Positions 1 to 56,310 of a stretch of 56,310 nucleotides of DNA are shown here, piece after piece. This stretch comes from Desulfobacula sp. (GTDB taxonomy: Bacteria; Desulfobacterota; Desulfobacteria; Desulfobacterales; Desulfobacteraceae): contig JABGOU010000023.1 in assembly GCA_018645325.1 (NCBI GenBank), forward strand, positions 1-56,310. The letters run 5' to 3'. A program made the position numbers and the translations under genes. A model generated the notes under the pieces. The model was not told where the DNA came from and made no database searches. It saw only the letters and a program-made list of their open reading frames with translations. Positions within the stretch are counted from its first letter, which is position 1; each line of letters starts with the position of its first letter.

Positions 1-1
1 T

Positions 2-493
2 GCCAAGATTCCGGATTTTCAGGCCGGTGCTGAAACTATGCAGAATCTGATGCTGGGAATGTTGTCCGGCGCCCATCTGCTCAATGAATCTGTGGGTATC
101 CTTGATAATATTTTAACTGTTTCCTATGAAAAGACCCTATTGGATGGGGAGATCATCAGCCGCATCAAACGTATCAGCCAGGGAATTTCAGGCGCGGATA
201 GAGATCTTTGCGTTGAATCAATCCAGCATGTGGGGCATGGGGGGTCATATCTCACCGAGCCCATGACTGTAAAAAATTGCCGTAACCGGTGGGCACCTAT
301 TACTTCTTTCTGGGGGACTCAGGAAGAGTGGGAGAAGAAAGGCTCACAGGATGCTTCCCACAGGGCAAATCAAATGGCACGTCAGATTCTTTTGGATGCG
401 CCGGATTCTCTCATTGATAAGGCTCTTGATAAGGCGCTTCTGCTTTATATGGAATATGAGTCGCAGCTTATATCAAAAAAGATCAAATCCTAA
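2..493 (+). CDS. MttB-family (trimethylamine-type) corrinoid methyltransferase, C-terminal part
   Basis: This is the last 163 codons of a gene that begins before the window; the frame is already open at base 2. The segment with HLLNESVGILDN, the ISGADRDLC stretch, and GHGGSYLTEPMTVKN followed by the WxPI segment match, from family knowledge, the C-terminus of the MttB/MtgB superfamily. These enzymes transfer a methyl group from a methylamine or quaternary amine to a corrinoid protein. The position of pyrrolysine in true trimethylamine methyltransferases lies upstream of what is visible, so I cannot say whether this is a Pyl enzyme or a glycine-betaine type. Its neighbours give no substrate hint. 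Family assignment is secure; substrate is unknown. Confidence 0.85.
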   Translation, partial: AKIPDFQAGAETMQNLMLGMLSGAHLLNESVGILDNILTVSYEKTLLDGEIISRIKRISQGISGADRDLCVESIQHVGHGGSYLTEPMTVKNCRNRWAPITSFWGTQEEWEKKGSQDASHRANQMARQILLDAPDSLIDKALDKALLLYMEYESQLISKKIKS

Positions 494-536
494 TGGACCG
501 GTTTCACATTTCTAAAAAGTCATGAAATATTCGGGT

Positions 537-1661
537 TTAACCCAGTGCACTGAAAAGTCTGTCAAGATCTTTGTCCGTGTTATGGAGGTGTGGCGCAATC
601 CTTATGGAATGCCCGCGGATGCTGACAAAAATTTGTTCAGATGAGAGCTTTTTTATAAGCTTTTCCGGAACGCCCCCGGGAAGGGTGATGCCGATCAAAT
701 GCGGTGCCCGCATGGATTTGGAAGGAACCCTGAATCCCAGTGACTGTGCCTTTTCGGCAATCAGGTCTATCTTGAGCTGGATGGTTTCTGAGATTTTTTG
801 TATATCCCAGTCAAGAAGCTGTTTTAATGCCACCTCTGCAATGGGCGCCAAAACAAAATTGCTGGCACCGCCCACATCAAACCTTCGGGAGCCGGGCTGA
901 TACTCATCCCTGTAATCAACCAGCCTTGAAAAATCTTCAGACCCTTCTCGATTCAGCCAGTTTTCCTCCAAAGGTGTTCCGTTCTGCCATTGCCGCGCAA
1001 CATAACAGAATCCTAAACTATAGGGACCCAGTAACCATTTGTGGGCAGTAGTGATTACAAAGTCAGGCTTAACTGCTTTGATTGAAAATGGCATGGCACC
1101 CAATGATTGTGTACCATCAATGACAAGCGCCGCGCCATGATCACGACAGGCCTTTCCGATCCGGACCAGATCCAGCAGGGAACCATCTGTCCAGTGACAA
1201 TTGGGGACTGCCACAATGGCGGTTTTTTTGTTGATTCCCTTGATGACGGCACTTGTCCAGTCATGGTTTCCAGGTCTTTTTACCGTTTGAATTGCTCCTT
1301 TTTTTTCACGGGCCACGCGCTCCCAACTATAGATATTGGAAGGGAATTGATCCTCAATAACCACAATTTCCTGGCCCTGGAAAACGGGCAGATTTTTTGC
1401 TGCAAGGGCGATCCCATATGATACGGCAGGAATGATGGCGATATCTTCACCCGTACACGCAATGATTTGTGCAAACAGGCCCCTCAGGGTTTCAATGGTT
1501 TTAAAGAAATCGGCCGGTGTGATATTCCATGGCCGCCCCTTGGCTGTTACAGCCTGTCTGCCCTCTGATTCGGCTGTTTTCAGAAGCGGAGATGTGTAGG
1601 CACAGTTAAAGTATGCAATATCATCGGGTATGCTGAATAATGATCGTTGATTTGGAATCAT
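537..1661 (-). CDS. Class V aminotransferase (cysteine desulfurase/kynureninase-like fold)
   Basis: A 374-residue PLP-dependent enzyme of fold type I. The PLP-binding Asp is in ALVIDGTQSLG (D182) and the Schiff-base lysine in TTAHKWLLGP (K208). The N-terminus (YFNCAYTSPL) and the full length agree with the class V aminotransferase family, which includes cysteine desulfurases, isopenicillin-N epimerase-like proteins and kynureninase. I see no mobile-loop cysteine of the IscS/SufS type, so a desulfurase role is not supported. The start is preceded by AAAGGA at a suitable distance. It is convergent with the MttB-family gene. Substrate unknown; probably amino-acid catabolism, given the liv and kynU genes further along. 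Confidence 0.85.
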   Translation of the reverse strand: MIPNQRSLFSIPDDIAYFNCAYTSPLLKTAESEGRQAVTAKGRPWNITPADFFKTIETLRGLFAQIIACTGEDIAIIPAVSYGIALAAKNLPVFQGQEIVVIEDQFPSNIYSWERVAREKKGAIQTVKRPGNHDWTSAVIKGINKKTAIVAVPNCHWTDGSLLDLVRIGKACRDHGAALVIDGTQSLGAMPFSIKAVKPDFVITTAHKWLLGPYSLGFCYVARQWQNGTPLEENWLNREGSEDFSRLVDYRDEYQPGSRRFDVGGASNFVLAPIAEVALKQLLDWDIQKISETIQLKIDLIAEKAQSLGFRVPSKSMRAPHLIGITLPGGVPEKLIKKLSSEQIFVSIRGHSIRIAPHLHNTDKDLDRLFSALG

Positions 1662-1743
1662 GGATAGTCCTTTTTTTGTAACGTCAGGGTATGTTTAATT
1701 TCTATCATTTATTACCAATATACATAATACCTGTAAAGAAATA

Positions 1744-2181
1744 TCAGAATTTACCTCGAATCCGTTCAATTCGTTTTCGATTGGCACCAAGATCGGAATA
1801 TCCAATGCGGGACGCAGATCGGATATGAATGACCGTCTCGTAAGCTTGCGCTTCCGGAAAATAAAATTCCACGTCATCAACAAATCTAAACAAAGATGAG
1901 GTGAACTCTGCTCGAATATAATTTTCCTGAGCCGTCAGGATTTTTACTCGCTTTTCAGACTCAAGTACCTGCAAGAGAAGGGCTCGCGCTTCCTGACGTG
2001 TTCCTGCGTAACTGATAGGTTGAATGTATTGATTTTCATTAGCCGACGTGCTGTTCACACAATTTGGTGTTTTCGGGCACAGGGCCAGCTTGCCGTCATT
2101 TATCCCCAGATCAGGCATAGTCCCCGCACATCCGGTTAAAATTATTAAGCTTGCCAGGCCAACTATTAGTTGCCTTTTCAT
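1744..2181 (-). CDS. DUF1499-family lipoprotein
   Basis: 145 residues. The N-terminus is a lipoprotein signal: MKRQ, a hydrophobic stretch, then the lipobox LTGC with cysteine at about residue 18, so the mature protein should be anchored in a membrane facing the periplasm. The body has CPKTPNCVNS near residues 34-43 and a C-terminal segment RSASRIGYSDLGANRKRIE, both characteristic of DUF1499, whose function is unknown. The RBS AAGGA precedes the ATG. It is a single gene, 82 bp from the aminotransferase start and on the same strand; a shared transcript is possible but not shown. Confidence 0.85.
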   Translation of the reverse strand: MKRQLIVGLASLIILTGCAGTMPDLGINDGKLALCPKTPNCVNSTSANENQYIQPISYAGTRQEARALLLQVLESEKRVKILTAQENYIRAEFTSSLFRFVDDVEFYFPEAQAYETVIHIRSASRIGYSDLGANRKRIERIRGKF

Positions 2182-2357
2182 TATTCTTTCGTCCTTGATT
2201 TATAAGGTATCATCCGCTTGATTTGAATAGCATGAATTAAATATTACATAAAGTAGTAATTAATGACTTGTTAGGACATCAATTTTTTGAATCAAATATC
2301 CAGTAAAAAAAGTATCAGACCAAAGGCTTAACTCATCATCCCTGCCTTCCTGCAAGA

Positions 2358-2792
2358 TCAATATGGAATGAACACCTTTTTTTCAAGAACTTTCATCGAA
2401 GATATAATGGATCTCATCTCATCCTCAGACAGTTCATCCGCCTGTTTCCAGAAATTTTTCTGGATCCTTTCAAATGTGCGCAACATAAGATTTTGTCCCG
2501 GCTTAGATAGACTTATTGTGGTCTTCCGCCTGTCTTTCTCATTGGATTCCTTTATAATAAGGTCCAACTTGAAAAGTTTTTTAAGTTCTCTGCTGGCATT
2601 GGGTAAGGAAATATTCAAACAATCGGCCACCTGACTTGTCGTCACCTCTTTACTGAAAAAAACATACTCCAGTATAGAGTGCTGCTGGGGAGTGATTTTA
2701 TTAGAACGGGCATCTTTCTTCAGGAAATGAGTACTGGAATGCACATTGCCGATAAAATTTATAACAACCTGAAAAAATTTATTTTTATCCAT
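2358..2792 (-). CDS. MarR-family transcriptional regulator
   Basis: 144 residues from the ATG at 2792, chosen because AGAGGGA lies just upstream; a longer reading from a TTG at 2822 lacks an RBS. A winged-helix core is visible: ITPQQHSILEYVFF, the recognition helix region ADCLNISLPNASRELKKL, then the wing ESNEKDRRKTTISLSKPG, whose DRR motif is the MarR hallmark. It is divergent from a flavodoxin-fold oxidoreductase. The intergenic region carries three copies of one palindrome, so it probably represses both itself and that gene and responds to a quinone-like or oxidative ligand (inference from family and neighbour). Confidence 0.9.
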   Translation of the reverse strand: MDKNKFFQVVINFIGNVHSSTHFLKKDARSNKITPQQHSILEYVFFSKEVTTSQVADCLNISLPNASRELKKLFKLDLIIKESNEKDRRKTTISLSKPGQNLMLRTFERIQKNFWKQADELSEDEMRSIISSMKVLEKKVFIPY

Positions 2793-2832
2793 GATCTTCC
2801 CTCTGTATTCCATCAGTTGCAAGTCTATTTAA

Positions 2833-2846
2833 TTATCATTTGATAA
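2833..2846. promoter_or_regulatory. MarR operator box 1
   Basis: TTATCATTTGATAA is an inverted repeat of TTATCA/TGATAA around a TT centre. It is immediately followed by box 2 and is the exact reverse complement of box 3 at 2885-2898. It lies 41 bp upstream of the MarR start, so it can also control marR itself. Confidence 0.75.
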
Positions 2847-2860
2847 TTATCATTTGACAA
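2847..2860. promoter_or_regulatory. MarR operator box 2, overlapping the -35
   Basis: TTATCATTTGACAA abuts box 1 with no gap and differs from it at one base; the altered base creates the TTGACA -35 hexamer of the oxidoreductase promoter. A repressor bound here would cover the -35 element. Confidence 0.7.
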
Positions 2861-2882
2861 ATATTTTTTCCTGCGCTATATT
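2854..2882 (+). promoter_or_regulatory. Sigma-70 type promoter of the oxidoreductase gene
   Basis: TTGACA (2854-2859), a 17-bp spacer and TATATT (2877-2882): a near-consensus promoter 31 bp before the start codon at 2914. Confidence 0.8.
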
Positions 2883-2884
2883 AC

Positions 2885-2898
2885 TTATCAAATGATAA
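2885..2898. promoter_or_regulatory. MarR operator box 3, over the transcription start
   Basis: TTATCAAATGATAA, the exact reverse complement of box 1, starts 3 bp after the -10 and ends 15 bp before the ATG. Together with box 2 it brackets the core promoter, a classic repression layout. Confidence 0.75.
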
Positions 2899-2913
2899 CA
2901 TAAAGGAGACAAC

Positions 2914-3501
2914 ATGAACACACTTATTGTTTACACACATCCGAATCACCAAAGTTTAAACTATGCTTTTCTTGAGCAGACGCTCAAAGGTATATCGGAA
3001 AATGAAGGCAGAATTGAGATCAAAGTCATTGATCTATACGAAGAAGAGTTTGATCCGATTCTTTTTTTTGATGAGAACAAAAAACGAAGTGATATGCACA
3101 TCGATCCGAAATTTGCAGCTTATAGAGAGCAGATCCTTTGGGCAGACAAATTGGTTTTTATCTATCCCATATGGTGGGGAAGACCTCCAGCCATGTTACT
3201 TGGATACATAGATCAATTGTTTTCAACGAATTTCGCATATCGAAATAAGGGCAAATATTCCCACGAAGGCCTGCTCAAAGGAAAATCAGCAATTTGTATT
3301 TCAACCATGAAGGGCCCAAAAAACTACCCATTATTTTTTTTGAACAATGCTCACAAGGCGCTAATGAAAAAGGCGATCTTTAATTTTGTTGGAATTAAAA
3401 AAATAAAATTTTTTGAATTTGGCAGTGTAGAGGGATCAAAAAAGAAACAAAAATCCAAGCTTAAAAAAGTTTATAATTATTTTAAAGTACTTCCGGCTTG
3501 A
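2914..3501 (+). CDS. Flavodoxin-fold NAD(P)H quinone oxidoreductase (KefF/MdaB/YwrO type)
   Basis: 195 residues. The N-terminus MNTLIVYTHPNHQSLNYAF is the FMN phosphate-binding loop of the flavodoxin_2 family. LVFIYPIWWGRPPAMLLGYID (about residues 80-100) is the family signature, and the FAYR region and SAICISTMKGP follow. Such enzymes reduce quinones or azo compounds by two electrons in the cytoplasm. RBS AAAGGAGA lies 6 bp before the ATG. Control by the divergent MarR protein is strongly suggested by three operator boxes around a consensus promoter. The C-terminus is unusually lysine-rich (SKKKQKSKLKK). Confidence 0.9.
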   Translation: MNTLIVYTHPNHQSLNYAFLEQTLKGISENEGRIEIKVIDLYEEEFDPILFFDENKKRSDMHIDPKFAAYREQILWADKLVFIYPIWWGRPPAMLLGYIDQLFSTNFAYRNKGKYSHEGLLKGKSAICISTMKGPKNYPLFFLNNAHKALMKKAIFNFVGIKKIKFFEFGSVEGSKKKQKSKLKKVYNYFKVLPA

Positions 3502-3521
3502 AAGGCTGGTTGGTAAGGTAC

Positions 3522-3577
3522 CGCCGAGCGGGACCGCCTCGGCGATCTTGGGTGGGGACATCGCGAACGTCCTCACC
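3522..3577. other. GC-rich tandem hairpins
   Basis: Two stem-loops in a row in otherwise AT-rich DNA: CGCCGAG/CTCGGCG (3522-3528 with 3538-3544) and GGTGGGGAC/GTCCTCACC (3551-3559 with 3569-3577, one G-T wobble). There is no T-run, so it is not a standard terminator. It sits 20 bp after the oxidoreductase stop and 60 bp before the convergent AraC gene. Origin unknown. Confidence 0.4.
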
Positions 3578-3634
3578 AGCTTCAAAAATCTGCGGTTTTG
3601 CAACTGCAGCATTTCATTTGTTGGAAAAAATGGT

Positions 3635-4672
3635 TTAGGTTAATTTTCTAATATAGGCTTTTGGGGTTTGTCCGGTCCATCGTTTGAAAGCATGGTTAAA
3701 AGCACTTTGATCTGAATACCCCAGCATAAATGCCGTTTCACAAATACTTACATCCTGCTTGGCCAGATTATCAACAGCCATCTGTTTGCGTACTGCTTCA
3801 AAAAGATAGCGAAAATATGTTTTTTCAATTTTAAGCTTTTCTTGAAGACTGCGTTTGCTCACCGCGAGTTTTCGGGAAACAGATTCAATATTGGGTATAT
3901 CTCCCTTAATAATTATATCACTTATTAATACCAAGACTTTATTTGACCATTTTTTTTCTTTGGGCATGGTGTTCACAATCTGAGTGGCATGTCGTTCAAG
4001 AACCTTATAAAGTTCCTGATTGGCCAGATCAATTTTTATGTCTAAACTCTCAGTTTCTATGATCAGTTCATTTTTATTCTCTTCAAAAAATATGGGTGCG
4101 TTGAACACACTTTGATATTTCGTTCTATCGACCGGGTCACTTGGCCCGACATGTGTGAAGCAAGCCTTTATAAGTGTCAGTTCTCCCTGGCTGAGAAAGT
4201 TCAAAATAGAGTAATATGTACACAAAAGAGCTTCGGATAGGTGTGAGTGCGTGTGAAACCCGGGTGTTGATATTTCCCATGATAAGTGAGTTACCTCTCC
4301 TGTTTTTTGAAACTGAGGCTGGATGATGTCCGCCATGATACGATGGTAGCGGACAAAGACTTGAAGAGCCTTTTCAATGGTAGCACAGTTCATCATCATG
4401 GTAAAAAGAATGCTGCCGGAAGGATAGTGTTTTGCCATCTGACGTCCGAAATTTAATCCAGGATAAGGATCTTTACCTAAAGATACGATCCGCATCCACA
4501 TTGACTCAAAAAATTTGCTTGAAACTCTGGCTTCACTGTTATTGAGGATGCAAATATCAAAATCACAAAACCTTGCGACTTTTTTAAAATCAACGTCCAG
4601 CCTGTTGGCATAGGCATTTAAAATCTTCACCAATCCGACCGAAACAGTAGAATTTTTTTGATAGTTAACCAT
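3635..4672 (-). CDS. AraC-family transcriptional regulator with N-terminal ligand domain
   Basis: 345 residues from the ATG at 4672, chosen because TTGGAG lies 8 bp upstream. The N-terminal 220 residues have the layout of the arabinose-binding-type domain seen in OruR/ArgR-like AraC regulators (SMWMRIVSLGKDPYPGLNFGR and FVRYHRIMADII regions). The C-terminus has two helix-turn-helices: SVSRKLAVSKRSLQEKL and ETAFMLGYSDQSAFNHAFKRWTGQTPKAYI, the latter the AraC signature. It is divergent from the membrane protein/thioesterase pair and probably regulates it; the effector may be lipid- or aromatic-like given the thioesterase (inference). Confidence 0.9.
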   Translation of the reverse strand: MVNYQKNSTVSVGLVKILNAYANRLDVDFKKVARFCDFDICILNNSEARVSSKFFESMWMRIVSLGKDPYPGLNFGRQMAKHYPSGSILFTMMMNCATIEKALQVFVRYHRIMADIIQPQFQKTGEVTHLSWEISTPGFHTHSHLSEALLCTYYSILNFLSQGELTLIKACFTHVGPSDPVDRTKYQSVFNAPIFFEENKNELIIETESLDIKIDLANQELYKVLERHATQIVNTMPKEKKWSNKVLVLISDIIIKGDIPNIESVSRKLAVSKRSLQEKLKIEKTYFRYLFEAVRKQMAVDNLAKQDVSICETAFMLGYSDQSAFNHAFKRWTGQTPKAYIRKLT

Positions 4673-4862
4673 CAAGGATCTCCAAGAAAAATGATTGAAA
4701 AAAAATACCTTAAGTTTGCGCAAAAGATCAACTTATTTGCGTGAACGATCAAGACGTCAATACGAAAATGCGTGTATTCTTTTTACAAAGTTGACCCGGA
4801 CATTATATAAATTTTTTTCTAATGATCGTTTCACTTATTTAAAAACAAAAAGGAGAAGAACA

Positions 4863-5288
4863 ATGACATCACAAAAAAAAATACAGATTATGAAAACAAT
4901 ATGCTGGATTGGCGTTGCTGCGGATACACTTTGGGCAATCGCATTGGTCTTTCCTCAATTTTTTGGCATCCTGATTGGCAAGCCTGACTTGCAAGTTGAT
5001 CTTTCCCTGCGAATGGCTCTGGGTATTGCAGGTGCACTAATGGCCTGCTGGACCCTGCTTTTGGCCTGGACAGCACAAAAGCCTGTTGAACGTCGAATGG
5101 TTATGGCTTTAACTGCTGTACCAGTGGTCGCAGGATTGCTTACTGTCGCTTTGATTGGAGTTGTTAATGGGAATACTTCAACTATATGGATACTTGTTAA
5201 ATGCAGTTTTTTAAGTATTGCAATGCTTTGGGGATACCATTCGGCCAATTCAATTGTAAAGGAGAGCAACTATGAAATCAACCACTGA
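4863..5288 (+). CDS. Small four-helix integral membrane protein, unknown function
   Basis: 141 residues from the ATG at 4863, which follows AAAGGAGAAG; the frame extends upstream but without an RBS. Hydrophobic segments lie at about residues 10-30, 47-69, 80-100 and 105-125, so four transmembrane helices are likely. I do not recognise a named family. Its last 17 bp overlap the thioesterase gene, so the two are translationally coupled. Divergent from the AraC regulator, its likely controller. Confidence 0.75.
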   Translation: MTSQKKIQIMKTICWIGVAADTLWAIALVFPQFFGILIGKPDLQVDLSLRMALGIAGALMACWTLLLAWTAQKPVERRMVMALTAVPVVAGLLTVALIGVVNGNTSTIWILVKCSFLSIAMLWGYHSANSIVKESNYEINH

Positions 5289-5694
5289 AATTATAGTTCG
5301 AAGCTATCATATTGATCATTTTGGTCATGTCAATCATGCCCGGTTTGTAGAGTTGCTTGAGGAAGCCCGATGGCGTTACCTTGAAGAAAATCAATTACTT
5401 GAGCCGATTCATTGCATCGGGGCCTTTCATGTTGTTGCAAAGATCACGCTTCAGTATAAAAACCCGGCACATTTAGGAGATATCCTTCGTTTTGAAACAC
5501 AGATTGACCAACAATCTGCTCATAGCTTTCAGGTGGATCAAAAAGTATATCTGAAAAAATCTGAAAAAATAATAATAAAAGCCAAAATCACCAATGTTTT
5601 TATTGACCAAAAGGGTCAACCAAGATTGATTGACCAAGATGTTTTGAGAATTTGGCCGGATATTGCCAAGGCTAATAGGGTTGAAGAAATATAG
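5272..5694 (+). CDS. Acyl-CoA thioesterase, hot-dog fold (4HBT/FadM-YbgC type)
   Basis: 140 residues. The N-terminal segment HIDHFGHVNHARFVELLEEAR is the 4-hydroxybenzoyl-CoA-thioesterase-like signature: an Asp near residue 15, then the GHVNHARF helix. It hydrolyses an acyl-CoA to the free acid in the cytoplasm; the acyl chain cannot be read from sequence. RBS AAGGAGAG lies just before the ATG and inside the upstream gene's end. Length is normal for the family. Confidence 0.88.
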   Translation: MKSTTEIIVRSYHIDHFGHVNHARFVELLEEARWRYLEENQLLEPIHCIGAFHVVAKITLQYKNPAHLGDILRFETQIDQQSAHSFQVDQKVYLKKSEKIIIKAKITNVFIDQKGQPRLIDQDVLRIWPDIAKANRVEEI

Positions 5695-6041
5695 TTTAAC
5701 ATGAAAATCACCGGTGAAATTCGATGCATTTTCGGTTTTTGGATATTTTTCGTAAAAAGTAGCTTAACCTCGGTTACAGTTTTTTGGAAGCGGATCAGTC
5801 CCGTGAAGAGATAGATCTGATTATTAAAAAGCCCGCTGGATATTGGATGGGAGAACAAAGCTCTGCACTGTCGGTTGCTGTTTTCGCAAGTCGAAATCGT
5901 TGAAGAAAAACGAGTTTAGGAACTGTTTACTACTTATATCCGGGCGGGAGAAAATACAATAGATAAAAAACCGTATTTTTTATAGGATTTGGATTTTTTT
6001 ATGCACTAAAAAATTATTCACCTGATGCGCTATGAAAAATA
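5695..6041. other. Intergenic stretch with a possible coding relic
   Basis: No intact gene. A plus-strand open stretch at 5763-5903 begins directly after a stop codon and reads NLGYSFLEADQSREEIDLII followed by a KKPAGYW segment, then ends in TGA. It has no start or RBS and looks like a piece of a real protein, but I cannot name the family. Confidence 0.3.
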
Positions 6042-6079
6042 AAAAACTGCTGAATGTAAATCGGCATTCAGCAGTTTTT
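6042..6079. terminator. Bidirectional Rho-independent terminator
   Basis: Arms 6042-6056 and 6065-6079 pair perfectly over 15 bp (AAAAACTGCTGAATG with its complement) around an 8-nt loop, giving a U-run on both strands. It ends the minus-strand liv operon 19 bp after the livF stop. Confidence 0.9.
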
Positions 6080-6097
6080 AAGATAAGTTAAGGGTGT

Positions 6098-6805
6098 TTA
6101 GATACCCAGATAGGCCTTTTTGACATCTTCGTTTGCCATGAGATTTGCGCCAGTATCCGTTAATGTAATTATACCATTTTCCATAACATACCCTCTGTGA
6201 GCAGCTTTCAAGGCAAGATTCGCATTTTGCTCAACAATAAAAATCGTGGTTGACTGATCCTCGTTGATTTTTTTAATAATACGAAAAATCTGTTTGACAA
6301 TAATGGGTGCAAGGCCAAGGGAGGGTTCATCCAGGAGCAATACCTTTGGTCTTGCCATCAAGGCCCTTGAAATGGCCAGCATTTGCTGCTCTCCACCGCT
6401 GAGCGTTCCTCCGGCCTGGTTTCGCCTTTCAGCCAAGATAGGAAAAAGACTGTAAACATAATCCATATCTTTTTTTATTTCATCAGTGTCATTTCTTAAA
6501 AAAGCACCCATGTCAAGATTTTCTGCAACAGTGAGGTAAGGAAAAATTCTTCTACCTTCCGGCACCTGGCAGATCCCTAATTTTACAATCTCATCTGAAG
6601 GCATATGGGTGATATCCTGACCTTTAAATTCAATACTTCCCTTTTTGGCCGGAACAATGCCGCAGGTGGTCATCAATGTGGTTGATTTGCCGGCACCATT
6701 TGCCCCGATCAGAGAGATCACTTCTCCTTCTATAACTTCAAGGCTGATCCCTTTGAGGGCATGAATATTTCCATAATATGTGTGTACATCTTTTAATTTA
6801 AGCAT
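6098..6805 (-). CDS. livF: Branched-chain amino-acid ABC transporter, ATPase LivF
   Basis: 235 residues from the ATG at 6805 (MLKLKDVHTYYG); an upstream TTG at 6823 is less likely. Walker A is GANGAGKST, the ABC signature LSGGEQQMLAI, Walker B VLLLDEPSLGLAP, and the switch His is in IFIVEQNANLAL, the LivF-typical form with EQN instead of EHD. It hydrolyses ATP to drive uptake of branched-chain or related amino acids with LivG at the inner membrane. It overlaps the end of livG by 8 bp and is the last gene of kynU-livJHMGF, followed by a strong terminator. Confidence 0.95.
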   Translation of the reverse strand: MLKLKDVHTYYGNIHALKGISLEVIEGEVISLIGANGAGKSTTLMTTCGIVPAKKGSIEFKGQDITHMPSDEIVKLGICQVPEGRRIFPYLTVAENLDMGAFLRNDTDEIKKDMDYVYSLFPILAERRNQAGGTLSGGEQQMLAISRALMARPKVLLLDEPSLGLAPIIVKQIFRIIKKINEDQSTTIFIVEQNANLALKAAHRGYVMENGIITLTDTGANLMANEDVKKAYLGI

Positions 6806-7589
6806 CTTCAGACTCGTCTCCAAGATAGGCTTTGACTACTTCCGGATTAGACTTTACCTCTTCAGGATTGCCTTCGGCAATTTTCTTGCCGTAATCCACT
6901 ACATGAATATTGTCGGACAGACTCATGACAAGTTTCATGTCATGTTCAATCAGCAGGATGGACACATCCTCGTTGTCCCTCAGCCAGACGATCAACTCGT
7001 CAAGTTCTTTTGTTTCCTGGGGATTCATTCCTGCGGCAGGTTCATCTAAAAGCAGCAGGAACGGATTTGTGGCAAGGGCTCTTGCAATTTCAAGACGTCT
7101 TTGAGCACCATAGGGTAAGTTGACGGCCATTTCGTTAACGTATTGGTCCAGGCCTATTTTTTCAAGGATTTCATAAGAGTCATAGACTGCTTTCTTTTCT
7201 TCGTTTTTCTGGCTGGGAGGACGAAGCATAGCCTTGAGAATCCCTGATTTCAATCGGCAATGTCTTCCGATCATGACATTTTCAAGGACAGTCATCCCTT
7301 CAAAAAGCCTGATATTCTGGAAGGTCCTTGCAAGTCCTCTTTCAGTTACATAGTTGGTTTTCAGCCCGTTTATTTTCTGAGTGGGTCTGCCTGGAGGTGT
7401 TATTTCTACAATACCCTCACTGGGAGGGTAAATTCCGGTAATACAATTAAAAAATGTGGTTTTCCCTGCACCATTCGGCCCGATAAGGGCAGCAATCTGT
7501 CCTTTTTCAACTGAAATGTTTACCGTGTCCAGCGCTTTTAGCCCACCAAAATTCATTGTGAGGTTTTTTACATTGAGTATAGGTTCCAT
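6798..7589 (-). CDS. livG: Branched-chain amino-acid ABC transporter, ATPase LivG
   Basis: 263 residues. Walker A is GPNGAGKTT, the signature region is NLPYGAQRRLEIARAL (a divergent PYGAQ signature typical of LivG), Walker B LLLLDEPAAGMNP, and the switch His in ILLIEHDMKLVM. MNPQETKEL after Walker B and VTERGLARTFQNIRLF are LivG hallmarks. Length is normal. It pairs with LivF; 4 bp separate its start from the livM stop. Confidence 0.95.
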   Translation of the reverse strand: MEPILNVKNLTMNFGGLKALDTVNISVEKGQIAALIGPNGAGKTTFFNCITGIYPPSEGIVEITPPGRPTQKINGLKTNYVTERGLARTFQNIRLFEGMTVLENVMIGRHCRLKSGILKAMLRPPSQKNEEKKAVYDSYEILEKIGLDQYVNEMAVNLPYGAQRRLEIARALATNPFLLLLDEPAAGMNPQETKELDELIVWLRDNEDVSILLIEHDMKLVMSLSDNIHVVDYGKKIAEGNPEEVKSNPEVVKAYLGDESEDA

Positions 7590-7593
7590 AAAT

Positions 7594-8796
7594 TTATTCT
7601 TTTACTTTTTTAAATTTATATATTTTACGCACACTTTGAATAAGCCCTTCGGGTTTAAATACCATTACGATGACCTGGAGTGCTCCAAATACAAGCATTC
7701 GGTATTCGGCAACTGCCCTTAGGTATTCAGGCAGCAGTATCAGTACAAGGGCACCGGCAATAACACCAATGGCAGATCCCATCCCACCGATGACAACAAC
7801 GCACAAAATGGTAATGGACTCCCAGATCGTAAAAGACATGGGGTTGATAAATGATGTTTTTGCAGCAAAGACCACCCCGCCGATACTGGCCCAGGTTGCA
7901 CCCAGGGCAAAAGCAGTCAGCTTGGTTTTAAACTTGTCAATTCCCATTGCCTGACAGGCAATCTCATCATCCCTCAAAGCAATCCAGGCTCGACCGATTC
8001 TTGAGTTCTCAAGCCGGCCCACAAAGAAAATAGTCATCAGCACAAGTGCAATAACGATAAAATAAATGTAGATGACGGAATTATGCTGATCAAATTGATG
8101 GCCGAAAAAGGATGGGGCAGGGATATTTCCAATCCCCCTTGGCCCATTGGAAAAATCATCCCAGTTTTCAAGGATAATTCTGATGATTTCCCCAAAACCC
8201 AAAGTAACAATAGCCAGATAATCTCCTTTAAGCCTCAAAACTGGATAGCCCAGCAGGGTTCCGGCGATGCAACCAAAGATTGCGCTAATGGGCAGAACAA
8301 ACCAGAAACTAATGCCAAAATGCAGGTTTAAAAGTGCATAGGTATAGGCACCAACTGCATAAAAGGCCACATATCCTAAGTCCAGAAGACCTGCCAGCCC
8401 CACAACAATATTTAAGCCCAGTCCAAGCATAACATAAACCAATGCCGAAATCATGATGCTGGTATGATACATGGGGAAAACAAAGGGATAAACAAGAAAA
8501 AAGAGTGCCAGCACAGTCAAAAAAGGGATCCTGAACCGTTCATTCTGAAGCAGCCTGTGAACAAAGGGTATGTCATCTTTTATGTCTGATTTCTTTTTTT
8601 CCTCTTTTCTCCGCAAAAAATAATTCCAGACAAGAGAAGCAAAAAATCCGACGATTCCAACCCATAAAAGGTTGCTCCATCTGAAAATCACAGTATGAGT
8701 TATGGTATTGACTTTTATGACCATGATAGGAAAGGTCAGCACCATGAACCATAAACCAATAAAAAATGATAACTTGATTTCTTTAATTGTAACCAT
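7594..8796 (-). CDS. livM: Branched-chain amino-acid ABC transporter, permease LivM
   Basis: About 400 residues from the ATG at 8796. The N-terminal 90 residues hold two transmembrane helices and a charged linker (RRKEEKKKSDIKDD) as in long LivM proteins. The core has LGLGLNIVVGLAGLLDLGYV, LRLKGDYLAIVTLGFGEIIR and the EAA-like loop RAWIALRDDEIACQAMGI that contacts the ATPases, all diagnostic of LivM. Inner-membrane translocation subunit; partner of LivH. Confidence 0.94.
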   Translation of the reverse strand: MVTIKEIKLSFFIGLWFMVLTFPIMVIKVNTITHTVIFRWSNLLWVGIVGFFASLVWNYFLRRKEEKKKSDIKDDIPFVHRLLQNERFRIPFLTVLALFFLVYPFVFPMYHTSIMISALVYVMLGLGLNIVVGLAGLLDLGYVAFYAVGAYTYALLNLHFGISFWFVLPISAIFGCIAGTLLGYPVLRLKGDYLAIVTLGFGEIIRIILENWDDFSNGPRGIGNIPAPSFFGHQFDQHNSVIYIYFIVIALVLMTIFFVGRLENSRIGRAWIALRDDEIACQAMGIDKFKTKLTAFALGATWASIGGVVFAAKTSFINPMSFTIWESITILCVVVIGGMGSAIGVIAGALVLILLPEYLRAVAEYRMLVFGALQVIVMVFKPEGLIQSVRKIYKFKKVKE

Positions 8797-8819
8797 AATC
8801 AACTTTCTAAATAAGGAGG

Positions 8820-9803
8820 TTAAACTTTAGAAGTAGTGTCTCTGCCAAGGATACCCGATGGTCTGAATATCAGAATAATCACAAGAATAGTAAAGGCAAA
8901 AACATCTTCATACTCACTCCAGAAATAGCCGGTAAAAAGGCTTTCACTAATCCCTAAGACAAGGCTTCCCAAAACAGCTCCGGGAATACTTCCGATCCCG
9001 CCTAAAACGGCTGCAATAAATGCTTTAAGCCCTGCCATAAACCCGATCATAAAGTTTATCTGACCCACATGACAGGCAATTAAAACACCACCGATGGCAG
9101 CAGTGGCTGATCCCACAACAAAGGTCGTGGAAATAACCCGGTTTACATTTATGCCTACAAGGGATGCCATGATTTTATCCTGGGCCGTGGCCCGCATGGC
9201 TTTACCGATTTTGGTGAATTTAATGAGTATACCCAAAAGAATCATGACAATGATAGTTGTGACAATTATTGTCATTTCAACGGAAGTAATAATGTGTGAA
9301 AAAGGTTCCCAGAATTCAAAATCAGGGATCAGGCTTTCAAAGGGCATATATTCTGATGTCTGTGCCAGCATCACATAATTTTGTAAAAAAAGGCTCATAC
9401 CAATGGCTGAAATAAGTGCTGAAAGCCTTGGCGCTGTTCTTAAGGGCTTATAAGCAATTTTTTCAACGGTAAATCCATAGGCACAAGAGTAAACAATGGC
9501 AAAAACAAAGGCAAGGATAACGATAACAGCAGAGTTCCATCCCCAAAGACCTAAAACACTGGCAACAATCAGGGCGGTCATGGCACCGATCATATAGATT
9601 TCACCATGGGCAAAGTTGATCAACTGGATAATACCATAAACCATGGTATACCCAAGAGCGATCAAGGCATAGATGCTTCCCCTTGTAAGGCCTCCTAGAA
9701 ATAATTCTAAAAAATAGACAGGGTCTGCAATGATCTCCTTGATGCCTAAAAACCCAAGTACCCCGACGACTGCCACACCCAGTATAATATTAAACAGACG
9801 CAT
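8820..9803 (-). CDS. livH: Branched-chain amino-acid ABC transporter, permease LivH
   Basis: 327 residues with eight or so hydrophobic helices. GSIYALIALGYTMVYGIIQLINFAHGE is present across residues 41-67 and is the LivH signature. The cytoplasmic loop GKAMRATAQDKIMASLVGIN contacts the ATPases, and AAVLGGIGSIPGAVLG is also conserved. Its start follows GGAGATAA. A stem-loop separates it from livJ upstream, probably lowering permease expression relative to the binding protein. Confidence 0.94.
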   Translation of the reverse strand: MRLFNIILGVAVVGVLGFLGIKEIIADPVYFLELFLGGLTRGSIYALIALGYTMVYGIIQLINFAHGEIYMIGAMTALIVASVLGLWGWNSAVIVILAFVFAIVYSCAYGFTVEKIAYKPLRTAPRLSALISAIGMSLFLQNYVMLAQTSEYMPFESLIPDFEFWEPFSHIITSVEMTIIVTTIIVMILLGILIKFTKIGKAMRATAQDKIMASLVGINVNRVISTTFVVGSATAAIGGVLIACHVGQINFMIGFMAGLKAFIAAVLGGIGSIPGAVLGSLVLGISESLFTGYFWSEYEDVFAFTILVIILIFRPSGILGRDTTSKV

Positions 9804-9860
9804 GTTAATTAATTATTATCTCCTAAACTTTGTTAAATTTAAGCAAAATTAATACATATA

Positions 9861-9905
9861 AAAACAGGAGTTGTAATACTTGTTTACCATTACACTCCTG
9901 TTTTT
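9861..9905 (-). terminator. Stem-loop between livJ and livH (attenuator/partial terminator)
   Basis: AAAACAGGAGT...TAAT (9861-9876) pairs with ATTAC ACTCCTGTTTT (9889-9905) with one bulged base. It lies 17 bp beyond the livJ stop, with U-rich sequence on the minus transcript. A partial terminator here would give more binding protein than membrane subunits, a common arrangement. Confidence 0.7.
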
Positions 9906-9921
9906 ATCTTTATATCAGATA

Positions 9922-11040
9922 TTAATTAACCTGTGTATATTTTCCATTCTGAACCTGATAGACTGAAAAACCGGCTCCGATAACATCGCCGTTTTTATCA
10001 AAACCAATGGGGCCTAATGGAGAATCAACTTGAATTTCAAACATGGCGGCTCTCATCTTATCATAGTCAAGGGAACCGGCTTTTTCTGCTGCTGCAGCAA
10101 GGGCCTGAACACATGCATAACCATTATGGAAGAAAGTTCCTGGGGCTTCGCCGTATTTTTTCTGATGTTTGGCGGAAATTTCTTTATAAAGGGGGTTGTT
10201 GGAAGTATCATTCGGTCCTGTTGCATAAACACCGTCGGAATATTTGCCGGCCAGTTGTACAAAGTTGTCACCGATGATACCGTCAGCGCCAAAGAAAATC
10301 GTATTAACTTTTTTCTTTTTGATCATACCCACAATTTTTGAAGCGTCTGAATGATAGCCGCCCCACATGGTGAGCTGTGCTTTTGATCTTTTGATTTTTT
10401 GTACGATGGCTGAATAATCAACAGCGCCGGTTGTTACACCTTCAAAAAGAACGACTTCAACGCCGCCTAACTTTTCAAAGAGTTTTCTGGCAAGTTCCAT
10501 CTGGCCTTTTCCATAATCGCCTTTGTCATGGATCAGGGCAACTGTTTTGACCTTTAGATCATTTTTTACATAAGAGGTCATCAGAGCAGCCTGGGCACCA
10601 TCATAGGAAATTGTTCTGAAAAAGTTTGGATGTTCGCCTTTAAGGGTCAGGTCATCATTGGTGGATGCAGGGGAGACAATAATAAGTCCGGCATCTTTAT
10701 AAATTTTGTTTGCTGCGATTGTAGCTCCGGAGCAGACATGGCCAACAATCATCTGTGCGCCGTCTGATACAAGCTTGGTAGCCATGTTAACAGCAACTTC
10801 AGGTTTACATACATCATCGCCTACCAGCAATTCAATTTTTTTACCGAGAATTCCGCCTTTGGCATTAATGTCTTCAATTGCAATCTCAACACCTCTAACA
10901 GCAGAAATTCCATAGGGTGCCAAGTCACCGGAAATAACTCCACCAGAACCAAGTTTAATTGTGTCACCGGCAAAACCGGGTGCAGTAATGCCAATCATGA
11001 GAACTAATACAAGCGCTAAAGCCTTTAAAAAAGATTTCAT
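9922..11040 (-). CDS. livJ: Branched-chain amino-acid ABC transporter, periplasmic binding protein LivJ-type
   Basis: 372 residues from the ATG at 11040, which follows GGAGGAGAG. A Sec signal peptide covers about residues 1-24 (MKSFLKALALVLVLMIGITA, then PGFAGD). The mature protein has the type I periplasmic fold of the Peripla_BP_6 family: IKLGSGGVISGDLAPYG, then RGVEIAIEDINAKGGILGKK, VGHVCSGATIAA and FFRTISYDGAQAALM. It captures leucine-type or related amino acids in the periplasm and delivers them to LivHMGF. Ligand specificity cannot be read with certainty. Confidence 0.93.
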   Translation of the reverse strand: MKSFLKALALVLVLMIGITAPGFAGDTIKLGSGGVISGDLAPYGISAVRGVEIAIEDINAKGGILGKKIELLVGDDVCKPEVAVNMATKLVSDGAQMIVGHVCSGATIAANKIYKDAGLIIVSPASTNDDLTLKGEHPNFFRTISYDGAQAALMTSYVKNDLKVKTVALIHDKGDYGKGQMELARKLFEKLGGVEVVLFEGVTTGAVDYSAIVQKIKRSKAQLTMWGGYHSDASKIVGMIKKKKVNTIFFGADGIIGDNFVQLAGKYSDGVYATGPNDTSNNPLYKEISAKHQKKYGEAPGTFFHNGYACVQALAAAAEKAGSLDYDKMRAAMFEIQVDSPLGPIGFDKNGDVIGAGFSVYQVQNGKYTQVN

Positions 11041-11181
11041 TTTTGTGCTCTCCTCCAATTTAAATTATTGTTTGTACAACATAATTACAACTTTAATTGT
11101 GAATTCTGCAACTATAAAAAGAAGGTCTGTCTTAGTCAAGCAAAAAAGAACCGATCAGAACAAAAAATTATTAAACCCTTT

Positions 11182-12474
11182 TTAAGCCACTGTCCCTCTA
11201 TCCCTTGAATAATTATTATATTCTTTTGTATCCATTATTTTTTTCAGGGTTTGAACAACTTCCCAGACTTCATGAAAGGTATTATAAAGGGGTACTGGCG
11301 CCATCCTGATGATATTGGGCGGCCTGAAATCCGGTATAACCCTGTTATTTAAAAGGGATTTGCCGATTCTTACAGCTTCTTTTTCGTGTTCGATGGCAAT
11401 GTGACCGCTCCTTTTTTCCGGATCAAGGGGTGTCCCGATTTTAAAATGATACGGTTTTTTTGACAGGTAAACATTAACAAGATAAACAAGATAGTCCGTT
11501 ATTTTTTTGGATTTTTCTCTTATATTATCCATTCCTGCCTCCAGTATGGTTTCAAGTGCGCTTTCAACAGGGGCTGCACTTAACAAACCCTGGGTTGAAA
11601 TCTGCCACCCTCCGGCGCTTCTTTGGTTTTCAAATTGGATATCCATATTAAACTGCTTGTTTTTATCACAGCCAAACCATCCGGATAATATGGGTTTTTT
11701 ATCAAAGTGTTTTTTATTTATATATAAAAAAGCCGGACTTCCAGGGCCCCCGTTCATGTACTTGTAGCTGCAGAAAACAGCAAAATCCAGACCCCATTTG
11801 CTAAATTCGTGTGGAATAACACCGGCTGAATGGCAACAGTCAAATCCAATTAAAATACCTCTTTTATGGGCTTCATTGATAAGGTATGGCATGTCAAGCA
11901 GCTGACCGCTTCTGTAGAGAACCGAGGGTAGAAATATCAATGCAACATCTTTGGTCATGGATGCTGCAATTACATTTTCATCAAGGGTGCGGCCATTTTC
12001 ACTCTTTATCAATATCAGTTCTTTTTCAGGATCAAACCCTTTCAGCAGGATCTGTCCTTTGAGCGCATAAATATCTGAAGGAAAATTCAATTCATCGGCT
12101 AAAATTTTTGTACGACGGCCCGATGGGTTGTAAAATGTACTGATCAAAGAATGGATATTGACCGTTGTTGAACCGGTCAGGATAACCTCATTTTCATCTG
12201 CTCCAATAATTCTGGCACACTTTTTTCCGATCTCTTCGGGAAGATAAAACCAGGGTTTGTCTCCCCCCATCCACCCCTTGATGGCATTTTGTTTCCATTC
12301 TTTTGTTACCCGGGCAATATTTTTTTCAGCATCCTTTGATAGAAGCCCCAGGGAGTTTCCATCCATATAGATCGTATCTTCGGGTATATAAAATTTATTT
12401 CTGAACTTGCTTAGAATATCTTCGCTATCCAGGTTTTTTGCAAACGCTTCATTGGGTTCAAATTTATAGTTCAT
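11182..12474 (-). CDS. kynU: Kynureninase
   Basis: 430 residues, normal for the family. Hallmarks: YMDGNSLGLLS near residue 36, KGWMGGDKPWFYLPE, NFPSDIYAL, the PLP Asp in FDCCHSAG (D212), and the PLP lysine in CSYKYMNGGPG (K238). It cleaves kynurenine or 3-hydroxykynurenine to anthranilate (or 3-hydroxyanthranilate) plus alanine in the cytoplasm. It lies 141 bp upstream of livJ on the same strand, so the transporter may import tryptophan-derived or other amino acids for it (inference). No tryptophan dioxygenase or kynurenine formamidase is in the window, as expected for an anaerobe that would take up kynurenine or use another substrate. Confidence 0.9.
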   Translation of the reverse strand: MNYKFEPNEAFAKNLDSEDILSKFRNKFYIPEDTIYMDGNSLGLLSKDAEKNIARVTKEWKQNAIKGWMGGDKPWFYLPEEIGKKCARIIGADENEVILTGSTTVNIHSLISTFYNPSGRRTKILADELNFPSDIYALKGQILLKGFDPEKELILIKSENGRTLDENVIAASMTKDVALIFLPSVLYRSGQLLDMPYLINEAHKRGILIGFDCCHSAGVIPHEFSKWGLDFAVFCSYKYMNGGPGSPAFLYINKKHFDKKPILSGWFGCDKNKQFNMDIQFENQRSAGGWQISTQGLLSAAPVESALETILEAGMDNIREKSKKITDYLVYLVNVYLSKKPYHFKIGTPLDPEKRSGHIAIEHEKEAVRIGKSLLNNRVIPDFRPPNIIRMAPVPLYNTFHEVWEVVQTLKKIMDTKEYNNYSRDRGTVA

Positions 12475-12762
12475 TAATGCTGCTTTCTTTTGTCATTTTT
12501 AATGCCAGGGTTCAGGAATTGGAAAATAGCAAAAAAATAGATAAAAATCAAAAACATTACGATGAATAAGCAGGGTCAACGCCTATGAGAAAATAATATT
12601 TGGTTCTGGTACTCCTATCCTCCACAGGGAATATAATTTTTGGCACAGCAACTAGTTCCGGGTATGGTGCTAATCATAAAAAAACCACATGAGATGGTCT
12701 TGGATTATCTGGTCTTTTGTTTTTCTCCTTGACAACGAAAATTAAAAAACACAATAAATTGT
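12475..12762. other. Intergenic region upstream of MITE copy 1
   Basis: No gene seen. GGTATGG..CTAATCATAAAAAA at about 12661-12683 resembles a stretch at 53715-53736 with similar flanks (ACATG..TGG), hinting at a short dispersed repeat. The last 8 bases, TAAATTGT, are the left target duplication of the MITE. Confidence 0.4.
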
Positions 12763-12896
12763 GTAACTATTCGGCTTTTATGTTTGAAACCGCCCTGTCT
12801 GATGGATATTTGTTTCGAGGCTATTCGCTTAACCTCTTGCAAATATCCATCAGACAGGGCTTTGAGATAACTTCTTTTAACGGGTTGAACTATTAC
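12763..12896 (+). mobile_element. MITE copy 1 (IS66-like ends, 134 bp)
   Basis: Begins GTAACTATTCGGC and ends with a degenerate inverse (GTTGAACTATTAC). It is flanked by a perfect 8-bp duplication TAAATTGT (12755-12762 and 12897-12904). The interior is a 21-bp perfect inverted repeat (12792-12812 with 12840-12860) around a 27-nt loop containing GAGG/CCTC. It has no coding capacity beyond chance. The 134-135 bp copies at 25789 and 26254 have the same architecture. IS66-family elements typically begin GTAA and make 8-bp duplications (established knowledge), so this is probably a non-autonomous derivative. Its ends are the most diverged of the three. Confidence 0.88.
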
Positions 12897-12989
12897 TAAA
12901 TTGTTGAATATAATTGCAGCCGCATCTTTTGCAGAAAAATGTTTCACAAATTATCAGGTTTTGTGAATTCTTAAATAGGAGGAAAATCA

Positions 12990-14357
12990 ATGCAAATAAG
13001 CAGTTCAAATGACGTTTCTCATGTCTTTCATTTCTTTTTGAATCGAGAATATGTTTCCATTGACAGTGCAAAGGGTATCTATCTCTACGATGATAAGGGG
13101 AACCGGTATATAGATGCTTCCGGCGGCCCCATATTGTGTAACCTTGGCCATGGACTTGAGGAGATGGCAGAGGTTCTCGCCGATCAGGCAAAAAAGGTGG
13201 CATATGTTCATCGCATTGATTTTACAAACCCTCCGCTTATCGAAGCGGCACACAAGGTCTGCAAATCGTCTGATTTTGCCATGGATAAGGTCTTTTTTGT
13301 TTCAGGGGGTACAGAAGCCATAGAGATCGGCGTTAAAATCGCCAGGAAATATCATCTGGATAATGGGAAACAGTCCAAGACCCGGGTGATCTCCAGGTGG
13401 CAGAGCTATCACGGCAGCACGGCAGGCGCGCTTGCCTGGACTGGTGCCACGGGCAGAAGATCGGATTTTTTACCCTATCTTCATGATTTTACCCATATCC
13501 CACCCGCTTATTGTTATCGGTGCTGGTTCAATAAAACGCCTGAAACCTGCGATCTGGACTGTGCCAATGCCCTTGAAAATGAAATTATGTGTCTCGGGCC
13601 TGACAATGTATCTGTTTTTCTGGCAGAACCTGTTTCCGGCATGTCCCTCTGCGGAGTTGTGCCTGCAAAGGGATATTTAAAGCGCATCAGGGAAATTTGC
13701 GACAAATATGATGTGCTTTTAATGTATGACGAGGTTATGACGGGAATGGGGCGGACCGGTAAAATGTTTGCCTATGAACACTTTGATGTTGTCCCTGACA
13801 TCCTGGCCCTGGGTAAGGGGCTTGGGGGAGGCTATTTCCCCATAGGTGCAGTGGCTGTTCCGGATTACATCCATAATAAAATTGCCGACAATTCAGGCAT
13901 GTTTGGTGCCGGTCATTCCTGGGGCGGCAACCCCCTTGGCTGTGCAGTGGTATCAAAAACCATTGATTATCTGGCTGAGCATGATCTTGTTGAGCGATGC
14001 CATAAAATGGGTGAATATCTTGATCATAAACTGCAGGATTTAAAAGGGCATCCCCTGGTGGGGGATATCAGGGGACTCGGGTTGATGAGGGGAATTGAGT
14101 TTGTTGAAGATAAAAAAACAAAAAAAACCCTTGATCCCAAATATGCATTTTCAGCACGAGTATCAGCAGAATGCATGAAAAAGGGCATGTTTATTGAATA
14201 CTCGGGTGGATGCAACCGGGGACAGTCCGGGGATATGGTGATGTTCGGTCCTCCTTTTATCATTACTGAAGCCCAGATAGACGAAGCCGTAGAGATCCTG
14301 CATCAAGTCCTGGACAAGGATCTTTTATCCGGGGAGAGTCATCTTTTAACCTTTTGA
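12990..14357 (+). CDS. Class III aminotransferase (PLP-dependent, aspartate-aminotransferase superfamily)
   Basis: 455 residues; RBS AGGAGGA. The PLP Asp is in LLMYDEVMTGMGRTGK (D247) and the Schiff-base lysine in LALGKGLGGGYFPIGA (K276). VSGGTEAIEIGVKIARKYH is the class III cofactor-phosphate region. Residues 175-191 hold four cysteines (CYRC, then C187 and C191), a Cys-rich insert seen in one subgroup of these enzymes and possibly metal-binding. The substrate is uncertain: omega-amino acids, diamines and 2,2-dialkylglycine are all used by relatives. MITE copy 1 sits 93 bp upstream, so the promoter may lie within or next to it. Confidence 0.9.
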   Translation: MQISSSNDVSHVFHFFLNREYVSIDSAKGIYLYDDKGNRYIDASGGPILCNLGHGLEEMAEVLADQAKKVAYVHRIDFTNPPLIEAAHKVCKSSDFAMDKVFFVSGGTEAIEIGVKIARKYHLDNGKQSKTRVISRWQSYHGSTAGALAWTGATGRRSDFLPYLHDFTHIPPAYCYRCWFNKTPETCDLDCANALENEIMCLGPDNVSVFLAEPVSGMSLCGVVPAKGYLKRIREICDKYDVLLMYDEVMTGMGRTGKMFAYEHFDVVPDILALGKGLGGGYFPIGAVAVPDYIHNKIADNSGMFGAGHSWGGNPLGCAVVSKTIDYLAEHDLVERCHKMGEYLDHKLQDLKGHPLVGDIRGLGLMRGIEFVEDKKTKKTLDPKYAFSARVSAECMKKGMFIEYSGGCNRGQSGDMVMFGPPFIITEAQIDEAVEILHQVLDKDLLSGESHLLTF

Positions 14358-14767
14358 CAGAGAATCTTATCTTTCTTGGGCAGATACCCAGAACAAATGA
14401 TTTTGAAGGAATCACTTCCTTTGGCCGCAAAGATGGATCAAACGAAGCGGACAGGGTTATTGAAGATTCCGCCCTTGTCTATAAAACCTCAAAAGGACTG
14501 GTCATTATTACGGGGTGTTCCCATGCAGGTATCTGTAATATCATTGAATATGCCAGAAAAGTCTGTAAAGATCAGACAATTTTAGATGTCATTGGAGGGT
14601 TTCATCTGCTGAATCCTTCTAAGCGCCAGCTTGAGGGAACAATTTCCTATTTTAAAGATCTTTGTCCAAATTCAGTTTATGCCGGCCATTGTACTGATCT
14701 TGCATCAAAAATTGCCCTGTCCAGAGTTGTCAATATAAAAGAGGTCGGGGTCGGGCTTTGCCTCTAA
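14354..14767 (+). pseudogene. Metallo-beta-lactamase-fold hydrolase, N-terminally truncated
   Basis: The 137-residue frame reads NLIFLGQIPRTNDFEG, ALVYKTSKGLVIITGCSHAGI (with the metal-site TGCSHAGI) and YAGHCTD. This matches the second half of the class II MBL-fold family (about 250-280 residues) that includes 7,8-dihydropterin-6-methyl-4-aminobenzene-phosphate synthase-like proteins. The N-terminal half with the HxHxDH metal motif is absent. It starts with a TTG overlapping the aminotransferase TGA and has no RBS, so I interpret it as a relic fused to the aminotransferase end by deletion. An alternative is a stand-alone partial domain read by coupling. Confidence 0.65.
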
Positions 14768-15239
14768 TACAACAAAAGTGAAGGGCCCGGGTATGATGTA
14801 AAAAAAAATGACATAGAGGTTCCTAAAATATTTTTTTCAACAAAATTTAATGTCGCACCTTGAAATGAAAAAATACAAGGTACAATATATTGTGGTTGAT
14901 TGTTTTTAAATAAAAAAGAGGACTAATAGAAGGATAGTGCACAGGATGTATCCTCCCATAAAAATCAAGATCAATATCCAGCCTTGGACACCTCAAACGC
15001 TCTGATAATATTCTACCAAACTCAAATTTTAAGCTCTATATAAAACACTGCGGCAAAATGGCTTTTGGTACCGGTTCTGGGTCATATAATATAACCTGGG
15101 AATTCAGGCTTTAATTCTATCCTACCACCGTTTTGGAGTCAGATTTTAATTGAAAAATGAGAAGAATGCCCTTGCTATTCTACAATTTTTTAAAGCCTTG
15201 AAAATCGAGGGCTATAGCCATTATTCTACTGTTTCAATT
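14768..15239. other. Gene-free 472-bp stretch
   Basis: No intact gene or terminator recognised. TACAATATATTGTGGT (14881-14896) recurs with one change at 17552-17567 on the other side of the kinase gene. GGTCATATAATATAACC (15080-15096) is a near-palindrome. The stretch has the feel of old insertion debris, but nothing nameable is left. Confidence 0.35.
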
Positions 15240-17408
15240 TTATTCCAGCACTTCACGTATCTTTTGGGCAAGATCCTTCATCACAATAGGCTTAAATAAA
15301 AAACCCTTAATACCCAATGATGCCGCCCTTTTGTCAGACATGTTTTCACTGAACCCTGTGCAAAGCAATATAGAAATACCAGGGCGTATTTTAGTCAGTT
15401 CAACTGATAGTCCATCTCCAGACATATTTGGCATTGCCATATCAGTTATGACCAGGTCAAATCTATCGGGACTTGCACGGAAAGCTTCAAGCGCTTCAAG
15501 GCTGCTGGTACGCGAAGTAACCTGATATCCTAAACGCTCCAACATCCGTTTTTCCATTTTAAGGATCGCTTGTTCATCATCCACAAGAAGGATCTGTTCA
15601 ATTCCACCCTGGATTTGTGCTTTTGAGGTGGTTACCTGTTCTTCAAAAAGACTTTTTTCCACTGGCAGATAAACATGAAATTGTGTCCCTTCACCAGGTT
15701 CGCTATACACCTGGATAGCTCCCCCCATAGCAGTAACGATACCATGCACCACTGACAATCCCATTCCTGTGCCTTTACCTTTTTCTTTGGTGGTAAAAAA
15801 CGGATCAAAGATTTTATCAGTTAAGGTTTTGTCCATGCCCTTCCCTGTATCAGCCACTGTCAGACAAGCATAAATTCCAGGTGCCATATCCGGAGTTATT
15901 ATGTCGTACTCACCCAATTCGACTTCTTTGAGGCTCACTTTCAATTCCCCGCCAATCTCTTCCATGGCATGGTAGGCATTGGTTGCAAGATTCATTACAA
16001 TCTGATGAATTTGTGTGGGATCAGCTTTAATCACACCACAGTCAGGATTGATATCCAGTTTGATGTCAATTGTTGTAGGGATTGTCGATCGGATAAGTTT
16101 TAATGATTCCTTGACAATGGGCTGCATCTTCATCAGTATCAATTCACTGCTCTCTTGACGGGAAAATGAGAGGATCTGTTTTACCAGGCTCCTGGCTCTC
16201 AAGGCACTGGTATAAATCTGGTTAAGACTTTCTCGGAAAGGACTATCTTCAGGAATATCCTCCAACAGCATCTCTGTATAACCCACAATGGGGAAAAGAA
16301 TATTGTTGAAATCATGAGCGATACCTCCAGCTAATGTACCTATGGATTCCATTTTCTGTGATTGCTGGAGTTGTATTGCTATTTTTTTACTTTTGGTAAT
16401 ATCTTTTATATTAGCAACTATTCCGATCTTCTCCCCCTTGTTTCCCTTAATCGGAGCAGCACTCAATGAAACATCTAAAACTTTGCCGTCTTTGGTCTGT
16501 CGTTTTGTTTCAAACCGGACTGCCGTATCCTTAATCTTATCCGGACCGGTTAAACAATCCTTATCAGAAATTTTTTGCTGGCCTTCAGGGATAAAAGAAA
16601 TTTTTCTCCCTTTTACTTCATTCAAGATCCAACCAAAGGTTGCAGTAAAGGCATCATTGAGATATTGGACATTGCCCAGACTATCATATACAAGGAGCGG
16701 ATCAGGGCTGGCAGCGAAGATGGCCATGAGCTCTTCACGCTTTTTCTTGAGTTCGATTGCAGCGTTTTCTTCCCTTGTCAGGGCGTTTTTCAAGCTGTCC
16801 AGCATAACGGCAACAAGCAGGGTAATCAGGGTGTTGATCAACATGAAATTAGCAATCATGACCACCCATTTTTCAATTATATTTTTAATATTAAAAGCCC
16901 ATTCAGGTGATCCAACTGCGATATAAATTCCAATAGAAACCAAACTTAAAAAGTTCATAAGCAGTGCAATACCGGCTGCTTTGAGCCCGAGCATCGCACC
17001 AACAATCAAAGAGGCACCAAAGAGCCAGATATATCCGGCACCCTGAAAACCGAGCATGAACAAAAGTAAGACTCCAAGCAAGTAAAAAATGAAAAAGATA
17101 ATCCAGGTTTTATGCTTGAGAGAAAATTTTTTGGAAAAAAATACAACCAAAGTAATGAGGTATGCAGCAGAATCCAGGATGAAAACGCCCCATAATCCTT
17201 CATTATAAGATAAGATTAAGGAAGGTATCAAAGCAAATGGGCCTAATACGACCGCTAAAAAGAAAAGAATAAAAGTAATCCTTTCCCGCCAAAGCGTTAA
17301 AAGATCGCTTTCCCATGCTTTTTGGGGAATAAATTTAGCCTCTAAATTATACCAGCATTGTACTATTTTTTGAGAGTATCTCAGTTTTTTAATTTCATCT
17401 GCTGTCAC
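15240..17408 (-). CDS. Membrane-bound hybrid sensor histidine kinase (PAS-HisKA-HATPase-REC)
   Basis: 722 residues. The first 210 hold about six transmembrane helices forming a membrane sensor. A PAS domain follows (about 225-345, SPDPLLVYDSLGNVQYLNDAF), then HisKA with the phosphoacceptor H365 in GGIAHDFNNIL. The ATPase domain has an N box (HQIVMNLATNAYHAM), G1 (VADTGKGMD) and G2 (GKGTGMGLSVVHG). A C-terminal receiver has the acidic pair in LLVDDE and phosphoacceptor D656 in ITDMAMPNMSG. HDFNN marks the HPK4 class. No response regulator with an output domain is adjacent, so it probably phosphorelays to an unlinked partner. Signal unknown. Confidence 0.93.
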   Translation of the reverse strand: MTADEIKKLRYSQKIVQCWYNLEAKFIPQKAWESDLLTLWRERITFILFFLAVVLGPFALIPSLILSYNEGLWGVFILDSAAYLITLVVFFSKKFSLKHKTWIIFFIFYLLGVLLLFMLGFQGAGYIWLFGASLIVGAMLGLKAAGIALLMNFLSLVSIGIYIAVGSPEWAFNIKNIIEKWVVMIANFMLINTLITLLVAVMLDSLKNALTREENAAIELKKKREELMAIFAASPDPLLVYDSLGNVQYLNDAFTATFGWILNEVKGRKISFIPEGQQKISDKDCLTGPDKIKDTAVRFETKRQTKDGKVLDVSLSAAPIKGNKGEKIGIVANIKDITKSKKIAIQLQQSQKMESIGTLAGGIAHDFNNILFPIVGYTEMLLEDIPEDSPFRESLNQIYTSALRARSLVKQILSFSRQESSELILMKMQPIVKESLKLIRSTIPTTIDIKLDINPDCGVIKADPTQIHQIVMNLATNAYHAMEEIGGELKVSLKEVELGEYDIITPDMAPGIYACLTVADTGKGMDKTLTDKIFDPFFTTKEKGKGTGMGLSVVHGIVTAMGGAIQVYSEPGEGTQFHVYLPVEKSLFEEQVTTSKAQIQGGIEQILLVDDEQAILKMEKRMLERLGYQVTSRTSSLEALEAFRASPDRFDLVITDMAMPNMSGDGLSVELTKIRPGISILLCTGFSENMSDKRAASLGIKGFLFKPIVMKDLAQKIREVLE

Positions 17409-17757
17409 ATTTGATCCGTGATTCTAACGCTATACTTAATTTTCAAACTAATCAATAACCAAAACTATTTGCAAGACTTAGAGCTTTTACAAAATATATT
17501 TGAAAGGTAGAACTTTTTTAACACTCGAGACAACTTCAGGTAGAATTAGCTTACAACATATTGTGGTGCGAGATAAATAAAAATGGCCGGCGGGGTATTA
17601 TTTAAAAATATGGGGCGGGGTCTGCGAGATCAGGCGGGGTAAACACGCAACAAAAAAAGCCGCAACATGATTTACCAGGGCCTGTGATCATACCATGGAT
17701 TCAGGCCAGCCGCGCTTTTGCGCTACTTGTTGGACTGAAAATCCTCTAGGTAAATCT

Positions 17758-17795
17758 ATTTGGGGATTTTGTTAATATTAACAAAATCCCCAAAT
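17758..17795. repeat. Perfect 38-bp palindrome
   Basis: ATTTGGGGATTTTGTTAAT (17758-17776) is directly followed by its exact reverse complement (17777-17795) with no spacer. Flanks continue the symmetry imperfectly (GTAAATCT versus GTAAACC on the opposite strand). There is no T-run beyond the arms. It lies 230 bp before livG2. Confidence 0.85.
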
Positions 17796-17975
17796 GGTTT
17801 ACTAAAGTCCTTCAATTAAAACCCAGTCTTTTTGCAATCCTGGCATTTTGAGTAAATAGTGCGATATCGCCTGCTGGGGAAAGATTAGTTTTCCATTCTC
17901 CAGGATAGAGTTTAAAAAGTTGATATTTCCTTATACAAGTCGTGTTTTACAGTTGTTTTTGGGACTGGATTTTCC

Positions 17976-18004
17976 TTGACACTTTTTATTTGTCATGGTC
18001 ATAT
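17976..18004 (+). promoter_or_regulatory. Probable promoter of the second liv operon
   Basis: TTGACA (17976-17981), a 17-bp spacer and TCATAT (17999-18004), 23 bp before the livG2 ATG. The spacer includes a TGACA/TGTCA inverted pair that could be an operator. Confidence 0.6.
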
Positions 18005-18027
18005 GAGTAAATTCAAGAGGCTTTTAA

Positions 18028-18804
18028 ATGATTAAAGTAAAAAATATTTCCAAGCACTTTGGCGGAATAAAGGCCGTTGACAACGTGAATCTGCATATTG
18101 AAAAAGGCTCTATTACCGGCTTGATCGGCCCCAATGGCGCGGGTAAAAGTACCTTATTCAACCTTATTGCCGGGTTGTACAAACCCACATCCGGTAAAAT
18201 TTATCTTGAAGAAGAAGATATAACAGGAGAGGATGCGCATAATTTATTCCACAAAGGTCTTTTAAGAACCTTCCAAATTGCCCATCCTTTTCCCACCCTT
18301 ACCGTGTTTGAAAATTTAATGGTGGTGCCGGGAAATCAGCTTGGAGAGAATATTATCAATTCCTGGATCCGGCGAAGGAAAATTCAGGAGCAGGAAAATA
18401 AACTGCAGAAAAAGGCTAAAGAAGTCGTTAAATTTCTTAATATATCCCACCTTAAGAACGAAAAGGCAGGCAGGCTTTCCGGAGGACAGAAAAAACTGCT
18501 GGAACTTGCCCGCACAATGATGGTGGATGCCAAAGTGGTTCTGCTGGATGAGGTGGGTGCCGGGGTAAACAGGACCTTGCTACGTCATATTGGTGATGCC
18601 ATTTTGCGGTTGAATTCAGAACACGGTTACACCTTCTGTATGATTGAACATGATATGGACTTTATATCAAAACTTTGCGATCCCGTGATCGTCCTTACCA
18701 ACGGTATAGTTTTGACTAAAGGAACACCGGAACAAGTAAAAAATAATCCACAGGTCATTGAAGCATATTTGGGCAAGAGAATTAAAGAAAAGGATTCTGC
18801 TTAA
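18028..18804 (+). CDS. livG: Branched-chain amino-acid ABC transporter, LivG-type ATPase (second system)
   Basis: 258 residues. Walker A GPNGAGKST, signature LSGGQKKLLELARTM, Walker B VVLLDEVGAGVN, switch His in CMIEHDMDFI. The Walker B follow-on is DEVGAGVN rather than the usual DEPAAGMN, a difference from the first system. FHKGLLRTFQIAHPF is the LivG-type Q-loop. It is the first gene of livGFHMJ; its TAA overlaps the ATG of livF2 (TAATG). It energises uptake with LivF2 on the cytoplasmic face. Confidence 0.93.
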   Translation: MIKVKNISKHFGGIKAVDNVNLHIEKGSITGLIGPNGAGKSTLFNLIAGLYKPTSGKIYLEEEDITGEDAHNLFHKGLLRTFQIAHPFPTLTVFENLMVVPGNQLGENIINSWIRRRKIQEQENKLQKKAKEVVKFLNISHLKNEKAGRLSGGQKKLLELARTMMVDAKVVLLDEVGAGVNRTLLRHIGDAILRLNSEHGYTFCMIEHDMDFISKLCDPVIVLTNGIVLTKGTPEQVKNNPQVIEAYLGKRIKEKDSA

Positions 18805-19511
18805 TGGCGTATTTATCCGGAAAACATATGGTGGCAGCCTATGACCAGAGTGTACCCATATTAAATGATTGTACGATTGAGGCGGAAAAGGGCCAGCTGG
18901 CTGTTATTGTCGGGCCCAATGGCGCAGGTAAGTCAACGGCCATGAAGGTATTGCTCGGCATGCTCAAGGCAAGTTCCGGCTCTATAACCCTGGAAGGTCG
19001 TGACATATCAAAGCTGTCCGTGCAAAAGAGAATAAGTCTGGGCCTTGCTTTTGTCCCGCAGACCGACAATGTTTTTCCCACCATGACCGTACAGGAAAAC
19101 CTTGAAATGGGTGCTTTTTTAAGAAACGATGATATATCACAAACCCTGACAGAAGTTTATGACCTGTTCCCTATCCTGCATGACAGAAAAAATCAGCTGG
19201 TCGGTCAGTTGTCAGGGGGGCAGCGCCAGCAGGCTGCATTTGGAAGGGCCATGATGACAAAGCCAACCATCATGCTGCTGGATGAGCCTACGGCAGGGGT
19301 GGCCCCAAAAGTAATGGATGAAATTTTTGACAATATTGTAAATTTAAAAAACTCGGGCAGGGCAGTTTTAATGGTAGAACAAAATGCCAGGCAGGCTCTG
19401 GAAATTGCCGACAAGGGATTTGTCCTGGTCTCAGGATGTAATGAGCACACAGGCACGGGCAAAGAACTTCTGGCAAATCCTGAAGTCCGCAGATCTTTTT
19501 TGGGAGGATAG
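18804..19511 (+). CDS. livF: Branched-chain amino-acid ABC transporter, LivF-type ATPase (second system)
   Basis: 235 residues. Walker A GPNGAGKST, signature LSGGQRQQAAFGRAM, Walker B IMLLDEPTAGVAP, switch region VLMVEQNARQAL with the LivF-type EQN. Translationally coupled to livG2 by a TAATG overlap. It ends directly before the livH2 ATG, with no intergenic base. The partner ATPase of LivG2. Confidence 0.93.
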   Translation: MAYLSGKHMVAAYDQSVPILNDCTIEAEKGQLAVIVGPNGAGKSTAMKVLLGMLKASSGSITLEGRDISKLSVQKRISLGLAFVPQTDNVFPTMTVQENLEMGAFLRNDDISQTLTEVYDLFPILHDRKNQLVGQLSGGQRQQAAFGRAMMTKPTIMLLDEPTAGVAPKVMDEIFDNIVNLKNSGRAVLMVEQNARQALEIADKGFVLVSGCNEHTGTGKELLANPEVRRSFLGG

Positions 19512-20534
19512 ATGCCTGAGTTGACCGATATTCTCAATTCCATTATTCTACTCTTAAATTTTGTATTTGTGCCGGGTCTGGCATATGGATCACAACTGGC
19601 TTTAGGTGCATTGGCCGTTACCCTGGTGTATGCCATTTTAAGATTTGCCAACTTTGCCCAGGGTGACACCATGGCGTTCAGCACGGTGATCACTATTTTA
19701 ATAACATGGCTGCTGCAAAAATGGGGCATTACCCTGGGGTCTGTTCCAACTGCTCTTCTTGCCCTGCCGCTGGCAATTATTGTAACCCTTATTTATATCC
19801 TGCTGACGGATAAATTTGTATACGCTTACTATAGGAAACAAAACAGCAAACCCATTACCGTTGTTATGGCATCCGTGGGTGTTATGTTTGTAACCGGCGG
19901 TCTTGTCCGGTTTGTCCTGGGGCCGGAACATCATGTTTTTGCCGATGGTGCGCGATTTATTATAACTGCCAGAGAATTCAAAACCATGGCAGGGCTTTCA
20001 GAGGGTCTTGCAATTAAAACATCACAGTTTCTAACCATCACCATTGCGATCCTGCTGGTTGGCTTTGTGTTTTATTTTTTACAGAAAACAAAAACGGGTA
20101 AAGCAATGCGAGCATATGCCGATAATCAGGATCTGGCATTGTTGTCCGGGATTGACCCCGACAAGATTGTCCGGGTGACCTGGGCTTTGGCGGCAATCTT
20201 GTCAACCATTGCCGGGGTTTTATATGGTCTTGATAAAGGCTTTATGGCAAACTCCTACCATCAAATGCTCTTACCCATGTTTGCAGCCGTTATTGTCGGG
20301 GGTATCGGTTCACCAATGGGGGCTATCGTAGGTGGTTTCGTGATATCTTTTTCAGAGCTGATATTAACCTATGCGTACAAGAAGTTTTTGATTTATCTGC
20401 TGCCCGAAGTGTTGCAGCCGGACGGTCTGGTACAATTTCTAGGTACTGAATATAAATTTGCTGTTTCTTTTGTGATCCTTGTGATTGTGCTGCTATTGAG
20501 ACCCACAGGAATTTTTAAAGGTAAGGTGATATGA
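19512..20534 (+). CDS. livH: Branched-chain amino-acid ABC transporter, LivH-type permease (second system)
   Basis: 340 residues, about eight transmembrane helices. The segment LALGALAVTLVYAILRFANF with the following AQGD is the LivH motif. GKAMRAYADNQDLALLSGIDP is the ATPase-contact loop and AAVIVGGIGSPMGAIVG the conserved late helix. The ATG of livM2 overlaps its TGA (ATGA). Confidence 0.93.
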   Translation: MPELTDILNSIILLLNFVFVPGLAYGSQLALGALAVTLVYAILRFANFAQGDTMAFSTVITILITWLLQKWGITLGSVPTALLALPLAIIVTLIYILLTDKFVYAYYRKQNSKPITVVMASVGVMFVTGGLVRFVLGPEHHVFADGARFIITAREFKTMAGLSEGLAIKTSQFLTITIAILLVGFVFYFLQKTKTGKAMRAYADNQDLALLSGIDPDKIVRVTWALAAILSTIAGVLYGLDKGFMANSYHQMLLPMFAAVIVGGIGSPMGAIVGGFVISFSELILTYAYKKFLIYLLPEVLQPDGLVQFLGTEYKFAVSFVILVIVLLLRPTGIFKGKVI

Positions 20535-21889
20535 GCCGGTACAATATAAGAGTGGCCGTAAGTTTCGGCATGATGTTTTTATTGTTGCTCATGGTTGGGT
20601 TAGGGCAATCATGGTCTTTGTGTCTCAGTATTGTAAACCTTTGTTTGATCTCGGCTATAATGGCAATGGGGGTCAATATTCAATGGGGATATGCCGGATT
20701 ATTCAACGTCGGTATAATGGGGTTTACAGCCTTAGGCGGCCTCAGCGCCGTCCTTATTTCAAAGGAGAGCATCAAAGAAGCAGTCAACGCCGGTGGGTTG
20801 AAAATGCTTTTGGCCATACTTATTTTTTCACTGGCCATTGCCCTGGGTCTTTATATCCATAGAAAATTTAAAAGCAAAGGGCTGGTTGTTGTCGTTTTAC
20901 TGGCAGGTTATTTTATAACAAGATATTTTTATCTGGATGCGTCCCAGTCCATTGAAGCCATCAATCCCGCTTTCAGCGGTTATCTCGGAGGACTTGAACT
21001 GCCCGTGATTCTGTCATGGATAGTGGGGGGTTTTCTTGCAGCCGGTGCGGCCTGGTTGATCGGCAAGATTTCTCTGGGACTGCGGACAGACTATCTGGCC
21101 ATTGCCACTTTGGGAATTTCTGAGATCATTATCGCGATCATTAAGAATGAAGACTGGCTGAGCCGCGGCGTAAAAAATGTAACGGGTATTCCAAGGCCTG
21201 TGCCCTATGAAATTGACTTGCAGCAAGCTGACTGGTTTAACGAACTGGTGTCAAAGTTCTATGCAGGCAGTCTGGATCTGCTGCCGGTTTCAGAGCAGGC
21301 AATAGCACTGAGAGATTATTTGAGCGACGCATCCATCGTATTTGTAAAACTCTGCTATTCAGGATTGTTTCTGGCCGTGTTGCTGCTGATTATTATCCTG
21401 GCAAGCCTTGCCCTTAATTCACCCTGGGGAAGGATGGTAAGAGCGATCCGGGATAACGAAGTAGCGGCATCGGCCATGGGCAAAAATGTAACCCAGCGGC
21501 ATTTGCAGATATTTGTTATCGGTTCTGCAATCGCCGGTGTCTCCGGTGCCATGCTGGCGACGTATAACGGGCAGTTTACCCCGGGTTCATACATCCCCTT
21601 AAGATATACCTTTTTAATCTGGGTGATGGTGATCGTGGGTGGGTCCGGTAATAACCTGGGCTCGGTTGTGGGGGGATTTTTAATCTGGTTTCTCTGGATT
21701 GAAGCAGAACCTGTGGGTTTCTGGCTGGCGGATTTATCAACATCATTTTTAGAAAAGGACAACTATTTAAGACAACATTTATTGAACAATGCACAATACA
21801 TAAGGCTAATATTTATGGGCGCGGTTTTATTGGTGGTGATGCGGTTCAGTCCCGACGGCATACTGCCTGAAACAAATAAAAAATTATAA
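20531..21889 (+). CDS. livM: Branched-chain amino-acid ABC transporter, LivM-type permease (second system, long form)
   Basis: 452 residues, longer than usual LivM (about 300-420). The core motifs are present: MAMGVNIQWGYAGLFNVGIMG, LGLRTDYLAIATLGISEII and RMVRAIRDNEVAASAMGK. The extra length is an insertion at about residues 78-170 with additional hydrophobic segments (KMLLAILIFSLAIALGLYI and VVVVLLAGYFITRYFYL), plus a loop before the last helices. Inner-membrane channel with LivH2. Confidence 0.92.
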   Translation: MSRYNIRVAVSFGMMFLLLLMVGLGQSWSLCLSIVNLCLISAIMAMGVNIQWGYAGLFNVGIMGFTALGGLSAVLISKESIKEAVNAGGLKMLLAILIFSLAIALGLYIHRKFKSKGLVVVVLLAGYFITRYFYLDASQSIEAINPAFSGYLGGLELPVILSWIVGGFLAAGAAWLIGKISLGLRTDYLAIATLGISEIIIAIIKNEDWLSRGVKNVTGIPRPVPYEIDLQQADWFNELVSKFYAGSLDLLPVSEQAIALRDYLSDASIVFVKLCYSGLFLAVLLLIIILASLALNSPWGRMVRAIRDNEVAASAMGKNVTQRHLQIFVIGSAIAGVSGAMLATYNGQFTPGSYIPLRYTFLIWVMVIVGGSGNNLGSVVGGFLIWFLWIEAEPVGFWLADLSTSFLEKDNYLRQHLLNNAQYIRLIFMGAVLLVVMRFSPDGILPETNKKL

Positions 21890-21902
21890 AAGGGAGGATT
21901 CT

Positions 21903-23099
21903 ATGAAAAAGTACCTTAAATTTATTGTTAGTTGTGCAATTGTAATCAGTATGGCCTCTGTCAGTTTTGCTGCAGATCCCATTAAAGTTGGTTTGTTGGC
22001 AGGTTTTACCGGACCCATTGAGTCACTGACCCCGCCAATGGCTGCGGCCGCTGAGCTGGCCTTTAGTGAAATATCGGAATCCGGGATATTTCTGGGGGGA
22101 AAAACAATCAAAGCCGTTCGTGCGGATTCAACCTGTATTGATGCAGCCGCTGCAACTGCTGCTGCCGAGAGACTTGTCACAGTGGAAAAGGTCGTTGCAT
22201 TGATCGGTCCCAGCTGTTCCGGAACAAGCGCAGCCGTAACAAATAAAGTATCTGCCCCCAACGGGATCACAACCATCTCATCATCTGCCACATCCGCGGC
22301 CCTGTCCGAGCTTAAGGACAACGGCTATTTCTTTAGAACGGCACCATCGGATGCCAGGCAGGGTCAGGTTCTGGCCAATATCACCATGAAAAAAGGCATT
22401 AAAAAGGTCGCGATAACCTATACCAACAACGATTATGGCAAAGGGTTGTCTGAATCATTTGGAACAGAGTATAAAAAACTGGGCGGCAAAATTTTAATGA
22501 TCTCTTCCCATGAAGACGGTAAAGCAGATTACTCGGCAGAGGTGGGTTCATTATCGGCTTCCGGTGCCAGTGATCTGGTCATATTCGGTTTTATCGATCA
22601 GGGCGGTAAGGGTATTATCCAGGCGTCTCTGGACTCGGGCGCATTTGACAGCTTCATCTTTACCGATGGTATGATCGGTCCTTCATTGACCAAGCATTTT
22701 GGTAAGGCCCTGAACGGCTCTTATGGTACCATGCCGGGCGGTGAAAGTGCTGCAACAGAGAAATGGAAAGGGATTGCCAAGTCATCCGGAATCGCAATTG
22801 ACGGCCCATTCAGGGGATCTTCCTATGATGCAGCCGCTTTGATTGCCCTGGCTATTCAGGCCGGTAACTCAACGGACAAGGCCAGCATCCAGAAACATGT
22901 CATGGGGGTTGCCAACGCACCGGGTGAGAAAATTTTTGCCGGAGAATTGAAAAAAGCATTAGAGATTTTAGCCAAAGGCGGCGAAATCGATTATGTCGGC
23001 GCTGAAGATGTTGAGTTCAATGAAATTGGTGAAGTCTATGGTGCGTATCAGGAAATGGAAGTTATAAACGGGGAATTTGTATCAGTAAAAGTTCATTAA
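21903..23099 (+). CDS. livJ: Branched-chain amino-acid ABC transporter, periplasmic binding protein (second system)
   Basis: 398 residues. Signal peptide at about 1-23 (hydrophobic core, then SVSFAAD). The Peripla_BP_6 fold is evident: IKVGLLAGFTGPIESLTPPM, then VALIGPSCSGTSAAV, FFRTAPSDARQGQVLA and the TYTNNDYGKGLSESF region. RBS GGGAGG. It is the last gene of this operon, whereas the binding protein comes first in the other liv operon. GPSCSGTS and related positions differ from the first LivJ, so ligands may differ. Confidence 0.92.
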   Translation: MKKYLKFIVSCAIVISMASVSFAADPIKVGLLAGFTGPIESLTPPMAAAAELAFSEISESGIFLGGKTIKAVRADSTCIDAAAATAAAERLVTVEKVVALIGPSCSGTSAAVTNKVSAPNGITTISSSATSAALSELKDNGYFFRTAPSDARQGQVLANITMKKGIKKVAITYTNNDYGKGLSESFGTEYKKLGGKILMISSHEDGKADYSAEVGSLSASGASDLVIFGFIDQGGKGIIQASLDSGAFDSFIFTDGMIGPSLTKHFGKALNGSYGTMPGGESAATEKWKGIAKSSGIAIDGPFRGSSYDAAALIALAIQAGNSTDKASIQKHVMGVANAPGEKIFAGELKKALEILAKGGEIDYVGAEDVEFNEIGEVYGAYQEMEVINGEFVSVKVH

Positions 23100-23113
23100 T
23101 TATTGTATTGTGT

Positions 23114-23150
23114 GCCGATAAAGCCCATTAAGGGGACAGGCTTTATCGGC
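23114..23150 (+). terminator. Strong stem-loop after livJ2
   Basis: A perfect 12-bp stem, GCCGATAAAGCC (23114-23125) with GGCTTTATCGGC (23139-23150), and a 13-nt loop, 15 bp after the livJ2 stop. No U-run follows, so it may stabilise the mRNA 3' end or need Rho. Confidence 0.65.
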
Positions 23151-23384
23151 CGCTTGCCTGATCCACCAAGATGATAATATCCAAACTGTATCTTGTTTTG
23201 CCTCGGGATCCCCAGGCCCTGTGTTCTCTCTTTTTGCCCGGTCAAAAATTATCGAAAAGGCCAATAGATCGGATTGCCAATAGCAGCTCTCTGAGTACAG
23301 GGTAGACATTCTTTGTCTGAATTGATAAAAACAATTATTTGGAAGATTTAAAATATTGTATGCTTCATATGAAAAGGGTTGATC

Positions 23385-25163
23385 ATGAACACAAATGAAA
23401 AAATTGATTGCATCAGGCAATTAATGGAAAAAGAAAATATTTCCGCTGTCATTATTCCAAGCAACGACCCCCACCAGAGTGAATACCTTGCCGAGCACTG
23501 GCAGGCAAGAAAGTGGCTCACCGGGTTTTCAGGCTCTGCCGGAATGGCTGTGGTCACACTGGAGCATGCGATTTTATGGACTGATTTTCGATATTATATC
23601 CAGGCTGAAAAACAGATTTCAGGCTCTTTATTTGAATTATTTAAAATAGGAGACCCTGATGTTCCAACCTTTGATAAATGGCTGGCCAATACCCTGAAAC
23701 CCGGCGATATCATCGGTATTGACGGGAATATGTTCAGTATGGCCGATGTGAAAAAGCTGGCAACAGAGATTGAGGGCAAAGGGCTTTGTCTTAATTCAGG
23801 GATTGATTATATCACCCAATCCTGGTCGGATCGTCCGGTAAGACCTAATTCCCCGGCATTTTCCTTTCCGGAAAAATATACAGGGCAAAGCCGTGGTGAT
23901 AAAATTGGGCAAATCCGAAGAAAGATGAATGATCTGGGCGCATCATATCATTTGATGGCGACCCTTGATGATATCGCCTGGACTCTGAATCTTCGGGGTA
24001 AAGATGTTCATACAAACCCTGTGAATATTGCCTTTGTATTGATAGCACCCAAACAGGTTTTTTTGTTTATCAGTAAAGAAAAAGTGAATGATGAGCTTGT
24101 AAATGAATTGAGTCTGGATGCCATTGATATCTTTGAGTATGAGGATATATATACCGAGTTATTGAAAATTGAAGACGACCAGAGCATTATAGTTGATCCG
24201 GCAAATACAAACTATCAGCTTTATCAATCCATTAATAAGAAATGTAAAATTGTTGAAAAGCCCAATCCTGCCATTGCGTTGAAAGCCATAAAAAATGATA
24301 TTCAAATCTCTCATTTGAGACAGACCTTAATAAAAGACGGCCTGGCAGTTGTAAATTTTCTTTACTGGCTTGAGCATCAGCCGGAAAACAGCCAAGTCAC
24401 AGAGCTTACAATTGCTGCAAAGCTTTATGGGTTTAGAGAAAAACAGGAGTTGTTTGTTGATAACAGCTTTGATCCCATCATGGCCTTTAAAGAACATTCA
24501 GCCATGTGCCACTATTCCGCCACCCGGGAAACCAGTGCGGTCATCTCTGATACAGGCATGTTTTTAACAGATTCAGGGGGGAATTATCTTACGGGTACCA
24601 CGGACATTACCCGAACCATTTTTAGAGGGGAACCGTCTGGACAGGAAATTTCAGATTATACTCTTGTACTCAAGGGCCATATCGCAGTGGCAACCATTTT
24701 GTTTCCAAGCGGTACCAGGGGGTTTCAGGTTGACACTCTTTCAAGGCAGCATTTATGGAAACAGGGAATGGATTTTGGCCATGGCACGGGCCATGGCGTT
24801 GGATTTTTTCTGTGTGTCCATGAAGGTCCGGCAAGGATAAGCCCCCATCCTGTAGATGTAAAACTTGAAAAAGGCATGGTACTGACCAATGAGCCCGGTC
24901 TTTACAGAGAGGGTGCATACGGCATACGGCTTGAAAACATGATCCTTGTGGATCAGGCCTTTGAAAATGAATTTGGAACATTCATGAAATTTGAAAATCT
25001 GACATATTGTCATTTTGAAAGAGATCTGATTGACCTGGACCTGCTGTCTATAGAAGAAAAAGACTGGATCAATACCTATCATGCCGGAGTATACGAGAAA
25101 TTGTCTCCTGATCTGGAAAAGGATGTGGCATCCTGGCTCAGGGAAAAAACAAGACCCTTATAA
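23385..25163 (+). CDS. Xaa-Pro aminopeptidase (M24 family)
   Basis: 593 residues from the ATG at 23385. It has the three-part layout of long aminopeptidase P: two creatinase-N-type domains (about 1-150 and 155-300), then the M24 pita-bread domain and a C-terminal tail (LSIEEKDWINTYHAGVYEKL). Metal ligands are seen in FLTDSGGNYLTGTTDITRT (two Asp), GHGTGHGVGFFLCVHEGP (His) and LTNEPGLYREGAYGIRLENM (two Glu). It removes N-terminal residues from peptides with proline in second position, in the cytoplasm. Being next to an amino-acid importer fits peptide and amino-acid use. Confidence 0.93.
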   Translation: MNTNEKIDCIRQLMEKENISAVIIPSNDPHQSEYLAEHWQARKWLTGFSGSAGMAVVTLEHAILWTDFRYYIQAEKQISGSLFELFKIGDPDVPTFDKWLANTLKPGDIIGIDGNMFSMADVKKLATEIEGKGLCLNSGIDYITQSWSDRPVRPNSPAFSFPEKYTGQSRGDKIGQIRRKMNDLGASYHLMATLDDIAWTLNLRGKDVHTNPVNIAFVLIAPKQVFLFISKEKVNDELVNELSLDAIDIFEYEDIYTELLKIEDDQSIIVDPANTNYQLYQSINKKCKIVEKPNPAIALKAIKNDIQISHLRQTLIKDGLAVVNFLYWLEHQPENSQVTELTIAAKLYGFREKQELFVDNSFDPIMAFKEHSAMCHYSATRETSAVISDTGMFLTDSGGNYLTGTTDITRTIFRGEPSGQEISDYTLVLKGHIAVATILFPSGTRGFQVDTLSRQHLWKQGMDFGHGTGHGVGFFLCVHEGPARISPHPVDVKLEKGMVLTNEPGLYREGAYGIRLENMILVDQAFENEFGTFMKFENLTYCHFERDLIDLDLLSIEEKDWINTYHAGVYEKLSPDLEKDVASWLREKTRPL

Positions 25164-25357
25164 AAGCTGAATCATCTGTGTCTTATTGTCAGTTGTAGTT
25201 TTTTTGTTGGGATAATAATAATTTTATTAAAACAATCGATACAAACATGGCATGATTTTTGGATAAGATTTGGATAAGATATTGAACCGGATATAGAGAC
25301 AAGAAAACTATATTTAAAACAGGTAAGAATATACCATTTAAAAAGAGGAGAAAAATT

Positions 25358-25513
25358 ATGGTCAGCTGGATTTGTGATAAATGCGGGTACGCAATTGAAG
25401 CAGACAAACCGCCTGAAGTATGTCCGTCGTGTAAGAGTGATTGTTCCTTTGTTGATAATTCCTGCTATACGCCTGATTGTGCTGGGAAACCCAATGATCC
25501 TCAGATCAAGTGA
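25358..25513 (+). CDS. 51-aa rubredoxin-like iron/zinc protein
   Basis: A short gene starting at the ATG after AAGAGGAG. It reads MVSWICDKCGYAIEADKPPE, then VCPSCK, and ends at TGA 25511-25513. The two CxxC knuckles (C6-C9, C22-C25) with CGYAIE match the rubredoxin-like domain found at the end of rubrerythrins. Four further cysteines (C29, C36, C41 and one close by) make it unusually Cys-rich. Probably a small electron carrier or metal-binding protein. It begins the redox gene cluster that runs to 31539. Confidence 0.8.
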   Translation: MVSWICDKCGYAIEADKPPEVCPSCKSDCSFVDNSCYTPDCAGKPNDPQIK

Positions 25514-25556
25514 TAAAGGTAAAAAAAGTTAATTTTTTTAAATGTCTGGAGGTCTC

Positions 25557-25739
25557 ATGACAAAAAAATACAGGATAAAAACATCTTGCCCCCAATGTGG
25601 ATGCTCCGGGGTTTCACACCTGTCAGAAGATGAAATAAAAAAAAGATATGGTGATGTCCCCAATATTGAGCTTGAATGCCATGAATGCATGATGGTCATG
25701 GATGCAGATGTTCAGGAAGATAAGGGCTCAGATCAATGA
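25557..25739 (+). CDS. 60-aa CxxC zinc-ribbon protein, unknown function
   Basis: Starts at the ATG at 25557 immediately after GGAGGTCTC; an earlier in-frame ATG at 25542 lacks an RBS. Two knuckles, SCPQCGCSG and LECHECMM, are 28 residues apart and would form a zinc ribbon or rubredoxin-like site. I know no named family. It is 43 bp after the rubredoxin-like gene on the same strand, so they are probably co-transcribed. Confidence 0.7.
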   Translation: MTKKYRIKTSCPQCGCSGVSHLSEDEIKKRYGDVPNIELECHECMMVMDADVQEDKGSDQ

Positions 25740-25788
25740 TGCAGCCCTTTCTTTGAACCTTTACAAGGCTTTTAGCATATTTTTTGTT

Positions 25789-25922
25789 GTAATTATTCAG
25801 CTCTTACGCTTGAACACGCCCTATCTGATGGATATTTGTTTCGAGGCTATTAGCTTAACCTTCTGCAAATATCCATCAGATAGGGCTTTGGGGATATTTT
25901 TTTTAATGGGCTGAACAATTAC
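25789..25922 (+). mobile_element. MITE copy 2 (IS66-like ends, 134 bp)
   Basis: Terminal inverted repeats GTAATTATTCAGC / GCTGAACAATTAC. Flanks TTTTTGTT (25781-25788) and TTTTTGTC (25923-25930) match at 7 of 8 positions. The inner stem reads CCCTATCTGATGG...CCATCAGATAGGG, where copies 1 and 3 have CCCTGTC...GACAGGG; both arms changed together, so the pairing is preserved. Same orientation as the other copies. Confidence 0.88.
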
Positions 25923-26045
25923 TTTTTGTCTTGAGTCAGGTGTAAATATAGGTTTGAGACAGGTTTGTATTATTGCAACATGGAATTGTAAAAATTGAAT
26001 TAAAGAAATTATTGCTTTGAATATGAATTGAGAAGGGAAATGAAA

Positions 26046-26225
26046 ATGGTTGAGCCTAAGGATATGCATCAATGCCAGACAACTAATTGCGGTTATATTT
26101 ATAATCCTGATAAAGGAGACAGAAAAGGAAAGATTGCAAAGGGAATAAAATTTGAAGATCTGCCCGATGACTGGAAATGCCCTGTCTGCGGGGCCAGTAC
26201 CAAAGCATTTAAATCACTGGGTTAG
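26046..26225 (+). CDS. Rubredoxin, CX4C type
   Basis: About 59 residues from the ATG at 26046 (AAGGG 9 bp upstream; the ATG at 26040 is also possible). The C-terminal knuckle is WKCPVCGAS as in all rubredoxins. The N-terminal knuckle is [13 protein letters not shown] with four residues between cysteines instead of two, as described for the second rubredoxin of some Desulfovibrio. Binds one Fe(Cys)4 and carries single electrons, typically to rubrerythrin or oxygen/superoxide reductases, both plausible here. It is sandwiched between two MITE copies, which separate it from its neighbours. Confidence 0.92.
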
Positions 26226-26253
26226 ATATAAGCATAGTCGATCAATATTTTTT

Positions 26254-26388
26254 GTAATTATTCAGCTCTTACGCTTGAAGCCGCCCTGTCTGATGGATAT
26301 TTGTTTCGAGGCTATTAGCTTAACCTTCTGAAAATATTCATCAGACAGGGCTTTGGGGATAACTTTTTTTAACGGGCTGAACAATTAC
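26254..26388 (+). mobile_element. MITE copy 3 (IS66-like ends, 135 bp)
   Basis: Terminal inverted repeats as in copy 2. A perfect 8-bp duplication, TATTTTTT, flanks it (26246-26253 and 26389-26396). The inner stem is as in copy 1 but with two changes on the right arm (AAAATATTCATC). It lies 118 bp upstream of the selenoprotein gene, so it may carry or disturb that promoter. Confidence 0.88.
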
Positions 26389-26506
26389 TATTTTTTAACC
26401 AGTGCAGAATCGAAAAATTTAAAAATCCTGAAAGCATATTCTCCTTTGCAGGCCGAGTACAAGAAAGGTACCCACTATGGTATAAATTGATATAGGAGGA
26501 ATTTCA

Positions 26507-27337
26507 ATGAAATGGATGCAGTTTTTAACACCGGTAAAATCAATTGATTTCAGCCGGACGCAAAGCTATATCTCTCAACATCCTGGAGAAGAAATAACGA
26601 TCCTGGATGTGAGACAGCCATCGGAATATCAGGAGAGCCATATCCCGGGAGCCACCCTGATTCCATTACCCCAGCTTGCTGACAGGCTTGGCGAGATTGA
26701 TCCGGAAAAACCGACCTTGGTCTACTGAGCTATTGGAGGGCGCAGCCGTGTCGCTGCGCAAATGCTTGCTGGAAAAGGGTTTAAAAAAGTATTTAATATT
26801 GCAGGTGGGATAACGGCATGGGATGCTAAAACAGCGATTGGAACTGAGGATCTTGGAATGGATCTTTTTACTGGAAAAGAGGAGCCGCAGGAAGTATTAA
26901 AGGTTGCCTATTCCCTTGAACAGGGGTTGTACGATTTTTATATTTCCATGGAAAAAGAAGCAAAAATAGAAAAAGTAAAAGATCTTTTTGCCAATTTATC
27001 AGATATTGAAGTGAAACATCAGATGTCTATTTATTTTGCATATAATGACATAAGTGATGTGGAAGTGGACAAAGAGGAATTTGAAAAAATGGTTGAAACA
27101 AAGGCTTTAGAAGGCGGCCTGTCCACAAAAGAATATCTTGATCTTTTTAACCCTGATCTTAATTCTGAAATAGATGTGATTTCCCTTGCCATGTCAATAG
27201 AGGCCCAGGCGCTGGATCTTTATCAAAGACTATCTGTAAAAATTAAGAATCCAGAATCAAAGGATATTATCAATAGAATTGCCAATGAAGAAAAAGTTCA
27301 TATGGCAAGTCTGGGTAAACTTATGGACAGCCTTTAA
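26507..27337 (+). CDS. Selenocysteine-containing rhodanese fused to a ferritin-like di-iron domain
   Basis: 276 residues if the UGA at 26726-26728 is read as selenocysteine (residue 74). RBS GGAGGAA. Residues 1-105 are a rhodanese domain: ITILDVRQPSEYQESHIPGA, then TLVY-UGA-AIGGRSR. In homologues this position is the catalytic cysteine of the CxxGxRS loop. The frame continues uninterrupted with AQMLAGKGFKKVFNIAGGIT AWDAK-type rhodanese sequence. Residues about 130-275 are a rubrerythrin-like four-helix domain with duplicated metal motifs: E138, E168-x2-H171, E231 and E262-x2-H265. A SECIS-like hairpin follows the UGA. The likely role is persulfide or selenol chemistry coupled to di-iron redox, perhaps peroxide reduction (inference). 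Selenocysteine insertion genes are not in the window. Confidence 0.87.
26726..26759 (+). promoter_or_regulatory. UGA selenocysteine codon and bacterial SECIS-like hairpin
   Basis: UGA (26726-26728) is followed 11 nt later by the stem GCGCAGC (26740-26746) pairing with GCTGCGC (26753-26759) around the loop CGTGTC. The loop begins 18 nt after the UGA and has a G at its second position, both within the range described for bacterial SECIS elements. The hairpin lies wholly within the coding sequence, as required in bacteria. Confidence 0.8.
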
Positions 27338-27371
27338 CCTGAAGGTCACACGTAACCTAAAGGTCACACGT
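27336..27371 (+). repeat. Tandem 18-bp duplication
   Basis: AACCTGAAGGTCACACGT (27336-27353) is followed immediately by AACCTAAAGGTCACACGT (27354-27371), 17 of 18 identical. It starts on the stop codon of the selenoprotein gene and lies in the short gap before the oxidoreductase. Being 18 bp, it keeps frame. Confidence 0.85.
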
Positions 27372-27425
27372 AATATCATGATCACAAATGACCTTGAAGC
27401 TCATATGGGAAAACGAGGGGGTAAA

Positions 27426-28547
27426 ATGAGAAAACATCTTGTCTTGATTGGGGGCGGGCATGCCCACATGATGACCCTTGAAAATATTGGCAAGTTTGTT
27501 GAAAAAGGGTTTAAAATTACTGTGATTGGCCCTTCTTTTTACCACTATTATTCCGGAATGGGGCCGGGGATGCTGGGCGGGACATACACTCCTAAAGATA
27601 TCCGGTTCGCCACACAGGATGTGGTTCAAAAACAGGGCGGTATTTTTGTAAAAGATAGAGCTATCCGGATTGATCCGGTTAAAAAACAGATTTACACTAA
27701 GACAGGACATACATTTTCATATGATGTGGTTTCCTTTAATGCAGGCAGTTATGTCCCCATGCAGGCAGTCAGGGGAAAAAATGATAATATTTATTCAGTT
27801 AAACCCATTGAAAAGTTAATGGAAGCCGCTGATAAATTAAAGCAATTGTTTTCACAAAAAAAGATTAGTATCAGTATTGTAGGGGGTGGGCCTTCAGCGG
27901 CCGAAGTTGCCGGTAATGTGTGGCAGCTGGCAAAAAAGGTGAATCAGTATATGCCGGATATCCATATTTTTGCCGGTAATAAATTTATGGCAAGATTTCC
28001 CGAAAGTATAAGAGTAAGAGTTCTTTCATCACTTTGCAAAAGGGATATTCAAATTTTTGAAACAGGTTATGTAAAAAATATCAAGCAGGATGAAATCTGT
28101 CTTGAAACAGGGGAAATATTTCCCACAGATTTTATTTTCATGGCCTTAGGGGTTAAACCTTCCACCCTGTTTGAAGAATCAGGCCTGCCTGTTGGGCCGG
28201 ATAAAGGGCTTTTAGTTAATAAATATCTGCAGTGTGAAAAATATCCTGAAATATTTGGTGGCGGCGATTGTATTTATTTTAAAGACCAGCCCCTGGATAA
28301 AGTAGGAGTATATGCAGTGAGGCAAAATCCTGTCCTTCTTCATAATTTGATGGCAGCCCTTGAAGGAAAAAACCTTGAAGTATTTGATCCGGGGCCTGAA
28401 TATCTTTTGATCTTCAACATTGGCGGCGGGGTTGGAGTATTAAAGAAAAAAGGACTGGTGTTTAAAGGAAAGATTGCATTTATGATTAAAAACTATATTG
28501 ATCAAAAATTTATGAAAAAATTTCAAGCCATTGAAAAAGTACTATAG
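27426..28547 (+). CDS. FAD/NAD(P)-dependent oxidoreductase, NDH-2/SelD-associated type
   Basis: 373 residues from the ATG at 27426 (MRKHLVLIGGGHAH), with AGGGGG upstream. The frame extends back to about 27279, but that part overlaps the previous gene and carries the tandem repeat, so it is probably untranslated. The FAD Rossmann motif is VLIGGGHAHMMTL, the NAD(P) motif SIVGGGPSAAEVAGN, and the late FAD motif FGGGDC. GGGHAH, YHYYSGMGPGMLGG and the general layout resemble the NDH-like proteins that in many bacteria are fused to or neighbours of selenophosphate synthetase SelD (family knowledge). It has no redox-active CxxC, so a direct NAD(P)H-to-acceptor role is expected. Located right after the selenoprotein gene. 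Confidence 0.85.
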   Translation: MRKHLVLIGGGHAHMMTLENIGKFVEKGFKITVIGPSFYHYYSGMGPGMLGGTYTPKDIRFATQDVVQKQGGIFVKDRAIRIDPVKKQIYTKTGHTFSYDVVSFNAGSYVPMQAVRGKNDNIYSVKPIEKLMEAADKLKQLFSQKKISISIVGGGPSAAEVAGNVWQLAKKVNQYMPDIHIFAGNKFMARFPESIRVRVLSSLCKRDIQIFETGYVKNIKQDEICLETGEIFPTDFIFMALGVKPSTLFEESGLPVGPDKGLLVNKYLQCEKYPEIFGGGDCIYFKDQPLDKVGVYAVRQNPVLLHNLMAALEGKNLEVFDPGPEYLLIFNIGGGVGVLKKKGLVFKGKIAFMIKNYIDQKFMKKFQAIEKVL

Positions 28548-28567
28548 ATTTTTAAGGGAAGATACAA

Positions 28568-30712
28568 ATGGGAAAAAAATTGGGCTTTAAAATTTTAATA
28601 GTGCTTGCTATCCTGGGGCTGAGCTCAATGTTTTTTTTATTTGATCTGGATCAGTATTTTTCCCTTGCCAACCTGAAAAATGAGCTTGACGCTTTTAAGG
28701 AATATTATGGCCAGAATAAAGTCATGACAATGGCTATTTACATGACCATCTATATTCTTGTAACAGCTTTGTCCCTTCCCGGAGCCGTTATTATGACACT
28801 GGCCGGCGGTGCCTTGTTCGGTCTTTTTTACGGGACCCTTCTTGTCTCCTTTGCCAGCACCATAGGAGCAACCTTAGCCTTTTTAGTTTCCCGGTACATG
28901 TTCAAAGACTGGGTCCAGCAAAAATTTTCATCAAAGCTTTTAGCCATCAATAAAGGGATAGACAAAGAGGGCGGATTTTACCTTTTTACCTTAAGGCTTG
29001 TGCCTTTATTTCCATTTTTTGTGATTAACCTTGTCATGGGACTTACCACCATTCGTACTTTTGTTTTTTATATTGTCTCCCAGATGGGAATGTTTCCTGG
29101 AACCATTGTATTTATTAACGCCGGAACCCAGCTTGCAAAAATAGAATCACCCGGCCAGATTTTATCGTTGAATATTATATTATCCTTTGCATTATTAGGC
29201 ATTTTCCCGATTATTGCAAAACGGATCACTGCAATGATAAGACAGCAGAAAGTATTTTCTAAATTTTCAAAACCAAAGGTTTATGATTATAATCTGGTGG
29301 TAATTGGAGCAGGATCTGCCGGGCTTGTGGCTTCCTATATTGCCGCGGCTGTAAAGGCAAAGGTCGCTTTGATTGAAGAAGATAAAATGGGGGGAGATTG
29401 CCTTAATACAGGATGCGTACCCAGCAAAGCGCTTATTGCCAGTGCCAGGCTTTTATCCTATGCCAAAAGGGCAAAGGAATTCGGGTTCAAAAAAATTATA
29501 GTTGATTTTGATTTTGCAGCTATCATGGAAAGGATTCAGACCATTATTAAACGAGTGGAGCCCCATGATTCGGTTGAGCGGTATACAAAACTGGGTGTTG
29601 ATTGTATAAAAGGCAGGGCAAAAATTATATCTCCCTTTGAAGTAAAGGTGAATGAAAGAATTTTAACCACAAAAAATATCATAATTGCCACGGGCGCAAA
29701 GCCAATGGTTCCGGATCTGCCGGGGCTGGCGCAGACTGACTATCTTACCTCGGACAATATCTGGGATATCAGAACTTTGCCGAAAAATCTGGTGGTTTTG
29801 GGTGCAGGGCCAATCGGATGTGAGCTGGCCCAGGGATTTTCAAGATTGGGATCAAAGGTAACCCTTGTCCAGAGGGGCTCGATGATAATGAAAAAAGAAG
29901 ATCCTGATGCTGGTAAAATCGTTTTGGAAAGGTTTGCTATAGAAGGTATTGATGTTTTTTTGAATCATTCAGCCAAAGCAATTGAAGCCTTTGGAGAGCA
30001 AAAACAATTGATTTGTGATCATGATGGAAAACAAATCAGGGTCACATTTGATAAAATTCTGATCGCCCTGGGAAGAACCCCCAATGTAAAAGGGTTCGGT
30101 ATTGAAGAACTTGGCATTGAGCTCACAGGAAATAATTATATTGAAACCAATGAATTTTTACAGACTAATTTTCCTAATATTTATTGTAGCGGAGATGTCC
30201 ATGGCCGCTACCAGTTTACCCATACAGCTGCTCATGAATCATGGTATTCTTCTGTAAATGCATTGTTCGGCAGCTTAAAAAAATTCAGAGTAGATTATAA
30301 TACCATCCCATGGGCCACATACACTGATCCTGAAGTGGCAAGGGTTGGAATAAATGAGACAGATGCCAAACTTGCAAACCTTGATTATGAAATGGTTAAA
30401 TATGGGATTGATGACCTTGACCGGGCCATAACAGATTCTGAAAATCATGGATTTGTAAAGGTTTTAACCGTGCCGGGAAAGGATAAAATACTGGGTGTCA
30501 CTATTGTCGGGAATCATGCGGCTGATGTTATTGCAGAGTTTGTCCTTGCAATGAAGCATGGAATAGGTCTAAATAAAATTTTAGGGACGATTCATATCTA
30601 CCCTACAATGGCTGAGGCTAATAAGTATGCAGCCGGGTTGTGGAAGAAAAATCATGCGCCGGAAAAATTTCTTGCGCGGATAAAAAAATACCATACCTGG
30701 ATGCGAAGATAA
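28568..30712 (+). CDS. TVP38/VTT-domain membrane protein fused to a MerA/Lpd-type disulfide reductase
   Basis: 714 residues. Residues 1-230 are a TVP38/TMEM64 (VTT) membrane domain: several helices with IMTLAGGALFGLFYGTLLVS and LRLVPLFPFFVINLVMGLT. Residues 240-714 form a class I pyridine nucleotide disulfide oxidoreductase: FAD motif VVIGAGSAGLVA, redox pair in GGDCLNTGCVPSKAL, NAD motif VVLGAGPIGCELA and the dimerisation domain. The end reads IHIYPTMAEANK, so the HxHPT His-Glu pair of lipoamide dehydrogenase is replaced (Tyr before Pro), as in MerA-like relatives. It is therefore not a lipoamide dehydrogenase. Both halves are complete. The fusion tethers an NAD(P)H-linked thiol reductase to the membrane; its substrate is unknown. 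Confidence 0.92.
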   Translation: MGKKLGFKILIVLAILGLSSMFFLFDLDQYFSLANLKNELDAFKEYYGQNKVMTMAIYMTIYILVTALSLPGAVIMTLAGGALFGLFYGTLLVSFASTIGATLAFLVSRYMFKDWVQQKFSSKLLAINKGIDKEGGFYLFTLRLVPLFPFFVINLVMGLTTIRTFVFYIVSQMGMFPGTIVFINAGTQLAKIESPGQILSLNIILSFALLGIFPIIAKRITAMIRQQKVFSKFSKPKVYDYNLVVIGAGSAGLVASYIAAAVKAKVALIEEDKMGGDCLNTGCVPSKALIASARLLSYAKRAKEFGFKKIIVDFDFAAIMERIQTIIKRVEPHDSVERYTKLGVDCIKGRAKIISPFEVKVNERILTTKNIIIATGAKPMVPDLPGLAQTDYLTSDNIWDIRTLPKNLVVLGAGPIGCELAQGFSRLGSKVTLVQRGSMIMKKEDPDAGKIVLERFAIEGIDVFLNHSAKAIEAFGEQKQLICDHDGKQIRVTFDKILIALGRTPNVKGFGIEELGIELTGNNYIETNEFLQTNFPNIYCSGDVHGRYQFTHTAAHESWYSSVNALFGSLKKFRVDYNTIPWATYTDPEVARVGINETDAKLANLDYEMVKYGIDDLDRAITDSENHGFVKVLTVPGKDKILGVTIVGNHAADVIAEFVLAMKHGIGLNKILGTIHIYPTMAEANKYAAGLWKKNHAPEKFLARIKKYHTWMRR

Positions 30713-30756
30713 ACAAGATGTTAAACGCTAAACTAATAAAAAAAGGAGTAATAAAA

Positions 30757-30948
30757 ATGAAAGTAACCATTAGCAAAATGTGTATGGGTGACAGGAATTG
30801 TAATGACCTTTGTCCTGAAATTTTCGAATATGATGAAGATCAGTTAAAGTCAACTATTAAACTGGATGAAATTCCTGAACATCTAAAAGATATTGCTCGC
30901 AGAGCAGCTAGTGAATGTGGCGCTGACGCTATATCTATAGAAGAATAA
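30757..30948 (+). CDS. Single-cluster ferredoxin with an Asp ligand position
   Basis: 63 residues from the ATG after AAAAGGAGT. Cluster motif: C9-x2-D12-x2-C15-x3-C19-Pro with a remote cysteine C54. The second cysteine of the usual CxxCxxCxxxCP is aspartate, as in Pyrococcus furiosus ferredoxin, which can interconvert [3Fe-4S] and [4Fe-4S] forms (established knowledge). It is a cytoplasmic low-potential electron carrier. It lies between the disulfide reductase and rubrerythrin on the same strand and is a plausible electron donor or acceptor for them. Confidence 0.9.
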   Translation: MKVTISKMCMGDRNCNDLCPEIFEYDEDQLKSTIKLDEIPEHLKDIARRAASECGADAISIEE

Positions 30949-30963
30949 AAAAAGAAGGTGAGT

Positions 30964-31539
30964 ATGATAAAATTCAGGGAAAGCCTGACGGCAATTAATC
31001 TTCATACATCCTTTGCAGCAGAAACCCAGGCCAGAACTCGGTATAATTTTTTTGCAAGTAAAGCCCGGGATGATGGATATATCCAGATCGCAAAAATATT
31101 TGATGAGACTGCAGGTCAGGAATTTGAGCATGCACTCCGGTTTTTTAAATTTTTTAATGGGGGAGAACTTGAAATCAAATGGACTTTTCCCACTGGTGTG
31201 ATTAAAGATACCCGCGCAAACCTTCTTTCAGCGGCAGCTTTGGAAAAATATGTCAGTGAAGATATGTATGCCAAATTTGAAAAAATTGCTCGAAAGGAAG
31301 GGTTTGAGAGAGCAGAAGATACATTTAACAAAATTATTGTGGCTGAAAAACATCATGAAAAGCTTTATCTTGAGCTGGCCGACAATATTGCAAGAGACAG
31401 GGTTTTTCAAAAAGATGAGGAAATGGTCTGGCGATGCCTGAGTTGTGGTTACATTCACACGGGAAGAGCAGCACCTGAAAAATGTCCTGCCTGTGTAAAA
31501 CCGGCAGGTTTTTTTGAATTACTTTGTGAGAACTGGTAA
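30964..31539 (+). CDS. rbr: Rubrerythrin
   Basis: 191 residues from the ATG at 30964 (AAGAAGGTG upstream). The N-terminal four-helix domain carries the di-iron ligands E20, E53-x2-H56, E94 and E128-x2-H131. A C-terminal rubredoxin domain has WRCLSCGYIHTG and KCPAC (C158, C161, C174, C177). This is the normal length and order for rubrerythrin, which reduces hydrogen peroxide to water with electrons from rubredoxin or ferredoxin in anaerobes. The adjacent ferredoxin and the two rubredoxins upstream are likely partners. Followed by a hairpin. Confidence 0.95.
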   Translation: MIKFRESLTAINLHTSFAAETQARTRYNFFASKARDDGYIQIAKIFDETAGQEFEHALRFFKFFNGGELEIKWTFPTGVIKDTRANLLSAAALEKYVSEDMYAKFEKIARKEGFERAEDTFNKIIVAEKHHEKLYLELADNIARDRVFQKDEEMVWRCLSCGYIHTGRAAPEKCPACVKPAGFFELLCENW

Positions 31540-31552
31540 TCTGTAAGGACTG

Positions 31553-31584
31553 CAATGAGTGAGACATTTATGTCTTGCTCATTG
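31553..31584 (+). terminator. Stem-loop after rubrerythrin
   Basis: CAATGAGTGAGACA (31553-31566) pairs with TGTCTTGCTCATTG (31571-31584) at 12 of 14 positions, one of the others being a wobble, with a 4-nt loop. The downstream is only moderately T-rich. It probably ends the redox cluster transcript. Confidence 0.6.
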
Positions 31585-31753
31585 TGTCTCATTTCTGCAT
31601 CAATTGATTAAAATCCTTTAAACTTTTAATCCTCTCTAATTTCAAGAACCCCTTTATTTATGCTTTGTTCATAAAACCAGACAGCTCAGGCACGCAATTT
31701 GCTCTATTTATTTATTAGACTTTGGATACACTATAAAATAATTGGAGGAAGGT

Positions 31754-32107
31754 ATGCGCCTTAATGATATAAAACACAACTGGGATCTGGTTAATTCAGT
31801 GGACTGGGAAATGACTCCTGAAGAGGCCATTGCGCTCCATCTTGAATGGGGACCTTTAAGATCACAGGCATATTATAATTCAAGGGATAACGACAACGAA
31901 ACAGTATATTTTGTTATTAATACATGGAAAAAACCTCCTATCTTAACCCTGGTCAGAAGAAAAGGGTTTGATTCCGAGGAATTGGGAAATTTCAGGCTTC
32001 CAAAAAAACTTGAAACAAAATTTTTGGAAGGAATCGGTCAGTATAAAGGAGTCTATGCTGTTGAGGGCGAAGTAAGAGATTGGATCAGAAAGGAACTTGA
32101 AGTTTAA
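31754..32107 (+). CDS. Conserved small protein resembling the DVU0772 family of sulfate reducers
   Basis: 117 residues from the ATG at 31754, directly after GGAGGAAGGT. MRLNDIKHNWDLVNSVDWEM, TPEEAIALHLEWG and YFVINTWKKPP resemble, from memory, the DVU0772 family that is largely restricted to sulfate-reducing Desulfobacterota; I could not check this. Function unknown. There is no signal peptide, membrane helix or cysteine. It is a stand-alone gene with a strong bidirectional terminator after it. Confidence 0.75.
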   Translation: MRLNDIKHNWDLVNSVDWEMTPEEAIALHLEWGPLRSQAYYNSRDNDNETVYFVINTWKKPPILTLVRRKGFDSEELGNFRLPKKLETKFLEGIGQYKGVYAVEGEVRDWIRKELEV

Positions 32108-32148
32108 GTCTATACTTATTCATCACCTTGAAGTTCACTTCCCAGTCG

Positions 32149-32191
32149 TTCAGGGCAGAAATTTAATCCCATGCCATATTTCTGCCCTGAA
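32149..32191. terminator. Bidirectional terminator
   Basis: A perfect 14-bp stem, TTCAGGGCAGAAAT (32149-32162) with ATTTCTGCCCTGAA (32178-32191), and a 15-nt loop, between two convergent genes. T-rich sequence follows on the plus side. Confidence 0.85.
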
Positions 32192-32197
32192 TACTTT

Positions 32198-33055
32198 TTA
32201 ACTGCTTTTTTTATTGTTTTTTATAAAATCTTTCACCATCATATCACCCAGTTCCTTTGAGCGTTTTGTGGCTGATTCCACTGCATTTATCATGGTTGTT
32301 CTGAGTCCGCCCTGTTCAAGGGTATGGATGCCTGCAATGGCTGTTCCACCAGGGGATGCGACCCTGTCTTTCAGCTGTCCTGGGTGTTCCTTTGATTCAA
32401 GCAAAAGCTTTGCCGCGCCAAGAACTGTCTGGGTGGATAAAAACAGAGAATCTTTCCTTGACAGCCCCATTTTGACTCCTCCATCAGCCATTGCATCAAT
32501 AATGGTAAAAATATAGGCAGGTCCACTGCCGCTTAGTCCGGTGAATGCATCCATGAGGACATTCTCCTGGATAAAGACGGTTTTCCCGACAGAATCAAAA
32601 ATCGCTCTGGCCTGTGCCACATCCTTGTCTGATGCGAATTCACCTGCTGCAATTGCTGTGGCACTCTCTTTTACAAATGCACAGATATTGGGCATGACCC
32701 TTATGAGCCGAAGTTTTTTATGAAGTCCTGCAGCAATGGCCGCCAAAGGAACGCCGGCTGCAATGGAGATTATAAGCTTTGATTGATCAAGGGCTCCTGC
32801 GGTTTCTTTCAGGACCGATCCTAAGATCTGGGGCTTTGTTGCATAGATAACGATTTCGGATTGTCTGGCTACTTCAATATTGTCTGTGGTTGTTGAGACT
32901 TTGTATTTGTTTTGAATATTTTCTAAAAGATCTTTTGCAATGTCTGAACAAATGATATTTTCAGGCTTTGCTGCCTTTGAAAGAACCAGGCCACTGATCA
33001 AGGCCTCACCCATATTACCACTTCCAATAAACCCTATTTTTTTTTCCCGCAGCAT
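32198..33055 (-). CDS. proC: Pyrroline-5-carboxylate reductase
   Basis: 285 residues. The Rossmann motif is IGFIGSGNMGEALISGL. SIAAGVPLAAIAAGL, then LIRVMPNICAFVKE and the signature DAFTGLSGSGPAYIFTIIDAMADGGVKMGL are the ProC family hallmarks, with SPGGTAIAGIHTLEQGG in the C-terminal helical domain. It makes L-proline from pyrroline-5-carboxylate with NAD(P)H in the cytoplasm. Length is slightly over the usual 270. Single gene with its own terminator. Confidence 0.96.
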   Translation of the reverse strand: MLREKKIGFIGSGNMGEALISGLVLSKAAKPENIICSDIAKDLLENIQNKYKVSTTTDNIEVARQSEIVIYATKPQILGSVLKETAGALDQSKLIISIAAGVPLAAIAAGLHKKLRLIRVMPNICAFVKESATAIAAGEFASDKDVAQARAIFDSVGKTVFIQENVLMDAFTGLSGSGPAYIFTIIDAMADGGVKMGLSRKDSLFLSTQTVLGAAKLLLESKEHPGQLKDRVASPGGTAIAGIHTLEQGGLRTTMINAVESATKRSKELGDMMVKDFIKNNKKSS

Positions 33056-33257
33056 ATTGATAATACTCCTTAATGTATTAATAAAATAAAGGAATTATAT
33101 TAAGACCTAAAAATTAATATAGTCAAGATAAATTATAATATATAGTTGCCGGGAAGTGGTATTTCGGATAAAGTTAATTATGGCATGTTGAATCGAGGTT
33201 GTTATTTTTATGGATGCAGGAGTGGTGGTTAAACTGAGCATTGTTCGGTTTTGCTAG
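33056..33257. other. proC upstream region
   Basis: AT-rich and without a gene. It must hold the proC promoter on the minus strand; I could not fix the hexamers. No repeats noticed. Confidence 0.3.
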
Positions 33258-33362
33258 AATGTTAAAGGGTTAATGGCAATTCCTGATCTGATTGGGCTGT
33301 TGCTGATTTCCCTTTTTATTGTCAAAGAAACGAAAAGTTATTTAGAGTCGAAAAGGAGCTAA
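33258..33362 (+). pseudogene. C-terminal remnant of a sodium:alanine (AGCS) symporter
   Basis: An open stretch bounded upstream by TAG reads NVKGLMAIPDLIGLLLISLF followed by IVKETKSYLESKRS and TAA. NGLMAIPNLIxLLLLS...VVKETKxY is the conserved last transmembrane helix and tail of AGCS-family symporters. Nothing upstream encodes the remaining 400 or so residues, so the gene has been lost except for its end. Its last codons contain the RBS (AAAGGAG) of the ACT-domain gene, showing the two genes were once coupled. Confidence 0.75.
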
Positions 33363-33365
33363 ATT

Positions 33366-33902
33366 ATGTCAAAAGAATTTGTATTAACCGCTTTTTGCAA
33401 GGATAGGCCCGGCATTGTCGCAGATATTTCTGAAGTAATCTACAAAAATGAATGTAATTTGAAAGATTCGACCATGACCAACCTGGCCGGGGAATTTGCC
33501 ATCATCCTGCTGCTTTCTCCTCTGTCTGAGGTGGAAGAAACAGATATAGAAGAAAATCTTTCTATGGAATGCCGCCGGCTGGAAAGAGAGAAAGGTATCA
33601 CAGCCTTTATACGGCCCGCTAACCATGCGGTTAGGAAACAGAAAGCTTATTATGTTAAAAATCTCCACGTGGAAGGACTGGATCAGGCCGGTATAGTATA
33701 CAAAGTGAGTCGTTTTCTTGCTGATAATGATATCAACATCACTTCCCTGAACTCAGAGATGAAATTTTCACCGGAAAGCGGAGCTGCCTTTTACAGTTTG
33801 TCGATTTCGGTTGAAATTCCCCAAAATCTAACCATGCAAACCTTGGAGCAAAATCTTAATCAAATCGAGGATCAGTTGAACGTGGACATCACAGTGGAGT
33901 GA
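33366..33902 (+). CDS. Double ACT-domain protein (GcvR-like)
   Basis: 178 residues with two ACT domains: FVLTAFCKDRPGIVADISEVIYKNECNLKDS (residues 5-35) and LHVEGLDQAGIVYKVSRFLADNDINITSL (about 99-127). This is the layout of glycine-cleavage repressor GcvR-type proteins, which bind amino acids and act on a partner regulator or enzyme rather than on DNA. It directly follows the relic of an alanine symporter, so it may have sensed or controlled uptake of small amino acids. RBS AAAGGAG. Convergent with the acyl-CoA synthetase, 10 bp apart. Confidence 0.88.
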   Translation: MSKEFVLTAFCKDRPGIVADISEVIYKNECNLKDSTMTNLAGEFAIILLLSPLSEVEETDIEENLSMECRRLEREKGITAFIRPANHAVRKQKAYYVKNLHVEGLDQAGIVYKVSRFLADNDINITSLNSEMKFSPESGAAFYSLSISVEIPQNLTMQTLEQNLNQIEDQLNVDITVE

Positions 33903-33912
33903 AGAGAAATCT

Positions 33913-35430
33913 TTAAAATATTTTTTTAAGATCGTCTTTTAAGATTTTACCCATGGTATTTCTGGGCAGGTTTTTAATAAAGATGATTTTTTTCGGACAT
34001 TTCCAGTCATGGAGATATTCTTTGCAAATAGCCTTGATGGCGCAGGATATATCACCTGATGTCGGTTTTTTAACCACAGCCGCTACAATTTTTTCTCCCC
34101 ACTTTTCATCGAAAATGCCTAGAACAGAAGATTCAATAACCTCATCAAGCTTGTTGATTATTGTTTCAATTTCACTGGGAGAAACATTTTCTCCTCCTGT
34201 GATTATGATATTTTTCAAGCGATCCGTAAGATAATAATATCCGCTGGAATCTTTTTTTCCAAGATCACCTGTTTTAAACCATCCCTGCTCAAAGGCTCTG
34301 GCTGTTTCTTCGGGTTTTTTCCAATACTGTGATATGATGGAGTCTGATTTGAGCCAGAACTCACCTGTCTTGCCGGGTGCTACATCCAATAAGGTTTCAG
34401 GATCAACAATTCTTACTTTAATACCGGGAAGAGAAATCCCTATCGAACCTGGTTTTTTTTCTCCATTTAAAGGATTGGAAAAATTCATTCCCGTTTCTGA
34501 CATGCCTTCTCTTTCCACAGGCTCTTTACCAAAGGTCTGGGTAATTCTTTGAAATTCCTTTGCCGGCAGGGGCGCTGACCCTGATGTCCACAACCGCATG
34601 TGATCAAAACAAGGGGACTGACTTTTAAAAGTGTCAATGAGTTTTGAATACATGGCAGGAACTCCCATGAATATGGAGCAGGAAAGATCTGTTTTATTTT
34701 CTTTTAAAATATCAACCACGAATTCGGGATCAAACCTGTCAAGCAACACCACATGTGTTCCTGAAATCAATGCAGTGTGAAGGGCAAAACATAAGCCGTG
34801 AACATGAAAAAGAGGCAGGCTGTGGCATAGTGTGTCCGAATCTGAAATTCCCCATATTTTAATAACATTTTTTGCATCATGTACCAGGTTTTTCTGGGTT
34901 AAGACAGCACCTTTGGGATCACCAGTGGTTCCTGATGTATAAATGATGAGCCCGGGATCATCAGGTGCAAAGTTTACTTTCTCCAGATTATTGGAACAGG
35001 ATGTAAAAAAAGAAATCTTTTGAAAAGCAATTTTTGTATCAATCTTTATACAGATTAAGCTGGAATCAATCTGTTTTATCATCCCTGCCTGATCATGGTT
35101 TATAATAACCATAGACGGTGCTGCATCATTTAGCAGATAGGTTAATTCAGATTTTTTAAACCCTGGATTTAAAGGCACGCAAACAGCCCCTATTTTTTGA
35201 AGGGCAATGTAGACAACAATAAAAATAAGGGATTTATCAAGGAGAAGAACAACATTGTCAGATTTTTTAATTCCTTTTTTTAAAAACAGGTTGGCCATTT
35301 TGTTTGAATTCAAGTTAAGACTATGAAAAGATATCCGGCTTTCTATTTTATTACCTCTTAAAAAAGATATGGCTGTTTTTTTGTTATGTTTTTCAAAACA
35401 ATGTGTAAACAATTCTGCAATGGATTCCAT
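33913..35430 (-). CDS. AMP-forming acyl-CoA synthetase, MatB/ACSF3-like
   Basis: 505 residues. The AMP-binding P-loop is YTSGTTGDPKGAVLT; LPLFHVHGLCFALHTALISG, GVPAMYSKLI and GMSETGMNFSNPLNGEKKPG (the A5 region with SNPxxGE) resemble malonyl-CoA synthetase MatB and ACSF3 relatives. The C-terminal catalytic lysine is in NTMGKILKDDL. It activates a carboxylic acid with ATP and CoA. The exact acid is uncertain; malonate or methylmalonate is favoured by the motif, but an aromatic or fatty acid released by the neighbouring amidohydrolase is also plausible. It is 32 bp after dppF and is probably the last gene of the iclR-hipO-dpp operon. Confidence 0.88.
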   Translation of the reverse strand: MESIAELFTHCFEKHNKKTAISFLRGNKIESRISFHSLNLNSNKMANLFLKKGIKKSDNVVLLLDKSLIFIVVYIALQKIGAVCVPLNPGFKKSELTYLLNDAAPSMVIINHDQAGMIKQIDSSLICIKIDTKIAFQKISFFTSCSNNLEKVNFAPDDPGLIIYTSGTTGDPKGAVLTQKNLVHDAKNVIKIWGISDSDTLCHSLPLFHVHGLCFALHTALISGTHVVLLDRFDPEFVVDILKENKTDLSCSIFMGVPAMYSKLIDTFKSQSPCFDHMRLWTSGSAPLPAKEFQRITQTFGKEPVEREGMSETGMNFSNPLNGEKKPGSIGISLPGIKVRIVDPETLLDVAPGKTGEFWLKSDSIISQYWKKPEETARAFEQGWFKTGDLGKKDSSGYYYLTDRLKNIIITGGENVSPSEIETIINKLDEVIESSVLGIFDEKWGEKIVAAVVKKPTSGDISCAIKAICKEYLHDWKCPKKIIFIKNLPRNTMGKILKDDLKKIF

Positions 35431-35462
35431 TTAATTAATTTTTCCTTGAAAAAACTATTTTA

Positions 35463-36422
35463 TTATTCTGGTTCGGGGTGGAAGCACTCCACAAAATGAC
35501 CGGATGGGCCAGAGGCTTGCGGCCGGGAAAGTTTGCATTCTTCAGTGACTTTTGGGCATCGGGGATGAAAGGTGCATCCTGATGGCGGGTCGATAGGATT
35601 GGGGTAAGCTATGCCCAGATGGGTTTTAGGCAGGCCCATTTGTGGTTCAGGGGTTAGTACGGAAGAAAGCAGAGCATGGGTATAGGGATGACGCGGATTG
35701 CTGAAAAGTACTTTGGTCTCGGCTTCTTCAACGATTCTGCCCAAATACATCACAGCCACACGAGTAGCGATGTGTTCAACTACACTAAGATTATGGGTAA
35801 TGATCAAATACGTTAATCCTTGCTGATCACGAAGATCCAAAAGAAGATTCAGGATCTGCGACTGGACCGACACATCTAATGCTGAGGTCGGTTCATCACA
35901 GATCACAAGCTCGGGGCTCATCATGAGGGCACGTGCAATGGCCACACGCTGGCGCTGCCCTCCGGAAAGCTGATTGGGATAACTGTATCGCATTCTCGAA
36001 GGCAGACCCACCGTTTCCAGGATCTCATCAACTCTATCCATCATTGCTGCGCGGTTACCTACTTTATGGACCCTGTAGGGAAGTGAAACGATTGTTTCAA
36101 TGGACTTGCGTGGATTCAAAGAAGAGTAAGGATCTTGAAATATGGGCTGGATACGTCGAGACCGCTGTTTGCGGTCCATATCTGATATCGGTGCTCCAGC
36201 ATAGTAAACTTCACCGCTGGTGGCCTTTTCGAGTCCAAGAACAATCCTGGCAATGGTGCTTTTTCCGCAACCTGACTCTCCTACCAGTCCGACAACTTCG
36301 CCCGGGTTGACATCAATGCTGATGCCATTGACTGCAGTTAATGATTGTTTGCCTTTAAAAATACCGGCACTGATCTGATATACCTTTGTGAGATCTTTAG
36401 TATGCAAAAGGGTAGTTGTCAT
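35463..36422 (-). CDS. dppF: Oligopeptide/dipeptide ABC transporter, ATPase DppF/OppF
   Basis: 319 residues from the ATG at 36422, which overlaps the dppD TGA (ATGA). Walker A GESGCGKST, signature LSGGQRQRVAIARAL, Walker B LVICDEPTSALDV and switch His LIITHNLSVVEHIA. The C-terminal oligo_HPY extension, ending GCTFHPRCP then a cysteine, is the DppF/OppF hallmark. It energises peptide uptake together with DppD. The frame could extend 11 codons upstream, but the coupled ATG is preferred. Confidence 0.94.
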   Translation of the reverse strand: MTTTLLHTKDLTKVYQISAGIFKGKQSLTAVNGISIDVNPGEVVGLVGESGCGKSTIARIVLGLEKATSGEVYYAGAPISDMDRKQRSRRIQPIFQDPYSSLNPRKSIETIVSLPYRVHKVGNRAAMMDRVDEILETVGLPSRMRYSYPNQLSGGQRQRVAIARALMMSPELVICDEPTSALDVSVQSQILNLLLDLRDQQGLTYLIITHNLSVVEHIATRVAVMYLGRIVEEAETKVLFSNPRHPYTHALLSSVLTPEPQMGLPKTHLGIAYPNPIDPPSGCTFHPRCPKVTEECKLSRPQASGPSGHFVECFHPEPE

Positions 36423-37426
36423 TTGGGTAAACCTTTGCTCATGTTTGTCCGGCAAACTTCCGGGGTTAGAAGGCAGTTATATTCTCTTCCGTCAGAGATC
36501 CGGGTTGCTTCAACTATAGAAGACCTGCAGGGGTCATGCACATATTCGCACCGGTTTTGAAACACGCACCCCACCTGCTGGCCTATGGGTGTCGGTACCA
36601 TACCCGGAATCGACCCCAGGTGCGCTCCGGGAGCGGTTTTTCCTGGAATGGGGATACACCGTAATAGCCCCTGGGTATAGGGGTGAAGAGGATTATTGAA
36701 CAGATCTATTGCCGAGCCGGACTCCACAACCTGTCCGCAATACATGATATTGACATGATCGGCAATACGGGCCACAACACCCAGGTCATGTGTAATAAGA
36801 ATCATCCCCATATCGAATTCTTTCTGAATCGCAGCCAGAAGGGCCAGAATCTGGGCTTGAATAGTCACATCCAGGGCAGTCGTCGGTTCATCGGCGATGA
36901 GCAGGGGCGGACCACACATCAGGCCCATGGCGATCATCACCCGTTGACGCAGGCCGCCTGAAAGTTGATGGGGATATTGCCTTAAACGGCTGGCGGCGGC
37001 TGTAATACCTACTTTTTCCAATAAGAACACTGCGCGATCCCTGGCGTCTTTTCGGGAGACCTGTTTATGGGTCAAAAGGGCTTCTTCAAGCTGGTTGCCG
37101 ATGGTATAGCAAGGATTGAGTGAGGTCATAGGTTCCTGAAAAATCATGGCGATTTTAGATCCACGAATATTTGCCATCGGGCTTGTGTCGGCATCATTAA
37201 GATTTTTCCCATCAAAAAAAATTTTGTCAGCACGCCATTTGGCTTTTTGGGGCAAAAGATCCATGACCGACAATACACTTAACGATTTGCCGCAACCTGA
37301 CTCACCAACCAGGGCAAGGGTTTTGCCGCGTTCAACGACAATATCCACACCCCTTACTGCATGTAAAATTCCGGCTTCCAAAGGGATATCAACCCGCAAT
37401 CCCTTAACTTCAAGCAGTGCACTCAC
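36419..37426 (-). CDS. dppD: Oligopeptide/dipeptide ABC transporter, ATPase DppD/OppD
   Basis: 335 residues starting with GTG, which overlaps the dppC TAG. Walker A GESGCGKS, signature LSGGLRQRVMIAMGL, Walker B LLIADEPTTALDV, switch His LITHDLGVVARIA. The C-terminal oligo_HPY segment has GCVFQNRCEYVHDPC. Partner of DppF on the cytoplasmic face of the membrane. Confidence 0.94.
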   Translation of the reverse strand: MSALLEVKGLRVDIPLEAGILHAVRGVDIVVERGKTLALVGESGCGKSLSVLSVMDLLPQKAKWRADKIFFDGKNLNDADTSPMANIRGSKIAMIFQEPMTSLNPCYTIGNQLEEALLTHKQVSRKDARDRAVFLLEKVGITAAASRLRQYPHQLSGGLRQRVMIAMGLMCGPPLLIADEPTTALDVTIQAQILALLAAIQKEFDMGMILITHDLGVVARIADHVNIMYCGQVVESGSAIDLFNNPLHPYTQGLLRCIPIPGKTAPGAHLGSIPGMVPTPIGQQVGCVFQNRCEYVHDPCRSSIVEATRISDGREYNCLLTPEVCRTNMSKGLPK

Positions 37427-38319
37427 TATCGTCCCTCCGGTGCAGTAATGTCTCGGACCCCGTCGCCGAGCAGATTAATGGAAATGACCAGGGCAAAGAT
37501 AGCCGTCCCGGGTATCATAATCATCCAGGGGCTGAAGAGCATGAACCCCTTGGCCTCATTCACCATCAGACCCCATGAGGGCAACGGCGGCTGAACGCCC
37601 ATGCCCAGAAAAGATAAGGACGCTTCGATCAGTATGGCCCGGGTGATTTCCAGTGTCGCTACAACAATAAGATTGTTCAGGATATTGGGCATGACCTCAG
37701 TTAAAATAATTCTAAGTGTTGAACACCCTGAAGTCTTGGCAGCATTGACATAATCCATTGAGCGCAGTTGCTGAGTTGAGGCACGCATCACCAATGCAAA
37801 CCGGTTCCAGATCATCAGCCCCAACACCAGGACCACGATCATCAGGGAACCGCCAACCAGAGCCACAACGGCAAGGGCGACCAGCATAATCGGCAACGCC
37901 AGACGTATGCTGATTATGGCACTGACAATCATGTCCACCCGCCCGCCGAAATAACCGGCTGACACGCCTAAAATGGTACCGATTACGCCCGAAATCAACA
38001 TTGCTGCAACACCGATGAGCAGTGAAATACGGGCACCGTACATCAGGCGGCTTAAATAGTCCCGACCCAGATTGTCCGTTCCCAGAATGTGATTCCAGGT
38101 TCCCTCTGCATGCCAGACAGGGACAATGAGACGTGTATCGAGGTTTTGTTCATAGGGATCATGGGGCGCTAAAATTGGAGCTGAAATGGCCATGAAAATA
38201 ATAAACAGCAAAATGGTTCCCCCGATCAAAAAACCTTTGTGGCGTTTGGCCTTGCGATAGACTATCTGCTTTGGTGTCGGAAATGTTATATTTTTAAAAG
38301 GACCTGCTGTTTCCATCAT
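37426..38319 (-). CDS. dppC: Oligopeptide/dipeptide ABC transporter, permease DppC
   Basis: 297 residues. The N-terminal OppC_N helix (GFLIGGTILLFIIFMAISAP) is followed by APHDPYEQ, a DppC trait. The binding-protein-dependent permease domain has DNLGRDYLSRLMYGARISLLIG, and the EAA loop is YVNAAKTSGCSTLRIILTEVMPN. Two adjacent ATGs (38319 and 38316) are possible starts. Forms the channel with DppB. Confidence 0.94.
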   Translation of the reverse strand: MMETAGPFKNITFPTPKQIVYRKAKRHKGFLIGGTILLFIIFMAISAPILAPHDPYEQNLDTRLIVPVWHAEGTWNHILGTDNLGRDYLSRLMYGARISLLIGVAAMLISGVIGTILGVSAGYFGGRVDMIVSAIISIRLALPIMLVALAVVALVGGSLMIVVLVLGLMIWNRFALVMRASTQQLRSMDYVNAAKTSGCSTLRIILTEVMPNILNNLIVVATLEITRAILIEASLSFLGMGVQPPLPSWGLMVNEAKGFMLFSPWMIMIPGTAIFALVISINLLGDGVRDITAPEGR

Positions 38320-38347
38320 CTTGATCTTGCCTCACATGAGTCTGTCG

Positions 38348-39265
38348 TTAATTGGCCCGTATACGCGGGTCGAGGAAAGCATTAATAATATCAGCCACCA
38401 ATGTCATGGAAACATAGATGACTGATAACAACAATACGATAACCTGTACAACGGGCAGATCAGCACGCTGAATGGATTGAACTGCCAAAAAACCAATACC
38501 GTTGATGGCAAAAACATATTCAATGATAAACGCACCACCGAGCATATACCCAAATTGCACAAAACCCAGCGAAACCACGGGAATAATGGCATTGCGCAAA
38601 GCGTGTTTAAACAGGATGCTGAATGTTTTTAAGCCTTTGGCCCTGGCTGTGCGAATGTAATCGGATCCCAGCACTTCAAGCATGCCCGTTCTCGTCAGCC
38701 GCATCAGGGATGGAGAGGCATAATAACCCAGAGCAACGGCCGGCATGATGAAATGTTTCCAGGTATCGTCTCCGGAAATCGGTAGCCATTGCAATATGAC
38801 ACCGAAAAAAATAATCATGAGCAGACCGAAAAAGAAATTGGGAAGGGCCTGACCAAAAACAGATATGGTCAAGGCCGTTCGATCTATCCATGTATTGGGC
38901 CGAATCGCGGCAACTACACCCAAAGGAATTGCCAGGAGAATAGCAAAGGCAAAGGCACAGGTACCCAGTATCAAAGTGACACCGATCCGAGCACCAATAA
39001 GATCCTTTACTGGCATATTAAAGTATGGCGACACACCCAGATTACCTTGCAGGGCTCGACCGATCCACTCGATGTATTGAACGATAACCGGACGATCCAG
39101 GCCATATTGTACACGGATGACCTGGATTTCTTCCGGGCTTGCGTCAGCACCGGCCAGGGCGATTGCAGGATCTCCCGACAGATTCAGGATCATGAAGCTG
39201 ATAAACGAGACTACCACTGAAACCATCAACGCCATGACGATTCGTTTCCCAATATAGATGAGCAT
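38348..39265 (-). CDS. dppB: Oligopeptide/dipeptide ABC transporter, permease DppB
   Basis: 305 residues. The first helix is MLIYIGKRIVMALMVSVVVS. ALGYYASPSLMRLTRTGMLE and the EAA loop YIRTARAKGLKTFSILFKHALRNA followed by IIPVVS are characteristic of DppB/GsiC. Six helices are expected. It is separated from dppA by a short hairpin and starts the DppBCDF membrane-energy unit. Confidence 0.94.
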   Translation of the reverse strand: MLIYIGKRIVMALMVSVVVSFISFMILNLSGDPAIALAGADASPEEIQVIRVQYGLDRPVIVQYIEWIGRALQGNLGVSPYFNMPVKDLIGARIGVTLILGTCAFAFAILLAIPLGVVAAIRPNTWIDRTALTISVFGQALPNFFFGLLMIIFFGVILQWLPISGDDTWKHFIMPAVALGYYASPSLMRLTRTGMLEVLGSDYIRTARAKGLKTFSILFKHALRNAIIPVVSLGFVQFGYMLGGAFIIEYVFAINGIGFLAVQSIQRADLPVVQVIVLLLSVIYVSMTLVADIINAFLDPRIRAN

Positions 39266-39291
39266 TATCGTCGCTCCAAGCTAAGGTGATA

Positions 39292-39316
39292 GAGGGACTT
39301 GGAATTCAAGTCCCTC
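39292..39316 (-). other. Stem-loop between dppA and dppB
   Basis: Perfect 10-bp stem, GAGGGACTTG (39292-39301) with CAAGTCCCTC (39307-39316), and a 5-nt loop. No U-run on the minus transcript. It probably protects the dppA mRNA 3' end and so raises binding-protein levels, as the livJ-livH stem-loop may do. Confidence 0.65.
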
Positions 39317-39323
39317 AAATATT

Positions 39324-40853
39324 TCATTTCCATTTTGCCAGAAAGAAACGCGGTACGGCATCGGGGTAGGGCTTGAAATCAAGCTCTTTAGCATAGACGT
39401 AGTTGGCCACCCAGGTGAACAGCGGTAGAACATAAGCCTGGTCTGCTATCCGTTTTAATGCTTTTTTATAGATAGCCTTCCGTTCTTCTGGATCGATTGT
39501 TGAATCGCCTTTTGCCAGCCAGTCACGAAGCAGTTCATCTCTGGCAAAATCCACCTCCGTGAAATTGTAAAAACGTCCAGTGATATTGGAAACATCATTT
39601 ACACCATATGACCCCCAGGTTGTAAAATCAAAGGAGACCTTGTTGCCGTAAACCTTTTCCCTCACAGCAGAGTACTTCAGATACTTCAAGTTAGCATTGA
39701 TACCCGCCTTCCTTAAATAACTGATGATGGCTTCACCATAGGGGCGGTTGCGGTATCCGTACATATCGATTTCAAAACCATTGGGATAGCCGGCCTCTGC
39801 CAGCAGGGCTTTGGCTTTTGCAGGATCGTAATCATATTTCATGACGTCGTCAGTACACCCCAGCTGGGATGGAAAACAATGTGAATGAATTACCCTGGAT
39901 TGGCCGCCAACCAGATTACGGGAGATTGATTCTCGATCGATAGCGTGAGCAACGGCTCGTCTGACTTTCAATTTTTGGAACGGATTTTCACCCGTCCTTC
40001 CGGCAGCATCCATAACCAGCCAGCCTACACGCATGCTTTCAGCCTTGACCACCTGGAATCTTTTAAGTTTAGCCATCTGGTCGGCTTGATCCTTAGGCAC
40101 CATATAAATCCAATCCAATCCGCCGGTCATTATTTCAGCTGACATGGTTGTGATTTCCGGGATGGTTCGCTGAACAAGACGTTGAATAGCAGGACGTCCC
40201 TTGGGACTGTCCTTAAAATAGTCTTCATTTCTTTCAAAGACAATCTTTCTGCCCAGTTCATGATCCACAACTTTGTAAGGGCCGGTACCTACAGGTTTAA
40301 GCCCGAATCCTTTGGTTCCAACCTTTGCATAGTATTCATTCGGATATATGGGCAGATTGCCGGCCAGATATTCCAGTGCCGAAGGAAAGGCTTTTTTCAG
40401 ATAGAGTTTCACTTTGTACGGCCCAAGTTTTTCAGCCTTATCGATCCAGTTCACATTTCTCTGGACCAGCACCTTATTGTCCGGGTTACTCATAAAGTTG
40501 AGGGTATAGACCACGTCATCCGCATCAAATTTTTCTCCATTGTGAAACTTGATGCCCTGCCGAAGCTCGAATTCCATGGTGGTGGTATCCAGCCACTTGT
40601 AAGTCTTGGCTAAAAGCGGTTTGTATTCATTCGTGTCTGGATCACGATACAGCAAATCATCACATATTTGACGACTGACAACCATTCCTTCCCTGGCAGT
40701 GTTGTAATAGCGGTCCAGCGTCTCCAATTCTTTTTCCCATGAAAAGTAAAGGGTATCATCTTTCTTGCCGGCAAAAGCCGGTTGTAAAAAACAGGACAAA
40801 CACATGAGAATGAACAGCGAGAAGGACAACAATATGACACTTTTTTTCTTCAT
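39324..40853 (-). CDS. dppA: Oligopeptide/dipeptide ABC transporter, periplasmic binding protein DppA-type (SBP_bac_5)
   Basis: 509 residues. Signal peptide of about 28 residues (MKKKSVILLSFSLFILMCLS then cleavage near AFAGKK). SBP_bac_5 features: LDRYYNTAREGMVVSRQICD, FELRQGIKFHNGEKFDADDVVYTL (20-plus residues in that region are conserved) and RRAVAHAIDRESISRNLVGG. It captures the substrate in the periplasm. Ligands of the family range from peptides to nickel and glutathione; the adjacent amidohydrolase suggests a peptide or N-acyl amino acid. RBS AGGAGGG. Confidence 0.92.
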   Translation of the reverse strand: MKKKSVILLSFSLFILMCLSCFLQPAFAGKKDDTLYFSWEKELETLDRYYNTAREGMVVSRQICDDLLYRDPDTNEYKPLLAKTYKWLDTTTMEFELRQGIKFHNGEKFDADDVVYTLNFMSNPDNKVLVQRNVNWIDKAEKLGPYKVKLYLKKAFPSALEYLAGNLPIYPNEYYAKVGTKGFGLKPVGTGPYKVVDHELGRKIVFERNEDYFKDSPKGRPAIQRLVQRTIPEITTMSAEIMTGGLDWIYMVPKDQADQMAKLKRFQVVKAESMRVGWLVMDAAGRTGENPFQKLKVRRAVAHAIDRESISRNLVGGQSRVIHSHCFPSQLGCTDDVMKYDYDPAKAKALLAEAGYPNGFEIDMYGYRNRPYGEAIISYLRKAGINANLKYLKYSAVREKVYGNKVSFDFTTWGSYGVNDVSNITGRFYNFTEVDFARDELLRDWLAKGDSTIDPEERKAIYKKALKRIADQAYVLPLFTWVANYVYAKELDFKPYPDAVPRFFLAKWK

Positions 40854-40912
40854 TTCACTTACCCTCCTGATAAAAATTTTTGTTTTACCACTTATCTTTA
40901 CTCAACACTCGT

Positions 40913-42124
40913 TTAAGCTTTTACAGCTCTGTATTGCTTATTTTTTTTAAAAAAATTTTCAACTGCTTTGAATAATATATCTGCCCCTATTTTCAAAACA
41001 TCTTCGTGAAGATCAAAAAAGGGAGAATGCAGCGGATGGGTGATGTTGTTTTCTTTGCTTGCACATCCGAACCGCATGATGGCGCCGGGGCATTTCTGGG
41101 CGAAATAATAGAAATCTTCGCTGCCCATAATAAAGGGAAGGATTATTACTCGTTTTTTTCCCAATACGGCCTCAGATGCAGCGTGGAGAGACTTGCAGAC
41201 CTGTGGGTCATTAACCCCTAAGGGCGCTCCCGGTCTTATGTTAATCTCACTTCTTGTCCCGAGAACCGTATCAATTCCCCGGACTAAATTTTTCAAGGCC
41301 TTGAAAATCCGGGCTCTGGCATCCTCATCATGGGTTCGGATGGAACCTGTTATGATTGCCTGTTCGGGAATCACATTCCCGGCATCACCGCTGTGGCAGG
41401 TGCCGACACTGATGACTGCGGACAGGGCAGGGTTGATGTGCCTGGGAATAATCGAGTCCAGGCTGCTTACAAACATACCCGCACCAGTGATGGGATTGAC
41501 CCCTTGATAGGGACGGGCGCCATGGGTGCCTTTGCCATTTATCACAAGTTCAAATGGATCAGATGCTGCATGACCGATGTGGGTGAATACCCCCACGGTT
41601 CCCACTGGCAGGTTGGGGTCCATATGACCTGCAATAATCTGATCCACTAAGGGGTTTTCAAGAGCGCCCTTTTCAATCATGGCCCTGGCGCCGCCCAATT
41701 TTTCTTCCGAAGGCTGAAAAATAAATTTTATGGATCCATTGATCTCTTTGAGCAGGCCTGTATCCCTGACTTTTTTTGCCACACCCAGAACAATGGCCGT
41801 GTTGGCATCATGGCCACAGGCATGCATGATCCCGTCCGTTCTTGATTTATTGCCTTTGTCAACCATTTCCTGGACGGGCAGAGCATCAATATCTGCTCTC
41901 AATGCAATGGTTCCGGCATTTTTAAGATTTTGGTTTTCACCTTTAAAAACGGCCACTGCACCCGTCATTTCTTCAAATGTCTGAACGTGTGCATCCAGGC
42001 TTTTAAGCACTTCACAAATTTTTTGGGTGGTCCTTTTTTCATTAGCAGACAGTTCCGGGTGTTTATGAAAATCGTTTCTAAGATTTACAATCCATTCTTT
42101 GAATTCATTTTTACCATCTGGCAT
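40913..42124 (-). CDS. M20 family amidohydrolase (hippurate hydrolase/N-acyl-amino-acid amidohydrolase type)
   Basis: 403 residues. Metal-binding motifs of the M20D group are present: RADIDALPVQE (Asp), MHACGHDANTAIVLGVA (Cys and His), FIFQPSEEKLGGARAMI (Glu pair), AGHMDP (His) and a late His in NITHPLHSPFF. A lid domain occupies the middle (GKGTHGARPYQGVNPI). It hydrolyses an amide bond to free an amino acid and a carboxylic acid, in the cytoplasm (no signal peptide). In the operon with iclR, dppABCDF and an acyl-CoA synthetase it fits a pathway from an N-acyl amino acid to an acyl-CoA (inference). Confidence 0.92.
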   Translation of the reverse strand: MPDGKNEFKEWIVNLRNDFHKHPELSANEKRTTQKICEVLKSLDAHVQTFEEMTGAVAVFKGENQNLKNAGTIALRADIDALPVQEMVDKGNKSRTDGIMHACGHDANTAIVLGVAKKVRDTGLLKEINGSIKFIFQPSEEKLGGARAMIEKGALENPLVDQIIAGHMDPNLPVGTVGVFTHIGHAASDPFELVINGKGTHGARPYQGVNPITGAGMFVSSLDSIIPRHINPALSAVISVGTCHSGDAGNVIPEQAIITGSIRTHDEDARARIFKALKNLVRGIDTVLGTRSEINIRPGAPLGVNDPQVCKSLHAASEAVLGKKRVIILPFIMGSEDFYYFAQKCPGAIMRFGCASKENNITHPLHSPFFDLHEDVLKIGADILFKAVENFFKKNKQYRAVKA

Positions 42125-42209
42125 AGCGTTTTCTTTTCCATATTAAAAATGCATTGGTATGTTGTCTTTTTTTATGTGTTTGTGACTTCATGGCCTTAAT
42201 GGAATTTCC

Positions 42210-43007
42210 TTAATCCGGCGGTGGATCAACTGCTGCGATTTCTGCCAGTATTATGCGGGCAGTTTCCCGGCGCTTTTCCGATGTCATCCGGCTGTTAATG
42301 CCTGCCATGCTGATGGCTGCTACAACCTGCCCCTTTTTATTTAAAATGGGAGCACCGACACCTATGGACTCCGAACTGACAATATGGATACTGTTTGAGT
42401 ATTTCAGTTTTCGGGTACGCTTGATCCATGATCTGACTTCTTTATCTTCAATCCCATAATACGTCATATACCTGGGGGCATTGGCCGCAATAATATCTTC
42501 CCTCTGTTTTTCAGGCAGAAAAGAGAGCAGAGCTAGGCATGCCGCCCCAATGCCGAGAGGCCGCCGTTCGTTGATATCAAATCCCAGCACTTGAATACGA
42601 TATTTGCCCGGTATATGGTCAATGCACAACCCATCATAACCAGAAGGAATAACCAGGCAGGTGCCGTCTCCGGTCTGCCCGCTGATTCGTTGCAGGGATG
42701 TATGATAACGGTCCCGGATGGAGATTCGCTGGGTTGCAGCCCCCAGGGAATACAATTCAGAACCCAGGCGATATGTTTTTCCTTCAATATCAAAGGATAA
42801 AAACTTTTCTTCCAATAGAACAGTCAGAATGCGATGAACAGTGGGCGTTGGAAGATCCACGGCCTTTGCAATTTGATGCAGCCTTGCTCCGGTTTCATTG
42901 TGTTTGGAAACAGACCTTAGGATGGCAATTGAACGGCGAATGCTCTGTGCACCCCCCTGGCGGGGGGAAGTTTTGTTTGAAGATTTTTGGATTTTTCCTT
43001 TGGTCAT
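42210..43007 (-). CDS. IclR-family transcriptional regulator
   Basis: 265 residues. Winged-helix N-terminus: SIRRSIAILRSVSKHNETGARLHQIAKAVDLPTPTVHRIL spans residues about 22-62. The effector-binding IclR domain follows, with RPLGIGAACLALLSFLPE, YSNSIHIVSSESIGVGAPIL and the end VAAISMAGINSRM typical of the family. First gene of the minus-strand operon; it very likely controls itself and hipO-dpp through the TGGAAT/ATTCCA palindromes 68-97 bp upstream. Confidence 0.93.
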   Translation of the reverse strand: MTKGKIQKSSNKTSPRQGGAQSIRRSIAILRSVSKHNETGARLHQIAKAVDLPTPTVHRILTVLLEEKFLSFDIEGKTYRLGSELYSLGAATQRISIRDRYHTSLQRISGQTGDGTCLVIPSGYDGLCIDHIPGKYRIQVLGFDINERRPLGIGAACLALLSFLPEKQREDIIAANAPRYMTYYGIEDKEVRSWIKRTRKLKYSNSIHIVSSESIGVGAPILNKKGQVVAAISMAGINSRMTSEKRRETARIILAEIAAVDPPPD

Positions 43008-43074
43008 ATTTCCTCTATTTCAATCGCTTTATTTGCAATAGAGTTGATCAAAAAGATACAGAGCACAATATAAA

Positions 43075-43104
43075 ATTCCATATAATGGAATAAAATATTC
43101 CATT
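43075..43104. promoter_or_regulatory. IclR-type operator (overlapping palindromes)
   Basis: ATTCCAT-ATA-ATGGAAT (43075-43091) overlaps AATGGAATA-AAA-TATTCCATT (43084-43104), so three alternating TTCCA half-sites lie 68-97 bp upstream of the regulator start. This resembles the TGGAAAT..ATTTCCA pattern of IclR-family sites (established knowledge). Confidence 0.75.
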
Positions 43105-43282
43105 AGACAGCACAAATATATTTAAATGTTTTTGCAGTGTCAAGCACTTTTTTTAAAAGTTTTGAAAAAAAATTGGATTGACCCGGTCCTGTCTGGTACT
43201 GAATTTGCAAACTGAATTTGTCTGTTGTTTGTCAGGTGATAAAAATGATATTTGAAAATCAATGGCGACACAAAGGAGTGAA

Positions 43283-44056
43283 ATGCTGAAGGACAAACTG
43301 GAGCGAATCTATCTGCTGTATAATAGAAGGGAATATATAAATCCTGATCCACTTTTATTTTTGTATGATTATCCTGATAAAAAAAATCGTGAGATTGCAG
43401 GATTTATTGCTGCCTGTCTTGCGTATGGACGGGTTGAGGTGATCATGGAAACGGTTGCCGGCATCCTTTGTAAACTTTCCCCCACCCCTTTTGATTACAT
43501 AATGACCCGGACAAAGAAAGAGATGGAAAATGATTTTAAAGGGTTTCGATACAGGTTTGCAAGTGAGGTCCATCTGGTAAGCCTCTTGTGGGGAATCAGA
43601 GACGTTATAATTGGGTTTTCATCCCTTGAAACCTGTTTTTACGAAGGGATGACACCAGAAGATGAGACAATATTGTCCGGACTTATCTTTTTTTTTGAAC
43701 AGATGAACAAAGATAGAGAGATCGGACATCTTTTAGCAGACCCGCAAAAGAAGAGTGCCTGTAAGAGAAGTCTTCTTTTTTTGCGGTGGATGGTACGAAA
43801 AGATCAGGTGGATCCGGGAGGATGGGAAAAGATAAGTCCTTCCCAATTGATTGTCCCTCTGGATACACATATGCATAAAATAGGAATGATGCTGGAATTT
43901 ACCCGAAGAAAAAGTGCTGATATGAAAACAGCAATTGAAATCACAAAAGGATTTAAAAAGATTTTAAGACATGATCCTGTTAAATATGATTTTTGTCTGA
44001 CCAGGTTCGGCATCAGGAGAGAGTTGAGTATGGATGATTTGAGTCAAGGGCTTTAG
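43283..44056 (+). CDS. TIGR02757 family protein (DUF2400)
   Basis: 257 residues from the ATG at 43283, directly after AAAGGAGTG; an earlier ATG at 43262 lacks an RBS. DPLLFLYDYPDKKNREIAGF then IAACLAYGRVEVI, HLLADPQKKSACKRSLLFLR, WMVRKDQVDPGGW and LDTHMHKIGMML are features of this family, which looks distantly like an HhH DNA glycosylase; no function is established. The C-terminus keeps DPVKYDFCLTRFGI. It precedes sfsA with a gap of about 90 bp and may be co-transcribed. Confidence 0.88.
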   Translation: MLKDKLERIYLLYNRREYINPDPLLFLYDYPDKKNREIAGFIAACLAYGRVEVIMETVAGILCKLSPTPFDYIMTRTKKEMENDFKGFRYRFASEVHLVSLLWGIRDVIIGFSSLETCFYEGMTPEDETILSGLIFFFEQMNKDREIGHLLADPQKKSACKRSLLFLRWMVRKDQVDPGGWEKISPSQLIVPLDTHMHKIGMMLEFTRRKSADMKTAIEITKGFKKILRHDPVKYDFCLTRFGIRRELSMDDLSQGL

Positions 44057-44147
44057 GACTTCCTTGAAAACCACTTGTTTTCCAATTGTTGCACAAGGTT
44101 CAGGTTTTTGGTCGGAAAATATTAATAGTTGAAAAAGGAATGATGAA

Positions 44148-44861
44148 ATGACATACAAAGGATTCCGAATGCCACAATTAACAAGCGGAATTTTGATTCA
44201 GCGCTACAAACGGTTTCTTGCAGATATTGAGCTTGAAACAGGTGAAAAGGTGACGGCTCACTGTCCTAACTCAGGTTCTATGAAAGGATGTGCGATTCCA
44301 GGATCACCGGTCTGGTTTTCTAAAAGCGATAATCCCAAAAGAAAGTACAAATATACCTGGGAACTCATAAAGGTGCCGGGAACAATGATCGGTATAAACA
44401 CCCTTGTGCCCAATAAGCTTGTGAAACTGTCCATTGAGAATAATCTGATAAAGCCTCTATCCGGATACGATAAAGTAAAGGCTGAGGTAAAAACAAGCAG
44501 CCATACAAGGCTTGATCTGCTCCTGGAAAAGGAGGGTGAAAAAAAGTGTTATGTGGAGATAAAAAACTGCACCCTTGTAGAAGAGGAGGCTGCCATGTTT
44601 CCCGATGCAGTTACCACAAGAGGACAAAAGCATCTTGATGAACTTGAACGCCTTGTATCTCTCGGTCACAGAGGGGTGATCTTTTTTTTGATCCAGCGGA
44701 TGGATGCCAGTGTATTTAAACCGGCGGAAATGATTGATAAAGTTTATGCTGAAAAATTAAGAAAGGCTGTACAAAAGGGTGTGGAAATTATTGCCATGGA
44801 TGCGGTCATTAATTTGGAATGGATCAGGATCAGGAATACCATTGCTGTGGATCTGGATTGA
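44148..44861 (+). CDS. sfsA: Sugar fermentation stimulation protein SfsA
   Basis: 237 residues, normal length. Hallmarks: LIQRYKRFLADIEL, VTAHCPNSGSMKGC, then LVPNKLVKLSIEN, RLDLLLE and YVEIKNCTLVEEEAAMFPDAVTTRGQKHLDEL (residues about 133-165), which carries the PD-(D/E)xK nuclease-like acidic residues. Proposed to bind DNA or act as a nuclease; a clear role is not established. Its N-terminal OB-like part is intact. Confidence 0.94.
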   Translation: MTYKGFRMPQLTSGILIQRYKRFLADIELETGEKVTAHCPNSGSMKGCAIPGSPVWFSKSDNPKRKYKYTWELIKVPGTMIGINTLVPNKLVKLSIENNLIKPLSGYDKVKAEVKTSSHTRLDLLLEKEGEKKCYVEIKNCTLVEEEAAMFPDAVTTRGQKHLDELERLVSLGHRGVIFFLIQRMDASVFKPAEMIDKVYAEKLRKAVQKGVEIIAMDAVINLEWIRIRNTIAVDLD

Positions 44862-44910
44862 GGTGCTTGAAATTGCCCGAAAAATATCAATTAAAAAGAG
44901 ATTGTCTTTA

Positions 44911-44940
44911 TTGACATTCTACCACACTGTAGTAACTTTA
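44911..44940 (+). promoter_or_regulatory. isc operon promoter with internal palindromic operator
   Basis: TTGACA (44911-44916) is followed by AACTTT or ACTTTA (44934-44940) at 17-18 bp. TACCACACTGTAGTA (44920-44934), matching the palindrome TACnACAnTGTnGTA, sits between the hexamers. The same motif, slightly degenerate, occurs between the hexamers of the xre-cysE-cysK promoter. Confidence 0.65.
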
Positions 44941-44997
44941 CAGATATATTAAAATAACAGGTGAAATTCTATAGAAATTTGATTTAGGAGATGACTT

Positions 44998-45561
44998 ATG
45001 TGGGATTATACAGATCAAGTAAAAGATCATTTTTTAAAACCCCGGAATGTGGGTGAACTTGAAGGGGCCAATGCCATCGGTGAAACCGGTTCATTAAACT
45101 GCGGTGATGCATTGAGACTATATTTAAAGGTTAATGAGAACGAAAGAATTCTGGATGCATCCTTTATGACGTTTGGATGTGCATCTGCTGTGGCATCTTC
45201 ATCGGCTTTGACCGAGATTATCAAGGGAATGACCCTGGACGAAGCGGCAAAATTAACCAATGATGATATTTCAGATTATTTAGGCGGTCTGCCAAAAGCT
45301 AAAATGCATTGTTCTGTCATGGGGCAGTCAGCTTTGAAAAAAGCTATTGCTAATTATCGGGGTGTCCAGATTCTTGAAAAACCCGGTCAAATGGTTTGTG
45401 AATGCTTTGATGTGACGGATTTTGAAATCATTGATGCGGTAAAAGCAAATGGTCTTAAAACCACTGAGGATGTGACAAATTACTTGAAAGCCGGTGGTGG
45501 ATGCGGCCAGTGCCTGGACAGGATTGAAGAGGTTATTGAATCTGTTAAAGCGAAAGGATAA
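44998..45561 (+). CDS. iscU: Fe-S scaffold IscU/NifU-type with C-terminal BFD-like [2Fe-2S] domain
   Basis: 187 residues. The IscU domain covers about 1-125 with the cluster ligands C35 (and D37), C61 and C105. A bacterioferritin-associated-ferredoxin-like domain follows with C134, C136, C169 and C172, as in the middle domain of NifU; the C-terminal Nfu domain of full NifU is absent. It holds nascent clusters made with sulfur from the cysteine desulfurase encoded next. RBS GGAGATG. First gene of iscU-iscS-hdrC-hdrB. Confidence 0.94.
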
Positions 45562-45572
45562 TTTTTTAAAAA

Positions 45573-46745
45573 ATGAAAATCGTATATGCGGATAACAATG
45601 CAACAACAAAAGTGGCCGACGAAGTCATAGCAGAAATGCTTCCCTATTTGGGTGAATTATATGGCAATCCCTCCTCCATGCATACCTTTGGCGGGCAGGT
45701 GGGAAAAAAAATTCAACAGGCCAGACAGCGTGTGGCGGATTTCATCAATGCCGATCCCGATGAAATTGTTTTTACAAGTTGTGGAACAGAGAGTGATAAT
45801 GCAGCCATCAATGCAGCCATTAATGCCTTTCCTGATAAAAAACATATTATTACCTCCAATGTAGAGCACCCGGCCATTAATAACCTTTATAAGCATCTTC
45901 AAAAAACAAAGGGATATGAGGTCACGTTTGTCCCCGTGGATGAAAAAGGATTTTTAGACCTGGACCTGCTGTATAAAAGCATGTCCGATAACACGGCCAT
46001 TGTCTCATTAATGTGGGCAAACAATGAAACAGGGGTTTTGTTCCCCATTGAAGAAATTGCAAAAAAAGCCAATGAAAAAGGGATACTTTTTCATACGGAT
46101 GCGGTTCAGGCAGCCGGTAAAATTCCCATTGATGTCAAAAAGACAGGCGTGGATATGCTCTCTCTTTCCGGGCATAAAATACATGCTCCCAAAGGGATTG
46201 GTGTGCTTTATGTGAAAAAGGGGTTCAAGTTTTCACCCTTACTGATTGGCGGACATCAGGAAAAAGGACGGCGTGGCGGCACTGAAAACACAGTATCCAT
46301 TATCGGTCTTGGAAAGGCCTGCGAGCTTGCCAAAGCCAATCTGCCCATCATGGACACCCGGGTCAGGGAGCTTAGGGATTATCTTCAAACGCAGCTGTTG
46401 GAAAAAATTCCCGGATCATCTGTTAATGGAGACCTTGAGCAACGGCTTCCAAGTACCTTGTATATCGGGTTTGATGCAGTGGAAGGAGAATCCATCCTTC
46501 TGATGCTGGACCGTGAGGGAATCTGTGCATCTTCAGGATCTGCCTGCACATCAGGATCTTTAGACCCTTCCCATGTGCTCATGGCAATGAAAGTACCCTT
46601 TAAGTCAGCCCATGGTTCCATTCGATTTTCTTTGTCTCATTATAATACAAAGGAAGAGATGGATATTATTATTAATACCCTTGTTCCTGTGATTCAAAAT
46701 CTCAGAGATATGTCGCCTTTTTGGAAAGATGGAAAAATGGTATGA
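45573..46745 (+). CDS. iscS: Cysteine desulfurase, NifS/IscS type
   Basis: 390 residues. PLP lysine K202 in LSGHKIHAPKGIGVLY, His in VEHPAI, Asp in HTDAVQAAGKIPI. The catalytic cysteine C325 is in CASSGSACTSGSLDPSHVL, the extended-loop form of group I desulfurases. It strips sulfur from cysteine for IscU. It lies 11 bp after iscU, and its TGA overlaps the hdrC ATG, so this electron-transfer pair is tightly coupled to the ISC genes. Confidence 0.95.
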   Translation: MKIVYADNNATTKVADEVIAEMLPYLGELYGNPSSMHTFGGQVGKKIQQARQRVADFINADPDEIVFTSCGTESDNAAINAAINAFPDKKHIITSNVEHPAINNLYKHLQKTKGYEVTFVPVDEKGFLDLDLLYKSMSDNTAIVSLMWANNETGVLFPIEEIAKKANEKGILFHTDAVQAAGKIPIDVKKTGVDMLSLSGHKIHAPKGIGVLYVKKGFKFSPLLIGGHQEKGRRGGTENTVSIIGLGKACELAKANLPIMDTRVRELRDYLQTQLLEKIPGSSVNGDLEQRLPSTLYIGFDAVEGESILLMLDREGICASSGSACTSGSLDPSHVLMAMKVPFKSAHGSIRFSLSHYNTKEEMDIIINTLVPVIQNLRDMSPFWKDGKMV

Positions 46746-47278
46746 TAGATCTGGATGACAGCCATAAAAGTCTTTTAGATGAAATTACGGCAAGTTCAGG
46801 AATTGATTTTAGTTCCTGTCTGCACTGTAAAACCTGTGCAAATGGCTGTCCATTTTTAGAGGGTATGGATTATCCCCCCAATGGCGTTATCCGCCTTATC
46901 CAGTTTGGAATGGAAGAAGAGGCCTTGAAATCTTCCACCATCTGGGTATGTGTGGGGTGCAATACCTGCAGCAGCAGCTGCCCTATGGCAATTGACATCC
47001 CTGCTATAATGGACATCCTTCGTCATAAAGCCATTGAAAAAGGTGTTAAAATAGCAGAACCTGATATATTAAATTTTCATACCGAAGTATTGAATACTGT
47101 AAAAAAATACGGCAGAACCCATAAGCTTGAGATTATGATGCGGTATAAACTCAAGACAATGGATCTTCTCAGTGATATGGGCATGGGCCTTAAAATGCTG
47201 AAAAAAAGAAAGCTGGACTTAACACCGTCAAAAATTCAGGATAAAAAAGCCATTGGAAAAATCTTTAAAAAGAAATGA
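46742..47278 (+). CDS. HdrC-like 4Fe-4S ferredoxin subunit
   Basis: 178 residues from the ATG at 46742 (ATGA overlap with iscS). Two complete CxxCxxCxxxCP motifs: C26, C29, C32, C36 and C70, C73, C76, C80. The helical tail is rich in Met and Lys. This is the layout of heterodisulfide reductase subunit C and of the Fe-S subunits paired with CCG-domain proteins. Probably passes electrons to or from the HdrB-like partner encoded next. No HdrA or membrane subunit is nearby. Confidence 0.9.
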   Translation: MIDLDDSHKSLLDEITASSGIDFSSCLHCKTCANGCPFLEGMDYPPNGVIRLIQFGMEEEALKSSTIWVCVGCNTCSSSCPMAIDIPAIMDILRHKAIEKGVKIAEPDILNFHTEVLNTVKKYGRTHKLEIMMRYKLKTMDLLSDMGMGLKMLKKRKLDLTPSKIQDKKAIGKIFKKK

Positions 47279-47300
47279 TAATACAGATCAGTTAGAAAGA

Positions 47301-48140
47301 ATGAAATTTTCTTTCTTTCCAGGATGCTCACTAAAAGCATCAGGGCATGAAAATACCCTGTCCCTGTTGAAGTTTTGCGACAAGGTGAATGTTGATCTTA
47401 TTGAACTTGAAGATTGGAATTGCTGCGGGTCATCATCTGCCCACAGCATTGACCATATGGTGTCCCAAAATCTTCCCATGAGAAATATTTCTCTGGCACC
47501 TAAGGGGATTCCATTAATGATAGCCTGCCCAAGCTGCCTGATTCGAATGAAATCCATGTATTTGAAAATTAAAAAAGACAAGAACCTTCAAAAGGAATAT
47601 GAAGCTTTATGGCAAAAGCCATTTGATGATGAACTGGAAATTATTCATTTTTTTGAGATTTTTGATAGAATTTCTCTAAAAGATTATATTTATGATCCCA
47701 AGGGAAAATTAAAAAATATCAAGGTAGCCCCTTATTATGGATGCATGCTTTCTATGCCACCGGAGTTAAGACTTGAAAAGAATTATTATGGTGTCATGGA
47801 AAAGACCCTTTCAAAACTTGGGGCCGATATGATTTCTTATGGTTATGGCGCAAGGTGCTGTGGCACATACCTGTCTGCTGCAAAACCAAAACTTGCTGAA
47901 AAGGTTGTGAATGAAATCGTATCTAAAGCCATGGAGGCCGGGGCAGAGTGTCTGGTGACTTCCTGTGCAATGTGTCATCTTAACCTTGAAATTAGATGCA
48001 CCCTTAAAAACCCAATTCCTGTTCTTCATTTTTCCGAATTGCTCTCAATGGCACTGGGAGTCCAAGATCAGAAAAAATGGTTCCCGCGGCATATTGTGGA
48101 TCCAGTCCCTCTTCTTCAAAAAAGAGGCTTGCTTACCTGA
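47301..48140 (+). CDS. HdrB-like protein with two intact CCG domains
   Basis: 279 residues from the ATG at 47301 (MKFSFFPGCS), the natural start of HdrB. The first CCG motif uses C9, C41-C42, C76 and C79; the second uses C148, C186-C187, C222 and C225. In methanogen HdrB these bind two noncubane [4Fe-4S] clusters that split a disulfide (established knowledge). So this subunit could reduce or form a disulfide or persulfide tied to Fe-S assembly. Convergent with cysK, 14 bp apart. Confidence 0.9.
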   Translation: MKFSFFPGCSLKASGHENTLSLLKFCDKVNVDLIELEDWNCCGSSSAHSIDHMVSQNLPMRNISLAPKGIPLMIACPSCLIRMKSMYLKIKKDKNLQKEYEALWQKPFDDELEIIHFFEIFDRISLKDYIYDPKGKLKNIKVAPYYGCMLSMPPELRLEKNYYGVMEKTLSKLGADMISYGYGARCCGTYLSAAKPKLAEKVVNEIVSKAMEAGAECLVTSCAMCHLNLEIRCTLKNPIPVLHFSELLSMALGVQDQKKWFPRHIVDPVPLLQKRGLLT

Positions 48141-48154
48141 TAAAGTTTTAGAGA

Positions 48155-49078
48155 CTATTCTTTAAACAAGTCTGTACTCAAGTATCTTTCTCCGGTGTCC
48201 GGGATAATAAATACAATGGTTTTGCCTTTGTTTTCCGGACGGGATGCAATTATTTTTGTCGCATGAAAAGCTGCTCCCGATGAAATGCCGCAAAGAATAC
48301 CTTCGCTTTTTGCAAGATCTTTTGCCCCTTGAAAGGCCTCCTCATTTTTTACCAGAACGATTTCATCGAGAATATCCACATTCAGATTTTCAGGTATAAA
48401 TCCTGCCCCGATGCCTTGGATTTTGTGAGGGCCTGGATTTCCACCAGAGATAACAGGGGAGTCAGCAGGCTCTACTGCAACTGATTTTAACCCTGGTTTT
48501 TTTTGTTTCAATACTTCTGATACACCGGTAATCGTCCCGCCGGTTCCAACGCCTGCTACAAAGATATCAATTTTCCCATTTGTATCATTCCAGATTTCCA
48601 AAGCGGTTGTTTTCCTATGGATTTCAGGGTTTGCAGGATTTGAAAACTGGTCCGGCATAAAGGCCTTGGGCATTTCTTTTACAATTTCTTTTGCCTTTTC
48701 AATGGCTCCTTTCATGCCTTTTGCGCCTTCGGTCAAAACAAGGGTGGCACCCAGATGTTTTAACAGTGCCCTCCTTTCAATGCTCATGGTTTCCGGCATG
48801 GTTAAAATAAGTTTCAAGCCTTTTACCCTTGCCACAAAAGCAAGGGCAATACCTGTATTGCCGCTGGTGGGTTCGACAATGGTGGATTCCAAATCAATTT
48901 TTCCTGTGGCAAGAGCATCTTCAATCATGGAAAGACCGATTCGGTCTTTTACACTTGAGGCAGGATTGAAAAATTCAGTTTTACCATATATGTTTGTCCC
49001 TGTTTCCAGGCTTGCGGATCTTATATATACCAAGGGGGTATTGCCGCATGTTTTTGTGATATCAGGCTGGGTATTCAT
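48155..49078 (-). CDS. cysK: Cysteine synthase (O-acetylserine sulfhydrylase A type)
   Basis: 307 residues. PLP lysine K44 in FFNPASSVKDRIGLSMI, TSGNTGIALAFVA for the substrate loop, GVGTGGTITGVSE for the PLP phosphate, and GISSGAA near the C-terminus. It joins O-acetylserine and sulfide into cysteine. RBS GGAG before the ATG. It overlaps cysE by 17 bp, so acetylserine production and use are coupled. Confidence 0.95.
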   Translation of the reverse strand: MNTQPDITKTCGNTPLVYIRSASLETGTNIYGKTEFFNPASSVKDRIGLSMIEDALATGKIDLESTIVEPTSGNTGIALAFVARVKGLKLILTMPETMSIERRALLKHLGATLVLTEGAKGMKGAIEKAKEIVKEMPKAFMPDQFSNPANPEIHRKTTALEIWNDTNGKIDIFVAGVGTGGTITGVSEVLKQKKPGLKSVAVEPADSPVISGGNPGPHKIQGIGAGFIPENLNVDILDEIVLVKNEEAFQGAKDLAKSEGILCGISSGAAFHATKIIASRPENKGKTIVFIIPDTGERYLSTDLFKE

Positions 49079-50048
49079 GGTCTTGCTCCTTTTTCATTCC
49101 CTGGTGTTTGTAAATAAGACTGGGAGATTCTATAAATACTTTTGTATCCGGCGGGACTGAACTTGTAAGCCATACATTCCCACCCACAACGGACCTTGCA
49201 CCAATAGTGGTTTCACCTCCCAGGATGGTTGCCCCGGAATAGATAATGACATCATCTTCAATGGTTGGATGTCTTTTGGCATCCCTTAGTTTTTCCCCTG
49301 CATTAGGGGGCAGGGACAGTGCGCCAATAGTAACATTCTGATATATCCTTACATTGTTGCCTACGATACTGGTTTCACCCACAACAATACCGGTTCCATG
49401 GTCAATGACAAATCTTTCTCCTATTTTCGCACCGGGATGGATGTCAATTCCGGTCAGACTATGTGCGTGTTCCGTCATTATCCTCGGCAATTGGGGAACC
49501 TGCAAATTGAATAGAATATTGGCAATCCTGTAAACAGTTATAGCAAACAGTCCTGGATAAGAAAAAATGACCTCGTCATGGCTTTTTGCAGCAGGGTCTC
49601 CATCATAGGCGCCTTTTATATCTTCAGCCAGTGATATGCGAAGGCCGGGAATGGCCTGGATAACCTTTAAGGCAACCTCATTGCCGCAGCTTTCACACTC
49701 AGAGCAAGCCTGGCCATACCTCAGGCAGTCATGCCTCAATACGTGAATAATTTGTTCCGACAGAATATCATAAAGCTGTGAAACTGCCTGGCCCATATTG
49801 TATACAAGATTTGCCCCATCAATTTTTTCACTTGAAAAGTAGCCTGGAAAAAGAACCTGTCTGAATTTATCAATCATTTCTTTTACACTGGTTGAAAAAT
49901 GAATCGGCTCATCCCCGATGTGGGCGAAACACCTTTCATCGTCCATTGATGTAAGAATGTCGCTGATGGCTTGCGGTAATTCCTTGCGATAATCCGTAGC
50001 ATTATTCCTTTGGGTTTTGCATACACTGTTTATAAAAAAATCATCCAT
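49062..50048 (-). CDS. cysE: Serine O-acetyltransferase (EpsC-type long form)
   Basis: 328 residues. An N-terminal helical region of about 190 residues includes a Cys cluster (RYGQACSECESCGNEV). The left-handed beta-helix acetyltransferase domain has IDIHPGAKIGERFVIDHGTG and IVVGETSIVGNNVRIYQNVTIGAL, the catalytic His region of SATs. It makes O-acetylserine from serine and acetyl-CoA. Encoded between the Xre regulator and cysK in one operon; 5 bp after the regulator stop. Confidence 0.93.
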   Translation of the reverse strand: MDDFFINSVCKTQRNNATDYRKELPQAISDILTSMDDERCFAHIGDEPIHFSTSVKEMIDKFRQVLFPGYFSSEKIDGANLVYNMGQAVSQLYDILSEQIIHVLRHDCLRYGQACSECESCGNEVALKVIQAIPGLRISLAEDIKGAYDGDPAAKSHDEVIFSYPGLFAITVYRIANILFNLQVPQLPRIMTEHAHSLTGIDIHPGAKIGERFVIDHGTGIVVGETSIVGNNVRIYQNVTIGALSLPPNAGEKLRDAKRHPTIEDDVIIYSGATILGGETTIGARSVVGGNVWLTSSVPPDTKVFIESPSLIYKHQGMKKEQDHEYPA

Positions 50049-50053
50049 TGGCT

Positions 50054-50449
50054 TTAAATCCCTTTTTCTGCTTCAAAAAAATTGTTAAACACTTTGCAGG
50101 CTCTGCATTCTTCCATTTTATCTTCCCATGAATTATGAGCTTCACCATTGCATTTGGTTCCATTGATAAACCAGCACAGATCGCCTGCATTAAATTCCCA
50201 GGCAGGGCATTTTTTAAGTTTTTTTTCAGGGCATTTCTGGATATCCCAACATTTATCCGAAGATTTGTTATTGTCCAGGATTGTTCTGGAAAGAAGGAAA
50301 AGTAATTGTCGTTCAACATGGTGAGGTATTTTGCGCCATCCTTGTTCATAGCTGTGAATTGCTTTGGTAGAAACTCCAAGAAGCTGTGCTATCTCTTTCT
50401 GGGTCTTGTTCAACTTTGCTCTGATGTTTTTAAATTTATCGTTTTCCAT
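50054..50449 (-). CDS. Xre-type regulator with a Cys-rich two-CW-like sensor domain
   Basis: 131 residues. N-terminal helix-turn-helix (LNKTQKEIAQLLGVSTKAIHSYEQGWRKIP). The second half carries seven cysteines (C67, C73, C81, C92, C100, C115, C118) with two CW pairs (CWDIQKCP and CWFINGTKC) and a final CRAC, a pattern known as a two-CW, probably metal-binding, domain. It could hold an Fe-S cluster or metal and so sense cluster or sulfur status (inference). First gene of xre-cysE-cysK, so it is well placed to control cysteine synthesis and, through the shared palindrome, the isc operon. Confidence 0.85.
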   Translation of the reverse strand: MENDKFKNIRAKLNKTQKEIAQLLGVSTKAIHSYEQGWRKIPHHVERQLLFLLSRTILDNNKSSDKCWDIQKCPEKKLKKCPAWEFNAGDLCWFINGTKCNGEAHNSWEDKMEECRACKVFNNFFEAEKGI

Positions 50450-50504
50450 TATTGTATATCTTTAAGATTAAAGGATTCTTGTTTACTATAATTTATTTAG
50501 GTAA

Positions 50505-50533
50505 AAAATATACCACAGAGTAGGACTTGTCAA
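50505..50533 (-). promoter_or_regulatory. xre-cysE-cysK promoter with palindromic operator
   Basis: On the minus strand TTGACA (50533-50528) is followed by TATATT at 15 bp or TATTTT at 17 bp. TCCTACTCTGTGGTA (50525-50511) lies between them and matches the isc palindrome TACnACAnTGTnGTA at 10 of 12 defined positions. Confidence 0.65.
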
Positions 50534-50647
50534 TAAAAAACGATTTATTCTCCGGTAAGGTAGAAAAAATGAATTACCTTCTTGACGCTTAATTATAAAG
50601 CATTACTTTATGTAACAAATCATAAAACATAATAGAAAGGTGGAATT

Positions 50648-53236
50648 ATGGAATTTGAAAAATTGACTATTAAATCAAAGGAACTTTTGCAGTCAGCACA
50701 TGATACAGCTCAAAAATATGGCAACCAGTCCATTGAGCCGATCCATTTTTTAAAGGTGATGGTGGAGGATGATAAGGGAATTGTTCTTCCCATATTAAAA
50801 AAAATTGGTGTCCAGATGAATGTACTGAAAAAAAATATTCATGCAGGTGTTGAAAAACTTATAACAGTTTCAGATTCAAGCAGTATTTATCTCTCACAGG
50901 ATGGTAAAAAAGTCTTGGATCTATCGTTTTCAGAAGCCGGGAAAATGAAGGATCAGTATGTGAGCCTTGAACATATCTTGTTGTCTCTTTCCACAATCAA
51001 GGGTGAGGCCTTTAATATTTTGAAACAAAATGGAGTTACACGGGATAAAATCCTGACAGTGTTAAAGGATATCCGGGGAAACCAGAATGTAACAGACCAG
51101 AATCCGGAAGAAAAATATCAGGCCCTTGAAAAATTCGGTAGGGATTTAACACTGCTTGCCCGGGAGGGAAAACTTGATCCCGTCATAGGAAGGGATGAAG
51201 AAATTAGGCGGATTGTACAGGTGCTTTCAAGAAGGAGGAAAAACAACCCCGTACTTATTGGTGAGCCCGGTGTAGGTAAAACTGCCATTGTAGAAGGTCT
51301 GGCTCAGAGAATTATTGAAGGTGATGTATCAGACACCTTAAAAAACAGGCGGGTAATTGCTCTTGATATGGGAGCATTGCTTGCCGGGGCCAAGTTCCGG
51401 GGTGAATTTGAAGAACGGCTTAAGGCAGTATTAAAAGAGGTGGAAGCAGCCCAGGGTGAAGTTGTTTTGTTTATTGACGAACTGCATACTGTTGTCGGTG
51501 CAGGGGCGGCAGAAGGGTCTGTGGATGCCTCCAATATGCTCAAACCTGCCCTGGCCCGTGGAACTTTAAGGTGTGTCGGTGCAACCACACTGAATGAATA
51601 TAGAAAATATATTGAAAAGGATGCCGCTCTTGAGAGGCGGTTTCAGCCGGTTGTTGTAAAAGAACCCACTTGCGAGGATACTATTTCCATTTTAAGGGGG
51701 TTAAAAGAAAAATATGAAGTTCACCACGGGATAAGGATAAAGGACTCTGCCATCGTGGCAGCTGCCACCTTGTCCAATCGTTACATTGCTGACCGGTTTT
51801 TACCGGACAAGGCCATCGACCTGATTGATGAATGTGCTTCCCGCCTCAGGATTGAGATTGACTCCATGCCAAGGGCCATTGATGAAATTCAAAGAAAAAT
51901 TACCCAGGCCCAGATTGAAAGACAGGCCCTGATCAGGGAAAAAGACAAGCCATCCAGAGAGCGGCTTGAAAAGCTTGAAATGGAAATTGCAGTCATGAAA
52001 GAGGAAGTTGCTCCTTTAAAACTTCACTGGGACAGTGAAAAAAAACTGATTCAACAGATCAGCAGCATAAGGGAAGATATTGACAAATTCCAGACCCAGG
52101 CCCATGTGGCAGAGCGAAATGGGGACCTGGAAAGGGTAGCCCAGATCAGATATGGTACCATCGAACAATTGCAAAGAGACCTTGAAACCAAAAAACAGGA
52201 ACTCAAGGAGTTCCAGCAGGTCAAAAGGATGCTCAAAGAAGATGTGGAAGAATCGGATGTGGCAGAAGTGGTATCTATCTGGACTGGGATTCCCGTGTCC
52301 AAAATGCTTGAAGGGGAAAAAGAAAAACTGATCCATATGGAAGAGCATATTAAAAAGAAAGTTATTGGGCAAAAAACAGCCATTGATGCTGTATCCAATG
52401 CAGTAAGGCGGGCCAGGTCGGGTCTTGGGCCGGAAGACCGTCCCATAGGTACCTTTATTTTTATGGGTCCCACAGGGGTTGGAAAGACAGAACTTGCAAA
52501 ATCCCTTGCCCAATTCATCTTTGACAGCGATCAGGCCATGATCCGGGTGGATATGTCCGAATATATGGAAAAGCATTCCGTGGCCCGGCTCATTGGGGCA
52601 CCCCCGGGATATGTGGGATATGATGAAGGCGGTTTATTGACGGAAGCTGTAAGAAGACGTCCTTATTCCGTGGTTTTGTTTGATGAGATTGAAAAAGCCC
52701 ATCAGGATGTATTTAATGTTCTTCTCCAGGTGCTTGATGACGGCAGGATGACGGATGGACACGGCCGGACCGTAGATTTTAAAAATACCATAATTATTAT
52801 GACGTCAAATGTCGGGTCCAGATTCCTGGAAGATCTTGGAACAGACGGGCTTGATGATATAAACGTTAAAAAGGAAATAGCCCATGCATTAAAACAGGTT
52901 TTCAGACCGGAATTTTTAAACCGGATTGATGAAGTCATAACCTTTCATGCTTTAACAATGGAGAATATAAAACAGATTGCCACAATCCAGATCGAAAAAC
53001 TCAATCAAAGGCTCAAATCCCGTAATCTGAAGATCCATCTGGATGAAAGGGCAATGGAATACCTTGCCCAAAAAGGATATGATCCCATTTTTGGTGCACG
53101 CCCTTTAAAAAGGGTTATTCAGCAGACTCTTGAAAATCCCCTGTCCATGGCGATCCTGAAAGGGGAATTTGGTGAAGGATCAACCATTCATTTTACCAGA
53201 AACAAGGATGGGTCAGGGCTGGATATGAATCGTTGA
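50648..53236 (+). CDS. clpB: ATP-dependent disaggregase ClpB
   Basis: 862 residues. N-domain (1-145), first AAA+ with Walker [15 protein letters not shown] (K211) and Walker [11 protein letters not shown], the coiled middle domain (about 400-525, [15 protein letters not shown] onward) that marks ClpB, and the second AAA+ with [15 protein letters not shown], then the sensor region. It rescues aggregated proteins with DnaK after stress, in the cytoplasm. RBS AAAGGTGG. No CIRCE element seen upstream; a weak TTGACG lies about 65 bp before the ATG. Divergent from xre. Confidence 0.97.
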
Positions 53237-53248
53237 ACCTTGTTTTGA

Positions 53249-53390
53249 GGGTTCAAGGGTATTGACCATGGCTCCCCGGTAGGATGGTATTTCAATGCCA
53301 TCCACCATTTCCGTATCAGACGAACGGGGTTTGGCAAACTGTCCGGCAATCCGGCCGACCTTGATAGCGGGTTTTTCCAGCTTGATTTGG
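53249..53390 (-). pseudogene. Remnant of class II (plant-type) DAHP synthase
   Basis: The minus strand here encodes about 47 residues including [19 protein letters not shown] and [12 protein letters not shown], which match the core [14 protein letters not shown]...LPSYRGDxVN of class II 3-deoxy-7-phosphoheptulonate synthase. The proteins on either side of this core (400-plus residues in total) are missing and the flanking translation is unrelated. So this is a relic left after deletion. It sits just beyond clpB. Confidence 0.75.
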
Positions 53391-53774
53391 TCCATTCTGT
53401 GGTCAGAGAATTTGCCGGAAAAAGAAAAAAACCTTATTGAAATCAATATTGAGCGGCATCTGCCAGGGCCAACGCATGTAAACAATATTTTGCTCTGCTA
53501 TCCGCTACAATGATTGTAATTGTCGGCACAGCTAGCTCAGGTCAATTTGCCTTGAATGAGCATTTTGGGACCTGTTGTTACAGGCTCTGACGGGCGAAAC
53601 GTTAAGTGGCGGGAACTGTCTGAGGGAAGCGAGTTTTTCCGCCACAAGTGCAGCCCGACATAGAGCATGTCAACTTGTCCCATCCAGCGAAGGAAAGGTA
53701 AACTGACCTGAACTGGTATGGACTAATCATAAAAAAGTTACATGCGTTGGCCCTGCGGCATCTGCAACCTTCTA
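53391..53774. other. Gene-free stretch between the DAHP synthase relic and the promoter
   Basis: No coding sequence recognised. GTGGCGG (about 53609) and CCGCCAC (about 53639) form a hairpin. The end of this stretch (GGTATGGACTAATCATAAAA, 53715-53734) resembles 12661-12681. Possibly debris of a mobile element. Confidence 0.35.
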
Positions 53775-53803
53775 TTGACAAAAATTGCCGTCCTATCTAT
53801 ATT
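53775..53803 (+). promoter_or_regulatory. Sigma-70 type promoter upstream of the acyl-CoA synthetase
   Basis: TTGACA (53775-53780), a 17-bp spacer and TATATT (53798-53803), giving a leader of about 180 nt before the ATG at 53988. Confidence 0.75.
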
Positions 53804-53987
53804 AAAATTTCTATAATTCCAGAGCAATTATTAATTTCACTATACTAAGAAGCTTTTGGACGAGAATGATTATAGAATGGACTACCTGGAAAATGATCGT
53901 TCAGGAGCAATTAGGGGTTGAATTTAATAAACAATGTCTGGTCAAGGGTTTATCTCTTCGAATACTAAACCATAGAGGAAAATACAT

Positions 53988-56084
53988 ATGGATTTTTTCT
54001 TCCAACCAAAAGGAGTGGCAGTTATCGGTGCTTCTGCCAATCAGGACACAGGCGGCAACACCATCATCGCCAACCTGCAGAAAGGCTACCATGGAGCGAT
54101 TTACCCTGTAAACCCCCGCTACGATGAAATCAATGGCCTGAAGTGTTATGCCTCCATTCTGGATGTACCCAATCCCGTGGATATGGCGATTGTATATTTA
54201 GATGCCAAGCGGGTTCCCCAGACCATGCGTGACTGCGCACGTCGTGGTATTTCAGGTGCCATGCTTCAGTCTGCCGGGTTTTCAGAATCCGGTCCCCAGG
54301 GGGCTGAACTGCAGAATGAAATTGCCAGGATTGCCAAAGAGACCGGTATCAGACTGTGGGGACCCAATTGCATGGGGTTGGTGGATGCGGTCAACCGTAA
54401 TGTCTTTTCAACGGTTTCCCATGCCATCTGGAGTGCCGGGCTGACTCCGGGCAATGTTTCTCTCATCGTTCAAAGCGGAATGCTGGCTGGTGCATTCCTC
54501 ATCGATATCATGACCCATGGGGCCATGGGTATCAGCAAGGTTTGTTCCATAGGCAACAAGATGGATGTCGATGAAAGCGATATCCTCGAATATCTGATGG
54601 ATGATCCAGAAACGGGTGTCATCGGTCTTTACCTTGAATCCATTGTGGACGGTCCTCGTTTTATTGACCTTTGTCGGCGCTCCACCAAACCGATCGTGAT
54701 GCTGAAAGGCGGCAAAAGCGCTAAAGGGGCCGAGGCCGCCCTGAGCCACACTGCCAGTCTTGCCGGTGACGGTGCTGTGGTGAGCGGTACCCTGGGCCAG
54801 GCAGGCGTGGTGGAAGCGAATGATTTTTACCAGATGATGGACCTGTGCCGGGTGCTGGGAGCCTTTCCTGATCTGGCCGTGGAGCGCAGTAACCGAGTTG
54901 CCGTTTTGACCTATAGTGGTGGTGCCGGGATCGTATCTACAGATTTCATGGACAACCTGGGCTTGTCTCTGGCAGAGCTTTCCCCGGATTCCGTTGAAAT
55001 TCTTCAGTCGGTTTATCCTGGCTGGATGATGCCGGCCAATCCCATTGATCTCTGGCCGGGTATCATCGATAATGGGGCTCCCAAAGTTTACAACCGAGCA
55101 GTGCGTACAGCCTGCAACGATCCAGGCGTCGATGGTATTTTTGCCCACTGTTTTGTTGGCGGCTTTGCACTTGAGCCGGATCTGATCACAATGGCCCGGC
55201 TGGCCCGGGAAGCCGGCAAACCGTTGATTTGCTGGATTTCAGGTGAAAGGGATGCTGTGCATCGTTTCCAGATACAGGCTCAGAAATTAAATGTTCCAGT
55301 GTTTCGCGAGATCTACCGGGCAATGGAATGCCTGGGCGTTCTTCTTAACCGACGTTCTGGAGTGGTTATAGAAGACCTGGAGCCCGTGACGCTGAAAATA
55401 CCCACAGATCTTTTCCCGACAGGTTTGGACCAATCTCTGAATCTGGATGAACACAGATCCAAACAGATTCTGGCAGCCATGGATGTCCCCGTGGTGCAGG
55501 AGCGGCTGGCTGCCACTGGGCAGGAAGCGTTATTCACTGCTGAATTCTTTGGGTTTCCAGTTGTTCTCAAAGGCATTTCCCAAGGCTTGATTCACAAGAC
55601 TGAAGACGGTCTGGTTCAGCTCAACATATCCTCGCCACACCAGGTCAAAACTGTTTTTGCTGAATTGCTGGACAGAATGCAAGGTAAGGGCAAGGTGTTG
55701 GTGCAGGCCCAGGTGGCCGGGGGACTGGAGTTGATCGTGGGATTGATCCGCGATCCTCAGTTTGGTCCCTGTGTGATGTTCGGCCTGGGCGGGGTTTTGA
55801 CTGAACTGCTGGGTGACAGAGTCTTTGCGGCTGCCCCGATCACCCATGCAGATGCATTGGCCCTGATCTCAAGACTTAAAAATCAGAAATTATTAAATGG
55901 CTTCCGGGGGGCAAAACCCCTTGACCGGTTCACCATGGCAGACGTGCTGGTTCGCATCAGCGCCCTTGGTGTGAATTTCCCCCGGGTAATAGAAGTCGAT
56001 ATTAACCCCCTGATTGTTGTAGACGGTCAGCCAGTGGCAGTGGATGCAGCCATCATCCTAAAAGAGGATGAACAAGATGATTGA
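53988..56084 (+). CDS. ADP-forming acetate/acyl-CoA synthetase, fused alpha-beta
   Basis: 698 residues. CoA-binding domain first (VAVIGASANQDTGGNTII and AIYPVNPRYDEINGLKCY), then the ligase domain with the phosphorylated histidine H254 in LSHTASLAGDGAV, a second ligase-CoA domain (about 300-450), and a C-terminal ATP-grasp (470-698) with GFPVVLKGISQGLIHKTEDG and the end EVDINPLIV. It interconverts acyl-CoA plus ADP and acid plus ATP, conserving energy by substrate-level phosphorylation. Alpha and beta parts are fused as in many bacteria. RBS AGAGGA. The acyl group is not determined. Confidence 0.93.
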   Translation: MDFFFQPKGVAVIGASANQDTGGNTIIANLQKGYHGAIYPVNPRYDEINGLKCYASILDVPNPVDMAIVYLDAKRVPQTMRDCARRGISGAMLQSAGFSESGPQGAELQNEIARIAKETGIRLWGPNCMGLVDAVNRNVFSTVSHAIWSAGLTPGNVSLIVQSGMLAGAFLIDIMTHGAMGISKVCSIGNKMDVDESDILEYLMDDPETGVIGLYLESIVDGPRFIDLCRRSTKPIVMLKGGKSAKGAEAALSHTASLAGDGAVVSGTLGQAGVVEANDFYQMMDLCRVLGAFPDLAVERSNRVAVLTYSGGAGIVSTDFMDNLGLSLAELSPDSVEILQSVYPGWMMPANPIDLWPGIIDNGAPKVYNRAVRTACNDPGVDGIFAHCFVGGFALEPDLITMARLAREAGKPLICWISGERDAVHRFQIQAQKLNVPVFREIYRAMECLGVLLNRRSGVVIEDLEPVTLKIPTDLFPTGLDQSLNLDEHRSKQILAAMDVPVVQERLAATGQEALFTAEFFGFPVVLKGISQGLIHKTEDGLVQLNISSPHQVKTVFAELLDRMQGKGKVLVQAQVAGGLELIVGLIRDPQFGPCVMFGLGGVLTELLGDRVFAAAPITHADALALISRLKNQKLLNGFRGAKPLDRFTMADVLVRISALGVNFPRVIEVDINPLIVVDGQPVAVDAAIILKEDEQDD

Positions 56085-56153
56085 AATCAGATGGCAAGGC
56101 CGTTGCGGGCCGGTTAAAGTCTTCTTTTTTAAAAACTGCATTAACCCTTCTTC

Positions 56154-56310
56154 TCAAAATTGATCTACATAATTTTTTGTTTCTTCATTCTGGGCAAGAA
56201 ATCTGTAAAGGGTTGCTCTTCCAACACCTAGTACCCTTGCGGCCTTGGATTTATTGCCACCGGTTTTTTTGATTGCCGCCTTAACGGATTCAATGTCAAG
56301 CTTGCCCTTT
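56154..56310 (-). CDS. C-terminal Fis-type HTH of a sigma-54-dependent-like regulator, partial
   Basis: The minus frame, open to the window edge, reads KGKLDIESVKAAIKKTGGNK followed by SKAARVLGVGRATLYRFLAQ and ends NYVDQF with TGA at 56154-56156. This is the HTH_8 (Fis) DNA-binding motif that closes NtrC-type sigma-54 activators. Only 51 residues are in view, so the receiver or PAS part and the AAA+ domain cannot be seen. Convergent with the acyl-CoA synthetase; it may control it. Confidence 0.85.
   Translation of the reverse strand, partial: KGKLDIESVKAAIKKTGGNKSKAARVLGVGRATLYRFLAQNEETKNYVDQF

Follow-up and report, generated by a model that had tools for sequence, protein, structure and literature searches.

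The 56,310-nucleotide stretch of Desulfobacula sp. DNA analysed here (the window) carries a gene in which a rhodanese domain is fused to a ferritin-like domain and which contains a single in-frame UGA (Table 1). The ATG is preceded by aggagg, which resembles a ribosome-binding site, and the UGA falls at residue 74 of 276 in the context TLVY-U-AIGGRSR, with an identical frame on either side. As stated in the preliminary description, the UGA lies at the site of the rhodanese catalytic Cys in a frame that is otherwise open, and a 7 bp hairpin with a CGTGTC loop follows it, the stem starting 11 nt and the loop 18 nt after the UGA. The two ExxH motifs ascribed to the ferritin-like half were likewise found (E168-H171 and E262-H265), and this half scored over the cut-offs of the Pfam families Rubrerythrin (52 bits, cut-off 22.8) and Ferritin_2 (25.2 bits, cut-off 24.7).

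Table 1. Positions of the fusion gene, its parts, and the genes that follow it in the window.
Feature	Position	Strand	Basis
Rhodanese/ferritin-like fusion gene, 276 codons, single in-frame UGA	26507..27337	+	Translation, Pfam, full-length relatives
Rhodanese domain, residues 28-107	26588..26827	+	PF00581, 72.8 bits (cut-off 22.2)
UGA, predicted Sec 74, rhodanese nucleophile position	26726..26728	+	UGA or Cys at the aligned codon in relatives
Bacterial SECIS hairpin (predicted)	26740..26759	+	Core pairs kept in UGA genes, synonymous resampling
Ferritin-like four-helix domain, ligands E138, E168, H171, E232, E262, H265	26885..27334	+	PF02915, PF13668, model
FAD/NAD(P) oxidoreductase, next gene	27426..28547	+	Best NCBIfam TIGR03169 (domain N-terminal to SelD), 254.3 bits, below cut-off 310
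VTT membrane domain fused to MerA/lipoamide-dehydrogenase-like reductase	28568..30712	+	PF09335, PF07992, PF02852
Small ferredoxin	30757..30948	+	PF13370
Rubrerythrin	30958..31539	+	NF045767, 229.1 bits (cut-off 200)

The FAD oxidoreductase gene was also found beside the relatives of the fusion gene. Among the matches listed, it lay on the same strand at a distance of less than 400 nt in 105 of the 144 class loci with at least 900 nt of downstream sequence (69 of 86 genes with UGA at codon 74, 35 of 57 genes with Cys, and one frame-broken gene). Outside the class it was the next gene in only 7 of 68 loci, so it is not an obligatory partner there. In the alignment of the FAD oxidoreductases, column 282 was the sole column with more than 30% Cys; it lies in a GDC motif and was Cys in 103 of 103 rows, including that of the window. 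Sulfide:quinone reductases have two catalytic Cys residues, and since 282 was the sole Cys-rich column, these two are not both present in the FAD oxidoreductase. Farther downstream, the VTT-MerA fusion on the same strand, the ferredoxin, and the rubrerythrin were present in 11, 14, and 12, respectively, of 15 loci of the named collection with 4 kb of downstream sequence. From these surroundings we infer an oxygen-stress setting or operon. The VTT domain is TVP38-like. Elsewhere in the window, the frame at 45573-46748 looked by eye like a NifS/IscS-like cysteine desulfurase and was followed by heterodisulfide-reductase-like iron-sulfur frames, and a scan of TGA-extended frames showed at 14171-14767 an apparent C-terminal portion of a protein with the metallo-beta-lactamase fold, which overlaps an aminotransferase-like frame at the latter's end.

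Codon 74 and the hairpin in related genes

The class was searched in 389 genomes, at least 232 of which matched at E ≤ 1e-15, and 150 loci were read among the matches listed. Of these loci, 91 had TGA as codon 74 and 58 had TGT or TGC; in the remaining one (L187) the codon was out of register. For the phylum, 395 genomes were searched and 71 matched at E ≤ 1e-45. Of the 72 places listed, 68 were read; three of the other four duplicated class loci, and one (G012) was left out. The 68 loci comprised 21 with TGA and 47 with Cys. Altogether, UGA occurred in 112 of 218 loci, and no codon other than UGA or one for Cys was seen in the 217 readable loci, an outcome that the preliminary description had named as support. 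In the named collection, all 24 rhodanese-ferritin loci (L042-L065) had TGA at this codon, and two further hits (L066 and L067) matched in the rhodanese part alone; this search is biased to near relatives because it was built on peptide patterns of the window protein. Its UGA carriers include metagenome genomes of Desulfobacula and Desulfotignum, Desulfospira joergensenii DSM 10085, and Desulforhopalus sp. IMCC35007, and the nearest named relative at the locus is a Desulfobacula (88%). At L064/L187, the UGA was present at the site, the frame broke further on, and a UGA was visible in another frame; the contig coverage was 2.65, and the break is probably an assembly error. One Cys copy (L248, genome G523, contig C40) carried an in-frame TAG.

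For the tree and the ligand counts, 144 of the 150 class loci were used, L182-L187 being excluded as partial or broken. On the best tree (a quick one, built from the 144 full-length proteins after residue 74 had been masked), Sec and Cys had been exchanged at least 17 times, and on well-supported branches alone 7 independent Sec/Cys pairs were left. UGA and Cys copies occurred together in the genome bins G323 (L130 and L166) and G331 (L142 and L184), whose estimated contamination was 6 and 5%, respectively. Because of the repeated exchanges and the coexistence of both copies in these bins, Sec and Cys can be said to serve one common scaffold. The use of Cys does not follow from a loss of the machinery, since SelB was over the cut-off in 323 of the 389 class genomes; on the same count, SelB presence was rejected as an explanation of the Cys users.

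The selenocysteine machinery to which the preliminary description had pointed was present in the genome of the window (4.39 Mb, 157 contigs, 90% complete). tRNA-Sec (contig C103, 75.5 bits), SelA (C68, 582.9 bits), SelB (C13, 337.8 bits), and SelD (C125, 342.4 bits) were all over their cut-offs. In 14 control genomes, the tRNA-Sec, SelB, and SelD searches gave matches in all and were over the cut-off in 5, 2, and 2, respectively, and the SelA search matched 4 of the 14 and was over the cut-off in one; only scores over the cut-off were used, because weaker matches occur in control genomes. The SelD gene (L193, C125:34334-35260) contains one in-frame TGA and is therefore probably itself a Sec form. 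The same genome holds a second rhodanese selenoprotein candidate (L007, contig C42, about 540-1073 plus flanks), which looks secreted and has three rhodanese-like repeats. Two of these carry UGA in the motif YCxGxTU-KLSH, whose UxxS fits "form 1" in the available part of PMC13188914.

The UGA might instead be a normal stop codon or result from a sequencing error or a decay mutation, leaving a truncated rhodanese and a dead fragment, and the standard code does end the gene at residue 73, with a second frame starting at ATG 26762. Against this stand the machinery just described and the 112 loci that share the UGA at this codon, most of them uninterrupted over their full length apart from the one TGA. 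The part downstream of the UGA is also under selection: changes were more numerous at the third position than at either of the others in all three segments (12 of 12 comparisons), a sign of constraint on both sides of the codon. Sequencing error, which the preliminary description had raised, is excluded because the 112 loci share the UGA at the aligned codon, and in the light of the homologous sequences the whole explanation is already refuted, with next to no chance of being correct. UGA read as tryptophan or by plain readthrough was dropped, Cys being the sole alternative residue found. Comparison of the sequences thus makes it very probable that the gene encodes a selenoprotein in which this UGA is decoded as selenocysteine.

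The hairpin pairs 26740-26746 with 26753-26759 around the loop at 26747-26752 and covers the codons for R-S-R-V-A-A-Q. Its conserved core consists of the five inner pairs (26742-26746 with 26753-26757), which were complete in 83 of 91 UGA genes versus 11 of 58 Cys genes at class loci among the matches listed; the outer two pairs were not conserved, being formed in 43 and 47 of the 91 UGA genes. Synonymous codon resampling with each group's own usage gave an expectation of 1.1 ± 1.0 of 91 UGA genes and 0.5 ± 0.7 of 58 Cys genes. The Ala codon that the pairing obliges to end in T was GCT in 85 of the 91 UGA genes and in 13 of the 58 Cys genes; elsewhere in the UGA genes, GCT made up 337 of 2145 Ala codons. 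In five UGA genes (L128, L129, L130, L132, and L133) one C-G pair was replaced by A-T, the 3' change also turning Ala into Ser; the replacement may be a single event, and Ser occurs at the same position in a few Cys genes as well (L114 and L125).

Outside the class, the exact core was present in 16 of 21 UGA genes versus 4 of 47 Cys genes, and the other 5 UGA genes showed an apparent shifted GAGCC/GGCTC stem, as judged by eye; the exact five pairs were thus missing from these 5 and from 8 of the 91 class genes. A looser scan for stems of at least 5 bp found hairpins in 85 of 91 and 21 of 21 UGA genes, yet it discriminated poorly because many Cys genes matched too (38 of 58 and 23 of 47). UGA and Cys genes did not differ in the folding energy of the whole segment (p 0.32), and a phylogeny-corrected pair test, for which the 7 supported pairs were too small a number, was not significant (median p 0.375). 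The covariation score was slightly higher when the 3' arm was slid by -3 (0.068 versus 0.059 in register), and pairing peaked in register (84.4% versus at most 66.5% at other slides). A scan of the window against Rfam at gathering scores gave no matches.

Domain architecture and known systems

The full di-iron ligand set (E, ExxH, E, ExxH) was conserved in the class, five ligands being present in 144 of 144 proteins and H171 in 143 of 144; in the 68 loci outside the class each ligand was kept in 66 to 68, and the set persisted down to about 39% identity. The rhodanese loop is of the CxxGxR type, with D34, R36, G77, R79, and S80 found in 144 of 144 proteins. No other column of the 144 proteins reached 20% Cys; there is therefore no second conserved Cys, and the partner for turnover should come from outside. 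An AlphaFold model based on a 17-row alignment (mean pLDDT 80.8, pTM 0.82) showed alternating strands and helices in the first half, a weak linker at residues 101-113, and then four long helices. The 50 Foldseek rows among the matches listed mostly had rhodanese titles or were known rhodanese-domain proteins and included no ferritin or rubrerythrin titles; sequence comparison alone was used to place the ferritin half (1vjx and 2fzf). In the PDB, NADH-persulfide reductases are among the relatives of the rhodanese half. Fusion to a third domain was considered for 14 genes, most of them chosen for a long open frame, and rejected, the extra parts looking by eye like spurious or separate upstream frames.

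Several known systems share parts of this architecture. The NCBIfam models NF041203 (CxU) and NF045694 (TsoB) also describe a rhodanese domain with Sec, but the window protein is not a member of either (35.6 bits against a cut-off of 115 and 20.3 against 805), and no NCBIfam model exceeded its cut-off for the fusion protein. Rubrerythrin (NF045767), a copy of which lies further down on the same strand, has the same four-helix domain with two ExxH motifs; in the fusion, however, the Pfam scan found no rubredoxin-like Fe(SCys)4 domain, and an N-terminal rhodanese is present instead. The NADH-persulfide reductases (Npsr and CoADR-RHD) likewise pair a FAD pyridine-nucleotide oxidoreductase with a rhodanese, whereas here each has its own gene and a di-iron domain is joined to the rhodanese. 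In the persulfide dioxygenase-rhodanese fusion BpPRF, an iron domain is also fused to a rhodanese for sulfane sulfur. That iron domain has a mononuclear metallo-beta-lactamase fold, which was absent from the window protein in the Pfam scan.

Rhodanese-like selenoproteins, on which the preliminary description is silent, have been catalogued as forms 1-5 in a table of PMC13188914 and are also covered by PMC9312934 and PMC1088965 (each as available in part). In the accessible part of that table, forms 2 and 4 are given with the motif UxxG, which the U-A-I-G of the window protein fits, and with PF00581 as the only domain named (example entry for form 2, MBM9537886.1), whereas the window protein has a ferritin-like half in addition. 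Form 2 may be the window's protein, which is perhaps partly known since the available parts of the reviews list rhodanese selenoproteins, one form with UxxG. The word "ferritin" did not occur in the available main text of PMC9312934, PMC13188914, PMC1088965, and PMC2398784, nor did "rubrerythrin" in that of PMC9312934 and PMC13188914; the accessible portions of PMC12013277 (deep-Sep) contained none of "rhodanese", "ferritin", and "rubrerythrin", those of PMC1794560 neither "ferritin" nor "rubrerythrin", and those of PMC8346489 did not name the window's protein. In the literature covered, which is partial, we found no rhodanese fused to a ferritin or rubrerythrin domain with selenocysteine, and an earlier description is possible. 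Rhodanese selenoproteins as such are thus already known; the di-iron fusion architecture is unnamed in the review passages available and has no NCBIfam model at cut-off.

Possible function of the fusion protein

As the most likely function we tentatively propose chemistry of sulfane sulfur and peroxide, as part of an oxygen-stress operon. The hairpin just 3' of the UGA very probably directs Sec insertion, giving a rhodanese with a Sec nucleophile joined to a complete di-iron ferritin-like domain. In the proposed chemistry, the selenolate would accept sulfane sulfur from a persulfide or polysulfide, forming Se-S; peroxide or oxygen would be reduced at the di-iron site, and electrons from NAD(P)H would reach one or both sites through the neighbouring FAD oxidoreductase. 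Overall, the protein would resemble a rubrerythrin with a sulfur carrier replacing rubredoxin. This chemistry is supported by the near-invariant ligands, the lack of a second Cys, the adjacent FAD gene, and the ferredoxin and rubrerythrin that follow, and reduction of peroxide by persulfide or selenol chemistry, as first suggested in the preliminary description, is plausible. A further and rather doubtful version is a di-iron selenoenzyme in which a sulfur-carrying selenolate and a carboxylate-bridged di-iron site would together dispose of peroxide or oxygen, the electrons coming ultimately from NAD(P)H via the adjacent flavoprotein. To our knowledge, no described enzyme pairs selenocysteine with a ferritin-type di-iron site.

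Other selenoprotein functions may be weighed against this proposal. The protein could simply be a sulfurtransferase or a persulfide reductase; Sec would then do no more than accelerate the transfer or protect against over-oxidation, and the ferritin-like domain would have a structural role or sense oxygen. This somewhat unlikely explanation agrees with the repeated interchange of Sec and Cys on the best tree and with the NADH-persulfide reductases among the PDB relatives of the rhodanese half, but not with di-iron ligands that are retained in such distant homologues. Repair of iron-sulfur clusters, with the rhodanese supplying sulfur, the ferritin-like domain supplying iron, and the FAD enzyme reducing persulfide to sulfide, would suit two domains that can be regarded as natural carriers of sulfur and iron and would suit the ferredoxin and rubrerythrin as neighbours. 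The near-invariant di-iron ligands, however, are at least as compatible with a catalytic site as with a labile store, none of the six scanned neighbours belongs to the Isc or Suf families, and the NifS/IscS-like frame noted by eye is 18 kb away; we consider cluster repair unlikely. A role in selenium handling, in which the Sec-rhodanese would carry selenium towards selenophosphate synthesis and the SelD-related FAD enzyme would act as reductase, is more improbable still. Rhodanese is known as a selenium carrier for SelD, and the best family of the FAD partner, if below its cut-off, is the domain N-terminal to SelD. Ndh-SelD fusions have also been described (PMC2398784, available part). On the other hand, SelD is encoded elsewhere in the genome, Cys replaces Sec in 58 of the 150 class loci among the matches listed, the di-iron domain would be left without a role, and a Sec enzyme needed for making Sec would be circular, even though the SelD gene of this genome itself has a TGA.

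Whichever function applies, the family is a widespread predicted selenoprotein of sulfate reducers and their relatives, with 112 UGA genes among 218 loci, and such genes are easily lost in annotation as two fragments. With at least 17 exchanges of Sec and Cys on one tree, it offers a good natural series for studying the benefit of selenium in an enzyme of sulfur and oxygen chemistry.
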